Below are positions 1-45,725 of a stretch of DNA of 45,725 bases, in pieces (within the stretch, counting starts at the first letter, position 1; every line of letters starts with the position of its first letter). The DNA is taken from the NCBI GenBank assembly GCA_021738565.1, contig JAIPBT010000035.1, positions 1-45,725 on the forward strand, read 5' to 3'. The translations under genes were made by a program, and so were the position numbers. Below the pieces are notes generated by a model that ran no database searches, was not told the origin of the DNA, and saw only the letters and a program-made list of their open reading frames with translations. The DNA comes from Bacteroidales bacterium (lineage in GTDB: Bacteria > Bacteroidota > Bacteroidia > Bacteroidales > GCA-2748055).

Positions 1-258
1 GTATTTCAGATAATTAAAAACTAAAAAATTTGATAATTTCGATATTGATACCGTGGAACCCTCATGTTATATTCATTCCCTGTTGCGAACGATAGTGCAT
101 GAGGGTTTCACTAGTATATAATTTAGTTAAGCATTTGTATTTCAGATAATTAAAAACTAAAAAATTTGATAATTTCGATATTGATACCGTGGAACCCTCA
201 TGTTATATTCATTCCCTGTTGCGAACGATAGTGCATGAGGGTTTCATTAGTATTTAAT
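1..258 (+). repeat. Tandem 136-bp hairpin repeat, left array
   Basis: Two copies with a 136-bp period: bases 1-110 are nearly identical to 137-246. A full unit can be framed as 111-246. Each carries an outer stem AACCCTCATG / CATGAGGGTT (57-66 with 98-107; 193-202 with 234-243) around a loop of about 31 nt. The loop holds a second small stem, CTGTTG-CGAA-CGATAG, that pairs if G-U is allowed. The left copy is cut by the window edge. The same unit occurs at the right window end, and a diverged inverted copy lies near 37.5 kb. No ORF is inside. Copy number outside the window is unknown. It resembles a dispersed REP-like or mobile hairpin unit; function unknown. Confidence 0.85.
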
Positions 259-292
259 AATTGCCAGGGGCCAAAGGCCAGTAGCCAGTTTA
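258..292. repeat. GGCCAAAGGCCAG-type short sequence repeat
   Basis: A short run of GGCCA/GCCAG words (around 264-289) sits between the hairpin repeat and the end of metH. Related GGCCAAA/GGCTTTT words occur near 23.15 kb and 37.59 kb, so this is a dispersed simple repeat of the genome. No function can be read from it. Confidence 0.5.
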
Positions 293-327
293 ATGTTTTT
301 AGTTCCGTAATGTTTCTTTGAATGTGG

Positions 328-3300
328 TCAATCATTGAAATTCAGATTAGAGGCCAGTAGCTTTTTAACCTGCCCGGTTTCCATCTTTTTTCTCTTCGCA
401 TAATCCTGTACCTGGTCCTTCCCGACCTTACCCACGAAAAAGTAGTTTGACCTGGGATGGGAGAAAATCAGTCCGCTCACCGATGCTGCCGGATTCATTG
501 AATAGTTCTCGGTTAAATGAATTCCATATTTTTCGCACTGCAACAGGTCAAAAAGCGTTTTCTTTTCGCTATGGTCAGGGCATGCCGGGTACCCGTGAGC
601 AGGTCGTATGCCCGAATATTTCTCTTTAAACAGATCATTCATTGACAGCTGTTCGTCTTTTGCATAACCCCATGTCTCTTTCCTGATACTATCGTGAAGA
701 AGTTCGGTGAAAGCCTCTGCAAGCCTGTCTGCAAGGGCCTTGATCATTATGGATGAATAATCATCATTGTCGGCTTCGAATTCTTTCACTTTTTCTTCCA
801 CACCAATGCCTGCTGTAATAGCAAATGCCCCGATGTAATCCATGTGACCAGAGCCGGCTGGTGCGATAAAATCTGATAATGCAAGATTGGGTACACCAGT
901 TTCTTTTTGTGTTTGGTTTCTCAGGTTGACAAACCTGGTTAATGCCTTGCTTCTTGACTCGTCGGTATAAACGATGATGTCATCGCCTTCACTTGCTGCA
1001 GGATAGATACCGTAAACAGCGTTTGCTTTCAACCATTTTTCCTTCACGATCGAATCAAGCATTTCCCGTGCATCATTGTATAATTTAACTGCTTCTTTAC
1101 CGTAAGTTGGATCTTCCAGTATTTCAGGGAATTTTCCCCGAAGCTCCCATGTTACGAAAAAGAACATCCAGTTGATGTAAGGGATGATCTTCTTGATGGG
1201 GTAGTCCAACAGTTGAAAAGTACCGGTTTTTTCAGGCACGAGCGGGGGTTCATCTTCCCATCTGATATTCAGGCGATTGTTCCTTGCTTGTTCCAGGCCA
1301 ATGAACTGTACATTTTTTTCTGCCCCTTTGTATTTATCTCTCAGTAGCTCGTATTCTTTTTTGATTGATTCTTTGAACAGCGCTTGCTTCTCTTCAGAAA
1401 AGAGTTGGTTGGCTACGGGTACACTTTTGGAAGCATCCTTAACATGAATAACGCTTCCTGAATAAAAGGGCTCTATTTTAACTGCAGTATGGATCATGGA
1501 AGTTGTAGCCCCCCCGATAAGCAGGGGTTGACTCATCTTTTTTGTTTCCATCTCTTTTGCAACATTTACCATTTCTTCCAGGGAAGGAGTGATCAGTCCT
1601 GAAAGACCAATGATGTCTGCATTTTCTTTTTCAGCCGTATCAAGGATCTTTTCCGTGGGTACCATTACCCCAAGGTCGAGAATGTCATAGTTGTTACATC
1701 CCAGCACAACCCCCACAATGTTCTTTCCGATATCATGCACATCTCCTTTAACCGTAGCAAGCAGGATCTTCCCGTTGGTCCTGGGGCCGTCTCCGGTAAG
1801 TTTTTCTTCTTCGACATATGGTAGCAAAACCGCAACGGATTTTTTCATTACCCTGGCACTTTTGACAACCTGGGGAAGGAACATTTTCCCTGAACCGAAA
1901 AGGTCGCCTACCACGTTCATTCCTTCCATCAGGGGACCTTCAATTACTTTCAGTCCGGTTCCGTATATTCCGTATGCTTCAAGTGTATCTTTCTCAATGT
2001 GTTCTGTTATTCCTTTGATAAGAGCATGTTTCAGCCGTTTCTCCACACTTTGCTCCCGCCATTCAACTGACACTTTTTCCGCAGCATCCGTCGGGTGGAT
2101 ATTTTCAGAATATTGAAGGAGCCTGTCGGTTGCATCAGGCCTTCGGTTAAAAACCAGGTCTTCAACAAGTTCCAGCAATTCCGCGGGGATTTCATCATAA
2201 ACCTGGAGCATTGCAGGGTTTACAATACCCATATCAAGCCCGGCTCCTATGGCATGATACAAAAAAACGGAGTGAATTGCTTCCCTGACAACATTGTTCC
2301 CGCGAAATGAGAAACTGAGGTTGCTGATTCCGCCGCTGACCTTCACATGGGGCAGGTTTTTTTTGATCCACCTGACGGTATCAATGTAATCCACCGCGTA
2401 ATTGTTGTGTTCTTTCATCCCGGTTCCGATGGTAAGTACGTTGGGATCAAATATGATATCCGCGGCCGGAAATTTTACCTTCTCTGTCAATATTTTATAG
2501 GCACGGGTGCAGATCTCAATGCGCCTTTCAAAGGAGTCTGCCTGCCCTTTTTCATCGAATGCCATAACGATTACAGCTGCTCCGTATGATTTGATTTTTT
2601 TTGCCTGTTCTGTAAAAACAGCTTCACCCTCTTTCAGGCTTATGGAATTTACGATGGATTTACCCTGGACACATTGCAATCCTGCCTCTATTACTTTCCA
2701 CTTCGATGAATCGATCATTACAGGTACCCTGGCTATTTCAGGTTCCGACATCATCAGGTACAGGAAGTGCACCATTTCCGACTCTGCATCCAGCATGGCA
2801 TCGTCGAGATTGATATCCAGGACCTGTGCGCCGTTTTCAACCTGGTTCGCCGCAATATCAAGGGCCTCTTCATATCTCTTTTCCCGGATTAGCCTTGCAA
2901 ATTTCCTGCTTCCTGCAACGTTCAACCGCTCTCCAATATTTATAAAGTTCGATCCAGGAAAGGCAGTCAGGGGTTCCAGTCCGCTAAGCCTGAAATTGTT
3001 ATCTGCTTCATGTACCTGGTGTGCCTCACTTTTTGCTGCAAGTTTTGCAAGTTGCCTGATGTGTTCCGGGGTTGTTCCGCAACATCCGCCGATAATGTTT
3101 ACATGACCGGCATCCAGGTATTCCTTCATGTAACTGCCCATCACCTCTGGTGTTTCATCATATTCTCCGAATTGGTTGGGCAAACCCGCATTGGGATGTG
3201 TACTTACGAAAAAAGGTGATTTTTCAGCAATTTCCTTGATGTAGGGACGCATCTCCCTGGCCCCGAGGGCACAATTCAACCCCAGGGAAAGCAGATCTAT

Positions 3301-4014
3301 GTGCCGCACTGAGTTAATGAAAGCTTCAAGTGTTTGTCCGCTTAGCGTTCTGCCGGATGCATCGGTGATGGTTCCGCTTAACATAACCGGCAATTTTGTT
3401 TGCTGTTCCTCAAAAAGTTCATTCAGCGCCATAAGAGAAGCCTTGGCATTGAGTGTGTCAAAAACTGTTTCAATAAGGTACAGTTCAACGCCTCCCTTCA
3501 TAAGTGCAACTGCCTGTTGTTTGTAGGCATGTTTTAGCTGATCGAAAGTAACCGCCCTGAATCCCGGATCGTTAACGTCGGGAGATAAAGAAGCGGTTTT
3601 ATTGGTCGGGCCTATTGAGCCTGCAACATACCTTGGTTTTGAAGGATCTTTACTGGTGTATTCATCTGCAACTTCACGTGCAATTCTTGCTGCTTTGTAG
3701 TTGATCTCATCGACCGCTGATTCAGTGTTGTAATCAGCCTGTGAGATGGTGTTCGAATTGAAGGTATTGGTTTCAATGATATCAGCACCTGCATCAAGGA
3801 ATTCCCTGTGGATATCTTTGATGACATCAGGTTTTGTAACACAAAGAATGTCATTGTTTCCGGTAAGGGATGAAGGATGATCCCTGAATTTTTCTCCGCG
3901 GAAATCCTTCTCAGATAAATTCAATTGCTGGATCATGGTTCCCATGGCACCATCAAGGATCAATATCCTGTTTTTCAGAAGATCTTTTATATCTGGTTTT
4001 TTTTGCATCTGCAT
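328..4014 (-). CDS. metH: Cobalamin-dependent methionine synthase
   Basis: Transfers the methyl group of methyl-tetrahydrofolate to homocysteine through cobalamin, in the cytoplasm. All four modules are visible in order. An N-terminal homocysteine domain starts with [11 protein letters not shown] and ends with the zinc-ligand motif GGCCGT. A pterin domain follows ([12 protein letters not shown]). The B12 domain carries [11 protein letters not shown], whose His is the lower cobalt ligand. A C-terminal AdoMet activation domain carries [15 protein letters not shown]. The open frame extends upstream to 4134, but that 40-residue extension is not MetH-like and approaches an element remnant, so I place the start at the ATG at 4014 (4008 is also possible). 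It lies downstream of metY in the same direction and probably shares the riboswitch-controlled transcript. Near-full length, about 1,228 aa, no broken motif seen. Confidence 0.95.
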
Positions 4015-4152
4015 ATGCTCTAAAAGGATTTCAAAGTTAACTATTCTGACGAAGATATGCTTGTAACCGTTTAGAAATGCGAGATTGAAAGACCAGTCAT
4101 CCTGATCTGAATTCCCTTTTCCTAAAGGTGACACCCCGTTTGTGTTGTTTTA

Positions 4153-5471
<1,319 letters not shown>

Positions 5472-5478
5472 TTATTTT

Positions 5479-5510
5479 ATATATATATTAATAGCGATTT
5501 AAATATATAT
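5479..5510. repeat. 32-bp AT-rich imperfect palindrome, copy 1
   Basis: ATATATATATTAAT + AGCG + ATTTAAATATATAT lies in the metY leader just upstream of the start codon. An identical pair of 14-bp arms with a different 4-nt centre (CACT) occurs at 44787-44818. It may be a short dispersed repeat or simply AT-rich leader sequence; function unknown. Confidence 0.45.
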
Positions 5511-5543
5511 TTTTATTTCTATGATCTATATAACAAATGTGTA

Positions 5544-5636
5544 CCGGTAGTGGCTGCAGGGGAGGAAGTGTTTGCAACCACGCTATCACATGGACATAGG
5601 CATGAGCGGCATGATCAGTGTTTTAATAGCTACCGG
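5544..5636 (-). promoter_or_regulatory. Nested hairpins following the Met-rich leader ORF (candidate attenuator)
   Basis: Read on the minus strand, CCGGTAG (5636-5630) can pair with CTACCGG (5550-5544). This outer stem encloses the Met codons and stop of the leader ORF plus an inner 9-bp stem GTGGTTGCA / TGCAGCCAC (5581-5573 with 5558-5550, one G-U pair). The arrangement of leader codons next to alternative stems resembles amino-acid attenuators. The two stems share base 5550 and no clear U-tract follows, so the mechanism (termination or translation control) is not settled. Confidence 0.45.
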
Positions 5637-5678
5637 CTGAAAAGCCCTGTCCCAGTGGAGTAAAGAAATTCTTTTCAT
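5586..5678 (-). CDS. Met-rich leader peptide upstream of metY-metH
   Basis: A 30-codon ORF reads ATG at 5678 to TGA at 5588-5586. It starts MKRISLLHW and ends MPLMPMSM, so four of the last eight codons are Met (residues 23, 26, 28, 30). The start is about 11 nt after the 3' strand of riboswitch stem P1, and the ORF ends about 120 nt before metY. Stalling of ribosomes at consecutive or clustered codons for the pathway product is the classic logic of attenuation leaders. Clustering of Met codons directly upstream of a methionine operon, next to nested hairpins, supports that reading. It is otherwise unrecognised. Chance occurrence cannot be excluded without comparing related genomes. Confidence 0.55.
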   Translation of the reverse strand: MKRISLLHWDRAFQPVAIKTLIMPLMPMSM

Positions 5679-5689
5679 TTGATTGTATT

Positions 5690-5797
5690 TGTTATTATTT
5701 CCCTTGCGGGTTAGGTTTTGGCACCTTCAACAAAATGAATTTTATTGGGTTGCCAGGGGATCAATGAGCCTAATCTCTTACCCCGCTCTCAATAACA
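5690..5797 (-). promoter_or_regulatory. SAM-I (S-box) riboswitch controlling metY-metH
   Basis: The minus-strand RNA shows the S-box layout. P1 is TGTTATT (5797-5791) with AATAACA (5696-5690). The conserved GAGAGCGGGG follows, then a P2 with GGGG/CCCC around AGGCTCATTGA, the core CTGGCAACC, and P3 CAATAAAA / TTTTGTTG (one G-U). The conserved GGTGCCAA comes next, then P4 CCC-GCAA-GGG. Binding of S-adenosylmethionine would lower expression of downstream methionine genes. Homology is judged by eye from conserved core words and pairings. Confidence 0.8.
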
Positions 5798-5831
5798 TTA
5801 CCGGACCGTGATCCGAATAGAATTGATGATG

Positions 5832-5863
5832 CAAATATATGCTGAATAACATAACTAAACAAA
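5832..5863 (-). promoter_or_regulatory. Bacteroidota-type promoter for the metY-metH leader
   Basis: On the minus strand a -33 box TTTG (5863-5860) is followed by 20 nt and the -7 box TATATTTG (5839-5832), matching TAnnTTTG with the usual 19-21 nt spacing. Transcription would start near 5826, about 30 nt before riboswitch P1, exactly where a leader promoter is expected. Confidence 0.7.
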
Positions 5864-6018
5864 CATTTTTACATCTAAAAAGCACTATTTATTTATCAGT
5901 AATGTGATAATGTACAGATAAACAGGTTTTTATCAACGTCTGTAATTTTTCAGCAAGCCCTTATTGGGGATTGTGTTTTTTCAGCGATCAGGGGGTGGGA
6001 TTTATTATCTGCACCGGA

Positions 6019-7089
6019 TTATATATTAGCTTTCTCGCGCATGAGTGCATTGTAGAGATCACTGAATCGTTCCTTGAGTATCTTTTTACTCAGGCCGAAT
6101 TCTTCAAGAACATATGTGTGATTGGATTTATGCCGGTTCATGTTGAATTCCTCAAGATCTTCATACAGGATTGGGCGAAACTGGTAGTCAAATTCCTCGT
6201 AAATTGTCCGGATGACCTTTTTCAATTTATTGAACAGGTCGTTGCTGTGGATAACTATGATCTTAGCCTTTGGAGACTGCCGGATGATCCTGAGAGGATG
6301 TCTGAGCCAGTGATCAGCGAGTTCAAGCCCATCCTTCAGAAATTCTTTCCTGTCGTTGACCGGGACATGGTTGCTTTCGCGTATGGCCCTGAAAAGACTG
6401 AAGGTGGAGGGAATTACTTTTTCCGGTTCCCTGAGCAGATAAATAAAGTTTGCATCGTGGAATGTATCTCTCAGACTCTTGATTCTGGCAGTATGGGAAG
6501 GACTTTTAGAGAGGTAGAACTTTTCCCTACCATGGAAATGGAGGTGTCTTTGGATGATTCTCCTGAAAAATCTCATGGCTCTTTTTCTGCTTTTTTCACT
6601 GAAGGATTCGTCAAACCTTGAATATTTCAGAAAATGCCTGATCCTTGGAAAAAGAAAAAACAGGCTTCCGGAAGAAAAAATCTGATAAAAAACGAATTCA
6701 TCCTCTTCGATCTCGAGGAACCTCGCGGGATGGATGTTCTTTATACCGCCAAAAAGATGCTTTTCAATAAAAGGCAATGCCCTGTGCGACAAAAATTCAT
6801 AAACAGGAGCCGGTTTTGTAAGAAACCTGATGATCATGCGTTGCGTGATGGATGGTGCAAAAATTATTTCCCACAATTTCATGGATGTAAAAAACCTGTC
6901 CTGGTACAGGGCATTATACAACAATGTTGAGCCTGTACGTGTGAGGCCGGTAATGAACAGGGGATTCCTGACATGCAGTTTTGTAAATCGGGGAAACAAA
7001 AAATAATCCAACAACAGGAAGGTCCAGTTGACAATGAAGAACAGAGAAAATACAAAGATAAAGCCCGTAAGAAATATCAACCTTTTCAT
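6019..7089 (-). CDS. Membrane-anchored sulfotransferase-family protein
   Basis: About 356 aa. An N-terminal hydrophobic segment (residues 4-33) anchors it. The PAPS-binding P-loop-like motif ITGLTRTGSTLLYNA is at residues 46-60, and a second nucleotide-binding stretch, LSKSPSHTARIKSL...FIYLLREP, fits the 3'-phosphate motif of sulfotransferases. The likely role is sulfation of a lipid or glycan at the membrane using PAPS; the acceptor is unknown. The open frame begins at 7140, but its first 17 codons read through the MITE end at 7111, so the ATG at 7089 (MKRLIFL) is the credible start. The MITE sits 22 bp upstream and may have displaced the promoter. Family assignment is good, substrate open. 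Confidence 0.75.
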   Translation of the reverse strand: MKRLIFLTGFIFVFSLFFIVNWTFLLLDYFLFPRFTKLHVRNPLFITGLTRTGSTLLYNALYQDRFFTSMKLWEIIFAPSITQRMIIRFLTKPAPVYEFLSHRALPFIEKHLFGGIKNIHPARFLEIEEDEFVFYQIFSSGSLFFLFPRIRHFLKYSRFDESFSEKSRKRAMRFFRRIIQRHLHFHGREKFYLSKSPSHTARIKSLRDTFHDANFIYLLREPEKVIPSTFSLFRAIRESNHVPVNDRKEFLKDGLELADHWLRHPLRIIRQSPKAKIIVIHSNDLFNKLKKVIRTIYEEFDYQFRPILYEDLEEFNMNRHKSNHTYVLEEFGLSKKILKERFSDLYNALMREKANI

Positions 7090-7110
7090 TATTGCAGTTT
7101 TATATAAATA

Positions 7111-7260
7111 GTGTCTGTCCATAAAGTCCGATAGCTGCATTGCTGCAATAATCTTAAATCCTCGAATCCGTCCGTCGGCGGATATACTGCGGTTTAAGAT
7201 TTTTACGCGCTTTGCTCTCGAACTTTATGATCCAGCCACTCCAACTTTATTGACAGACTC
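7111..7260 (+). mobile_element. GTGTC MITE family copy 1 (non-coding, 6-bp target duplication)
   Basis: A 150-bp element starts GTGTCTGTCCATAAAGT and ends ACTTTATTGACAGACTC. It is flanked by perfect direct repeats TAAATA (7105-7110 and 7261-7266). The interior holds arms AATCTTAAA / TTTAAGATT around a second palindrome ATCCG...CGGAT. No coding potential, hence a MITE-like non-autonomous element. Confidence 0.85.
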
Positions 7261-7310
7261 TAAATAAATGTTTCTGCAGTTAATATAACAATTTCAGGCA
7301 ATTTTCCAAA

Positions 7311-7594
7311 TCAGAAGCTGTAGGTTAGCCCGATCCCGAACAATTCCTTGAACTGGATCTTTGGTTCCGTATCAATAACATTTCCTGCATCATCAACCAC
7401 ATCGAATTTTATATCATAATCATATATGACCTGGGATATAAAGGGGGTTGATATATATTCATTTACCTTGAAATTAAGCAGCAGGTCAAAATTAACGTCA
7501 CGCCATTGAATTTCCATAAAGTGTCGTGAGATTCCTGCGCAGTGAGATGAATAGCAAATGCGGAAATGAAGTAAAGTACAATTATTTTTTTCAT
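7311..7594 (-). pseudogene. Remnant of a DUF3078-type outer-membrane protein gene with internal deletion and frameshift
   Basis: Two pieces of one gene are visible in different frames. From ATG 7594 a signal peptide reads MKKIIVLYFISAFAIHLTAQ and continues with ESHDTLWKFNGVT, the usual start of DUF3078 proteins. The next stretch is readable only in another frame, NFDLLLNFKVNEYISTPF to the end KELFGIGLTYSF, a typical C-terminal beta-barrel strand of that family, stopping at 7311. Full-length members are about 280-300 aa; here only about 95 codons remain, so several hundred bases of the middle were lost. The long frame from 7637 is an artefact that joins an unrelated start to the C-terminal piece. 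Assignment to DUF3078 rests on recognised end motifs. Confidence 0.6.
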
Positions 7595-7707
7595 CAGTTA
7601 AATTTTTTGATAATGAGGAGAGTGTGGGAAAGATCAATTATGCCAATACAATATAAAAAATAATTTTATGATATTTGTTTGTTTTTAAACTGGAAAATAA
7701 CAAGACC

Positions 7708-8097
7708 ATGATTGACTGGATCAAATCCCGGACAGATAGCTTCAGGCATGCTTTTGCAGGCATCTGGCACAATCTGCGGAATGAACCCAATTTCCGCTTT
7801 CACGTGATTTTCGCATTTTTAGTAACAGCGGCTTCCATATATTTTCCGCTGACATCAATACAATGGATTTTTGTCGCAATAGCCATCAGCAGTGTCCTTT
7901 CAGCTGAACTGCTGAATACTGCTGTGGAGAAATTATGCGACAGGTTCACCATGGATGAAGATCCAGATGTAAAGATTATTAAGGATACAGCAGCCGCAGG
8001 GGTAATTATTGTTACCATTGCTGCGGTTATCACCGGACTGATCATTTTTCTTCCCTATGTCATTGAATGGTTTCAGAACCACTTCACCGGATCGTAA
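7708..8097 (+). CDS. dgkA: Diacylglycerol/undecaprenol kinase family protein
   Basis: A small integral membrane kinase of 129 aa, usual size for the family. It phosphorylates undecaprenol or diacylglycerol to feed lipid-carrier recycling. The amphipathic N-terminus (SFRHAFAGIWHNLRNEPNFRFH) is followed by two membrane segments, the catalytic signature SAELLNTAVEKLCD, and a C-terminal membrane helix AGVIIVTIAAVITGLIIFL. I start at the ATG at 7708 rather than the upstream frame at 7675, because family members begin just before the SFRHAF region. Bacteroidota enzymes of this type are related to the Gram-positive undecaprenol kinase, so undecaprenol is the more likely substrate (inference). Confidence 0.85.
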   Translation: MIDWIKSRTDSFRHAFAGIWHNLRNEPNFRFHVIFAFLVTAASIYFPLTSIQWIFVAIAISSVLSAELLNTAVEKLCDRFTMDEDPDVKIIKDTAAAGVIIVTIAAVITGLIIFLPYVIEWFQNHFTGS

Positions 8098-8117
8098 TAA
8101 TTGGACCCTGGCTTTTA

Positions 8118-8167
8118 ACTCCCCCTCTCCACGTCCCCAAGTCCCCACGTCCCCAAGTCTCCCCCTT
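8118..8167. repeat. C-rich short tandem repeat
   Basis: The word CCACGTCCCCAAGTCCC is repeated almost perfectly twice and followed by more C-rich sequence, between dgkA and the LRR gene. It is a low-complexity intergenic repeat with no coding frame of interest. Confidence 0.6.
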
Positions 8168-8208
8168 TACAATCTACATTCCGTACTGGATTTTCTTATA
8201 TTTGCGGC

Positions 8209-9093
8209 ATGGAAATAGAAAGGTTATATGGAGAGTTGGATCGGGCATATTCGCCGGAAAATCTAAATAGGTTATCTTCGAATATTATCGCCCTTTACAA
8301 GTTGAAGGACATATCGAAATTAAGGAGGATCCATGCGTTGATGTACAATGGTAATCAGGCCACTGAGAATCCTATTTCCAGGATCTTTTCAAAGATCATC
8401 ACCCAGTATCATCCCGACAGGCAGGAGCAAATTTCCAGGGAATTAAGGTCCTTCTACGACAAAAATGATTTTACGGGTTTAAAGAAATATGATCACATTC
8501 TCCAGGTACAGGAAATGGATCTTGATAATGATCAATCATCAGATGCAGCAAGTGCAGACTTTGAATATGGTGATATATGGGATTACTTCGCGCAGGGGTA
8601 TTCGTATATCGATGATGAGGAGTTGGAAGACGAGTATTCTGGTTTGGGTGACATGGACAATAGAAATGATTTTGCTGCCGCTGTAAAAAGGAATGTTTAC
8701 GGGCATTTACAGGTGGAGTTTCCGTACAATCTTCTTGCCGACCTTGAGATTGTAGAGATGGCTGAATATGAGATTGAGGATCTGTTTGGGGTTGAATACT
8801 GCGTATATGCAAGGATCATTGATCTTTCCGGGAATAACCTTACCCAGGTCAGTGAACTTTCACAATTGATGAGGCTTGAGGAAATATATCTCCAGGACAA
8901 CCACATCAACTATCTTGATGGTTTGCATGAACTTCCTTTCCTGAGGGTTCTTGACCTCAGCAACAATGATATCAATGATATTTCTCCGTTGTTTGACCTG
9001 GACAGCCTGGAGTTTCTGAATATTATGGGGAACAGGGTACCTGCCTGGCAGATTGAAAAACTGAGCCTTTCAGGCGTTGTGGTGGTCGCCTGA
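8209..9093 (+). CDS. Leucine-rich-repeat protein with an N-terminal J-domain-like HPD motif
   Basis: 294 aa, no signal peptide, so probably cytoplasmic. The N-terminal half contains IFSKIITQYHPDRQEQISREL (residues about 59-79), which looks like helix II, the HPD loop and helix III of DnaJ J-domains, though the rest of a J-domain is degenerate. An acidic linker (EYGDIWDYF, DDEELEDEYSGLGDMD) follows. The C-terminal part has three to four SDS22/internalin-like leucine-rich repeats (RIIDLSGNNLTQVSEL, EEIYLQDNHINYLDGL, RVLDLSNNDINDISPL). A -7-like TATATTTG ends only 4 nt before the ATG, which could mean a leaderless or near-leaderless mRNA. A protein-interaction or chaperone-adaptor role is inference; precise function unknown. 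Confidence 0.65.
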   Translation: MEIERLYGELDRAYSPENLNRLSSNIIALYKLKDISKLRRIHALMYNGNQATENPISRIFSKIITQYHPDRQEQISRELRSFYDKNDFTGLKKYDHILQVQEMDLDNDQSSDAASADFEYGDIWDYFAQGYSYIDDEELEDEYSGLGDMDNRNDFAAAVKRNVYGHLQVEFPYNLLADLEIVEMAEYEIEDLFGVEYCVYARIIDLSGNNLTQVSELSQLMRLEEIYLQDNHINYLDGLHELPFLRVLDLSNNDINDISPLFDLDSLEFLNIMGNRVPAWQIEKLSLSGVVVVA

Positions 9094-9094
9094 A

Positions 9095-10222
9095 TCAATT
9101 CAGTGCTTCGTCCAGTTCCACGATGAGGTCCTGGAAGCTCTCAATCCCAACGGACATCCTGATGAGTTCTTCTGATATTCCCTCTTTTTTCCGGCCTTCA
9201 ATGCCCAGGTGCCGGTGGGAAGTGTGTGCTGGTGAGCTTACTATTGTTTCAACACCACCCAGGCTCATAGAGGGAGTGATCAGTTTTAACTTCTTCTGAA
9301 ACGAAATGCTCTCCTGCTCTTTCAATTCAAATGACAGCATACCTCCAAATCCTTTCATCTGTTTCCTGGCAATGTGGTGTTCCGGATGCTCAGGAAGTCC
9401 GGGATAATTTACCTTTTTCACTTTCGGGTGCATGGCAAGGAACTCTGCGATTGACCGTGCATTGTTGTTGATCCGTTGAACCCTGACGTCCAATGTTTTA
9501 AGACTTCGTTCAATGAGGTACAGAGTGATGGCATTGAGACTTCCTCCCAGGTTTAATCCCGTTTTATGTATCTTTTCTATCAGGTCGGGATTTCCTGCAA
9601 CGGCCCCGGCACAAATGTCACTGTGTCCGCAGATATACTTGGTAGCACTGTGAATAACCAGATCAATTCCCAGTTTGGCCGGCTGTTGGTTGACCGGGCT
9701 GGCAAATGTATTGTCTATGACCGATATTATTCCGGATGATTTTGCTGCATCAGCAACCGCTTTTATGTCGGTTACATTCAGGAGTGGATTTGAAGGTGTT
9801 TCAATATAGACCATTTTTGTGTCCTTATTTGCGGCCTGCATGATCTCATTCACTGAATGTCCTTTTGCCACGGTAAATTTTATTCCCAGGCGCTGTAATT
9901 CTGAAAATACAAAATTGGACGTACCACCATACAGACCCTGCTGGAATACAATGTGATCGCCTGAACTGAGCAAAGCAAGGATGGTGGTCGAAATGGCGGC
10001 CATTCCGGAACTCAGGACCAGTGCTTTTTCTGTTTCTTCGAGTGCTGCTATTTTGGTGGCAACAGCACTTGCGTTGGGCGTATTCATATACCTGGGGTAT
10101 ACGGTGTCATCCCTGTCAATGAAAGCATAGGATGTTGAAGGGTAGATCGGGGATGAGACCCCCTTGTTTTCCTTGTCGGATATGGTGCCGGCATGTACAC
10201 ACCTTGTTGAAAATTCTTGCAT
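9095..10222 (-). CDS. Transsulfuration-family PLP enzyme (cystathionine gamma-synthase/lyase type)
   Basis: About 375 aa, the length typical of cystathionine gamma-synthase, beta-lyase, gamma-lyase and methionine gamma-lyase. The PLP lysine is in HSATKYICGHSD (about K195), preceded by VIDNTFASP, with the substrate-side motif YPRYMNTPN. Motifs seen by eye do not separate synthase from lyase. Start chosen at ATG 10222; another ATG at 10231 gives three more residues. It stops one base after the preceding plus-strand LRR gene ends (convergent). It complements metY by interconverting Cys and homocysteine. No riboswitch was recognised upstream, only 36 bp from the acyl-CoA ligase end, so it may be read through from that gene. 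Confidence 0.88.
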   Translation of the reverse strand: MQEFSTRCVHAGTISDKENKGVSSPIYPSTSYAFIDRDDTVYPRYMNTPNASAVATKIAALEETEKALVLSSGMAAISTTILALLSSGDHIVFQQGLYGGTSNFVFSELQRLGIKFTVAKGHSVNEIMQAANKDTKMVYIETPSNPLLNVTDIKAVADAAKSSGIISVIDNTFASPVNQQPAKLGIDLVIHSATKYICGHSDICAGAVAGNPDLIEKIHKTGLNLGGSLNAITLYLIERSLKTLDVRVQRINNNARSIAEFLAMHPKVKKVNYPGLPEHPEHHIARKQMKGFGGMLSFELKEQESISFQKKLKLITPSMSLGGVETIVSSPAHTSHRHLGIEGRKKEGISEELIRMSVGIESFQDLIVELDEALN

Positions 10223-10267
10223 AATAATCAATACCTGTTTATAATTTAAATGATCCGTTACCGGGGG

Positions 10268-12178
10268 TTACCTATCCAGCAGTTTCTTCATTTCCTCCCG
10301 GTTCTTCCTGTTTTTAATATCCTTTGATTCAGGAGTATACAGGAATTCAAGCAATGGGGTATAATGCTCGGTAACCTTTGGTCTTATGATTTTATATGTA
10401 GGATTCATTAATTTATTCTCGATCGTGAAACCATCAGAGAGGATACCGATGGTGGCAGGTATCCACCGTTGGGGAAAAAGGTTTCCATATTTGCCATTCA
10501 GCCGGTATTCCCTGATCTCACTATCTATAATTTTTATAGCAGCTTCAACAGCTTCGTCACCCGTGGGATCAATATTTCTTTCCTTAAGGAGCCTTACAAT
10601 TGCCTCCCTGTTTGGATGGATGAGGCATGTTGTATAGGGATCCTGGTTGTTATGAAGCAGGCACTGATCGATGTATTCAGACTGGTCTGTTATGGTTTCC
10701 TCGATACCTTCCGGACTGTATTTTTCTCCGTCGTCTGCGATAAGAAGGCTTTTGTAGCGTCCCAGGACATATAGAAAGCCATCTTTGTCCATGTATCCCA
10801 TATCGCCGGTATAAAGCCAACCATCTTTGATCGTTTCCCCGGTTGCTTCTTTGTTTTTCCAGTAGCCTTTCATGACGTTTTCTCCACGGATTACGATTTC
10901 ACCTTTTTGTCCGGTGGGGAGTTCATTCCCATCTGTATCGCAAATTTTGATCTCAAGATTCTCCGGTATGGAACCCGAGGAACCGAGCTTGTGATGGTCG
11001 GGTGCATTTATACTGATCATCGGACTGGACTCTGTAAGTCCGTAACCCTGGTACATGGGGATCCCAATGGCATAGAAAAAACGTTGAAGTTCTATATCAA
11101 GCAGAGCACCACCGCCAATAAAGAACTGCATGTTGCCACCGAGCGCGAGCCTGACTTTTTTAAATACCATGGCATCGAAGAGCGCGTACAAAGGTTTCAG
11201 AAGCATCTTCAGTCCTTTGCCTTTATTGTAGCCCAGTCCGTTGTAGGTATAACCTATCCGGAGTCCTGTTTTAAACAAACTGTGAACGACCTTCCCTTTT
11301 GATCGCACACCACTTTCTATATTGTCGCGAAAGTTCTTGGCTATGGTAGGAACGCTGAACATTACCTGAGGTTTTAGTTCCTGGATGTTCTTGAATATAT
11401 TCTTCCTTGTTTCGAAACTGGTTTTTCCCATTTCAAGGCATGCAAGACTGGCGCCTACGGCCATGAATGAAAACAAGCCTGCTGTATGCGCAAATGAATG
11501 ATCCCATGGAAGAAAAAGGAACAGCCTGTAATCCTCCGGAATTGTCATAACAGAAAGAGCTTGTTCCGTATTGGAAGTATAGTTTCGCTGGCTCAACATA
11601 ATTCCCTTTGGATCTGCAGTTGTCCCGGAGGTATAGCAAATGTTGGCAATATCGTCAGGTTCGACTGTTTCATAAATGCTTTTGAAAGCATCGAAGTCAT
11701 TTTTTATAAATTCCTCACCCATTTTCATGAGATCTCCCATGAAGATTTCATCAGGTTCATAGGAATCAACTGCATCCATAAGTATGACCTTCTTAATGTC
11801 CGGAAGCTGGTCTTTTATTGCCTTGATCTTGGGAAGCTGGCTTGCAGAAACAATGATCATACTCGATTCAGAATGCTTAATTCGAAAGATAAGATCGGTT
11901 GATTCGTTCAGCTGGATTGAAAGCGGAACGTCTATGGCTCCAATATAGAACATGCTCATTTCAGCAACCACCCAGTTGACACGGCCTTCTGCCAGCAGAG
12001 AAATCCTGTCTCCTTTTGACACACCCAGTTGGTGTAATCCGGCAGCAAACTGATGAACCAGGGTTCTCATTTCCCGGTATGATGTGGGTTGGAATGCACC
12101 GTCACGTTTTTCCCACACATAGGGATTTTCTGAAAATCTGTCCACATTTTCTTCGAAGAACTGAACGAGTGTTTTCAT
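10268..12178 (-). CDS. Long-chain fatty-acid--CoA ligase (AMP-forming)
   Basis: 636 aa. Activates long-chain fatty acids to acyl-CoA through an acyl-adenylate. The AMP-binding P-loop is CYTSGTTADPKGIML (about residues 182-196), the adenylate motif YQGYGLTESSP, and the hinge/lid motif YTGDMGYMDKDGFLYVLGRYKS. A long insert with RLALGGNMQFFIGGGALL is typical of Bacteroidota FadD-like (AMP-dependent synthetase) proteins. Full length with no missing motif. It precedes the transsulfuration gene on the same strand with a 45-bp gap, and follows purA in order but across about 140 bp containing an inverted repeat, so it probably has its own promoter. Confidence 0.9.
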   Translation of the reverse strand: MKTLVQFFEENVDRFSENPYVWEKRDGAFQPTSYREMRTLVHQFAAGLHQLGVSKGDRISLLAEGRVNWVVAEMSMFYIGAIDVPLSIQLNESTDLIFRIKHSESSMIIVSASQLPKIKAIKDQLPDIKKVILMDAVDSYEPDEIFMGDLMKMGEEFIKNDFDAFKSIYETVEPDDIANICYTSGTTADPKGIMLSQRNYTSNTEQALSVMTIPEDYRLFLFLPWDHSFAHTAGLFSFMAVGASLACLEMGKTSFETRKNIFKNIQELKPQVMFSVPTIAKNFRDNIESGVRSKGKVVHSLFKTGLRIGYTYNGLGYNKGKGLKMLLKPLYALFDAMVFKKVRLALGGNMQFFIGGGALLDIELQRFFYAIGIPMYQGYGLTESSPMISINAPDHHKLGSSGSIPENLEIKICDTDGNELPTGQKGEIVIRGENVMKGYWKNKEATGETIKDGWLYTGDMGYMDKDGFLYVLGRYKSLLIADDGEKYSPEGIEETITDQSEYIDQCLLHNNQDPYTTCLIHPNREAIVRLLKERNIDPTGDEAVEAAIKIIDSEIREYRLNGKYGNLFPQRWIPATIGILSDGFTIENKLMNPTYKIIRPKVTEHYTPLLEFLYTPESKDIKNRKNREEMKKLLDR

Positions 12179-12231
12179 GAGCTTTTGGTTTAATACATTA
12201 ATATTGTTACAGCAGAACCTGAAAGGATGCC

Positions 12232-12265
12232 GTTCGGATAATTCAGAACATTCGACCTTCCGAAC
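12232..12265. terminator. Inverted repeat between purA and the acyl-CoA ligase
   Basis: GTTCGGA (12232-12238) and TCCGAAC (12259-12265) form a perfect 7-bp stem with a 20-nt loop, downstream of purA on the minus strand. There is no U-tract directly after it in that direction, so a terminator role is tentative. Confidence 0.3.
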
Positions 12266-12318
12266 ATTTTTCTTTTCGGGATTTGAAGGTTCAATTTAGA
12301 AAAAAAAAGGAAATACAA

Positions 12319-13575
12319 CTAAAGTTCAATGATCTGTTCACGATCCGGACCCACTGAAACAAATTTGACCGGGACCTGTAGTTCTTTTTCAAGAAACTTT
12401 ATGTAATCTACCAGTTCAGGGGGAAATTGTTCTTTGTCCCGCACTCCGGTAAGGTTTGTGTTCCAACCGGGTAATTCTGTATATACCGGTTCAATAGAAA
12501 CATCCAGCGAATAGGGAAAACGGTCCGTCACTTCATCATTGACCTTATATGCAGTGGCAATTTTGATATTCTCAAATGAGTCAAGCACATCAGTTTTGGT
12601 CATGATCAATTGTGTAACCCCGTTGAGCATCATACTGTATTTAAGTGCAACAAGGTCCAGCCAGCCGCATCGCCTGGGTCTTCCTGTAGTGGATCCGAAC
12701 TCATTTCCGATATTCCTGAGGTTATCTCCATCCTCATTCAGCAATTCGGTAGGGAAGGGGCCACTGCCGACCCTCGTACAGTAAGCTTTGAAAATACCGT
12801 ATACTTCTCCGATCGCTGAGGGAGCTACTCCCATACCAGTGCAGGCTCCAGCACATATCGTATTCGAGGAAGTTACAAATGGATAGGACCCGAAATCGAT
12901 GTCCAGCAAAGTCCCTTGTGCCCCTTCGGCAAGGATTTTCTTGTCCTGTTCCATAAGATCATACAAAATGAATTCACTGTCAACAAGCTGGAAGCGTTTA
13001 ATGGTTTCTATACCTTCAAAGAACTGTTTTTCATCATCAAGACTGTAATCGTAATCATACAATTTCAGAAGGTTGAAATGTTTGTTTTTTAGTGCTTCAT
13101 ATTTGTCATTGAAATTATAAGCGATGTCGCCGATCCGCAATCCATTCCTTCCAGTTTTATCCATGTAGGTTGGTCCGATCCCTTTCAGTGTAGAACCGAT
13201 TTTTGATTTTCCTTTTGCCGATTCTGATGCAGCATCCAGTATGCGGTGTGTAGGCAGGATAATATGAGCTTTTGTGCTGATAACCAGCTTACTGGTTATA
13301 TCAACGCCCATTTTCTCAATGGATTCCACCTCGCGTTTGAATACAATGGGGTCAATAACAACACCGTTTGTTATGATATTCAAAGTTTCGTCACGGAATA
13401 TTCCGCTGGGAATGTTGTGCAGGATGTGTTTGATGTTGTTGAATTCCAGCGTATGGCCGGCATTTGGACCACCCTGAAACCTTGTAATTACATCATACCT
13501 CGGAGTAAGAACATCAACGACTTTCCCTTTACCTTCATCTCCCCACTGGAGACCTAAAAGAACATCGATTTTCAT
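12319..13575 (-). CDS. purA: Adenylosuccinate synthetase
   Basis: 418 aa, normal length. Catalyses the GTP-dependent first step from IMP to AMP. Visible motifs are the N-terminal QWGDEGKGKVVD (Asp/Lys catalytic and GTP loop), GGPNAGHT, the IMP region SNTICAGACTGMG, GSGPFPTE and TGRPRRCGWLD, and the C-terminal TKTDVLDSF and SVGPDREQ. It follows the Fur-family regulator by about 20 bp on the same strand, so the two are likely co-transcribed, with the relA-like gene upstream in the same direction. Confidence 0.97.
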   Translation of the reverse strand: MKIDVLLGLQWGDEGKGKVVDVLTPRYDVITRFQGGPNAGHTLEFNNIKHILHNIPSGIFRDETLNIITNGVVIDPIVFKREVESIEKMGVDITSKLVISTKAHIILPTHRILDAASESAKGKSKIGSTLKGIGPTYMDKTGRNGLRIGDIAYNFNDKYEALKNKHFNLLKLYDYDYSLDDEKQFFEGIETIKRFQLVDSEFILYDLMEQDKKILAEGAQGTLLDIDFGSYPFVTSSNTICAGACTGMGVAPSAIGEVYGIFKAYCTRVGSGPFPTELLNEDGDNLRNIGNEFGSTTGRPRRCGWLDLVALKYSMMLNGVTQLIMTKTDVLDSFENIKIATAYKVNDEVTDRFPYSLDVSIEPVYTELPGWNTNLTGVRDKEQFPPELVDYIKFLEKELQVPVKFVSVGPDREQIIEL

Positions 13576-13595
13576 TAGAAAATAATTATATTGAT

Positions 13596-14051
13596 TTATT
13601 TGTCATTCCCTTCGGCCTCATTCTTTCTGCCGTAAATGTATAAGGAATGGTGACTGGGATGAAAATTATTCAAATCACATGCAGTTTTAATGATTTCATC
13701 GATCCTGGGATCACAGAACTCTATTACATTTCCTGTTTCAAGATCAATAAGGTGATCATGCTGCATACACTGGTATGCCTTCTCAAACTGGGCAATATTT
13801 TTTCCAAACTGGTGTTTTACGACAAGGTTGCAGTCAAGCAGCAATTCAATTGTATTGTATAGTGTAGCCCTGCTCACCCTGTAATTCTTGTTTTTCATGA
13901 ATATATACAATGACTCTATATCGAAATGCCCTTCCCTTGAATATATCTCGTCGAGTATTGCATATCTTTCAGGAGTTTTCCGGTGTCCTTTTCTTTCCAG
14001 ATACTCAGTAAATATTTGCTTTACCGTTTCCCTTGTATTGTCAGCGCCCAT
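13596..14051 (-). CDS. Fur-family metalloregulator
   Basis: 151 aa. A winged-helix DNA-binding domain shows the recognition-helix region [18 protein letters not shown] (about residues 56-73) and the start [16 protein letters not shown]. The dimer/metal domain contains [13 protein letters not shown], the HHDHLxC-like metal site of Fur, and later DPRIDE and HHSLYIYG. The CxxC structural zinc pairs of classical Fur are not obvious, as in many Bacteroidota members of this family. Metal specificity (Fe, Zn, or peroxide sensing as in PerR) cannot be decided. It lies between relA/spoT-like and purA in a minus-strand run; small gaps suggest one transcript. Confidence 0.88.
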
Positions 14052-14126
14052 AATTAGTCTAAGTAAAAATTACATGACGAATATACTAATCTTTTTTCTT
14101 TTTTGACCAAATGGATTGCCCAAACT

Positions 14127-16367
14127 TTATTGATCCATTATTTCCACACGATGCACTGATTCAACGCCTTTAAGTTTTACCAGATTCATGATCAGATTAT
14201 TCAGATCATTGGTATTGTGAACATAAAGATCAATGGTTCCGTCGTATATACCGTCATGTCCGTGGAGATTGATGGTACGCATTGAGATATTGAATTCCTG
14301 TGCTATTGTATGTGTAATGGAATTATAGACCCCAAAGCGGTCCCAGCCGCTGAGGTGTATTCTGGCAAGATAGGACAAAACCTTGTGTGTTGTCCATTGT
14401 ACTTCAACAAGGTTCTCGCCCTGGGATGACATGATCTTTATTGCATCAGAGCAATCCGACCGGTGAACAACGATGGAGCTGTCTTCCTGTCTTTCCCCAA
14501 TTACCTCATCTCCGGGGATCGGGTTACAGCATGGAGCCAGTTCGTATGGTTTGTTGCTTTCATCGATATTCTCTTTTAGCAGAAGTCTGCCTTTTTCATC
14601 ATAGCTATCTCCCTCTGCCCTCTGTTTGACGGTGGGTCTTCCCAGTGAAAGGTCCCACACCCTGACCCATTTATTTTTTGTGTTTTTACTGAGTATGGCT
14701 TTAAGGTTATCGAGGGACACCATGCCTGTTCCGATCTTGGAATACAGCTGGTCCTTATTCGCAGCCTCGTAAGCTGGAAGCAGTTTTTTCATTACCCGGC
14801 TGCTGGGGGTAAGGTTCAGTTTTTTCAGATGGTCTTCCAACATCTTTTTCCCTATCTCGATCCGGTCTTTTTTTTCTGCCTTTAAGGCTGTTTTAATGGC
14901 AGATCTTCCCTTTACTGTACTAACGTAGTTGTTCCAGTCTACAGATGGCCTTTGTCCTTCAGCAGTAAGTATTTCAATCTGGTCGCCACTGGAAAGTTTG
15001 GTGTTGATAGGCACCAGTTTGTGGTTGATCTTTGCGCCAATGGCCTTGTTTCCTATTTCCGAGTGTATCTCATAGGCAAAGTCCAGTGCCGTGGCCCCAA
15101 TTGGTAATGTTTTGATGTGTCCCTTTGGGGTGAATACTATGATTTCCGATGCAAAAAGGTTGAGTTTGAATTCATCCAGGAATTCGAGTGCATCAGAATT
15201 TGGTTGTTCCAGCATATCCCGGATCTTTTTGATCCATTTGTCAAGTTCAGAGTCCTGGCTTCCTGCTTCCTTGTATTTCCAGTGTGCAGCAAATCCCCTT
15301 TCAGCAATTGCATCCATACGCAATGACCTGATCTGTATCTCCATCCACTTCCCGTCAGGTCCCATTACGGTTGTATGCAATGCCTCATAGCCATTGGCTT
15401 TTGGAGTGGAAACCCAGTCGCGGATCCTGTCTGGTTTCGGAGGATAAATATCTGTGATGGTGGAATAGATGTCCCAGCACTGCGCTTTTTCCGGAATATC
15501 ATGTTTTGGTTCAAAAACGATCCTTATGGCAAACAGGTCATAGATCTCCTCGAAGGAAACATTTTTCTGATGCATCTTCTGGTAGATGGAATATATTGAT
15601 TTGGGCCTGCCTGATATTGTGAATTTAAAACCTGCATGATCAAGACGTTTTATGATCGGCACGGAAAAATCATTAATGAGGTTGATCCTCCTTTCTTCTG
15701 TTAATTTTATTTTTTCCTCAATTTCATAAAATATATCGGGATACCTGTGCTTCAGGCTCAGGTCTTCCATCTCTGATTTTATGTTATAGAGACCAAGTCT
15801 GTGAGCAAGGGGGGCAAAAAGATAGATGGTTTCACCGGCAATTTTAACCTGCTTCTTTTGCGGAAGCGAGCCCAGTGTCCGCATGTTGTGTAATCTGTCA
15901 GCCAGTTTAATAATGATCACCCTGACATCGTTCGACAGCGTTAAAAGCATTTTTCGGAAATTTTCTGCCTGGAGGGAACTGGATTCCTTGTCGAATACAC
16001 CTGAAATTTTGGTTAAACCGTCAACAATAGAGGCAACCTTCTTCCCGAAGGCATTTTCTATGTTTTCAATGGTAAGTTCAGTATCCTCCACCACATCATG
16101 CAGGATTGCACTGACGGTTGATGTAACACCAAGTCCGATTTCTTCACTTACAATACGCGCAACGGCAAGCGGGTGCATGATGAACGGTTCCCCGGATTTT
16201 CTTCGCATACCCTTGTGGGCCTCGTCTGCCATCTTGAAGGCCTTCCTGATAAGTTGATGGTCTTTTTGACTGCGGCAATGGCTGCAATTCCGGATGATGG
16301 CTTCCAATTCCTCCTGGATCCTGATTTTTTCCTCTTCTATTGCAATTTTTTCCCCCATATTTCTCAA
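14127..16367 (-). CDS. RelA/SpoT-type (p)ppGpp synthetase/hydrolase
   Basis: 746 aa. Domains in order: an HD hydrolase with MHPLAVARI and LHDVVEDTE (His90-Asp91, Glu94-Asp95), so hydrolase residues are intact; the synthetase domain with RPKSIYSIYQKM, YDLFAIRIVF, NGYEALHTTVMG and MEIQIRSLRMDAIAERGFAAHWKYKE; the TGS domain beginning IIVFTPKGHIKTLP; a conserved-cysteine region (ELAPCCNPIPGDEVIG); and a C-terminal ACT domain (INLHGHDGIYDGTIDLYVH). This is a bifunctional Rel-type enzyme for the stringent response. The start may be ATG 16367 or 16358. A MITE copy lies between it and the upstream divergent-in-order T9SS gene, ending about 80 bp from the start, and could affect its promoter. Confidence 0.93.
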   Translation of the reverse strand: MRNMGEKIAIEEEKIRIQEELEAIIRNCSHCRSQKDHQLIRKAFKMADEAHKGMRRKSGEPFIMHPLAVARIVSEEIGLGVTSTVSAILHDVVEDTELTIENIENAFGKKVASIVDGLTKISGVFDKESSSLQAENFRKMLLTLSNDVRVIIIKLADRLHNMRTLGSLPQKKQVKIAGETIYLFAPLAHRLGLYNIKSEMEDLSLKHRYPDIFYEIEEKIKLTEERRINLINDFSVPIIKRLDHAGFKFTISGRPKSIYSIYQKMHQKNVSFEEIYDLFAIRIVFEPKHDIPEKAQCWDIYSTITDIYPPKPDRIRDWVSTPKANGYEALHTTVMGPDGKWMEIQIRSLRMDAIAERGFAAHWKYKEAGSQDSELDKWIKKIRDMLEQPNSDALEFLDEFKLNLFASEIIVFTPKGHIKTLPIGATALDFAYEIHSEIGNKAIGAKINHKLVPINTKLSSGDQIEILTAEGQRPSVDWNNYVSTVKGRSAIKTALKAEKKDRIEIGKKMLEDHLKKLNLTPSSRVMKKLLPAYEAANKDQLYSKIGTGMVSLDNLKAILSKNTKNKWVRVWDLSLGRPTVKQRAEGDSYDEKGRLLLKENIDESNKPYELAPCCNPIPGDEVIGERQEDSSIVVHRSDCSDAIKIMSSQGENLVEVQWTTHKVLSYLARIHLSGWDRFGVYNSITHTIAQEFNISMRTINLHGHDGIYDGTIDLYVHNTNDLNNLIMNLVKLKGVESVHRVEIMDQ

Positions 16368-16448
16368 TCAAGATATAATACGAATCCTGTTTTACAAAAT
16401 TAGATAATAATCAGCAGAATAATAGCATATCGGGGAAAACATTAAGGA

Positions 16449-16595
16449 GTGTCTGTCCTTAAAGTCCGATAGCTGCATTGCTGCAAAAATCATAAATCCT
16501 CGAATCCGTCCGTCGGCGGATACTGCGGTTTAAGATTTTTGCGCGCTTTGCTCTCGAACTTTATGATCCAGCCACCTGACTTTATTGACAAGCAC
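16449..16595 (+). mobile_element. GTGTC MITE family copy 2 (stop-codon insertion)
   Basis: A 147-bp element from GTGTCTGTCC to TTGACAAGCAC with perfect 6-bp flanks TAAGGA (16443-16448 and 16596-16601). On the minus strand the target is the end of the T9SS gene: codon CCT then TA from the duplication and G from the element, giving stop TAG. The far duplicate reads TCCTTAATG, so the ancestral stop was TAA and the protein end is unchanged. Confidence 0.88.
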
Positions 16596-18109
16596 TAAGG
16601 AATAATAAGTACTACATTACCGGTTCTTACTTTTCTGACACCATTATAGGACATAAATTCGATGTGGTAGACATAGATTCCTTCCGGGGCCCGTGATTTA
16701 CCATTAACAGAGCCATCCCATCCTTCCAACGGGTTGACCGAATAAAAAAGCATTTTTCCTGATCTGTCAAATATGAACATTTTGTAGTCCTTTGGTTTGA
16801 AATCAATGATCGGGGCAAACCTCTCATTCAGATCATCGCCATTGGGAGTAAAGGCATTGGGAAGAATGATGTCGGTTTCGACCTGGACCCTTATCTGGTT
16901 TGATTTGCTGACACCACGAACTCCATATGGATTGACATCTGCTTCGATGGCTTCAATGTAATATCTGATTTCACCTTCCATGTTTTGCTGTCCAATGGGT
17001 GCAATATTTTCGGAGAAAGCAACTGTTTCCTGTCGGATTGAACTGATCAGATCAAATTCACCATACTCATTTTGCCTGTATATTCTGTATTCTCCGATAC
17101 CACCATAAAAACCAACGTAAGGATTCCACTGGAGATGAACGATATCTGAATTGTTCTCATCAAGCTGACCGCGCAGCAGGATGTTGTTCCCGAAATTTGA
17201 AGTGGCAACCGGCTGGGAACAGCTGTTCAAAGCCTCGACCCTGTAATAGAAATAATTTCCCTGGGTAAAAATGTCGTCATAGAAAACAAAGGTCGGTTCA
17301 TCTACATCATAAAGTGTATGCACCGGTGTGAAATTCGCCTCGGTGGATCTTGCCTTCGTAAGCCTGAAATCCCTTATTTTACCTGAAACATCGGCTGTAA
17401 CTGATATTTCCGCCGTATTGTCGTCAAGAATGGTTACAAAATCAATATTCACAAATGAAGGAGGGGCAGGCATGTATGTAAAATAGACTTCCCTGTTGGA
17501 AGTGGATGTTGTATTTTGATTATCAAATGCTTCGATCACATATTGATAGGTTTTGTTTTCTTCAATATTGTAACGGACAATTTCAGTATTTTTAGTGTTT
17601 ACTTCATAGATGATGCTGAAATCATTGTTTTCAATTTTTTCATAAATCCTGTAGCCTGCGAGCTTACTGCCCCATCCAATGTACGGTTCCCATTCCAGTG
17701 TCAGGGTACTTAGGCATGAGTCATAAGCTATCGATAGTTCCACAGGTTTGTGATAGTCTCCGCTCAGCAGGCTCTCATTTCCTGATTTTAATGCTGTAAT
17801 GGTATATATGTAATTCGCATTTTCACCTCCTGAATGCGAATAATAAAGGGAATCTCCGGGTACGGTTCCCAGCAGGATCCCTGTAACCGGATAAGTTGTT
17901 GTATCGACATTGTAGATATTGTAAGCCTGGATATCCGGTGTGGAACTTGCCTGCCAGTGAATAATGGTCAGTCCGCTGACAGAATCAATGGAAGTGTATA
18001 TGATTTTTGGTTTCTCAGGTTTGTCATCCTGTGCGTACAAAGCGACATTGAAGCAAGATAAGAGCAAAATCAATGTTATTTTAATAAACCGGTTAAAAGT
18101 ACTTCCCAT
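16595..18109 (-). CDS. Secreted fibronectin-like protein with gliding-motility (T9SS) C-terminal domain
   Basis: About 504 aa from ATG 18109; an upstream frame to 18154 lacks a sensible signal. The signal peptide FIKITLILLLSCFNVALYAQ gives Sec export. The body contains several fibronectin-III-like beta repeats (DIQAYNIYNVDTT, AGYRIYEKIENN, GEYRIYRQNEYGEF). The C-terminal domain LPNAFTPNGDDLNERF...FIFDRSGKMLFYS...EGWDGSVNGK...EGIYVYHIEF is the gliding-motility-associated sorting domain, exported across the outer membrane by type IX secretion and characteristic of Bacteroidota. The ligand or role is unknown; likely a surface adhesin-like protein. Its stop codon was rebuilt by the MITE at 16449-16595. 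Confidence 0.85.
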   Translation of the reverse strand: MGSTFNRFIKITLILLLSCFNVALYAQDDKPEKPKIIYTSIDSVSGLTIIHWQASSTPDIQAYNIYNVDTTTYPVTGILLGTVPGDSLYYSHSGGENANYIYTITALKSGNESLLSGDYHKPVELSIAYDSCLSTLTLEWEPYIGWGSKLAGYRIYEKIENNDFSIIYEVNTKNTEIVRYNIEENKTYQYVIEAFDNQNTTSTSNREVYFTYMPAPPSFVNIDFVTILDDNTAEISVTADVSGKIRDFRLTKARSTEANFTPVHTLYDVDEPTFVFYDDIFTQGNYFYYRVEALNSCSQPVATSNFGNNILLRGQLDENNSDIVHLQWNPYVGFYGGIGEYRIYRQNEYGEFDLISSIRQETVAFSENIAPIGQQNMEGEIRYYIEAIEADVNPYGVRGVSKSNQIRVQVETDIILPNAFTPNGDDLNERFAPIIDFKPKDYKMFIFDRSGKMLFYSVNPLEGWDGSVNGKSRAPEGIYVYHIEFMSYNGVRKVRTGNVVLIIP

Positions 18110-18176
18110 GCGTGTACAAGATGACATCATTAACGTATTTATACGAAAAACCATGCCAAAAGGTTTAAAAAAATAA

Positions 18177-18252
18177 TTTAATTACGAATTACGAACCGAT
18201 TCGCCGCGGCGAAGAGCTCATGAGGCTGAAAGCCGAATAATTACGAATTATC
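18177..18252. repeat. AATTACGAATTA-flanked palindromic repeat
   Basis: The word AATTACGAATTA occurs at both ends of this stretch. Between them lies the perfect 14-bp palindrome TTCGCCGCGGCGAA (18200-18213) and a smaller GGCT-GAA-AGCC hairpin. It sits in the gap between the T9SS protein start and the ClC gene, so it is shared upstream DNA of divergent genes. It is probably a dispersed intergenic repeat. Confidence 0.55.
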
Positions 18253-18345
18253 CCTCCGGTGCAGTTAGCAGCTTTTATCTTTAATTTATTTAAATTACAT
18301 GCCTGGAGGGAAAAATTATTGTCTATATATTACTTTTATGCTTCG

Positions 18346-20118
18346 ATGAGTGCTAAAAAATTCCAGGACAGGGTAAACCAGTTTCGTATGAGATATTTCC
18401 CGGGGCACCGGTTTTTATCTCTGCTGGCTGCTTTTGTCGGACTTGCGGTTGGGGTTTCTGCCGTAATCATTAAAAACCTCGTACACCTCCTCCAGGAAAC
18501 TTTGTCAAAGATTACAGACGGAGAGTTTCAAAGTTACCTGATCTTTCTGCTGCCCATTTCCGGCATTGTCCTTACGGTGATTTTTATCAAATACATCAAC
18601 AGGAAACCTGTTCGACACGGTATACCGGGAGTCCTGTTTGCTATTTCAAGAAACAATGCAATCATAAGGACCCATAATCTTTATTCCAGTGTTGTATCCA
18701 GCGCACTTACAGTCGGGTTTGGTGGGTCTGTCGGACTGGAGGGGCCTACAGTCGCTACTGGTGGAGCAATTGGCTCAAATATAGGGAGGCTGTTCAACCT
18801 TGGATATAAGGAGGTAACACTTTTGCTTTCATGTGCATGTGCAGGGGCAATGTCCGCTATATTTAAGGCTCCGATAGCCGGAATAGTATTTGCTATGGAG
18901 GTGATGATGCTCGACCTTACCATGTGGGTCATGATTCCTTTACTTATAGCCTCCGCGACGGGTGCGCTTACTTCCTATTTTTTCCTGGGACAAAATGTTC
19001 TCTATTCTTTCCAGATCATAGAAAAATTCCAGATGAACCAAATCCATTTTTACATACTTCTTGGCATAATCACCGGATTTGCTTCAGTATATTTTACCAG
19101 GATCTATAATTTCATCTCTGAGTTGCTTGAAAGAGTTGATGGTGTTTGGAAACGAATGTTAATCGCGGGAGGGTTGCTGAGCCTGATCATTTTTCTCCTC
19201 CCTCCTCTGTATGGTGAGGGTTATGAGATCGTAAATCAAAGTCTTAAAGGAGATTTTACCCATTTGTTCAATGGAACAATCTTTGAGAACTGGCAATCCA
19301 GTTTTATTCTTGTGATGCTTGTGTTAATGTTGATCATTGGGTTGAAAGTTGTGGCCACCACACTCACTTTTGCAGCCGGAGGAATAGGAGGTATTTTTGC
19401 ACCGACCCTGTTTATGGGAGCAAACCTGGGTCTTATGGTCGGACTGATTCTTAACCAGTTCGGAGTAGAAGTTTCAGTCAGCAATATGGCACTTGTGGGT
19501 ATGGCGGGAATGATCGCTGGTGTCATACATGCACCACTGACTTCAATATTCCTTGTTGCAGAGGTTACCAGTGGTTACGAATTATTTATGCCTTTGATAC
19601 TGGCATCAACGATATCCTATGCAACAACAAAGTATTTTGTTTCGAATTCGGTGTATACCATTCAGCTTGCGAAAAGAGGGGAATTAATGACCCATCATAA
19701 GGATAAGAACATTCTCTTATTGATGAACGTAAGTGAGCTTATTGAAAAGAATTTCAAGACCATTCACCCCAATGATACGTTGGGTGACCTGGTGAAAGTA
19801 ATTACCAGGTCCAGTAGAAATATATTTCCGGTAGTGACCGAAGATCAGAAATTTGTCGGTATAGTAAAACTGGACGATATCAGGCACATCATGTTCAACC
19901 AGGACATGTACAACAATACCAATGTCAGAGACCTGATGTTCATGCCGGAATATACCATTGATATTAATGAACAGATGGAGGAGGTAGCTTCTAAATTCAC
20001 CCTCAGCGGCAGGTATAATATTGCTGTTGTGGACGAGGGGAAATACATTGGATTTTTATCCCGTGCACGTGTTTTCAGTTCTTACAGGGAGATGCTAAAA
20101 CATTTTTCAGATGATTAA
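18346..20118 (+). CDS. ClC-family chloride channel/transporter with C-terminal CBS pair
   Basis: About 590 aa from ATG 18346 (MSAKKFQDR); the upstream frame to 18259 is less likely. The transmembrane ClC core shows the ion-path motifs RHGIPGVLF, FGGSVGLEGPTVATGGAIGS (gating Glu at about residue 132) and AAGGIGGIFAPTLFMGANLG. Two CBS domains follow after about residue 450 (TIHPNDTLGDLVKVI, FPVVTEDQKFVGIVKLDDI, NIAVVDEGKYIGFLSRARV) and may bind adenine nucleotides. The gating glutamate is present; whether it is a channel or a Cl-/H+ exchanger cannot be said. The stop TAA is the first half of the TAATTA target duplication of MITE copy 3. Confidence 0.92.
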   Translation: MSAKKFQDRVNQFRMRYFPGHRFLSLLAAFVGLAVGVSAVIIKNLVHLLQETLSKITDGEFQSYLIFLLPISGIVLTVIFIKYINRKPVRHGIPGVLFAISRNNAIIRTHNLYSSVVSSALTVGFGGSVGLEGPTVATGGAIGSNIGRLFNLGYKEVTLLLSCACAGAMSAIFKAPIAGIVFAMEVMMLDLTMWVMIPLLIASATGALTSYFFLGQNVLYSFQIIEKFQMNQIHFYILLGIITGFASVYFTRIYNFISELLERVDGVWKRMLIAGGLLSLIIFLLPPLYGEGYEIVNQSLKGDFTHLFNGTIFENWQSSFILVMLVLMLIIGLKVVATTLTFAAGGIGGIFAPTLFMGANLGLMVGLILNQFGVEVSVSNMALVGMAGMIAGVIHAPLTSIFLVAEVTSGYELFMPLILASTISYATTKYFVSNSVYTIQLAKRGELMTHHKDKNILLLMNVSELIEKNFKTIHPNDTLGDLVKVITRSSRNIFPVVTEDQKFVGIVKLDDIRHIMFNQDMYNNTNVRDLMFMPEYTIDINEQMEEVASKFTLSGRYNIAVVDEGKYIGFLSRARVFSSYREMLKHFSDD

Positions 20119-20121
20119 TTA

Positions 20122-20263
20122 GTGTCTGTCCATAAAGTCCGATAGCTGCATTGCTGCAAAAATCTTAAATCCTCGAATACGTTAGTATACTGCGGTTTAA
20201 GATTTTTGCGCGCTTTGCTCTCGAACTTTATGATCCAGCCACTCCAACTTTATTGACAAGCAC
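20122..20263 (+). mobile_element. GTGTC MITE family copy 3
   Basis: A 142-bp element from GTGTCTGTCCATAAAGT to ACTTTATTGACAAGCAC, flanked by perfect TAATTA repeats (20116-20121 and 20264-20269). Internal arms GCAAAAATCTTAAA / TTTAAGATTTTTGC pair perfectly. The tip differs from copies 1-2 (ATAC-GTTA-GTAT instead of ATCCG...CGGAT) yet is still self-complementary. The left TSD contains the ClC stop codon. Confidence 0.88.
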
Positions 20264-20269
20264 TAATTA

Positions 20270-20302
20270 GTGTCAGAAAGAAAACTCATATTATTTAATC
20301 AC
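20270..20302 (+). mobile_element. Partial element related to the 32-bp mini-element at 35416
   Basis: GTGTCAGAAAGAAAACTCAT directly abuts the right TSD of MITE copy 3 and matches the first 21 bases of the mini-element at 35416-35436. It ends near AATCAC but has no second target duplication, so it is a decayed or nested copy. Confidence 0.5.
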
Positions 20303-20404
20303 ATCCGGAATCTATTACAATACCACGACAAAGGTTTTTTGATTCAGACATTTTTCAGTCGGCTGTAACCAATAATCTATTAATTTTGCTAAAAATCTGA
20401 TGAT

Positions 20405-21220
20405 ATGAATACCGAAGTGATTTTTGATAAAATAACCGAAATTTTTGTTGATTACGGTCCCAGGATGCTGGGAGCAATTTTAGTGCTCATTATCGGTGGA
20501 TGGCTCATAAGATTAATTATGAGGGGAATGGGCAGGATGATGGAGAGAAGCAAGTTAGACGGTTCACTGATCCCATTCCTGGGGACCCTCACACGGACCC
20601 TGTTAAGGATACTGCTCTTTATCAGTGTGCTTGGCATGATGGGGATAGAAATGACCTCCTTCATTGCTGTGCTGGGTGCAGCCGGTCTGGCTGTCGGCCT
20701 GGCGCTTTCCGGGACACTGCAGAATTTTGCAGGCGGGGTTATGATCTTAATGTTCAAACCTTTCAAGGTTGGTGATTACATCGAGGCACAGGGGCATGCT
20801 GGTTCCGTAAAAGAGATACAGATATTCAATACAATTCTGAAAACGCCGGATGCTAAGATCATAATCATTCCCAACGGGGGATTGTCCAATTCCTCAATGA
20901 TCAATTATTCCGCTGAAGAAAACCGAAGGGTTGAGTGGACATTTGGCATTGGCTATGGCGACAATGTCTCAAAAGTAAAGGATATCATTCAAAAATTGCT
21001 GAATGAGGATGACCGGATTCTTACTGATCCTGAACCTTTCCTTGCAGTTGCCTCCCTGGGAGACAGTTCGGTAAATATTGTTGTGAGGGTATGGGTAAGA
21101 TCCGGTGATTTCTGGAGCCTCTATTTTGATATGAATGAAAAGGTATACAATGCATTCAATGCCGGTGGAATCAACATACCTTTCCCGCAGATGGATGTGC
21201 ATCTGCATGAAAATAAATGA
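20405..21220 (+). CDS. MscS-family small-conductance mechanosensitive channel
   Basis: 271 aa, close to the length of E. coli MscS. Three membrane helices: GAILVLIIGGWLIRLIMRGM, a second LRILLFISVLGMMGIEM, and the pore helix AAGLAVGLALSGTLQNFAGGVMIL with the Gly/Ala packing pattern. A beta domain FKVGDYIEAQGHAGSVKEI and a C-terminal cytoplasmic domain (VEWTFGIGYGD, FPQMDVHLHE) follow. It releases solutes on hypo-osmotic shock. The next gene starts 4 bp after its stop, so the sulfotransferase-like gene is probably in the same transcript. A -7-like TAATTTTG lies at 20381-20388 without a clear -33 partner. Confidence 0.92.
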   Translation: MNTEVIFDKITEIFVDYGPRMLGAILVLIIGGWLIRLIMRGMGRMMERSKLDGSLIPFLGTLTRTLLRILLFISVLGMMGIEMTSFIAVLGAAGLAVGLALSGTLQNFAGGVMILMFKPFKVGDYIEAQGHAGSVKEIQIFNTILKTPDAKIIIIPNGGLSNSSMINYSAEENRRVEWTFGIGYGDNVSKVKDIIQKLLNEDDRILTDPEPFLAVASLGDSSVNIVVRVWVRSGDFWSLYFDMNEKVYNAFNAGGINIPFPQMDVHLHENK

Positions 21221-21223
21221 TAT

Positions 21224-21874
21224 ATGCAGGGAAAGATCATTGGCGTGGGTTTTCATAAAACCGGAACATCTACCCTTCGGGAGGCATTAAAAATATTGGG
21301 GTACAGGGTAAAGGATGCTACTCCCAGGGCATTGTTGCCTATTCTTCGGGGCAGGTATGACAAAGTTCTCAGGATGATTAATAAATACGATGCTGTTGAA
21401 GATACCCCATGGTTTAATATTTACAGGGAGCTTGACAACTTGATTCCGGGTTCAAAATTTATTTTGACAATCAGGGATGAAGAATCCTGGTATACCAGTG
21501 TCTCATATCACATTGGCAAACTACGCGCGGCACATCACGAATGGATCTACGGCAAGGGAAAAGGACTGCCGGCAGAGGACAAGCAGCATGCGATTTCTGT
21601 CTACAGGAATCATAACCAGGGAGTGATGGAGTATTTTAAAGAACGTCCCGGAGATCTATTGGTTCTTGATTTTACCAAAGGCAACAAATGGGATATGCTT
21701 TGCGGGTTCCTGGGAAGAGAAGTGCCTGAACAGCCTTTTCCGCATTACAACAAAACCCTTGTTTCAGAAAAGAATAGAAGTAACATGCGGAATAAATTCA
21801 GGTATTGCAAACACATGGTCAAGAACAGGATAAAGATATGGTATATCGGTGTTTTGAAGTTGGACAGACACTAA
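21224..21874 (+). CDS. Small sulfotransferase-family P-loop protein
   Basis: 216 aa. The N-terminus IGVGFHKTGTSTLREALKIL carries the PAPS-type P-loop, and KFILTIRDEESWYTSVSYH the second nucleotide-contact segment; the acceptor is unknown. No signal peptide or membrane helix, so probably cytosolic. The C-terminal residues are unusual: the last codons (LDRH) and the stop are supplied by an element end, GGACAGACAC, and the TAAATA target duplication, so the native C-terminus may have been altered or shortened. It is translationally close to mscS. Assignment to the broad sulfotransferase clan is good; the biochemical substrate is not inferable. Confidence 0.7.
   Translation: MQGKIIGVGFHKTGTSTLREALKILGYRVKDATPRALLPILRGRYDKVLRMINKYDAVEDTPWFNIYRELDNLIPGSKFILTIRDEESWYTSVSYHIGKLRAAHHEWIYGKGKGLPAEDKQHAISVYRNHNQGVMEYFKERPGDLLVLDFTKGNKWDMLCGFLGREVPEQPFPHYNKTLVSEKNRSNMRNKFRYCKHMVKNRIKIWYIGVLKLDRH
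21862..21871. mobile_element. End remnant of a reverse-oriented GTGTC MITE
   Basis: GGACAGACAC is the inverted MITE left end. It is immediately followed by TAAATA and then by MITE copy 4. It encodes the last residues of the upstream sulfotransferase frame. It probably marks an older insertion into which copy 4 landed. Confidence 0.5.
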
Positions 21875-21877
21875 ATA

Positions 21878-22024
21878 GTGCTTGTCAATAAAGTTGGAGT
21901 GGCTGGATCATAATGTTCGTTTGCAAGGCCTGCGAAGTCGGGAAATGCGGAGTCCAGATATATTATCGGGATGAGCAATTTTTCGACGAGCATAACGATG
22001 ATATCGGACTTTATGGACAGATAC
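21878..22024 (-). mobile_element. GTGTC MITE family copy 4 (inverted, different core)
   Basis: A 147-bp element on the opposite strand: GTGCTTGTCAATAAAGTTGG at the left, GGACTTTATGGACAGATAC at the right, with perfect TAAATA flanks (21872-21877 and 22025-22030). The outer 25-50 bp match the other copies, including GGAGTGGCTGGATCATAA, but the middle (about 21930-22000) lacks the TTTAAGATT arms. It is therefore a second subfamily or a recombinant. Confidence 0.85.
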
Positions 22025-22081
22025 TAAATAAATAATTTATCAGAAAGTAACTGATTTTCTATCTTTATCAAAAATAAGCAT

Positions 22082-23173
22082 ATGGGTCTGTTGATCTTTT
22101 ACCTGTTTTTTGCCTTGCTGATCTCCTTCCTATGCTCCATCATGGAAGCAGTTCTTCTTTCAATCCCGTTATCCTATTTGCTGGTAAAAAAGGAAAAAGG
22201 AAGCAGAACTGCCGGAAGTTTAATTAAATTGAAAAACAGGATCGATCAGCCCCTGTCTGCTATCCTATCATTAAATACTGTTGCCCATACATTGGGCGCA
22301 GCAGGTGTAGGTGCACAGGCCACAATGATATTTGGGGAGATGTATTTCGGGTTGGTTTCCGCGGTTTTAACATTGCTGATCCTCATTTTTTCAGAGATCA
22401 TTCCAAAAACCATTGGAGCCCGTTATTGGCGGCAACTGGCAATATTTGTCGGGAAGGCAGTTCTGGTTACAATAATCATAACCTATCCGCTGGTGCTTTT
22501 ATCGGCATTATTTACCCAATTGTTCTCAAAAAAGGACCACTTGAAAACCACCAGCAGGGAAGAATTTTCAGCACTTGCAAAGATCGGTAGGGAGGAGGGT
22601 ATTTTCGGCGAAAAAGAGAACAAAATTATCCAGAACATCCTTAGACTGAAAAACCTTAAAGTCGGTGAAATCATGACCCCGAGGGTGGTGGTTTCGGCAG
22701 CAGAGGAAAACATGGTTCTCAAGGATTTTCCCAAGGTTTCTTCATTGCTAAGATTTTCCAGAATTCCTGTCTATAATGAAACATTTGATAACATAACCGG
22801 CTTCGTTTTCAGGCAGGATGTTTTTGAAAAACTATCAGAAAAAGAATCAGATCTTAAATTAAAGGATCTGAAAAGAGATATCTTAATTACATATGAATCC
22901 AGGCCAATCTTAGGAGTCTGGGAAGAGCTTCTCGAAAGAAAACAGCACATTGCAGTTGTTGTGGATGAGTTTGGAGGATTGCAGGGGGTGGTTACCATGG
23001 AGGACATCATCGAAACCCTGCTTGGATTTGAGATCCTGGACGAGACCGATACTGTTACCGACATGCAGGAATTTGCCCGGCAGCGCTGGAAAAAGAGACA
23101 GGACAAGTACAAATATATCATGGGCTTTGATAATGAGGCCAAAAGCCAAAGGCCAGAGGCCAAAAGCCAATGA
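22082..23173 (+). CDS. CNNM/CorC-family membrane protein with CBS domains
   Basis: 363 aa. The N-terminal DUF21/CNNM membrane domain has about four hydrophobic segments (LLIFYLFFALLISFLCSIMEAVLLS, VSAVLTLLILIFSEIIPKTIG, VLVTIIITYPLVLLSALF). The motif SEIIPKTIG and then a CBS pair (VGEIMTPRVVVSAAEE, IAVVVDEFGGLQGVVTMEDIIETLLG) are typical of HlyC/CorC proteins tied to Mg/Co or other cation transport. The protein stops soon after the CBS pair, without the transporter-associated C-terminal domain found in CorC. The last 13 codons or so (EAKSQRPEAKSQ) are translated from an intergenic GGCCAAAAGCCA repeat, so the natural end was probably replaced. Confidence 0.85.
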   Translation: MGLLIFYLFFALLISFLCSIMEAVLLSIPLSYLLVKKEKGSRTAGSLIKLKNRIDQPLSAILSLNTVAHTLGAAGVGAQATMIFGEMYFGLVSAVLTLLILIFSEIIPKTIGARYWRQLAIFVGKAVLVTIIITYPLVLLSALFTQLFSKKDHLKTTSREEFSALAKIGREEGIFGEKENKIIQNILRLKNLKVGEIMTPRVVVSAAEENMVLKDFPKVSSLLRFSRIPVYNETFDNITGFVFRQDVFEKLSEKESDLKLKDLKRDILITYESRPILGVWEELLERKQHIAVVVDEFGGLQGVVTMEDIIETLLGFEILDETDTVTDMQEFARQRWKKRQDKYKYIMGFDNEAKSQRPEAKSQ

Positions 23174-23196
23174 TACTGGCTCCTGGCCCCCAAACT
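23138..23196. repeat. GGCCAAAAGCC short sequence repeat overlapping a gene end
   Basis: Repeated GGCCAAAAGCCAAAGGCCAG words, then GGCTCCTGGCCCC. The same vocabulary occurs at 258-292 and, inverted, at 37584-37620. Here it runs into the coding frame of the CNNM protein. Confidence 0.65.
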
Positions 23197-23238
23197 TATA
23201 TCAATTCTAAATTTCTGCCATCCACCTCGAAACAGGGT

Positions 23239-23266
23239 TGTTGAGATTGAATATTTATTATGTTTG
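23239..23266 (+). promoter_or_regulatory. Possible promoter of the aprBA-qmoABC operon
   Basis: The -7 box TATGTTTG (23259-23266) matches TAnnTTTG exactly; a TTGTTG about 15 nt upstream is a weak -33 element. Transcription from about 23272 would leave a 20-nt leader before the AprB start at 23293, which also argues against the alternative upstream ATG at 23260. Confidence 0.4.
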
Positions 23267-23292
23267 TTTCCAGACACCAACTCACTGAATCT

Positions 23293-23727
23293 ATGCCCAG
23301 TTTTGTAATTAACGAAAAATGCGACGGATGCAAGGCCCAGGACAAGACCGCCTGCCAGTACATCTGTCCGAACGACCTCATGGTACTTGACAAAGAATCC
23401 AACAAAGCATATAACCGGGCGGTAGATATGTGTTGGGAGTGTTACAGCTGTGTTAAAATATGTCCCAACCAGGCAATTGAAGTTCGTGGATATGCTGATT
23501 TCATGCCTTTGGGGGCTGCTGTTCAGCCGCTCAGAAGTACAGATTCCATCATGTGGTCAGTCAGGTTTCGCAATAAGCAGATAAAGCGCTTTAAGTTTCC
23601 GATCCGTACAATTCCCGAAGGCACATTGGTTCCTGATGGTGGATTTGAAGACGGGGCGGGTGACTTGCATGACCATGAGCTCAGAACAGAACCGGAAAGC
23701 CTGGGAACTAAGCTGTATAAGAAGTAG
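23293..23727 (+). CDS. aprB: Dissimilatory-type APS reductase, beta (ferredoxin) subunit
   Basis: 144 aa from ATG 23293 (MPSFVINEKCDGC). Carries two [4Fe-4S] clusters that pass electrons to the AprA flavin. Cluster 1 ligands are C10, C13, C21 and C25 (CDGCKAQDKTACQYICPNDL); cluster 2 ligands are C47, C50, C53 and C57 (CWECYSCVKICPNQAIEV). The following GYADFMPLGAAVQPLRSTDS and IMWSVRFRNKQIKRFKFPIR are diagnostic of AprB and not of ordinary ferredoxins; this tail wraps AprA in the known structures. The unequal spacing of the first cluster (C-x7-C) is also typical of AprB. First gene of aprBA-qmoABC; aprA starts 50 bp later. Cytoplasmic heterodimer with AprA. Confidence 0.93.
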   Translation: MPSFVINEKCDGCKAQDKTACQYICPNDLMVLDKESNKAYNRAVDMCWECYSCVKICPNQAIEVRGYADFMPLGAAVQPLRSTDSIMWSVRFRNKQIKRFKFPIRTIPEGTLVPDGGFEDGAGDLHDHELRTEPESLGTKLYKK

Positions 23728-23777
23728 ATTCTACAATAATACACTTCACGTCTTTATCTTAACTTATTAATTACCGG

Positions 23778-25682
23778 ATGAAAGCTGAAAATTTTGAAAC
23801 TGTCATTGTTGAAACGGACCTGTTGATCCTTGGTGGCGGCATGGCTGCCTGTGGTGCTGCTTTCGAAGCATCACACTGGGCAAAAAAACACAACAGGAAA
23901 ATTGTCCTGGTCGATAAAGCTGCTATGGAAAGAAGCGGCGCAGTCGCAATGGGCCTTTCGGCCATCAATCTTTACCTGGGGTTAAAAAATGGAAAGAATA
24001 CAATTGAAGATTATGTCAACTACGTGAAGAACGACCTTATGGGCATCACAAGGGAGGATTTGGTGGCAAACATTGCAAGGCACGTTGATTCAACGGTTCA
24101 CTTATTTGAAAAATGGGGACTGCCTATCTGGAAGGACGAGGAGGGGAATTACATCAATGAAGGGAGATGGCAGATAATGATCCACGGTGAAGCCTATAAA
24201 AACATTGTCTCTGAGGCAGCCAAAACCGCATTGAAGGAGCTTGGAGAAAACGGCAGGTATTATGAAAGGGTTTTTATCACCGAACCAATTATGGAAGGTG
24301 GCAGGTGCATTGGAGCAGTTGGCTTCAGTGTCAGGGAAATGAAGTTTTATGTTTTCAGGGCCAGGGCTGTTCTGGATACAATGGGGGGAGCCGTTCATGT
24401 ATTTCGGCCGCGTTCCGTGGGAGAAGGACTGGGCAGGTCATGGTACCCGCCTTTCAATTCCGGGGCAAGCGCCTATTTTACGATCAGGGCCGGAGCCGAG
24501 ATGACATGCCAGGAGGTGAGGTTCGTTCCTGTAAGATTCAAGGATTCCTACGGACCCGTTGGGGCTTGGTTCCTGTTATTCAAGTCAAGGGCTACCAATG
24601 CCAAAGGTGAGGACTATATGGAAAAAAGGGCAAAGGAACTGGAAAAGTGGGCCCCCTATGGTACAGTAAAACCAACCCCGGCGAATTTACGCAATTACCT
24701 GATGCTTAAAGAAATTGAAGAGGGCAACGGTCCCATATACATGCGGACAGAAGAAGCCATCAAAAAGCATGTTGCCGATATTCCGGATGAGAAGGAGGCC
24801 CGCAGGAAATTAAAGCACCTGGAATCGGAGGCATGGGAAGATTTTCTCGATATGACCATCAGCCAGGCATTGAACTGGGCCGCGCACAATATAATGCCGG
24901 AGGAATCTCCTTCAGAAATATCAGCATGTGAACCCTATTTCATCAGCTCACATTCGGGGGCATCAGGGGCATGGGTCAGCGGTCCTGCAGATCTCGGTAA
25001 CAGCGAGACTTCGTGGGGTTATGATAACCTGACTACCGTTCCAGGACTTTTTGCTGCTGGCGATGCTTCCGGCGCCTCTTCACACAAATTCTCATCCGGG
25101 TCCTTTACGGAAGGTAGAATCGCTGGCAAGGCTGCCATTGCTTATTGCGTTGATAATGAAATAACTCCGGGCATCAGTGATGATCAGATCAATGAACTCA
25201 GGGAGATGGTTTTTAAACCCCTTGCAACGTACGACGACAATAAGGATTATGCCAATGACCCGGATGTAAATCCGAATTTTATAAAGCCAAAGATGTTCAT
25301 GTTCCGGTTGCAGAAGATAATGGATGAGTATGCAGGGGGAGCTTCCGTAGGGTTCAGGACTTCAGAGCCTCTGCTCAAAAAGGGTTTGGAATACCTGGAA
25401 TTTATGAAGGAGGATGCCGGTAAACTGGCTGCATCAGACATGAATGAATTGATGCGGTGCTGGGAAAACATCCATCGTCTCTGGCAGGCCGAATCACATA
25501 TCCGGACCATGCTCTTCAGGGAAGAGACCCGCTGGCCAGGATACTATTTCAGGACCGACTTTCCTGAAATGAAGAGCGAGTGGGAAGTTTTTGCCAATTG
25601 CAAATGGGATCCCGGCAGTGACAGCTGGCAAATGATAAAGAGGGAGGTGCCAGGCATGATCACAAAAAAGCAGGAAGAATGA
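23778..25682 (+). CDS. aprA: Dissimilatory-type APS reductase, alpha (FAD) subunit
   Basis: 634 aa, the usual length. Reduces adenosine 5'-phosphosulfate to sulfite and AMP, or runs in reverse, using FAD. The N-terminal dinucleotide fold is TDLLILGGGMAACGAAFEAS. A succinate-dehydrogenase-like flavoprotein layout follows, but with AprA-specific stretches: MERSGAVAMGLSAINLYLG, VHVFRPRSVGEGLGRSWY, EMTCQEVRFVPVRFKDSYGP, and ISSHSGASGAWVSGPAD with the active-site His at about residue 392. Near the C-terminus, AESHIRTMLFREETRWPGYYFR is also typical. No key stretch is missing. The partner AprB lies upstream, and the QmoABC complex that connects AprAB to menaquinone lies downstream. Direction (reductive or oxidative) cannot be read from sequence by eye. 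Confidence 0.94.
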   Translation: MKAENFETVIVETDLLILGGGMAACGAAFEASHWAKKHNRKIVLVDKAAMERSGAVAMGLSAINLYLGLKNGKNTIEDYVNYVKNDLMGITREDLVANIARHVDSTVHLFEKWGLPIWKDEEGNYINEGRWQIMIHGEAYKNIVSEAAKTALKELGENGRYYERVFITEPIMEGGRCIGAVGFSVREMKFYVFRARAVLDTMGGAVHVFRPRSVGEGLGRSWYPPFNSGASAYFTIRAGAEMTCQEVRFVPVRFKDSYGPVGAWFLLFKSRATNAKGEDYMEKRAKELEKWAPYGTVKPTPANLRNYLMLKEIEEGNGPIYMRTEEAIKKHVADIPDEKEARRKLKHLESEAWEDFLDMTISQALNWAAHNIMPEESPSEISACEPYFISSHSGASGAWVSGPADLGNSETSWGYDNLTTVPGLFAAGDASGASSHKFSSGSFTEGRIAGKAAIAYCVDNEITPGISDDQINELREMVFKPLATYDDNKDYANDPDVNPNFIKPKMFMFRLQKIMDEYAGGASVGFRTSEPLLKKGLEYLEFMKEDAGKLAASDMNELMRCWENIHRLWQAESHIRTMLFREETRWPGYYFRTDFPEMKSEWEVFANCKWDPGSDSWQMIKREVPGMITKKQEE

Positions 25683-25737
25683 CCTCCCTGGACAATATTC
25701 AATTCAAACAGGGAATTGAACAGATAGAAGGATAGTG

Positions 25738-26967
25738 ATGAATCCAATATTGATCATAGGGGGAGGAATATCAGGAGTAACTGCAGCTGTGGAACTCGCT
25801 GAGGCAGGAAAAGAAGTTATCCTTGCAGAGAGAACTTCTCATCTCGGAGGGAATGTGGTTAAAATGCACAATTATTTTCCCAAATTATGTCCGCCTGCAT
25901 GCGGCATGGAGATAAATTTCAGGAGGATCCGCAACAATACGAGGATCAGGGTCCTTACACATGCTGAGGTGTTAAGTATTGAAGGTGTGACAGGGGAAAA
26001 GAGGGTGCGTATAAAAATTTCCGGGAAACGGGTGAATGATCTTTGCACAGCATGTGGCGAATGTGTGGAAGTTTGTCCTGAAGAGCGGCCGGATCAATTT
26101 AATTACAATTTTGGGGTGACACGTGCAATATACATGCCCTATCCACTGGCCTTTCCCCAGAAATATGAAATTGACACACATTATTGCAAGGGAACAGGTT
26201 GCGCAAAATGCGCAGAGATATGTGCTTACAATGCGATTGACCTGGAAGCTGAAGATAAAGTCATGGATATCGATGTACATTCAGTTATTGTCGCTACAGG
26301 ATGGGAAAATTATGATCCTTCGAAAATTGACGGGTTGAATTATGAGAAAAGCAAAGACATTGTTTCCAATGTGGAATTTGAACGGCTGTTATCAGTGACT
26401 GGTCCGGGCAAAGGAAAGTTATTGAGACCTTCCGATGGGAAGGCGCCCGGATCAATTGCATTTGTTCAATGTGCTGGCTCCAGGGACAGAAATTACCTTT
26501 CTTATTGTTCGGCTGTTTGTTGCTCAGCTTCCCTAAAGCATGCCTTGAATGTTACTGAGATATCACCGGAAACCAGGGTTGATATCTATTATATTGATCT
26601 CAGGGTTACAGGAAGGAATGAAGATTTCCTTCGCAGGGTAGAAAATATTGACAGGATCGGCCTTGTGAAAGGTAAAGTAGCTGCCGTTGATGTTGCCGGG
26701 AATAACGAACTTATTGTTGCTTTTGAGGATTTTAAGCAGCACAGGAAAATGAAGGTCGGCTATGATATGGTAGTGCTTGCAACCGGCATTATCAGTGCCG
26801 GAGATATTCCAGGTTTGTTTAGGAATGAAGAGGGTTTTTATAAAAATCAACAGCAGGAAGGTGTTTACCCGGTTGCTTGCGCAAAAAAGCCCATGGATGT
26901 TTCATCTTCTGTAAAAGATGCAACTTCAGCTGCACTTCTTGCAATGAAAGAAGATCGAATCAAATAA
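25738..26967 (+). CDS. qmoA: Quinone-interacting oxidoreductase subunit A (HdrA-like)
   Basis: 409 aa from ATG 25738. Flavoprotein of the Qmo complex, related to heterodisulfide reductase HdrA. The FAD fold PILIIGGGISGVTAAVELAE is followed by HLGGNVVKMHNYFPKLCPPACGMEINFRRI, a near-diagnostic QmoA stretch. Two four-cysteine groups follow: C104, C107, C110, C114 (CTACGECVEVC) and C151, C156, C159, C163 (CKGTGCAKCAEIC), consistent with [4Fe-4S] binding. The sequence then reads SIAFVQCAGSRDRNYLSYCSAVCC as in HdrA/QmoA/QmoB. It would take part in electron transfer between AprAB and membrane quinol. 55 bp after aprA; same operon. Confidence 0.9.
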   Translation: MNPILIIGGGISGVTAAVELAEAGKEVILAERTSHLGGNVVKMHNYFPKLCPPACGMEINFRRIRNNTRIRVLTHAEVLSIEGVTGEKRVRIKISGKRVNDLCTACGECVEVCPEERPDQFNYNFGVTRAIYMPYPLAFPQKYEIDTHYCKGTGCAKCAEICAYNAIDLEAEDKVMDIDVHSVIVATGWENYDPSKIDGLNYEKSKDIVSNVEFERLLSVTGPGKGKLLRPSDGKAPGSIAFVQCAGSRDRNYLSYCSAVCCSASLKHALNVTEISPETRVDIYYIDLRVTGRNEDFLRRVENIDRIGLVKGKVAAVDVAGNNELIVAFEDFKQHRKMKVGYDMVVLATGIISAGDIPGLFRNEEGFYKNQQQEGVYPVACAKKPMDVSSSVKDATSAALLAMKEDRIK

Positions 26968-26969
26968 AA

Positions 26970-27050
26970 ATGAATTACAAACTAATAAATAACGATCGTT
27001 CAATTGTTCAAATGTCATTGCTTAAATTAAAACTCATTATTGGTGGCTAA
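26970..27050 (+). CDS. Short ORF overlapping the qmoB start (possible coupling peptide)
   Basis: A 26-codon ORF starts 2 bp after the qmoA stop (ATG 26970) and ends TAA at 27048-27050, overlapping the GTG start of qmoB at 27043. It has no recognisable domain. Because qmoB lacks an ATG, translation of this short frame could bring ribosomes to the weak qmoB start. This is inference; it may be non-coding. Confidence 0.3.
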   Translation: MNYKLINNDRSIVQMSLLKLKLIIGG

Positions 27051-29196
27051 GAGACTTGGGGCATATGTATGCGAAGGATGCAGGATTGGGGCATCTGTTG
27101 ATGTGGAAAAACTGTGTTCAAATATGAACGCAGAGCAGGATGTTGTTTTTTGTAAAAGCCACCAGGCATTGTGCTCCCCGGAGGGTATCAGGGAGATCGT
27201 TTCTTCTTCAAACGAAAGCAGCCTTGATGGCATTCTTCTGGCTGCCTGCGGAAGGGGAACAAAGGATGGACTGTTCAGTTTTCAGGAAGATTTGACAACA
27301 GAACGCGTTAATCTCCGTGAACTTGTGGCATGGGCTATGGATCCTTATGACGAGGATACTCAAATGGCTGCAGGCGATTATACGCGTATGGGGTTAGAGG
27401 GATTGAGAAAAAATGCAGGGGCAATGCCTTTTTTTCTTGACAACATCAGCAATGATATCCTTGTTGTTGGAGGCGGCGTAAGTGGGCTGAAGGCAGCAGC
27501 GGAAGGCGCTGCGAATGGTTATAAAATTCACCTGGTCGAACGAAATGCCGTTTTGGGCGGATGGGCCGCGAAATGGGATCGGCAGATCCCTTTTGACGAA
27601 CCGTTTGATCAATTGCGGGAACCGGTGGTGTATGACCTGATCAAAACCGTTCAAAACAATGAAAAGATTGCCATATACCTGAATACTTCCATTGAGAAAA
27701 TTGGTGGGCAACCCGGTGATTTTAATGTAAGGTTGCGTGCTCTATCCGGAACACAGAAAAATGCCAATGGGGATACTAAAAATGTAATAGAATTGAAAAC
27801 AGGTTCTGTGGTGGTTGCTACAGGGTGGGAACCCTACCGTCCCTTGAAAAAACCTTTTTATGGTCTTGGTGAAATCCCGGGAGTCATCACTTCTGTTGAC
27901 CTGGAAGAGCGTATCAGGGAAAAATCACTTGGAAAGACAGAATCGATCATGTTCCTGCAGTGTGCAGGATCGAGGGACCAGGAACACCTCCCGTATTGCT
28001 CTTCAGTTTGCTGTGGAATATCACTCAAACAGGCAAAGTATGTCAGGGACCGTTTCCCGGATGCAATCGTCTACATCGTGTACAAAGACATTCGCACCCC
28101 CGGCTTTCTGGAGGATTTCTATAAAAACATGCAAGACGATATTAATATTGTTTTTATTAAAGGCAATGTGGTATCGGTCGCCTCCTCTTTGAATGACAAA
28201 ATTCTTGTAGAGATAGATGGTGCGATGCCGGGGGAACAGGTACAGGCAGAAGTGGAACAATTGGTACTTGCTACCGGAATGGTCCCCAATGCAACCGATG
28301 ATCTTAGATTGGAATACAGGCAGGGCAATGGATTGCCTGAATTAAAATACGAATTCCCCGACTCACATTTTATTTGCTTTCCTTACGAAACCAGGCGAAC
28401 CGGTATATATGCTGCAGGAGGGATCAGGGCCCCTCTTGACATTCCCTCGGCCATGGACGATGGATCCGGAGCCATGATGAAAGCCATACAAATGATCGAA
28501 TCTGCCAGGAGGGGGGAATCGGTGCATCCGAGGGCCGGGGACCGTTCTTATCCGGAATTATACATGGAGCGGTGTACCGATTGTAAACGTTGTACTGAGG
28601 AATGTCCCTTCGGAACCTATGATGAAACGCCGGAGGGTACACCGGTGGTCCATCCCAACCGATGCAGAAGATGTGGTATATGCCTGGGCTCCTGTCCGGA
28701 AAGAGTGATCAATTTTGCAGACTATTCGATCAATGGTATGTCAGCAAAAATAAAGGCGGTGGAAGTGCCGGATGAATTTGAGGAGAAACCCAGGGTGCTC
28801 GTATTTGTTTGTGAGAATGATGCACTGCCGGCCCTTGAAATGGCCGTCCGAAAAAAATTAAAGATCAATCCTTATGTGAGAATAATACCGGTAAGATGTC
28901 TTGGTTCCATCAACAGGGTGTGGATATCCGATGCTCTTTCAAAGGGATACGATGGTATTCTGCAGATAGGATGCCAGCCCGGAGAGAATTACCAGTGTCA
29001 TTTTATACACGGTAGTGAGCTCAGCGAACAGCGAAGTGAGATTTACGAGGAGACTTTGTCATCAATGATGCTGGAACCGGAGCGCATAAAGACGAAGTTT
29101 GTTGAGATCACCGATTATCAAAAGGTCATCCAATATATTGATGACTACATGGAGGAATTGGAATTGATCGGTCCGAATCCGTTTAAGGATATGTAG
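27043..29196 (+). CDS. qmoB: Quinone-interacting oxidoreductase subunit B (HdrA-like with MvhD-type domain)
   Basis: About 717 aa. No ATG fits: an in-frame stop precedes, leaving TTG 27040 or GTG 27043 as starts. The N-terminal segment carries CEGCRIGASVDVEKL and FCKSHQALCSPEGI. A central HdrA-like FAD domain follows with ILVVGGGVSGLKAAAEG and MFLQCAGSRDQEHLPYCSSVCC. A 2[4Fe-4S] ferredoxin domain lies around residues 508-555 (CTDCKRCTEECPFGTYDE, CRRCGICLGSCPERVINF). A C-terminal MvhD-like iron-sulfur domain follows (VLVFVCENDALPALEMA, VRCLGSINRVWISDALSKG, QIGCQPGENYQCHF). This domain order is specific to QmoB. Cytoplasmic face of the complex, joining AprAB/QmoA to QmoC. Confidence 0.92.
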   Translation: MAKRLGAYVCEGCRIGASVDVEKLCSNMNAEQDVVFCKSHQALCSPEGIREIVSSSNESSLDGILLAACGRGTKDGLFSFQEDLTTERVNLRELVAWAMDPYDEDTQMAAGDYTRMGLEGLRKNAGAMPFFLDNISNDILVVGGGVSGLKAAAEGAANGYKIHLVERNAVLGGWAAKWDRQIPFDEPFDQLREPVVYDLIKTVQNNEKIAIYLNTSIEKIGGQPGDFNVRLRALSGTQKNANGDTKNVIELKTGSVVVATGWEPYRPLKKPFYGLGEIPGVITSVDLEERIREKSLGKTESIMFLQCAGSRDQEHLPYCSSVCCGISLKQAKYVRDRFPDAIVYIVYKDIRTPGFLEDFYKNMQDDINIVFIKGNVVSVASSLNDKILVEIDGAMPGEQVQAEVEQLVLATGMVPNATDDLRLEYRQGNGLPELKYEFPDSHFICFPYETRRTGIYAAGGIRAPLDIPSAMDDGSGAMMKAIQMIESARRGESVHPRAGDRSYPELYMERCTDCKRCTEECPFGTYDETPEGTPVVHPNRCRRCGICLGSCPERVINFADYSINGMSAKIKAVEVPDEFEEKPRVLVFVCENDALPALEMAVRKKLKINPYVRIIPVRCLGSINRVWISDALSKGYDGILQIGCQPGENYQCHFIHGSELSEQRSEIYEETLSSMMLEPERIKTKFVEITDYQKVIQYIDDYMEELELIGPNPFKDM

Positions 29197-29258
29197 CCGT
29201 GATAAAAACAGGCCTCAGGCTTTAATATAAAGAGGTATTCTTATGTATGTGATCCGAT

Positions 29259-30443
29259 ATGACCGGGAAAATAATGAAATTCAAAGTGATCGATTTAAAA
29301 CCAGACATAGAATTTAAAAGGGACCTTGAAAAACTCAGCGGTGCTTCACTCAGTACATGTATGCAGTGCGGTACCTGTTCGGTGGTTTGCAATTTGTCAC
29401 CTGAAGAAAAACCATTTCCCAGAAAGGAGATGGTTTATGCAGGTTGGGGTATGAAGGAAAAACTGATCGGCAATCCTGATGTCTGGTTATGTCACCAGTG
29501 CGGGGATTGCAGTACCCATTGTCCGAGGGGTGTGGATCCCGCTGATGTTATTGCTGCCGTCAGGTTGCTCACATACAGGCAATATGCCGTTCCCCGTTTT
29601 ATGGGTAAGATGGTTTCGCGTCCATCCATGCTGCCCGTGGCAATTTTGTTACCGGTTATAATTATCACAGCCATCATATTTATGGCAGGAACACTGGAAA
29701 TACCGGATGGTCCCGTAAACTATTCTAAATTCTTCCCCCATGCATGGCTGAATGGTTCATTCACTCTGCTGACCCTGCTTTCATATGGAATTGCCTCCAT
29801 CGGGCTGGCCAGGTTCTGGAAAGATATCAGCATGCAATACCATGCTGATCCTGGTTTTAAAAAGGGTTTCTTCAGAAGTTTGTGGAAAGTAAAGAATGAG
29901 ATACTTACCCATTCAAGGTTTTCAAAATGCGAACAGAACCGCAGCAGGAAGATCTCTCATTTTCTGGTTTTTTATGGTTTTATTCTGCTGCTGCTGGTGA
30001 CGATATATGCAATATATGCTGCTGTGACAGGGAGGTATCCACTTGCACTGACCAATCCTTTTAAGATACTTGGGAACCTTTCATCGTTCATGCTACTGGC
30101 CGGACTGGGAATGATGCTTTTCAGCCGCATTAAAGGAGGAGAAGAATTAAAACGGAGCACATACCCTGACTGGCAATTGATCGTTGCACTGCTTTTTCTT
30201 ACAATTTCAGGCGTGATCATCGAGGCCGCAAGATTCCTGGACTGGAGCATGGCTTATTACATGTATTTCTTTCACCTGGTTTGTGTTTGGTTTGTAATAA
30301 TATACCTTCCTTACACCAAATTCGGACATATCATTTACCGTACCGTTGCAATGACTTTCGCCTTTTCCGTTGGCAGGAATCAGGGATTTAGTGAAGATCA
30401 GGAACAGCATGCCGTTCAAAAACCGATATTAAGCAGTCATTAA
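29259..30443 (+). CDS. qmoC: Quinone-interacting oxidoreductase membrane subunit C
   Basis: 394 aa. An N-terminal HdrC-like domain with two [4Fe-4S] sites (CMQCGTCSVVC, then CHQCGDCSTHCPRG) is followed by about six membrane helices of a cytochrome-b-like HdrE/NarI type, such as VAILLPVIIITAIIFMAG, FLVFYGFILLLLVTIYAIY and MYFFHLVCVWFVIIYLPY. Conserved His residues in the helices (for example around HLVCVW and KFGH) may bind haem b. It exchanges electrons with menaquinone in the inner membrane. Last gene of aprBA-qmoABC; a weak stem follows at 30467. Start ATG 29259; an ATG at 29274 is also possible. Confidence 0.92.
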   Translation: MTGKIMKFKVIDLKPDIEFKRDLEKLSGASLSTCMQCGTCSVVCNLSPEEKPFPRKEMVYAGWGMKEKLIGNPDVWLCHQCGDCSTHCPRGVDPADVIAAVRLLTYRQYAVPRFMGKMVSRPSMLPVAILLPVIIITAIIFMAGTLEIPDGPVNYSKFFPHAWLNGSFTLLTLLSYGIASIGLARFWKDISMQYHADPGFKKGFFRSLWKVKNEILTHSRFSKCEQNRSRKISHFLVFYGFILLLLVTIYAIYAAVTGRYPLALTNPFKILGNLSSFMLLAGLGMMLFSRIKGGEELKRSTYPDWQLIVALLFLTISGVIIEAARFLDWSMAYYMYFFHLVCVWFVIIYLPYTKFGHIIYRTVAMTFAFSVGRNQGFSEDQEQHAVQKPILSSH

Positions 30444-30466
30444 TGCCTGTAATTACCCGTGATTTT

Positions 30467-30488
30467 TGGGAAACAAATCCCAGATTTT
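30467..30488 (+). terminator. Weak stem-loop after qmoC
   Basis: TGGGA (30467-30471) and TCCCA (30478-30482) form a 5-bp stem with a 6-nt loop, followed by GATTTTTG. It is the best terminator-like signal between qmoC and the next operon, but the stem is short. Confidence 0.3.
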
Positions 30489-30563
30489 TGTATCTTTTGA
30501 TTTTGCCGGTCTCCCATTTTGGCCCGGTACTATTTTTATAATGTATTAATGATTAACCTTTCA

Positions 30564-31982
30564 ATGAAAGAGGAACTTGCACGTTTGTTCAGGCAATACA
30601 CCGGATCGGAACCTGATCACATCAGTTCGATACCGCGATCTGTCTCAACAAGGAAATATTTCAGAATTGAAGGAGATGGCCGCAGCGTCATAGGCACCTA
30701 CTCACCTGATATTCGCGAAACGAAGGCATTCTCTCATTTTTCTCGTCATTTTACTGATCTGGGCATCAGGGTTCCCAGGGTATATATTGAAAGCCATGAT
30801 AAAAAATATTATCTACAGGAAGATCTTGGAAATACCACACTTTTTGACCTTGCTGAATCTTTGAAAAATTCAGGAGACAGCAACATACTTAATTTGTACA
30901 GGAATGCCATTGATGAAGTGATCCGTCTTCAGTTGAAAGGTGACCGGGTGGTAGATTACAGTCTCTGTGTACCACGACCTGAATTTGACAAACAATCGGT
31001 ACTGTGGGATCTCAATCATTTCAAGTATTATTTTTTGAAACTTTCAGGAATATCCTATGATGAGCAACTTCTTGAAAATGAATTTGATATGATCGCTGGA
31101 GAAATTACAGAAATTAAACTGAAAGGCTTCATGTTCAGAGATTTTCAGTCCAGGAACATTATGATCAGGGACGGCATGGCATGGTTTATTGACTTCCAGG
31201 GAGGACGAAGAGGACCGTTACAGTATGATCTCGCTTCCCTGGTGTTCGAGGCGAAGGCTGGCCTGTCTGAAGAAGAGAGAACCGAACTCATTGAATATTA
31301 CCTGGGATCATTGCGTCAGCATACAGCTGTCAATCAGGAGGATTTCTACAGGGATTTTTATCTGGCGGCCCTGGTAAGGGTACTGCAGGTCCTCGGTGCA
31401 TACGGGTTAAGGGGGATCGTTGAGAAAAAGGCCGTATTTCTGCAAAGCATTCCCAATGGTTTGAGTAACCTCTCTTTTATCCTTGAGCACCTTGATCAGG
31501 CTTACAATGAAAATTACCTGACCAGGTTGCTTCATGAACTTACACTGATCGGTGAGAAATTCAGAAAATTGCCGGCCCCTTTTGAAGGATTGACAGTGAC
31601 AATCTCCAGTTTTTCCTACAGGGGGCAACTGCCGGATGACATAACAGGCAATGGAGGAGGTTTTGTTTTCGACTGCAGGTTGCTTGACAATCCCGGAGCT
31701 CACGAAAAATTCAGAGAATTAAATGGAATGGACAGGGAAGTTGTTCAATTCATGGAACAAAAAAACGGGGTGGGTCAATTTGTATCTAATGTAAAAGAGC
31801 AACTCGACCAGGCAATTGAGGTTTATCAGAAACGGGGATACAAAGACCTGATGGTTAATTTTGGTTGCACCGGCGGACAACACAGGTCAGTTTATGTTTC
31901 CCATAAAATAGCAGATTGGATTCGTTGTATGAAAAATGTCAGGGTCATAGAAATTCACCGGGAGTTGGGAATGGAAAAATAA
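30564..31982 (+). CDS. Amino-sugar kinase (AmgK-like) fused to a RapZ C-terminal domain
   Basis: About 472 aa from ATG 30564 (ATG 30549 also possible). Residues 1-330 are an APH-type phosphotransferase resembling AmgK, the MurNAc/GlcNAc 1-kinase of peptidoglycan recycling: catalytic loop FMFRDFQSRNIMIRD (about 190-204) and metal loop FIDFQGGRRGPLQYDLASL. Residues from about 352 on match the C-terminal domain of RapZ: VTISSFSYRGQLPDD, FVFDCRLLDNPG and GCTGGQHRSVYVSH. RapZ in enterobacteria binds GlcN6P and controls GlmS; here the domain has no kinase-type RapZ N-terminus. The next genes (MurU-like, NagB-PIG-L) support an amino-sugar role. The fusion could make kinase activity or regulation respond to an amino-sugar phosphate (inference). 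Confidence 0.82.
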   Translation: MKEELARLFRQYTGSEPDHISSIPRSVSTRKYFRIEGDGRSVIGTYSPDIRETKAFSHFSRHFTDLGIRVPRVYIESHDKKYYLQEDLGNTTLFDLAESLKNSGDSNILNLYRNAIDEVIRLQLKGDRVVDYSLCVPRPEFDKQSVLWDLNHFKYYFLKLSGISYDEQLLENEFDMIAGEITEIKLKGFMFRDFQSRNIMIRDGMAWFIDFQGGRRGPLQYDLASLVFEAKAGLSEEERTELIEYYLGSLRQHTAVNQEDFYRDFYLAALVRVLQVLGAYGLRGIVEKKAVFLQSIPNGLSNLSFILEHLDQAYNENYLTRLLHELTLIGEKFRKLPAPFEGLTVTISSFSYRGQLPDDITGNGGGFVFDCRLLDNPGAHEKFRELNGMDREVVQFMEQKNGVGQFVSNVKEQLDQAIEVYQKRGYKDLMVNFGCTGGQHRSVYVSHKIADWIRCMKNVRVIEIHRELGMEK

Positions 31983-32117
31983 TTGAAGTTTACGTGGGAT
32001 TACTAATCAACTGCCGGTATTGTTCGGAAATGAACATATATTATTTTGCTTTAACAATTCAACGTAAAATAAAAACAATTTGCGAATCTGCACGTTCTGG
32101 TTCTAAACGGTCGGCGG

Positions 32118-32252
32118 ATGAGCAAGAAGATATGCAGTGACAAAAAGGTTTTGAATGTTAAAATGGCTGGGGAAAAGTCTCGGTATTACTGTAATAAATG
32201 TGGAGACAAGGTGACGAAGGAAAAATGGGTCTGCAAACCAAAATTGATCTGA
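32118..32252 (+). CDS. 44-aa four-cysteine (zinc-ribbon-like) protein
   Basis: The ORF from ATG 32118 to TGA 32250-32252 encodes 44 aa, basic, starting MSKKICSDKK. Cysteines lie at residues 6, 25, 28 and 40: YYCNKCGDKVTKEKWVCKP has a CxxC knuckle plus a later Cys, and the early Cys6 could complete a zinc site. The stop is 5 bp before the MurU-like start, so the two are probably translated together. I have an impression of similar short Cys-rich proteins in Bacteroidales but cannot name a family. Length and composition favour a real small protein over chance; function unknown. Confidence 0.6.
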   Translation: MSKKICSDKKVLNVKMAGEKSRYYCNKCGDKVTKEKWVCKPKLI

Positions 32253-32257
32253 TTACA

Positions 32258-32968
32258 ATGATTCCAACCGTAATGATCCTTGCAGCGGGAACCGGGTCGA
32301 GGATGCGACCTCTCACTGATGTAAATCCCAAGGCGCTCCTTGAATTCAGGGGAAAGCCAATGTTGGATCACATTTTTAGCAAACTCAAAGCCCAGGGTTT
32401 TCATCGCATTGTAATTAATATTCATCATTTTGCCGGTAAGATAAAGGAGTACATTGAGAAAAATCCGGTTGACAGTCTCGAGATCAATTTTTCAGATGAG
32501 AGCGAACGGCTTATGGATACTGGAGGGGGGATCATTAATGCGCGCAAATACCTTGAAGGTTGCGGACCTTTTATTGTACACAATGTTGATATTTTCTCAG
32601 ATATCGATCTTCACAGGCTGTATGAATACCACATTCGACATAATCCATTGGCCACACTTGCGGTCAGGCAACGTCAAACCAGCCGCAACCTGCTGGTCGA
32701 TAAGGATGGATATCTGCAAGGCTGGAGGAACAACGATACAGGTGAAACGGTCATGATAAGCGATGAAGGATTTGAAAGGGCAGTTGCTTTTTCCGGAGTC
32801 CAGGTAATAGACCCGCGGATATTTGAAATTATTGATCATTCAGAGCCCTTTTCGATCATCCGGGCATACCTGGAGCTTGCTAGGGATTACCCGGTAATGG
32901 TATATGATCACTCAGATGACACCTGGATTGATATGGCGCACAGAGGCAATTACCCCGAACTCTCTTGA
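32258..32968 (+). CDS. MurU-like sugar-1-phosphate nucleotidyltransferase
   Basis: 236 aa from ATG 32258. The N-terminal nucleotide-binding motif MILAAGTGSRMRPLTDVNPKAL and LEFRGKPMLDHIF define the NTP_transferase fold; FIVHNVDIFSDIDL carries the metal-binding Asp region. The nearest characterised logic is MurU, which makes UDP-MurNAc from MurNAc-1-phosphate after the AmgK kinase, and the AmgK-like gene lies just upstream. A mannose-1-phosphate or glucose-1-phosphate specificity cannot be excluded from sequence alone. The preceding 44-aa gene stops 5 bp before this start. The frame is open upstream to 32198, but that start would overlap the small gene. Confidence 0.8.
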   Translation: MIPTVMILAAGTGSRMRPLTDVNPKALLEFRGKPMLDHIFSKLKAQGFHRIVINIHHFAGKIKEYIEKNPVDSLEINFSDESERLMDTGGGIINARKYLEGCGPFIVHNVDIFSDIDLHRLYEYHIRHNPLATLAVRQRQTSRNLLVDKDGYLQGWRNNDTGETVMISDEGFERAVAFSGVQVIDPRIFEIIDHSEPFSIIRAYLELARDYPVMVYDHSDDTWIDMAHRGNYPELS

Positions 32969-33025
32969 TAGAGACACAACCATTCAAGTACTCTCTCATT
33001 TTTTTGTAAATTTATCGCTTTCTTA

Positions 33026-33039
33026 GTGTCTACAGACAC
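33026..33039. mobile_element. 14-bp palindromic footprint of a GTGTC element
   Basis: GTGTCT-AC-AGACAC is a perfect inverted repeat made only of the element ends, flanked by TTCTTA (33020-33025) and TACTTA (33040-33045), which agree at five of six bases. It looks like an element reduced to its tips, or an excision product. Confidence 0.5.
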
Positions 33040-33059
33040 TACTTAAAACCGGTTATAAA

Positions 33060-35384
33060 ATGCAGAAATTTGAATCCACTGTAGAGAAGCGTTTCTTTGA
33101 GCTTTCAGGCAGCCGGGATCAGACAACAAGGATCCCATACATATTGGTTGATAACTTTCCCAAACTCGGCTTTTTCGCGGCTTTGCGATTTTTGGAATGG
33201 GCAGGGCATAATCCGGATGGAGTGATCAGTCTTCCCACCGGCAAAACACCCGAGTATTTCATCAAATGGACACAAAACCTGCTGGAGAACTGGGATTCAA
33301 AAAAAGTCCGGGACTACCGGAACGAATATGGGATAGGAAAAATGAAGCAACCACGTCTGGATAACCTGTCATTCGTGCAGATCGACGAATTTTACCCCAT
33401 CAATTCCAACCAGCATAACAGTTTTTATTATTATGTAACCAAATATTACATTGAAGGATTGGGATTGAAGAGGGAGAATGCATTGCTCATCAATTCGGAT
33501 GAGATAGGGTTGTATGAAAATATGCATTTTTCCCAGGTCTTCCCTGATAATAACATAGACCTTACCCTGCGCTACCGGGATGCCAAAAATTCACAGGAGC
33601 AAATGCAGCAGCGATCAATTTTCATGATTGATGACTGGTGTATAGATTATGAGCATACGATACGTGAAAAGGGGGGAATAGGGTTCTTTCTCGGAGGAAT
33701 TGGTCCGGATGGTCATATTGCATTTAATACCCGGGGAACGGATCATTATTCCACAACCAGGCTTACCCCCACAAATTTTGAAACCCAGGCCCAGGCCTCA
33801 TCGGACCTGGGTGGTATTGAAATTTCCAGGAACAGGCTTGTGATCACCATTGGACTGGAGACCATTGCGTACAATCCGGAGACAGTGGCAATAATCTTCG
33901 CGGCCGGGGAAGCAAAAGCAGATGTGATCAAAGATGCATTGGAAAATGAACCAAACAACCTGTATCCTGCAACATCACTTGGAAAGTTAAAAAACAGCAG
34001 GTTTTACCTTACAAAAGGAGCGGCGGTGAAACTTCATGATACCGTGAAAAATTATTATGAAAACGGAGATTGGACCGATGAGAAGAGAGAAAGGGCCGTG
34101 ATCGGTCTGTGCAAAAGGCTTGAGAAATATGCGCACCACCTGACAATGGAGGATCTCCTGGGTGACCCTTATTGTAAAATGATACCCGATCTGAGCCTGA
34201 ATACGGTACAGAACGTAATAAAACGAATCGGGGACAAATTAAACAGAGGCTGTGCAAGTGAGCAGAATCAAATGTATTATCATACCGGTCCTCATCACGA
34301 TGACATCATGCTGGGGTTGCTGCCGCATGTACACAGGCTCTCCCGGAATGAAACCAACAATGCCCACTATTGTGTTCTTACCTCTGGTTTTACTGCTGTC
34401 ACAAATTTATTTGTAATGGACCTGCTTGCAGATATAAAGAACTTTCTTGGGGAAGGTATGATACAGATGACAAAATATCCTGATTTTTTCAAGAATGGTT
34501 ATAAGCACAAATGGGACAAAGATGTATACCATTACCTGACGAAGGTGGCATCAGGTGAGCCCCATGAGCGAAGGCGCGGAGTCTGCCACAGGATGGTCAG
34601 GGCCATTGTGGATATATATGGTATAAACAGTATTGATATCCTGCGTAATAAAATAGATGACATCCTTTCGGTATTGAGAAACAGTTATGAAGGCGAGAAA
34701 AATCCACCTGAGATACAGCAATTAAAAGGGATGATAAGGGAGTTCGAGGAAGAACTCGTATGGGCACATTTTGGCTACAAGGTAAACAACGTTCATCATC
34801 TCAGGCTTGGGTTCTATACCGGGGATATATTTACAGAACAACCTACCTTTGCTCGTGATGTCACACCAATTCTTGATCAGTTAAAGGAGTACAATCCTAC
34901 GGTTATAAGTCTTGCATTTGACCCGGAAGGAAGCGGTCCTGATACACATTACAAGGTATTGCAGACGATTGCCGAGGCAATACGGATCTGGAGCCAGGAG
35001 AAAGACCTGAGCGAACTTCGGATCTGGGGTTACAGGAATGTCTGGTTCAGATTTGATGCATCAGAAGCCAATGTGATTGTTCCGGTATCCCTGAATGCCA
35101 TGGCAGTGATGGATAATGCTTTTTCAAGCTGTTACATCAGCCAGGTGGACGCATCATTTCCGAGTTACCTCTATGATGGAAAATTCTCAGAATTAGCCAT
35201 CAATATTTGGGTAGATCAGCTTAATGAGATACAGCTGGTCCTGGGGAAGGATTATTTCTATCAGAACCAAAGTCCCAGGATACGTACCACACATGGTTTG
35301 ATCTATTTTAAAGAGATGTCTGTTCCTGAATTCCTGAATCACGCCCGTGCCCTTGAAAAATCTATGGAAGGCCTGGTACATTGA
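33060..35384 (+). CDS. NagB-like glucosamine-6-phosphate deaminase fused to a PIG-L deacetylase domain
   Basis: 774 aa. Residues 1-330 form a NagB/6-phosphogluconolactonase fold: VISLPTGKTPEYFIKW, FVQIDEFYPINSNQHNSFYYY, and GIGFFLGGIGPDGHIAFNTRGTDH. This converts GlcN6P to fructose-6-phosphate and ammonia. The C-terminal part (from about 400) is a LmbE/PIG-L zinc deacetylase with the motif GPHHDDIMLG and a His around NVHHLRLGFYTGD. The fused form is known from Bacteroidota annotated as NagB. Both activities could act on N-acetylated sugar phosphates, the deacetylase releasing acetate before deamination (inference). It follows the AmgK-RapZ and MurU-like genes, so the block directs amino sugars either to cell-wall recycling or to glycolysis. 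Confidence 0.88.
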   Translation: MQKFESTVEKRFFELSGSRDQTTRIPYILVDNFPKLGFFAALRFLEWAGHNPDGVISLPTGKTPEYFIKWTQNLLENWDSKKVRDYRNEYGIGKMKQPRLDNLSFVQIDEFYPINSNQHNSFYYYVTKYYIEGLGLKRENALLINSDEIGLYENMHFSQVFPDNNIDLTLRYRDAKNSQEQMQQRSIFMIDDWCIDYEHTIREKGGIGFFLGGIGPDGHIAFNTRGTDHYSTTRLTPTNFETQAQASSDLGGIEISRNRLVITIGLETIAYNPETVAIIFAAGEAKADVIKDALENEPNNLYPATSLGKLKNSRFYLTKGAAVKLHDTVKNYYENGDWTDEKRERAVIGLCKRLEKYAHHLTMEDLLGDPYCKMIPDLSLNTVQNVIKRIGDKLNRGCASEQNQMYYHTGPHHDDIMLGLLPHVHRLSRNETNNAHYCVLTSGFTAVTNLFVMDLLADIKNFLGEGMIQMTKYPDFFKNGYKHKWDKDVYHYLTKVASGEPHERRRGVCHRMVRAIVDIYGINSIDILRNKIDDILSVLRNSYEGEKNPPEIQQLKGMIREFEEELVWAHFGYKVNNVHHLRLGFYTGDIFTEQPTFARDVTPILDQLKEYNPTVISLAFDPEGSGPDTHYKVLQTIAEAIRIWSQEKDLSELRIWGYRNVWFRFDASEANVIVPVSLNAMAVMDNAFSSCYISQVDASFPSYLYDGKFSELAINIWVDQLNEIQLVLGKDYFYQNQSPRIRTTHGLIYFKEMSVPEFLNHARALEKSMEGLVH

Positions 35385-35415
35385 ACCATTTTACTATTCT
35401 ATCGTTTCTTATTTA

Positions 35416-35447
35416 GTGTCAGAAAGAAAACTCATATGATCAAGCAC
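35416..35447 (+). mobile_element. 32-bp mini-element with 6-bp target duplication
   Basis: GTGTCAGAAAGAAAACTCAT... ending CAAGCAC, only 32 bp, is flanked by perfect TATTTA repeats (35410-35415 and 35448-35453). The tips GTGTC and GCAC match the larger MITE ends. It lies between the NagB gene and cysH, just upstream of a -7-like TATATTTG (35461-35468) of cysH. Confidence 0.7.
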
Positions 35448-35460
35448 TATTTAACATGGC

Positions 35461-35468
35461 TATATTTG
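35461..35468 (+). promoter_or_regulatory. Possible -7 box of cysH
   Basis: TATATTTG matches TAnnTTTG, 19 nt before the cysH ATG at 35488. No TTTG is found about 20 nt upstream; that position now lies in the 32-bp mini-element, so the original -33 region may have been displaced. Confidence 0.35.
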
Positions 35469-35487
35469 CTGCCATTATATTTATACT

Positions 35488-36207
35488 ATGGAATTGACGA
35501 AGGAATTAGAAGAAAGGATCAGGGATTGGAATGAACGTTTTTCGGACAGCAGTCCGGAAGATGTAATTCAGTTTTTCCTTGGTGAGTTCGGTAAGCAGAT
35601 TTCACTGGCCACAAGCATGGGAGCTGAAGACCAGGTAATCACTGATATGATCTCGAAAGCAGACAGGGGCGCAAGGATCTTTACGCTGGATACAGGAAGA
35701 CTTTTCCCGGAGACATACGACCTTATTGATCAAACCAATAAAAAATACAATATCAAGATCGATGTATATTTTCCCGATAAGCGCAAGGTGGAATCCATGG
35801 TAAAGGAAAGGGGGATCAACCTGTTTTACGAAAGTGTTGAAAACCGTAAAATGTGTTGCGGTATACGTAAAGTTGAGCCGTTGCAGCGTGCCTTTGAAGG
35901 CATGAGCGCATGGATCTGTGGTTTAAGAAAAGACCAGACCGTTAGCAGGTTCTTTACCAAATTGGTTGAGTGGGATAAGGTGAATGGTTTAATAAAGATC
36001 AATCCGCTGATCGATTGGACAGAGAAGGATGTGTGGAATTATATAAGGTCGAATGATGTTCCGTTTAACCCCCTTCATGAACGCGGTTATGCCAGCATTG
36101 GATGTCAGCCCTGCACACGTGCCTTGCAGCCCGGAGAGGACTTTAAAGCCGGCCGGTGGTGGTGGGAAAGCCAGGAACAAAAGGAGTGCGGCCTGCACAA
36201 AAGATAA
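35488..36207 (+). CDS. cysH: Assimilatory APS (PAPS) reductase with Fe-S cysteines
   Basis: 239 aa. Reduces adenylyl- or phosphoadenylyl sulfate to sulfite. The PP-loop region is SLATSMGAEDQV. The catalytic cysteine lies in the C-terminal KECGLHKR (C234). The extra pairs C123-C124 (KMCCGIRKVEPL) and C206/C209 (IGCQPCTRAL) form the [4Fe-4S] ligand set that marks APS-preferring CysH, unlike E. coli PAPS reductase. WICGLRKDQT is also present. It would use thioredoxin as reductant in the cytoplasm. This is a second, unrelated route to sulfite beside AprAB in the same window. sat/cysDN are not seen nearby. Confidence 0.92.
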   Translation: MELTKELEERIRDWNERFSDSSPEDVIQFFLGEFGKQISLATSMGAEDQVITDMISKADRGARIFTLDTGRLFPETYDLIDQTNKKYNIKIDVYFPDKRKVESMVKERGINLFYESVENRKMCCGIRKVEPLQRAFEGMSAWICGLRKDQTVSRFFTKLVEWDKVNGLIKINPLIDWTEKDVWNYIRSNDVPFNPLHERGYASIGCQPCTRALQPGEDFKAGRWWWESQEQKECGLHKR

Positions 36208-36303
36208 TGATTCAAAAAACGCAACCGGAATTTACGGGCAGCCTGGATAACTTATTATATCATCCGGGATGAGAAGCGCTTATATTCGGTCATTTTTTAA
36301 AGG

Positions 36304-37479
36304 TCACTGGTTGATCACACCTGATCCAATAAGCTCATTATCTGTGTACCAGGCAGCGAATTGGCCTGAAGCAATTCCACGCTGGGGTTCTCTGAAGATG
36401 ATAAACATACCATCTTCTTTCATGTGTAATACTGCTTTTTGTAATTGCTGCCTGTAACGGATACGAACCAGGTATTCCCTGCTGTCTCCCGGGCTCATTT
36501 GCATGTCGGGACGAACCCAGTGGATCTCATTTTCCAATATGCGGAGTCCTTTTCTGAAAAGTCCCGGATGGTTTTTTCCCTGACCAACATATATCCGGTT
36601 TTTTTCAACATCGGTTGAGATTACAAATAGAGGTTCTTTTTTACCACCTACCTGTAATCCCTTTCGCTGTCCAATGGTGAAGAAATGAGCCCCATTGTGT
36701 TTGCCCACGTAGTCACCATCACTGATCCCGTATTTCAAAGGGGAACAAAGTTTCCGGATGTCATGTTCCGGCGGCCCGGTATACAAGTTACTTTCAGCCG
36801 GGATCTCAAAAATATTTCCTTCCCTGGGATCCAGTTTTTGTTCCAGGAATTCAGGCAGGTGCACCTTGCCTACAAAACAAATTCCCTGGGAATCCTTTTT
36901 ATCGGCAGATGCAAGCTTTTTTTCCCTGGCAATTTTTCTGACCGCTGTTTTTCTAAGGTGACCTATCGGAAACAGGATCTTTGACAATTGGTGCTGTGAC
37001 AGCTGGCACAAAAAATAACTCTGTTCCTTGTTTGGATCATCACCTGCCAGTAGTCTGAACACTTTTTTACCATTAAGAGTAATCTCATCCTTTTTACAAT
37101 AGTGACCCGTCGCTACATAATCGGGATTGAATTTCATGGAAGCAGCAAGGAATTCATCAAATTTGATCTCCCTGTTGCAAAGTATATCCGGATTCGGGGT
37201 TCTTCCCTTTTCATATTCCGAGAACATGTAATCAATAACCCTGGTTTTGTATGGCTTGCTGAGATCTAACACTTCAAAGGGAATGCCTATCTTTTTGGCA
37301 ACGAGTTCGGCAAAAACAACATCCTCATCCCATGGACAATCCGCATCCAGGACACCCGTTTTGTCATGCCAGTTGATCATAAAAACAGCAATGACATCAT
37401 ATCCCTGCTCTTTTAAAAGATAAGCAGCAACACTGGAATCAACTCCACCCGATAAACCTACAACTACTCGCTTTGCCAA
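36304..37479 (-). CDS. mnmA: tRNA-specific 2-thiouridylase
   Basis: 391 aa. Introduces the 2-thio group at U34 of tRNAs for Lys, Glu and Gln. The PP-loop VVVGLSGGVDSSVAAYLL activates uridine by adenylation. Catalytic cysteines are C101 in TPNPDILCNREIKF and C201 in DSQGICFVGKV. Also present are YVATGHYC, GDDPNKEQSYFL, and the C-terminal beta domains (HFFTIGQRKGLQVGG). Full length. It is transcribed toward cysH (convergent). A -7-like TAAATTTG lies at 37503-37496 on the minus strand next to the hairpin repeat that separates it from addA. Confidence 0.95.
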   Translation of the reverse strand: MAKRVVVGLSGGVDSSVAAYLLKEQGYDVIAVFMINWHDKTGVLDADCPWDEDVVFAELVAKKIGIPFEVLDLSKPYKTRVIDYMFSEYEKGRTPNPDILCNREIKFDEFLAASMKFNPDYVATGHYCKKDEITLNGKKVFRLLAGDDPNKEQSYFLCQLSQHQLSKILFPIGHLRKTAVRKIAREKKLASADKKDSQGICFVGKVHLPEFLEQKLDPREGNIFEIPAESNLYTGPPEHDIRKLCSPLKYGISDGDYVGKHNGAHFFTIGQRKGLQVGGKKEPLFVISTDVEKNRIYVGQGKNHPGLFRKGLRILENEIHWVRPDMQMSPGDSREYLVRIRYRQQLQKAVLHMKEDGMFIIFREPQRGIASGQFAAWYTDNELIGSGVINQ

Positions 37480-37512
37480 AATGCCTGTTTTGGTGCAAAT
37501 TTAAATAAAAGA

Positions 37513-37583
37513 GATGAAACCTTCATGCTACCGTTCACAACAGAAATATAACATGAGGGTTCCACGGTATTAATATCGAAATT
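37513..37583 (-). repeat. Diverged inverted copy of the 136-bp hairpin repeat
   Basis: On the minus strand this stretch contains AATTTCGATATTAATACCG and GGAACCCTCATGTTATATT, as in the arrays at the window ends, then a changed loop (CTGTTG-TGAA-CGGTAG) and CATGAAGGTTTCAT. The inner stem still pairs through G-U although two bases changed. One outer-stem pair is lost. Only the 3' half of the unit is present. It lies between divergent mnmA and addA. Confidence 0.75.
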
Positions 37584-37620
37584 GGCTCCTGGCCCCTGGC
37601 CCCTGGCTTTTGGCTTTTGA
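37584..37620. repeat. GGCTCCTGGCCCC short sequence repeat
   Basis: CTGGCCCCTGGCCCCTGGCTTTTGGCTTTTG is an inverted form of the GGCCAAAAGCC words at 258-292 and 23138-23196. At this locus and at the left end, the short repeat adjoins the 136-bp hairpin repeat. Confidence 0.6.
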
Positions 37621-37643
37621 CATTTTACTCTTAACTTTAAACA

Positions 37644-40600
37644 ATGAGTCCGCTAACCATCTATAAGGCTTCAGCGGGATCCGGTAAAACACATAAGCTT
37701 ACGCTAGGATTTTTACATTTATTGTTTAAGAATCCATTGGTTTACAGGCATATACTTGCTGTAACGTTCACCAATAAAGCAGCGAGGGAAATGAAAACCC
37801 GGATCCTGGACCGGTTGTATGCACTGTCTGATTTAAAGGAAGATGAATCTTCTGACGATCTTCAGGACCTGATCGCTCATACCGGTCTGAACAGGGAACT
37901 GGTTGTTGCAGCATCCAAAAATTTACTGGTTCGCATCCTGAATGATTATTCCAGGTTCTCGGTTGGCACGATCGATAAATTCTTCCAAAGTGTAATAAGG
38001 GCTTTTACAAGGGAAATAGGTCTCTCTTCCGGTTATGTGCTTGAACTTGACAGGGACCGTATCCTGAGGGAGGCAGCAGACAGGCTATTTTTGAATATCG
38101 ATGTTGACAAAAGCCTGCTTGAGTGGATGATTCGTCTTGCTGAATCGAGAATTGAAGCATCAAAAGGCTGGAATTTCAAAACGGACATGCTTCAGCTCGG
38201 GGAAGAGCTGTTTTCCGAAAAATTCCAGGACCTTGCCTTGCACAATGAGAATGAATTGACAAGGGATAACATTGATGTATTGATCCGGCAGGTAAAGACT
38301 CTTATCAATACATCTGAGAAAAAAATCAGGGATGCTGCCAGTGAAATTATGGAACGGGTACAAAATGCAGGGTATACAGCTGAGGATTTTTCGGGAAAAT
38401 CGAAAGGACCTGCATATTTTATAAAGAATATTTCAGATGGAGGTGATGTTGTGTTCACTGATGCCAGGAAAAATGCCATTGACGATCAATTTAAATGGAT
38501 ATCAAAAAATGAATCTAACCCGCAAAGGATAACTCTGGCAAATGAAGTATTTATGCCGGGTTTGAAAGATATCTATAAACACTACATAAATTTTCAATCG
38601 GGCAAATCAGTGCAGAATTATGTTTATGCGCTGGGCATATTAAGCGATCTTTCTTTAAAGATATTTGAACTGACGGATGAGAAGAATATTTTTCTTTTAT
38701 CGGATGCATCAAGGTTCCTGAAAGGCCTCATCGGGGATAATCCAACCCCGTTTATTTATGAAAAAACAGGCAATTTCATTGAACACATCATGCTTGATGA
38801 GTTCCAGGATACTTCTGTATTTCAATGGGAGAATTTCCGGCCACTGCTTGGGCACACCCTTTCTGTAGGGAAGGAAAATACGGTGGTAGGGGACATTAAG
38901 CAATCAATATACAGGTGGAGAAATTCGGATTGGAAGATCCTTGCGGAGGTAGTGCAAAATGCATTTCCTGAATTTGATACCAGCGAAGTACCATTGCTGG
39001 AGAACTGGAGGAGCAGAGAACGCATCATCCGTTTCAATAATACACTTTTTAAACATGCACCGGGAATTGTCAGAGGCCTCATTGGAGCAAGGTTTGAAAA
39101 GTTTGAACTGGATCAATCATTCAAAAACAGGTGGATGGATCTGTTCGATAAAGCTTATGATGATGTGGTACAGGTCATCCCCAACAAAGACAATATTGAC
39201 GGCGGATTTGTCGGGGGTGTTGTATTTGATGATGAAAACAGGAGCAACAGGGAAGCAGCCCTTGAAAAGCTTGCCGATTGGATCATTGAATTGGAGGATG
39301 CAGGTTACATGGCAGGAGACATAGCTATTCTCGTAAGAACTAACAGGGAGGGAGCCGACGTTGCCAATCAGTTAATGAGATCCGGAAAGAGGGGAAGTCT
39401 GCCGGGATACAATTTCAATTTTATATCAAATGATTCTTTGTTTCTGTCAAATAACCCTGCGGTCAATTTGCTGGTATGCGCAATGAAATACATAGTTGAT
39501 CCGGGCGATTCCCTGAATGCCATCAATTTAAAATATTTCTACAGTGTCCTGAACAGGCAGGACAATGAACAGATATCAGGATCACTGCTACCGGGGGTAA
39601 CAATAGCGGATGTCCTGGGTATGGAATTTGTCTCCATGATCCCCGAACTTGACAGGCTTCCGCTTTTTGAACTGGTTGAAAAACTGATCCTTCATTTTGG
39701 ACTTGCCGATTCATCACCTGACATTGTCTATATCCAGGCTTTCCAGGAAATTATTCTTGATATCCAGCACAGGGACCCTGGCAGTTTGTATGATTTTATA
39801 ACATATTGGAATGAATTTGGAGATACAAAGTCCATTTCAGTTTCGGAAATGCAGGATGCCATATCAATCATGACAATTCACAAGGCAAAAGGGCTGCAAT
39901 TCAAGGCGGTGATCGTGCCCTTCTGCGATTGGAATCTGAGCAACAGGGGAACAGGCAATAAGGATCAGATCCTGTGGTGCAGTACCGATAACACTCCTTT
40001 TGATGCAATTCCAGCAGTGCCGGTAAAATTTACCGATGCTTTAGGTGAAACGGTATTTTCCGAAAACTATTCTGAGGAATTGGTAATGGGTTATATTGAC
40101 AGTCTCAATTTGCTTTACGTTGCGCTCACCCGGGCAGAAGAGGCTTTAATGCTCGGACTTCCGGGACCTAATAAAAGTGGCACTGTTTCGAAGGCCGGTC
40201 ACCTGGTAGTGGAAGCAGCACTGCAATCTGATGGATCAGAAGGCGACAACTTCATTGATATCGCAAGATCAATGAACGGTCATGGTTTTGCTGTTGGAAA
40301 ATTGTTGGCAAATGAGGAAACGCGAAAGGAAACGGATCATTCGCAAAGAATCATTCATTACCCTGTAAATTTCAGAAATGAGAGGATCCGCTTGCGGATG
40401 AAGAGTTCTGAATATCTTTTAAAGGAGGCAAACAGGGATGATGATCACCTTTCGTTTGGAAATATTATGCACCATATGTTCAGCCACATCAACACAAAAG
40501 CGGATATCAATAAGGTGGTAAAGGACTTTTTCATGGAAGGATTGCTCAGGGAGGAGGATGCAGGGAAAATTGAAGAATTGATAATAAGTAAAATATCACG

Positions 40601-40868
40601 GCCTGAAGTCTCCGGATGGTTCTCTGATAAGAACAGGGTTATCAAAGAAAGGGATATCATCTTTGAAGGCAACACTTACAGGCCCGATCGTGTGATCATC
40701 AATGACCATGCAACAATTGTGATTGATTATAAATTCGGTGATGTTGAAGATAACAGGTATGTGAGGCAGGTAAAGCGTTACATGGATCTTTTGTCGCAGC
40801 TGAAATACACAGGGATCGAGGGATTTGTATGGTATGTTATGCAGGATAAAAAATTAAAAGTAAGCTGA
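37644..40868 (+). CDS. addA: AddA-like UvrD/RecB-family helicase-nuclease
   Basis: 1,074 aa. ATP-dependent helicase with C-terminal PD-(D/E)XK nuclease, the motor half of an AddAB double-strand-break resection enzyme. Walker A is KASAGSGKTHKLTLG (residues 8-22), Walker B HIMLDEFQDTSVFQWE (about 381), then GDIKQSIYRWRNSDW and IMTIHKAKGLQFKAV, NLLYVALTRAEEALML. The nuclease part is at the C-terminus: SFGNIMHHMFSH, RPDRVIINDHATIVIDYKFGD. The product starts near the repeats and runs into a radical SAM gene 2 bp later, with the AddB partner beyond. Chi-like specificity in this lineage is unknown. Confidence 0.88.
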   Translation: MSPLTIYKASAGSGKTHKLTLGFLHLLFKNPLVYRHILAVTFTNKAAREMKTRILDRLYALSDLKEDESSDDLQDLIAHTGLNRELVVAASKNLLVRILNDYSRFSVGTIDKFFQSVIRAFTREIGLSSGYVLELDRDRILREAADRLFLNIDVDKSLLEWMIRLAESRIEASKGWNFKTDMLQLGEELFSEKFQDLALHNENELTRDNIDVLIRQVKTLINTSEKKIRDAASEIMERVQNAGYTAEDFSGKSKGPAYFIKNISDGGDVVFTDARKNAIDDQFKWISKNESNPQRITLANEVFMPGLKDIYKHYINFQSGKSVQNYVYALGILSDLSLKIFELTDEKNIFLLSDASRFLKGLIGDNPTPFIYEKTGNFIEHIMLDEFQDTSVFQWENFRPLLGHTLSVGKENTVVGDIKQSIYRWRNSDWKILAEVVQNAFPEFDTSEVPLLENWRSRERIIRFNNTLFKHAPGIVRGLIGARFEKFELDQSFKNRWMDLFDKAYDDVVQVIPNKDNIDGGFVGGVVFDDENRSNREAALEKLADWIIELEDAGYMAGDIAILVRTNREGADVANQLMRSGKRGSLPGYNFNFISNDSLFLSNNPAVNLLVCAMKYIVDPGDSLNAINLKYFYSVLNRQDNEQISGSLLPGVTIADVLGMEFVSMIPELDRLPLFELVEKLILHFGLADSSPDIVYIQAFQEIILDIQHRDPGSLYDFITYWNEFGDTKSISVSEMQDAISIMTIHKAKGLQFKAVIVPFCDWNLSNRGTGNKDQILWCSTDNTPFDAIPAVPVKFTDALGETVFSENYSEELVMGYIDSLNLLYVALTRAEEALMLGLPGPNKSGTVSKAGHLVVEAALQSDGSEGDNFIDIARSMNGHGFAVGKLLANEETRKETDHSQRIIHYPVNFRNERIRLRMKSSEYLLKEANRDDDHLSFGNIMHHMFSHINTKADINKVVKDFFMEGLLREEDAGKIEELIISKISRPEVSGWFSDKNRVIKERDIIFEGNTYRPDRVIINDHATIVIDYKFGDVEDNRYVRQVKRYMDLLSQLKYTGIEGFVWYVMQDKKLKVS

Positions 40869-40870
40869 TT

Positions 40871-41851
40871 ATGATCTACCCATGGGGTACAGGACGGCGG
40901 TTGAACACCTATTCCGATTATTTTAAAAAGATCTTCGGAGAGCGGGTGCAGAAATTATCCGTTGACGCAGGCTTTACATGTCCGAACCGCGATGGTACAG
41001 TTGGAAGAGGAGGTTGTACATTCTGCGATAACCGTGCTTTCAGTCCATCCTACAACGAAGCATGTATACCAGTAAAAATACAGCTTGATGAAGGGATCAA
41101 ATTTCACAGGAACCGATACAGGAAGGTCAGAAAGTACCTGGCATATTTTCAGGCGTTCAGCAATACATATGCACCCCTGGAAATGCTGAAGGAAATATAT
41201 CAGCCTGCCCTGGAGCATCCTGAAGTAGTGGGGTTGGTTATCGGAACAAGGCCTGATTGCGTTGATGTGGAGAAACTGGATTATTTTGCAGAATTATCAG
41301 GATCCACTTATGTTGTGCTGGAATACGGTATTGAATCGATCAATAACGATACATTGAAAGCGATCAATCGCGGACACAGTTTTGAAGATACCGTATGGGC
41401 CCTGAAGCAGACAGCCATAAGGAACATACATGCAGGCGGCCATATGATCATCGGTTTGCCCGGGGAATCTGAGAATGATTGGGTTAAAAGCATGAAAGCA
41501 CTCTCAGACCTGCCGCTGCACAGCATCAAATTCCATCAGCTACAGATCATTAAGGGTACGGTTATGGAAAAACAGTACCGGGATAATCCCCATCAATTTG
41601 TTCAATTTGAGATGGAAGAATACCTGCAAATGATGTCCGGACTGCTGGAATGGCTGGATCCCGGAATTGTTGTTGAACGGATAGCTGGTGAGGTAAATCC
41701 CGGAACAGCAGCAGGGAAGGGGTGGGGAGTGCGGTACGACCAGGTGCTTTCAAGATTTGAACAAATTCTGGAGGAACGCGATACATGGCAGGGGAAAATG
41801 CTAACAGCACATACTGCATTCGTTAAAAATGCGAAACCGTTTACCGGGTGA
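40871..41851 (+). CDS. Radical SAM protein of the YhcC/TIGR01212 family
   Basis: 326 aa. The cluster signature lies in FTCPNRDGTVGRGGCTFCDN near the N-terminus, with conserved cysteines for a [4Fe-4S] cluster. The SAM fold continues with VVLEYGIESINNDTL and AGGHMIIGLPGESENDW. Members of this family are widespread in bacteria and have been poorly characterised. It begins 2 bp after addA stops, so it is probably co-translated, and addB follows 80 bp on. Its place between the two resection subunits suggests the order is an operon habit of this lineage, not a functional fusion (inference). No sign of truncation. Confidence 0.85.
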   Translation: MIYPWGTGRRLNTYSDYFKKIFGERVQKLSVDAGFTCPNRDGTVGRGGCTFCDNRAFSPSYNEACIPVKIQLDEGIKFHRNRYRKVRKYLAYFQAFSNTYAPLEMLKEIYQPALEHPEVVGLVIGTRPDCVDVEKLDYFAELSGSTYVVLEYGIESINNDTLKAINRGHSFEDTVWALKQTAIRNIHAGGHMIIGLPGESENDWVKSMKALSDLPLHSIKFHQLQIIKGTVMEKQYRDNPHQFVQFEMEEYLQMMSGLLEWLDPGIVVERIAGEVNPGTAAGKGWGVRYDQVLSRFEQILEERDTWQGKMLTAHTAFVKNAKPFTG

Positions 41852-41931
41852 TAAATAATATACAGGATCGCGGTATTGTTACCGAACTGCAATTTTAGTT
41901 AAGTGAATGACAATTAAATAAATATATTACT

Positions 41932-44778
41932 GTGTTTCTGAAGCAACTGGCAAAATACATCTGTGACAATCATGCTGAACAGCTTGGTAATGCTTGTTTT
42001 GTATTTCCGAACAGGAGGTCAGGCCTGTTTTTCAGACGTTCCCTGGTAAACAACCTGGACAGGATCAGCTGGGCACCTGAAATCATCACCATTAATGAAT
42101 TTATGCAACAGGTCAGCGGGTTGGAACTTGCTGATCCCGTGGAGACAATCCTGGTACTGTATGATATTTATAAGGGATCAGTTTCCAATCCGGATCCCTT
42201 TGATTCTTTTCATCCATGGGGGGAAATGATGATCAGTGATTATGATTCCATAGACAAATACCTTGTGGATCCTGAAGCGATCTTCCGAAATATTATAGAC
42301 CTGAAGGAGATCGAAGAAAAATTTGGTGGTCTGACTGAAGAGCAGGTGGAATATATCAGGAAATTCTGGAGCAGTTTCCTGCAGGGCAACATGACTTTTG
42401 AAAAGGACAGTTTCCTCTCCATCTGGAAGGTATTGCCTTCGGTATATAAGAAACTCAATGCACGGCTCAGAGATGAAGGGAAAGGTTACGAGGGGATGTT
42501 ATACAGGGAGGCATCAGGAATGGATATGGTGGTGATGGATGAAATCATCTCGGGAAGGCAATTTTATTTTGTTGGATTCAATGCATTATGTGAAGCAGAA
42601 AAAAGGTTGTTCAGGAAACTTCAAAAGAGGAACAACGCCACCTTTTTCTGGGATTATGATGAAATGTACCTGAACGACCAAAGCAGGGAAGCAGGGAGGT
42701 TTATAAGGAATAACATCCGGGAATTCCCTCCTCCTGTGGATCTTGGAATTTTTTCAAACCTGGGGAATAGGACTTCAATAAGAATATATGACCTTCCTAC
42801 CAATGTCCTGCAGGCAAAAACCATGCATGATATCCTATTGGAGCACCAGTCGCCGGTGGAAGATCCTGATGATACCGCTGTAATTCTTTGCGACGAAAAT
42901 CTGTTGATGCCGGTACTTGTTTCCTTACCTGAGAATATTGAACAGGTGAATATCACCATGGGATATCCTTTTAGAAGTACTCCGCTGAACAGCTTTGTGG
43001 AAGGAATTATAAAGCTGCAGAGCAACACGAGGACAAGTAAAAAGAATAGTGGAAGTTTCTACCACAAGGATGTTCTTTCTATTCTTAATCATCAATATTA
43101 CAAGAATTTAACCGGCAACGATACGCGGGATCTCATATCGCGGCTTGTTAAAGAGAACCATGTGTATGTCGGGGAGGAATATTTTGAAGATCAGTTTGCC
43201 CGGAAAATATTCAGAAGGACAGGTACAATAGATCTGTTTTGTGATTACCTGCGGGACATTCTGGAATATGTTTTGAAGAATCTTCCCGGTGTTGAAGGAG
43301 GTTTTTACAGGGAACTTGACAAAGAATATATACTGGTAATGCTTAACAGGCTGCGCAAGCTGGAAACCTTTTTTTCAGAAAGCCTGGATGTTGAACTGCC
43401 TGCATTTATAAGGTATTACAGGAGAATATTGTCCAATCTGAGGATTCCGTTTGAAGGGGAACCACTGGCCGGTCTTCAAATCATGGGAATTCTTGAGACC
43501 AGGTTGCTGGATTTTAAGAATATCATCATGTTGTCTGTCAATGAAGAGGTTATGCCTCAAACCATTAAAACGAATTCATTTATACCCTATTCACTTCGGT
43601 TTGCTTTTGGATTGCCGGTGCGCGAGGATATGGATGCCATATATGCTTATTATTTCTTCAGGATCATACAACGTGCCACGAATATCGATCTTCTTTTTAA
43701 CAGTGCAACTGAAGGGGTGAACACCGGTGAGATGAGCAGGTACCTGTACCAAATGAAATATGAGTTTGGAGCAGAAATAATCCGTCCGTTACTGTCCGTG
43801 AGTTCCAATGTAATAGCACCCGTTATCGTTCCAAAAACGAAAGCAATTATCAGCATAATGGATAAGTATTTGACAGACGGTGAAGATGAATCATTTTTAT
43901 CTCCTTCTTCACTGAATACTTATGTTGAATGCAGACTGAAGTTCTATTTCAGGAAAGTGGCAGGAATCGGGGAGCAGGAAGAGTTGTCTGAGGAGCTTGA
44001 TGCAATCGGATTTGGCAATATTCTTCACAATACGATCCAGGTACTTTATGAAAGTTTTAACAGTGAAGCAGCAACTGCAACAGCGGAAAATCTGAAACAG
44101 CTGTTGAAAAACGGCAGGATCAGTCGGACGTTGTTGAATGAATTCAGAAAGGAATATTTTAAATCTGATACCAACAGGGAACTTGAAGGTAAAAACCTTG
44201 TTATTTATGAGATTCTTAAGCGGTACATTCGAAAGATCGTGGAGACCGATATGCAGTTTGCTCCATTCAAAATCATCGATCTTGAAGGCACTTATCAGAC
44301 TATAAGGTATATTCATTTAAGGGATGGAACTGCAGGAGTTAAGATTGGAGGGAAGATAGACAGGGTAGACAAAACCTCAGATGGATTGACCCGCATCATT
44401 GATTACAAGACGGGAAGTTCTCAACAGAATGTACAATCCATTGATTCATTGTTTGATGCAGAAAACAGGAGCAGGAGCAAGGAAGCTTTTCAGGCATTTC
44501 TGTATGCATCCCTTTTCCTTGCAAAATTTCCGGATGCAAAGGTCCAGCCAGGACTGTATGTCATTAAGGAATTATACAGAAAAGATTTCAGTCCGGTTTT
44601 TCAATTAAAAGAACCTGAAAAGCAGGAGCTTATCACCTTCAATGAGCACAAGGATGAATTCAATGGAAAACTGAATGACCTGCTTGTGGAGATCTTTGAT
44701 CCGGATGTGCCGTTTTCACAGACCGAAATAGAGGATCGCTGCAGGTATTGTGAATTTAAAAGACTATGCAACAGGTAA
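41932..44778 (+). CDS. addB: AddB-like PD-(D/E)XK nuclease/helicase-like protein
   Basis: 948 aa from GTG 41932, with no ATG in reach. The second subunit of an AddAB-like enzyme. The N-terminal region (NACFVFPNRRSGLFFRRSL) resembles inactive helicase domains. The C-terminal nuclease has DGLTRIIDYKTGSSQQN (the D...DYK core) and a Fe-S cluster set split as in AddB: one Cys in TYVECRLKFYFRKVAG (about residue 666) and three at the end in CRYCEFKRLCNR. No Walker A GKT is evident, consistent with AddB-type proteins of this phylum that lack ATP hydrolysis (inference). It lies after addA and the radical SAM gene on the same strand. Confidence 0.82.
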   Translation: MFLKQLAKYICDNHAEQLGNACFVFPNRRSGLFFRRSLVNNLDRISWAPEIITINEFMQQVSGLELADPVETILVLYDIYKGSVSNPDPFDSFHPWGEMMISDYDSIDKYLVDPEAIFRNIIDLKEIEEKFGGLTEEQVEYIRKFWSSFLQGNMTFEKDSFLSIWKVLPSVYKKLNARLRDEGKGYEGMLYREASGMDMVVMDEIISGRQFYFVGFNALCEAEKRLFRKLQKRNNATFFWDYDEMYLNDQSREAGRFIRNNIREFPPPVDLGIFSNLGNRTSIRIYDLPTNVLQAKTMHDILLEHQSPVEDPDDTAVILCDENLLMPVLVSLPENIEQVNITMGYPFRSTPLNSFVEGIIKLQSNTRTSKKNSGSFYHKDVLSILNHQYYKNLTGNDTRDLISRLVKENHVYVGEEYFEDQFARKIFRRTGTIDLFCDYLRDILEYVLKNLPGVEGGFYRELDKEYILVMLNRLRKLETFFSESLDVELPAFIRYYRRILSNLRIPFEGEPLAGLQIMGILETRLLDFKNIIMLSVNEEVMPQTIKTNSFIPYSLRFAFGLPVREDMDAIYAYYFFRIIQRATNIDLLFNSATEGVNTGEMSRYLYQMKYEFGAEIIRPLLSVSSNVIAPVIVPKTKAIISIMDKYLTDGEDESFLSPSSLNTYVECRLKFYFRKVAGIGEQEELSEELDAIGFGNILHNTIQVLYESFNSEAATATAENLKQLLKNGRISRTLLNEFRKEYFKSDTNRELEGKNLVIYEILKRYIRKIVETDMQFAPFKIIDLEGTYQTIRYIHLRDGTAGVKIGGKIDRVDKTSDGLTRIIDYKTGSSQQNVQSIDSLFDAENRSRSKEAFQAFLYASLFLAKFPDAKVQPGLYVIKELYRKDFSPVFQLKEPEKQELITFNEHKDEFNGKLNDLLVEIFDPDVPFSQTEIEDRCRYCEFKRLCNR

Positions 44779-44786
44779 TTACAGTA

Positions 44787-44818
44787 ATATATATATTAAT
44801 CACTATTTAAATATATAT
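44787..44818. repeat. 32-bp AT-rich imperfect palindrome, copy 2
   Basis: ATATATATATTAAT + CACT + ATTTAAATATATAT, identical in both arms to 5479-5510. It lies between convergent addB and trmD. Confidence 0.45.
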
Positions 44819-44893
44819 AATATAGCAAAGGGTCGGTAATGAATCCGGATTGATCCTGATCTGTGAAGGATATTTTCAGCCTGATTTATTCTA

Positions 44894-45577
44894 TTATTTC
44901 TCATCTTCGAGGAGGTCCGGTCTGAGCTTTTTTGTTTTTTCCAATGCCTTACGGTGTTTCCATTCATCAATTTTTGCAGCATGACCAGAGAGCAGGATTT
45001 CGGGAACTTTCCAACCTTTGAAATTTGCGGGCCGGGTGTAAACCGGTGGGGAAAGAAGGTTGTCCTGGTAGGAATCCGAAAGGGCAGATACAGTATCTGA
45101 AATTGCACCGGGCAGCAGTCTGATGATGCTGTCTGTAATTACAGCTGCAGCAATTTCTCCTCCTGACAATACATAATCGCCAATGGAGAGTTCCATTGTA
45201 ACCAGGTGGTCGCGTACGCGCTGATCAACACCTTTATAGTGTCCGCATAATATGATAATATTTTCCAGTGTACTCAGGCGGTTAGCGGTTTTTTGGTTGT
45301 ATGTCGGTGCATCAGGAGTTGTAAATATAATTTCATCATAGGAGCGCTCCGAAGTCAGCGATTGAATTGCCCTTTCAATGGGTTCAATGCCCATCACCAT
45401 TCCTGGTTCACCACCGTAAGGATAATCATCCACACTGCGGTGTTTATCTGTTGAGAAGTCACGAAGGTTATGCAGGTATATCTCAGCCAGTCCCTTGTCT
45501 ATCGCCCTTTTTACAATTGAATGGGAAAACGGGCCATTTAATAGTTCAGGTAAAACCGTTATTATATCAATTCTCAC
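44894..45577 (-). CDS. trmD: tRNA (guanine-N1)-methyltransferase
   Basis: 227 aa if started at GTG 45577, whose product begins [12 protein letters not shown] like most TrmD proteins. The frame also has a GTG at 45592 inside the repeat, adding five residues. Methylates G37 next to the anticodon to prevent frameshifting, using SAM bound in a trefoil knot: [16 protein letters not shown], then [27 protein letters not shown]. The catalytic [13 protein letters not shown] is also present. The hairpin repeat begins about 13 bp before the preferred start, so it may supply or disrupt the leader. Convergent with addB. Confidence 0.93.
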
Positions 45578-45589
45578 TGATGGTCTTTT

Positions 45590-45725
45590 CACTAGTATAT
45601 AATTTAGTTAAGCGTCTGTATTTCATATAATTATTAACTCAAATAAATGACAATTTCGATATTGATACCGTGGAACCCTCATGTTATATGCATTCCCTGT
45701 TGCGAACGATAGTGCATGAGGGTTT
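45590..45725 (+). repeat. 136-bp hairpin repeat, right-end copy
   Basis: From ACTAGTATATAATTTAG to the window end this follows the unit 110-244 without indels but with scattered substitutions in its first half. The outer stem is AACCCTCATG (45674-45683) with CATGAGGGTT (45715-45724). The window stops two bases before the unit's end. Whether more copies follow is unknown. Confidence 0.85.

Follow-up and report, generated by a model that had tools for sequence, protein, structure and literature searches.

Introduction

The gene aprA, which encodes the alpha subunit of APS reductase, serves as a marker for organisms that reduce sulfate or oxidize sulfur. Within the Bacteroidota, Dsr or Apr enzymes are reported for Chlorobia and Kapabacteria (parts of PMC10591310 and PMC6338057), and Bacteroidota from Zodletone are listed among sulfate reducers (part of PMC9040765). 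Dissimilatory APS reductases are described as reversible, and an Apr-like enzyme serves assimilation in the methanogen M. thermolithotrophicus, which provides a precedent for an assimilatory role (both from part of PMC10322725). In the titles and abstract openings of open-access papers, a scope outside which most subscription papers lie, no description was found of an Apr-Qmo module that accompanies CysH in Bacteroidales without Sat.

Here we analyze such a module in a Bacteroidales MAG of 3.98 Mb (the focal genome, G000; 83 contigs, 98.47% complete, 0.62% contaminated). The window, that is, the whole stretch of DNA analyzed, is the entire contig C57 of 45,725 bp.

Results

An aprBA-qmoABC Module with Conserved Catalytic Residues

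Five adjacent genes on the + strand were identified as aprB, aprA, qmoA, qmoB, and qmoC, as the preliminary description of this DNA had proposed, with AprA, AprB, and QmoC scoring above curated cut-offs. The APS reductase is encoded by aprB (23260–23727, +; beta subunit with two [4Fe-4S] clusters; TIGR02060, 197.7 bits, cut-off 135.65) and aprA (23778–25682, +; FAD-containing alpha subunit; TIGR02061, 850.1 bits, cut-off 641.75). These are followed by qmoA (25735–26967, +), an HdrA-like flavoprotein gene assigned from its operon position and a sub-cut-off match to the HdrA2 model (336.8 bits); qmoB (27040–29196, +), which encodes an HdrA-like flavoprotein with a C-terminal FlpD domain (118.7 bits); and qmoC (29259–30443, +), which encodes a membrane subunit with an Fe-S N-terminal part (NF038018, 397.4 bits, cut-off 300). 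QmoA and QmoB both match HdrA models with scores below the cut-offs of those models, and no Qmo-named model is among the matches listed for either. The gene order is that of QmoABC systems, and all five frames are open. The module had earlier been taken to begin at 23239; the longest aprB ORF starts 21 bp further on, and the true aprB start may lie near 23293, since a homologous protein begins at residue 12. A terminator-like hairpin, a pattern match only, stands 3' of qmoC (30465–30484, +), in a window that holds 17 such sites versus 12.7 expected.

AprA aligns with the APS reductase of Archaeoglobus fulgidus over nearly its full length (757 bits). Ten active-site and channel residues whose roles are described in part of PMC2211403 (N74, Y95, E141, W234, R265, L278, R317, D361, H398, and H446 in A. 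fulgidus numbering) are conserved in all 13 sequences compared, from the focal genome and 12 relatives. The preliminary description had allowed that catalytic residues of AprA might prove to be missing; they are present. The eight cluster cysteines of AprB are invariant in 8 genomes, and the equivalent of Trp-B48 is found in the focal AprB. The same 8-genome invariance holds for the cysteine set of QmoA, for the cysteines of two CX2CX2CX3C motifs in QmoB, and for two CX2CX2CX3C motifs plus five histidines in QmoC. The five genes are therefore predicted to encode a working AprBA-QmoABC system, which would carry two electrons between the APS/sulfite couple and menaquinone.

Because most pairs showed saturated dS, constraint on the module was assessed by protein distances and branch lengths instead of dN/dS. 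Among the 18 contig proteins compared, AprB and AprA differ least in protein distance between the focal genome and its congener G003. The terminal branch of the focal AprA measures 0.13–0.15, versus 0.03–0.05 in congeners (about 3–4 times longer). Acceleration of this size is not seen in QmoA, QmoB, QmoC, CysH, or MnmA, and AprB is not clearly accelerated (0.12 versus 0.05 and 0.13). The long AprA branch could mean relaxed constraint; as judged from sequence, the enzyme appears functional, with constraint that has possibly changed.

The Module Is Native to Its Contig and Forms One AprA Group in Bacteroidales

The assignment of the host to Bacteroidota holds: ordinary Bacteroidota genes lie on the contig, among them one for a protein with a CHU_C sorting domain, and the neighborhood is kept in relatives. 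The gene order around the module recurs in stretches from eight relatives (G003, G002, G009, G004, G025, G008, G017, and G012), running where covered from RelA/SpoT and CLC through CysH, MnmA, and UvrD with local insertions and losses. Because relatives keep this neighborhood, a chimeric contig, the other reservation of the preliminary description, is ruled out. Recent foreign DNA was likewise rejected as a candidate: the GC content of the apr and qmo genes is 0.43–0.48, codon use is odd only in the short aprB, and composition does not separate the operon from the rest.

AprA matches were obtained in 26 of 100 relatives at E 0.001 and in 28 of 393 genomes sampled from the order at E 1e-50; the weak matches of G031 and G076 (18 and 29 bits) were not counted, and in G001 a contig edge leaves an end of 27 residues. 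There are 44 known carriers, of which 38 (all but G001, G021–G024, and G027) were examined for other genes, and 27 of these 38 are at least 90% complete. The 52 rows labeled Bacteroidales, of which two (L072 and L099) carry “Chlorobiota” in their record titles, group together (SH-aLRT 99) in a quick tree built from 100 AprA rows. This group joins a polytomy whose two other branches are a group rich in Zixibacteria and a mixed one of Planctomycetota, Gemmatimonadota, and Desulfobacteraceae. A Kapabacteria-type origin was considered and rejected, as the three Kapabacteria rows fall outside the Bacteroidales group in this tree, whose rows do not include Chlorobiaceae AprA. A single acquisition of the module by the Bacteroidales lineage is probable, being the simplest way to read the tree, and the source was probably of the sulfate-reducer type.

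Sat and Siroheme Sulfite Reductase Are Missing from Nearly All Carriers

The preliminary description noted no sat or dsr gene within 20 kb of the module. This is true and understates the case, as a genome-wide search recovered neither family anywhere in the focal assembly. Sat (PF01747) was found in none of 81 genomes (0/21 and 0/60), 38 of them AprA+ and the focal genome included. NIR_SIR (PF01077), a family that takes in assimilatory sulfite reductase as well as DsrAB, was found in none of the first 21 genomes (18 AprA+, the focal one among them) and in 6 of the 60 further genomes, namely one of 20 AprA+ genomes (G418) and five of 40 AprA− genomes (in G068 as a partial match). The siroheme sulfite/nitrite reductase family is hence represented in a single one of the 38 AprA+ genomes. 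As controls, 14 named genomes were matched by the Sat family in 5 cases and by NIR_SIR in 11. Among the best 80 aprA loci of the named collection, a Sat-like ORF, whose seed was confirmed as Sat, occurs in 32 of 47 non-Bacteroidales loci versus 0 of 33 Bacteroidales loci, although absence from a locus is weak evidence alone because many loci are short.

Unless Sat and Dsr genes escaped the searches, their absence rules out sulfate respiration and Dsr-type sulfur oxidation in their known forms; for sulfur oxidation of the Sat plus reverse DsrAB type, both components are absent from the focal genome. A role in sulfur energy metabolism, one of three that had been proposed for the module, is contradicted in its known Sat/Dsr forms by the absence of Sat and NIR_SIR.

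An Assimilatory-Type APS Reductase Gene Accompanies aprA

The same window holds a gene that the earlier description overlooked: cysH (35488–36207, +), 9.9 kb from aprA, which encodes a thioredoxin-dependent [4Fe-4S] APS reductase of the assimilatory type (TIGR02055, 276.8 bits, cut-off 235.3). The best solved chain for its product is 2goy, an adenosine phosphosulfate reductase, and C123, C124, C206, C209, and C234 are invariant in 8 genomes. Between qmoC and cysH lie a fusion of an APH-type, weakly AmgK-like kinase with a RapZ C-terminal domain (30519–31982) and a MurU-like nucleotidyltransferase (32198–32968), a pair that looks like an aminosugar/peptidoglycan recycling cluster, as well as a 774 aa protein (33060–35384) conserved in the genus and with no Pfam match at 0.001, whose N-terminus and C-terminal half, judged by eye, may be glucosamine-6-phosphate deaminase-like and PIG-L deacetylase-like, respectively.

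CysH was found in 37 of the 38 AprA+ genomes, the exception being G005, versus 24 of 40 AprA− genomes that were hand-picked without regard to sulfur genes (Fisher 5e-5, uncorrected for kinship). Three AprA− genomes of the first set stand outside these 40; CysH was found in G011 and G020 and not in G007. The gene lies on the aprA contig in 19 of the 37 genomes and no more than 10.1 kb from aprA in 18, a limit chosen after the data were seen and a count in which same-family species are not independent; by chance, a given gene is expected within 10 kb in about 0.5% of genomes. The linkage occurs in six families (f1, f14, f72, f75, f83, and f100) with varied arrangement. The two genes are divergent in f14 and in all but one of the four f75 genomes; in the remaining f75 genome they share a strand. 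They also share a strand in the other four families, where cysH lies downstream in f1 and precedes aprB in f72, f83, and f100. The other 18 of 37 genomes, which include some short-contig assemblies and also G291 with about 10 contigs, carry cysH on another contig, and the two genes are unlinked in other families, such as f94. Among the flanking genes scanned, which cover part of the flanks, no known sulfate transporter stands beside a linked cysH; these genes include Rho, a Mur ligase, a fucosidase-like protein, NamZ, NhaA, and a sulfatase. The conserved proximity suggests that cysH is a partner of the Apr-Qmo module.

Of the 24 CysH+ AprA− genomes, 23 (all but G073) have CysD, yet NIR_SIR was not found in 19.

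The Focal Genome Lacks CysDN and Keeps an APS Kinase

Neither CysD nor CysN was matched in the focal genome. CysN is present at E 1e-20 in 18 of 21 genomes, being missing from G000, G007, and G015 and present in the congeners G002 and G003; among AprA+ carriers, CysN was found in 16 of 18 and CysD in 17 of 20. Ahead of cysN, G003 and G002 have FtsK-like, 7TM-HD, and NlpC/P60 genes; these are assembled in order on contig C63 of the focal genome, where a C10 peptidase gene and others stand in place of cysN-cysD; this mapped absence concerns one genome, with one flank matched. The focal genome has lost cysDN, unless the pair moved into the unassembled 1.5%. A search for CysD alone found none in G109 and G284 (one genus) or in G174, which are 92, 82, and 94% complete. 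The peptidase on C63, of the C10 family, carries an inhibitor and a type IX sorting domain (L181:15293–17293). Next to cysN-cysD in G003 stand a SusD-like gene and one that probably encodes SusC (L051:6818–15712), an unusual partnership for sulfate activation.

On another contig of the focal genome (C65), outside the view of the preliminary description, the APS kinase gene cysC adjoins cysQ; directly upstream of the pair is a gene for a sodium/bile-acid-type symporter (L170:8566–9642). G002 and G003 show partial APS-kinase matches over the first 49 of 152 profile positions (E ∼8e-4), which we read as another ATPase, though the matches are nominally past the cut-off and have in-frame neighbors. 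Two sulfotransferase-like genes lie on the module contig (6019–7140 and 21224–21874). The second (Sulfotransfer_4) has a homologue in G002 and G003 as well, and since their APS-kinase matches are weak, it is no proof of PAPS use. With CysDN and Sat absent, Apr-Qmo is the sole recognized APS-forming enzyme of the focal genome.

Discussion

The reading that we favor, and to which we give about even chances, is that Apr-Qmo serves these Bacteroidales as an APS/sulfite–menaquinone oxidoreductase at an assimilatory APS node, with a direction that we infer for each kind of carrier. The module would have been uncoupled from sulfate respiration, Sat being absent and siroheme sulfite reductase nearly always so, and it would now sit with CysH, usually CysDN, and sometimes CysC. 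Because most carriers have CysDN, quinol-driven reduction of APS to sulfite is the simplest reading there: menaquinol would most likely drive this step in parallel to the thioredoxin-driven CysH, and the sulfite would be a product for biosynthesis and not for sulfide. As 36 of the 37 CysH+ carriers show no siroheme sulfite reductase, sulfite may be an end product, for example for sulfonolipids, which are known in Bacteroidota and whose synthesis (cysteate) would be a possible sink for sulfite (background from parts of PMC10191378 and PMC11211663). In the focal species, APS would come from Apr-Qmo alone, and this favors the oxidation of sulfite and AMP to APS with menaquinone as acceptor, the APS most likely passing to CysC for PAPS. 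Quinol-driven assimilation, as the preliminary description put it, fits most carriers, but the focal genome has no CysDN to make APS; sulfite oxidation, or the sulfite detoxification that the description also suggested, would be a better fit there. Several observations tell against the favored reading: Apr-Qmo would duplicate CysH in CysDN+ carriers, the AprA+ genomes G418 and G005 respectively have a NIR_SIR protein and show no CysH, the combination of CysH with no CysD recurs in G073, which is AprA−, cysH stands on a contig apart from aprA in 18 of 37 carriers, the mapped loss of cysDN concerns a single genome, and the long terminal branch of the focal AprA could mean relaxed constraint.

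A related proposal, which we consider unlikely, makes Apr-Qmo and CysH one ATP-sulfurylase-free unit, in which sulfite is oxidized to APS that is then either converted to PAPS by CysC, as in the focal genome, or reduced by CysH; if true, this would amount to a sulfite-driven PAPS route or a thioredoxin-to-menaquinone shuttle. The second outcome, taken by itself, has Apr-Qmo oxidizing sulfite and AMP to APS and CysH reducing APS back with thioredoxin, so that catalytic sulfite would carry electrons from thioredoxin to menaquinone. It explains both the linkage of cysH in six families and the joint presence of Apr-Qmo and CysH in a genome without CysDN, but redox energy would seem to be wasted, many AprA− genomes (24/40) have CysH as well, and no precedent was found in the parts of the literature examined; we judge it improbable. 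HIT-family enzymes, as adenylylsulfatases or APS:phosphate adenylyltransferases, hydrolyze or phosphorolyze APS. If one of them cleaved APS in place of Sat, Apr-Qmo could oxidize sulfite through to sulfate, for detoxification or lithoheterotrophy. Such a route works without CysDN, as the focal genome requires, and suits a genome with no Sat and with no siroheme sulfite reductase to remove sulfite; we nonetheless consider it unlikely, since why CysH, which turns APS into sulfite, is kept and linked to the module goes unexplained.

The focal module might instead be a relic decaying after a recent loss of CysDN, or CysDN might lie in the unassembled ∼1.5%. The faster AprA of the focal lineage and the CysN of the congeners G002 and G003 speak for this, whereas the five open frames, the intact residues, and the lack of clear acceleration in CysH, QmoA, and QmoB speak against it, and we judge it rather unlikely. 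Classical dissimilatory sulfate reduction or Dsr-type sulfur oxidation, with the missing genes unassembled, is strongly disfavored and, in our estimate, very improbable: the module is of the sulfate-reducer type and sulfate-reduction capacity is reported for Bacteroidota (parts of PMC9040765 and PMC6338057), but the 38 AprA+ genomes, of which 27 reach 90% completeness or more, yielded no Sat, and NIR_SIR was found in one of them. On the same counts (Sat 0/38, NIR_SIR 1/38), environmental aprA sequences from this Bacteroidales clade should not be taken as a sign of sulfate respiration. Together, the linkage of cysH to the module and the absence of cysDN in one species offer a natural experiment on which way Apr-Qmo runs, and the module raises the question of the fate of sulfite in these cells.

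Compared with the assimilatory CysDN-CysH-CysI pathway, the carriers share CysH, often linked, and mostly CysN (16/18) and CysD (17/20); they differ in that siroheme sulfite reductase was not found in 37 of 38 carriers and in that the focal genome is without CysDN. The PAPS reductase of M. thermolithotrophicus (8a8o) is likewise of the Apr type, with an assimilatory role in that organism. It is PAPS-specific, however, its pathway includes ATP sulfurylase and sulfite reductase (part of PMC10322725), and the focal AprA is far from it, with 315 bits versus 757 bits for the A. fulgidus APS reductase. The sat-aprBA-qmo systems of Chlorobi and Ca. Thermonerobacter (Kapabacteria) contain the same enzymes in phylum-level relatives, with sat adjacent and dsr genes reported (part of PMC6338057), neither of which the focal genome has. 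Sulfate-reducer-type loci often carry Sat (32 of 47 among the best 80 loci), in contrast to the Bacteroidales loci (0/33) and to the focal genome, which is without Sat and DsrAB. The AprBA-QmoABC of these sulfate-reducer-type systems, from Zixibacteria, Desulfobacterota, Acidobacteriota, and others, has the same subunits and falls in the same AprA tree, and among the best 80 loci its AprA is 65–72% identical to that of the focal genome.
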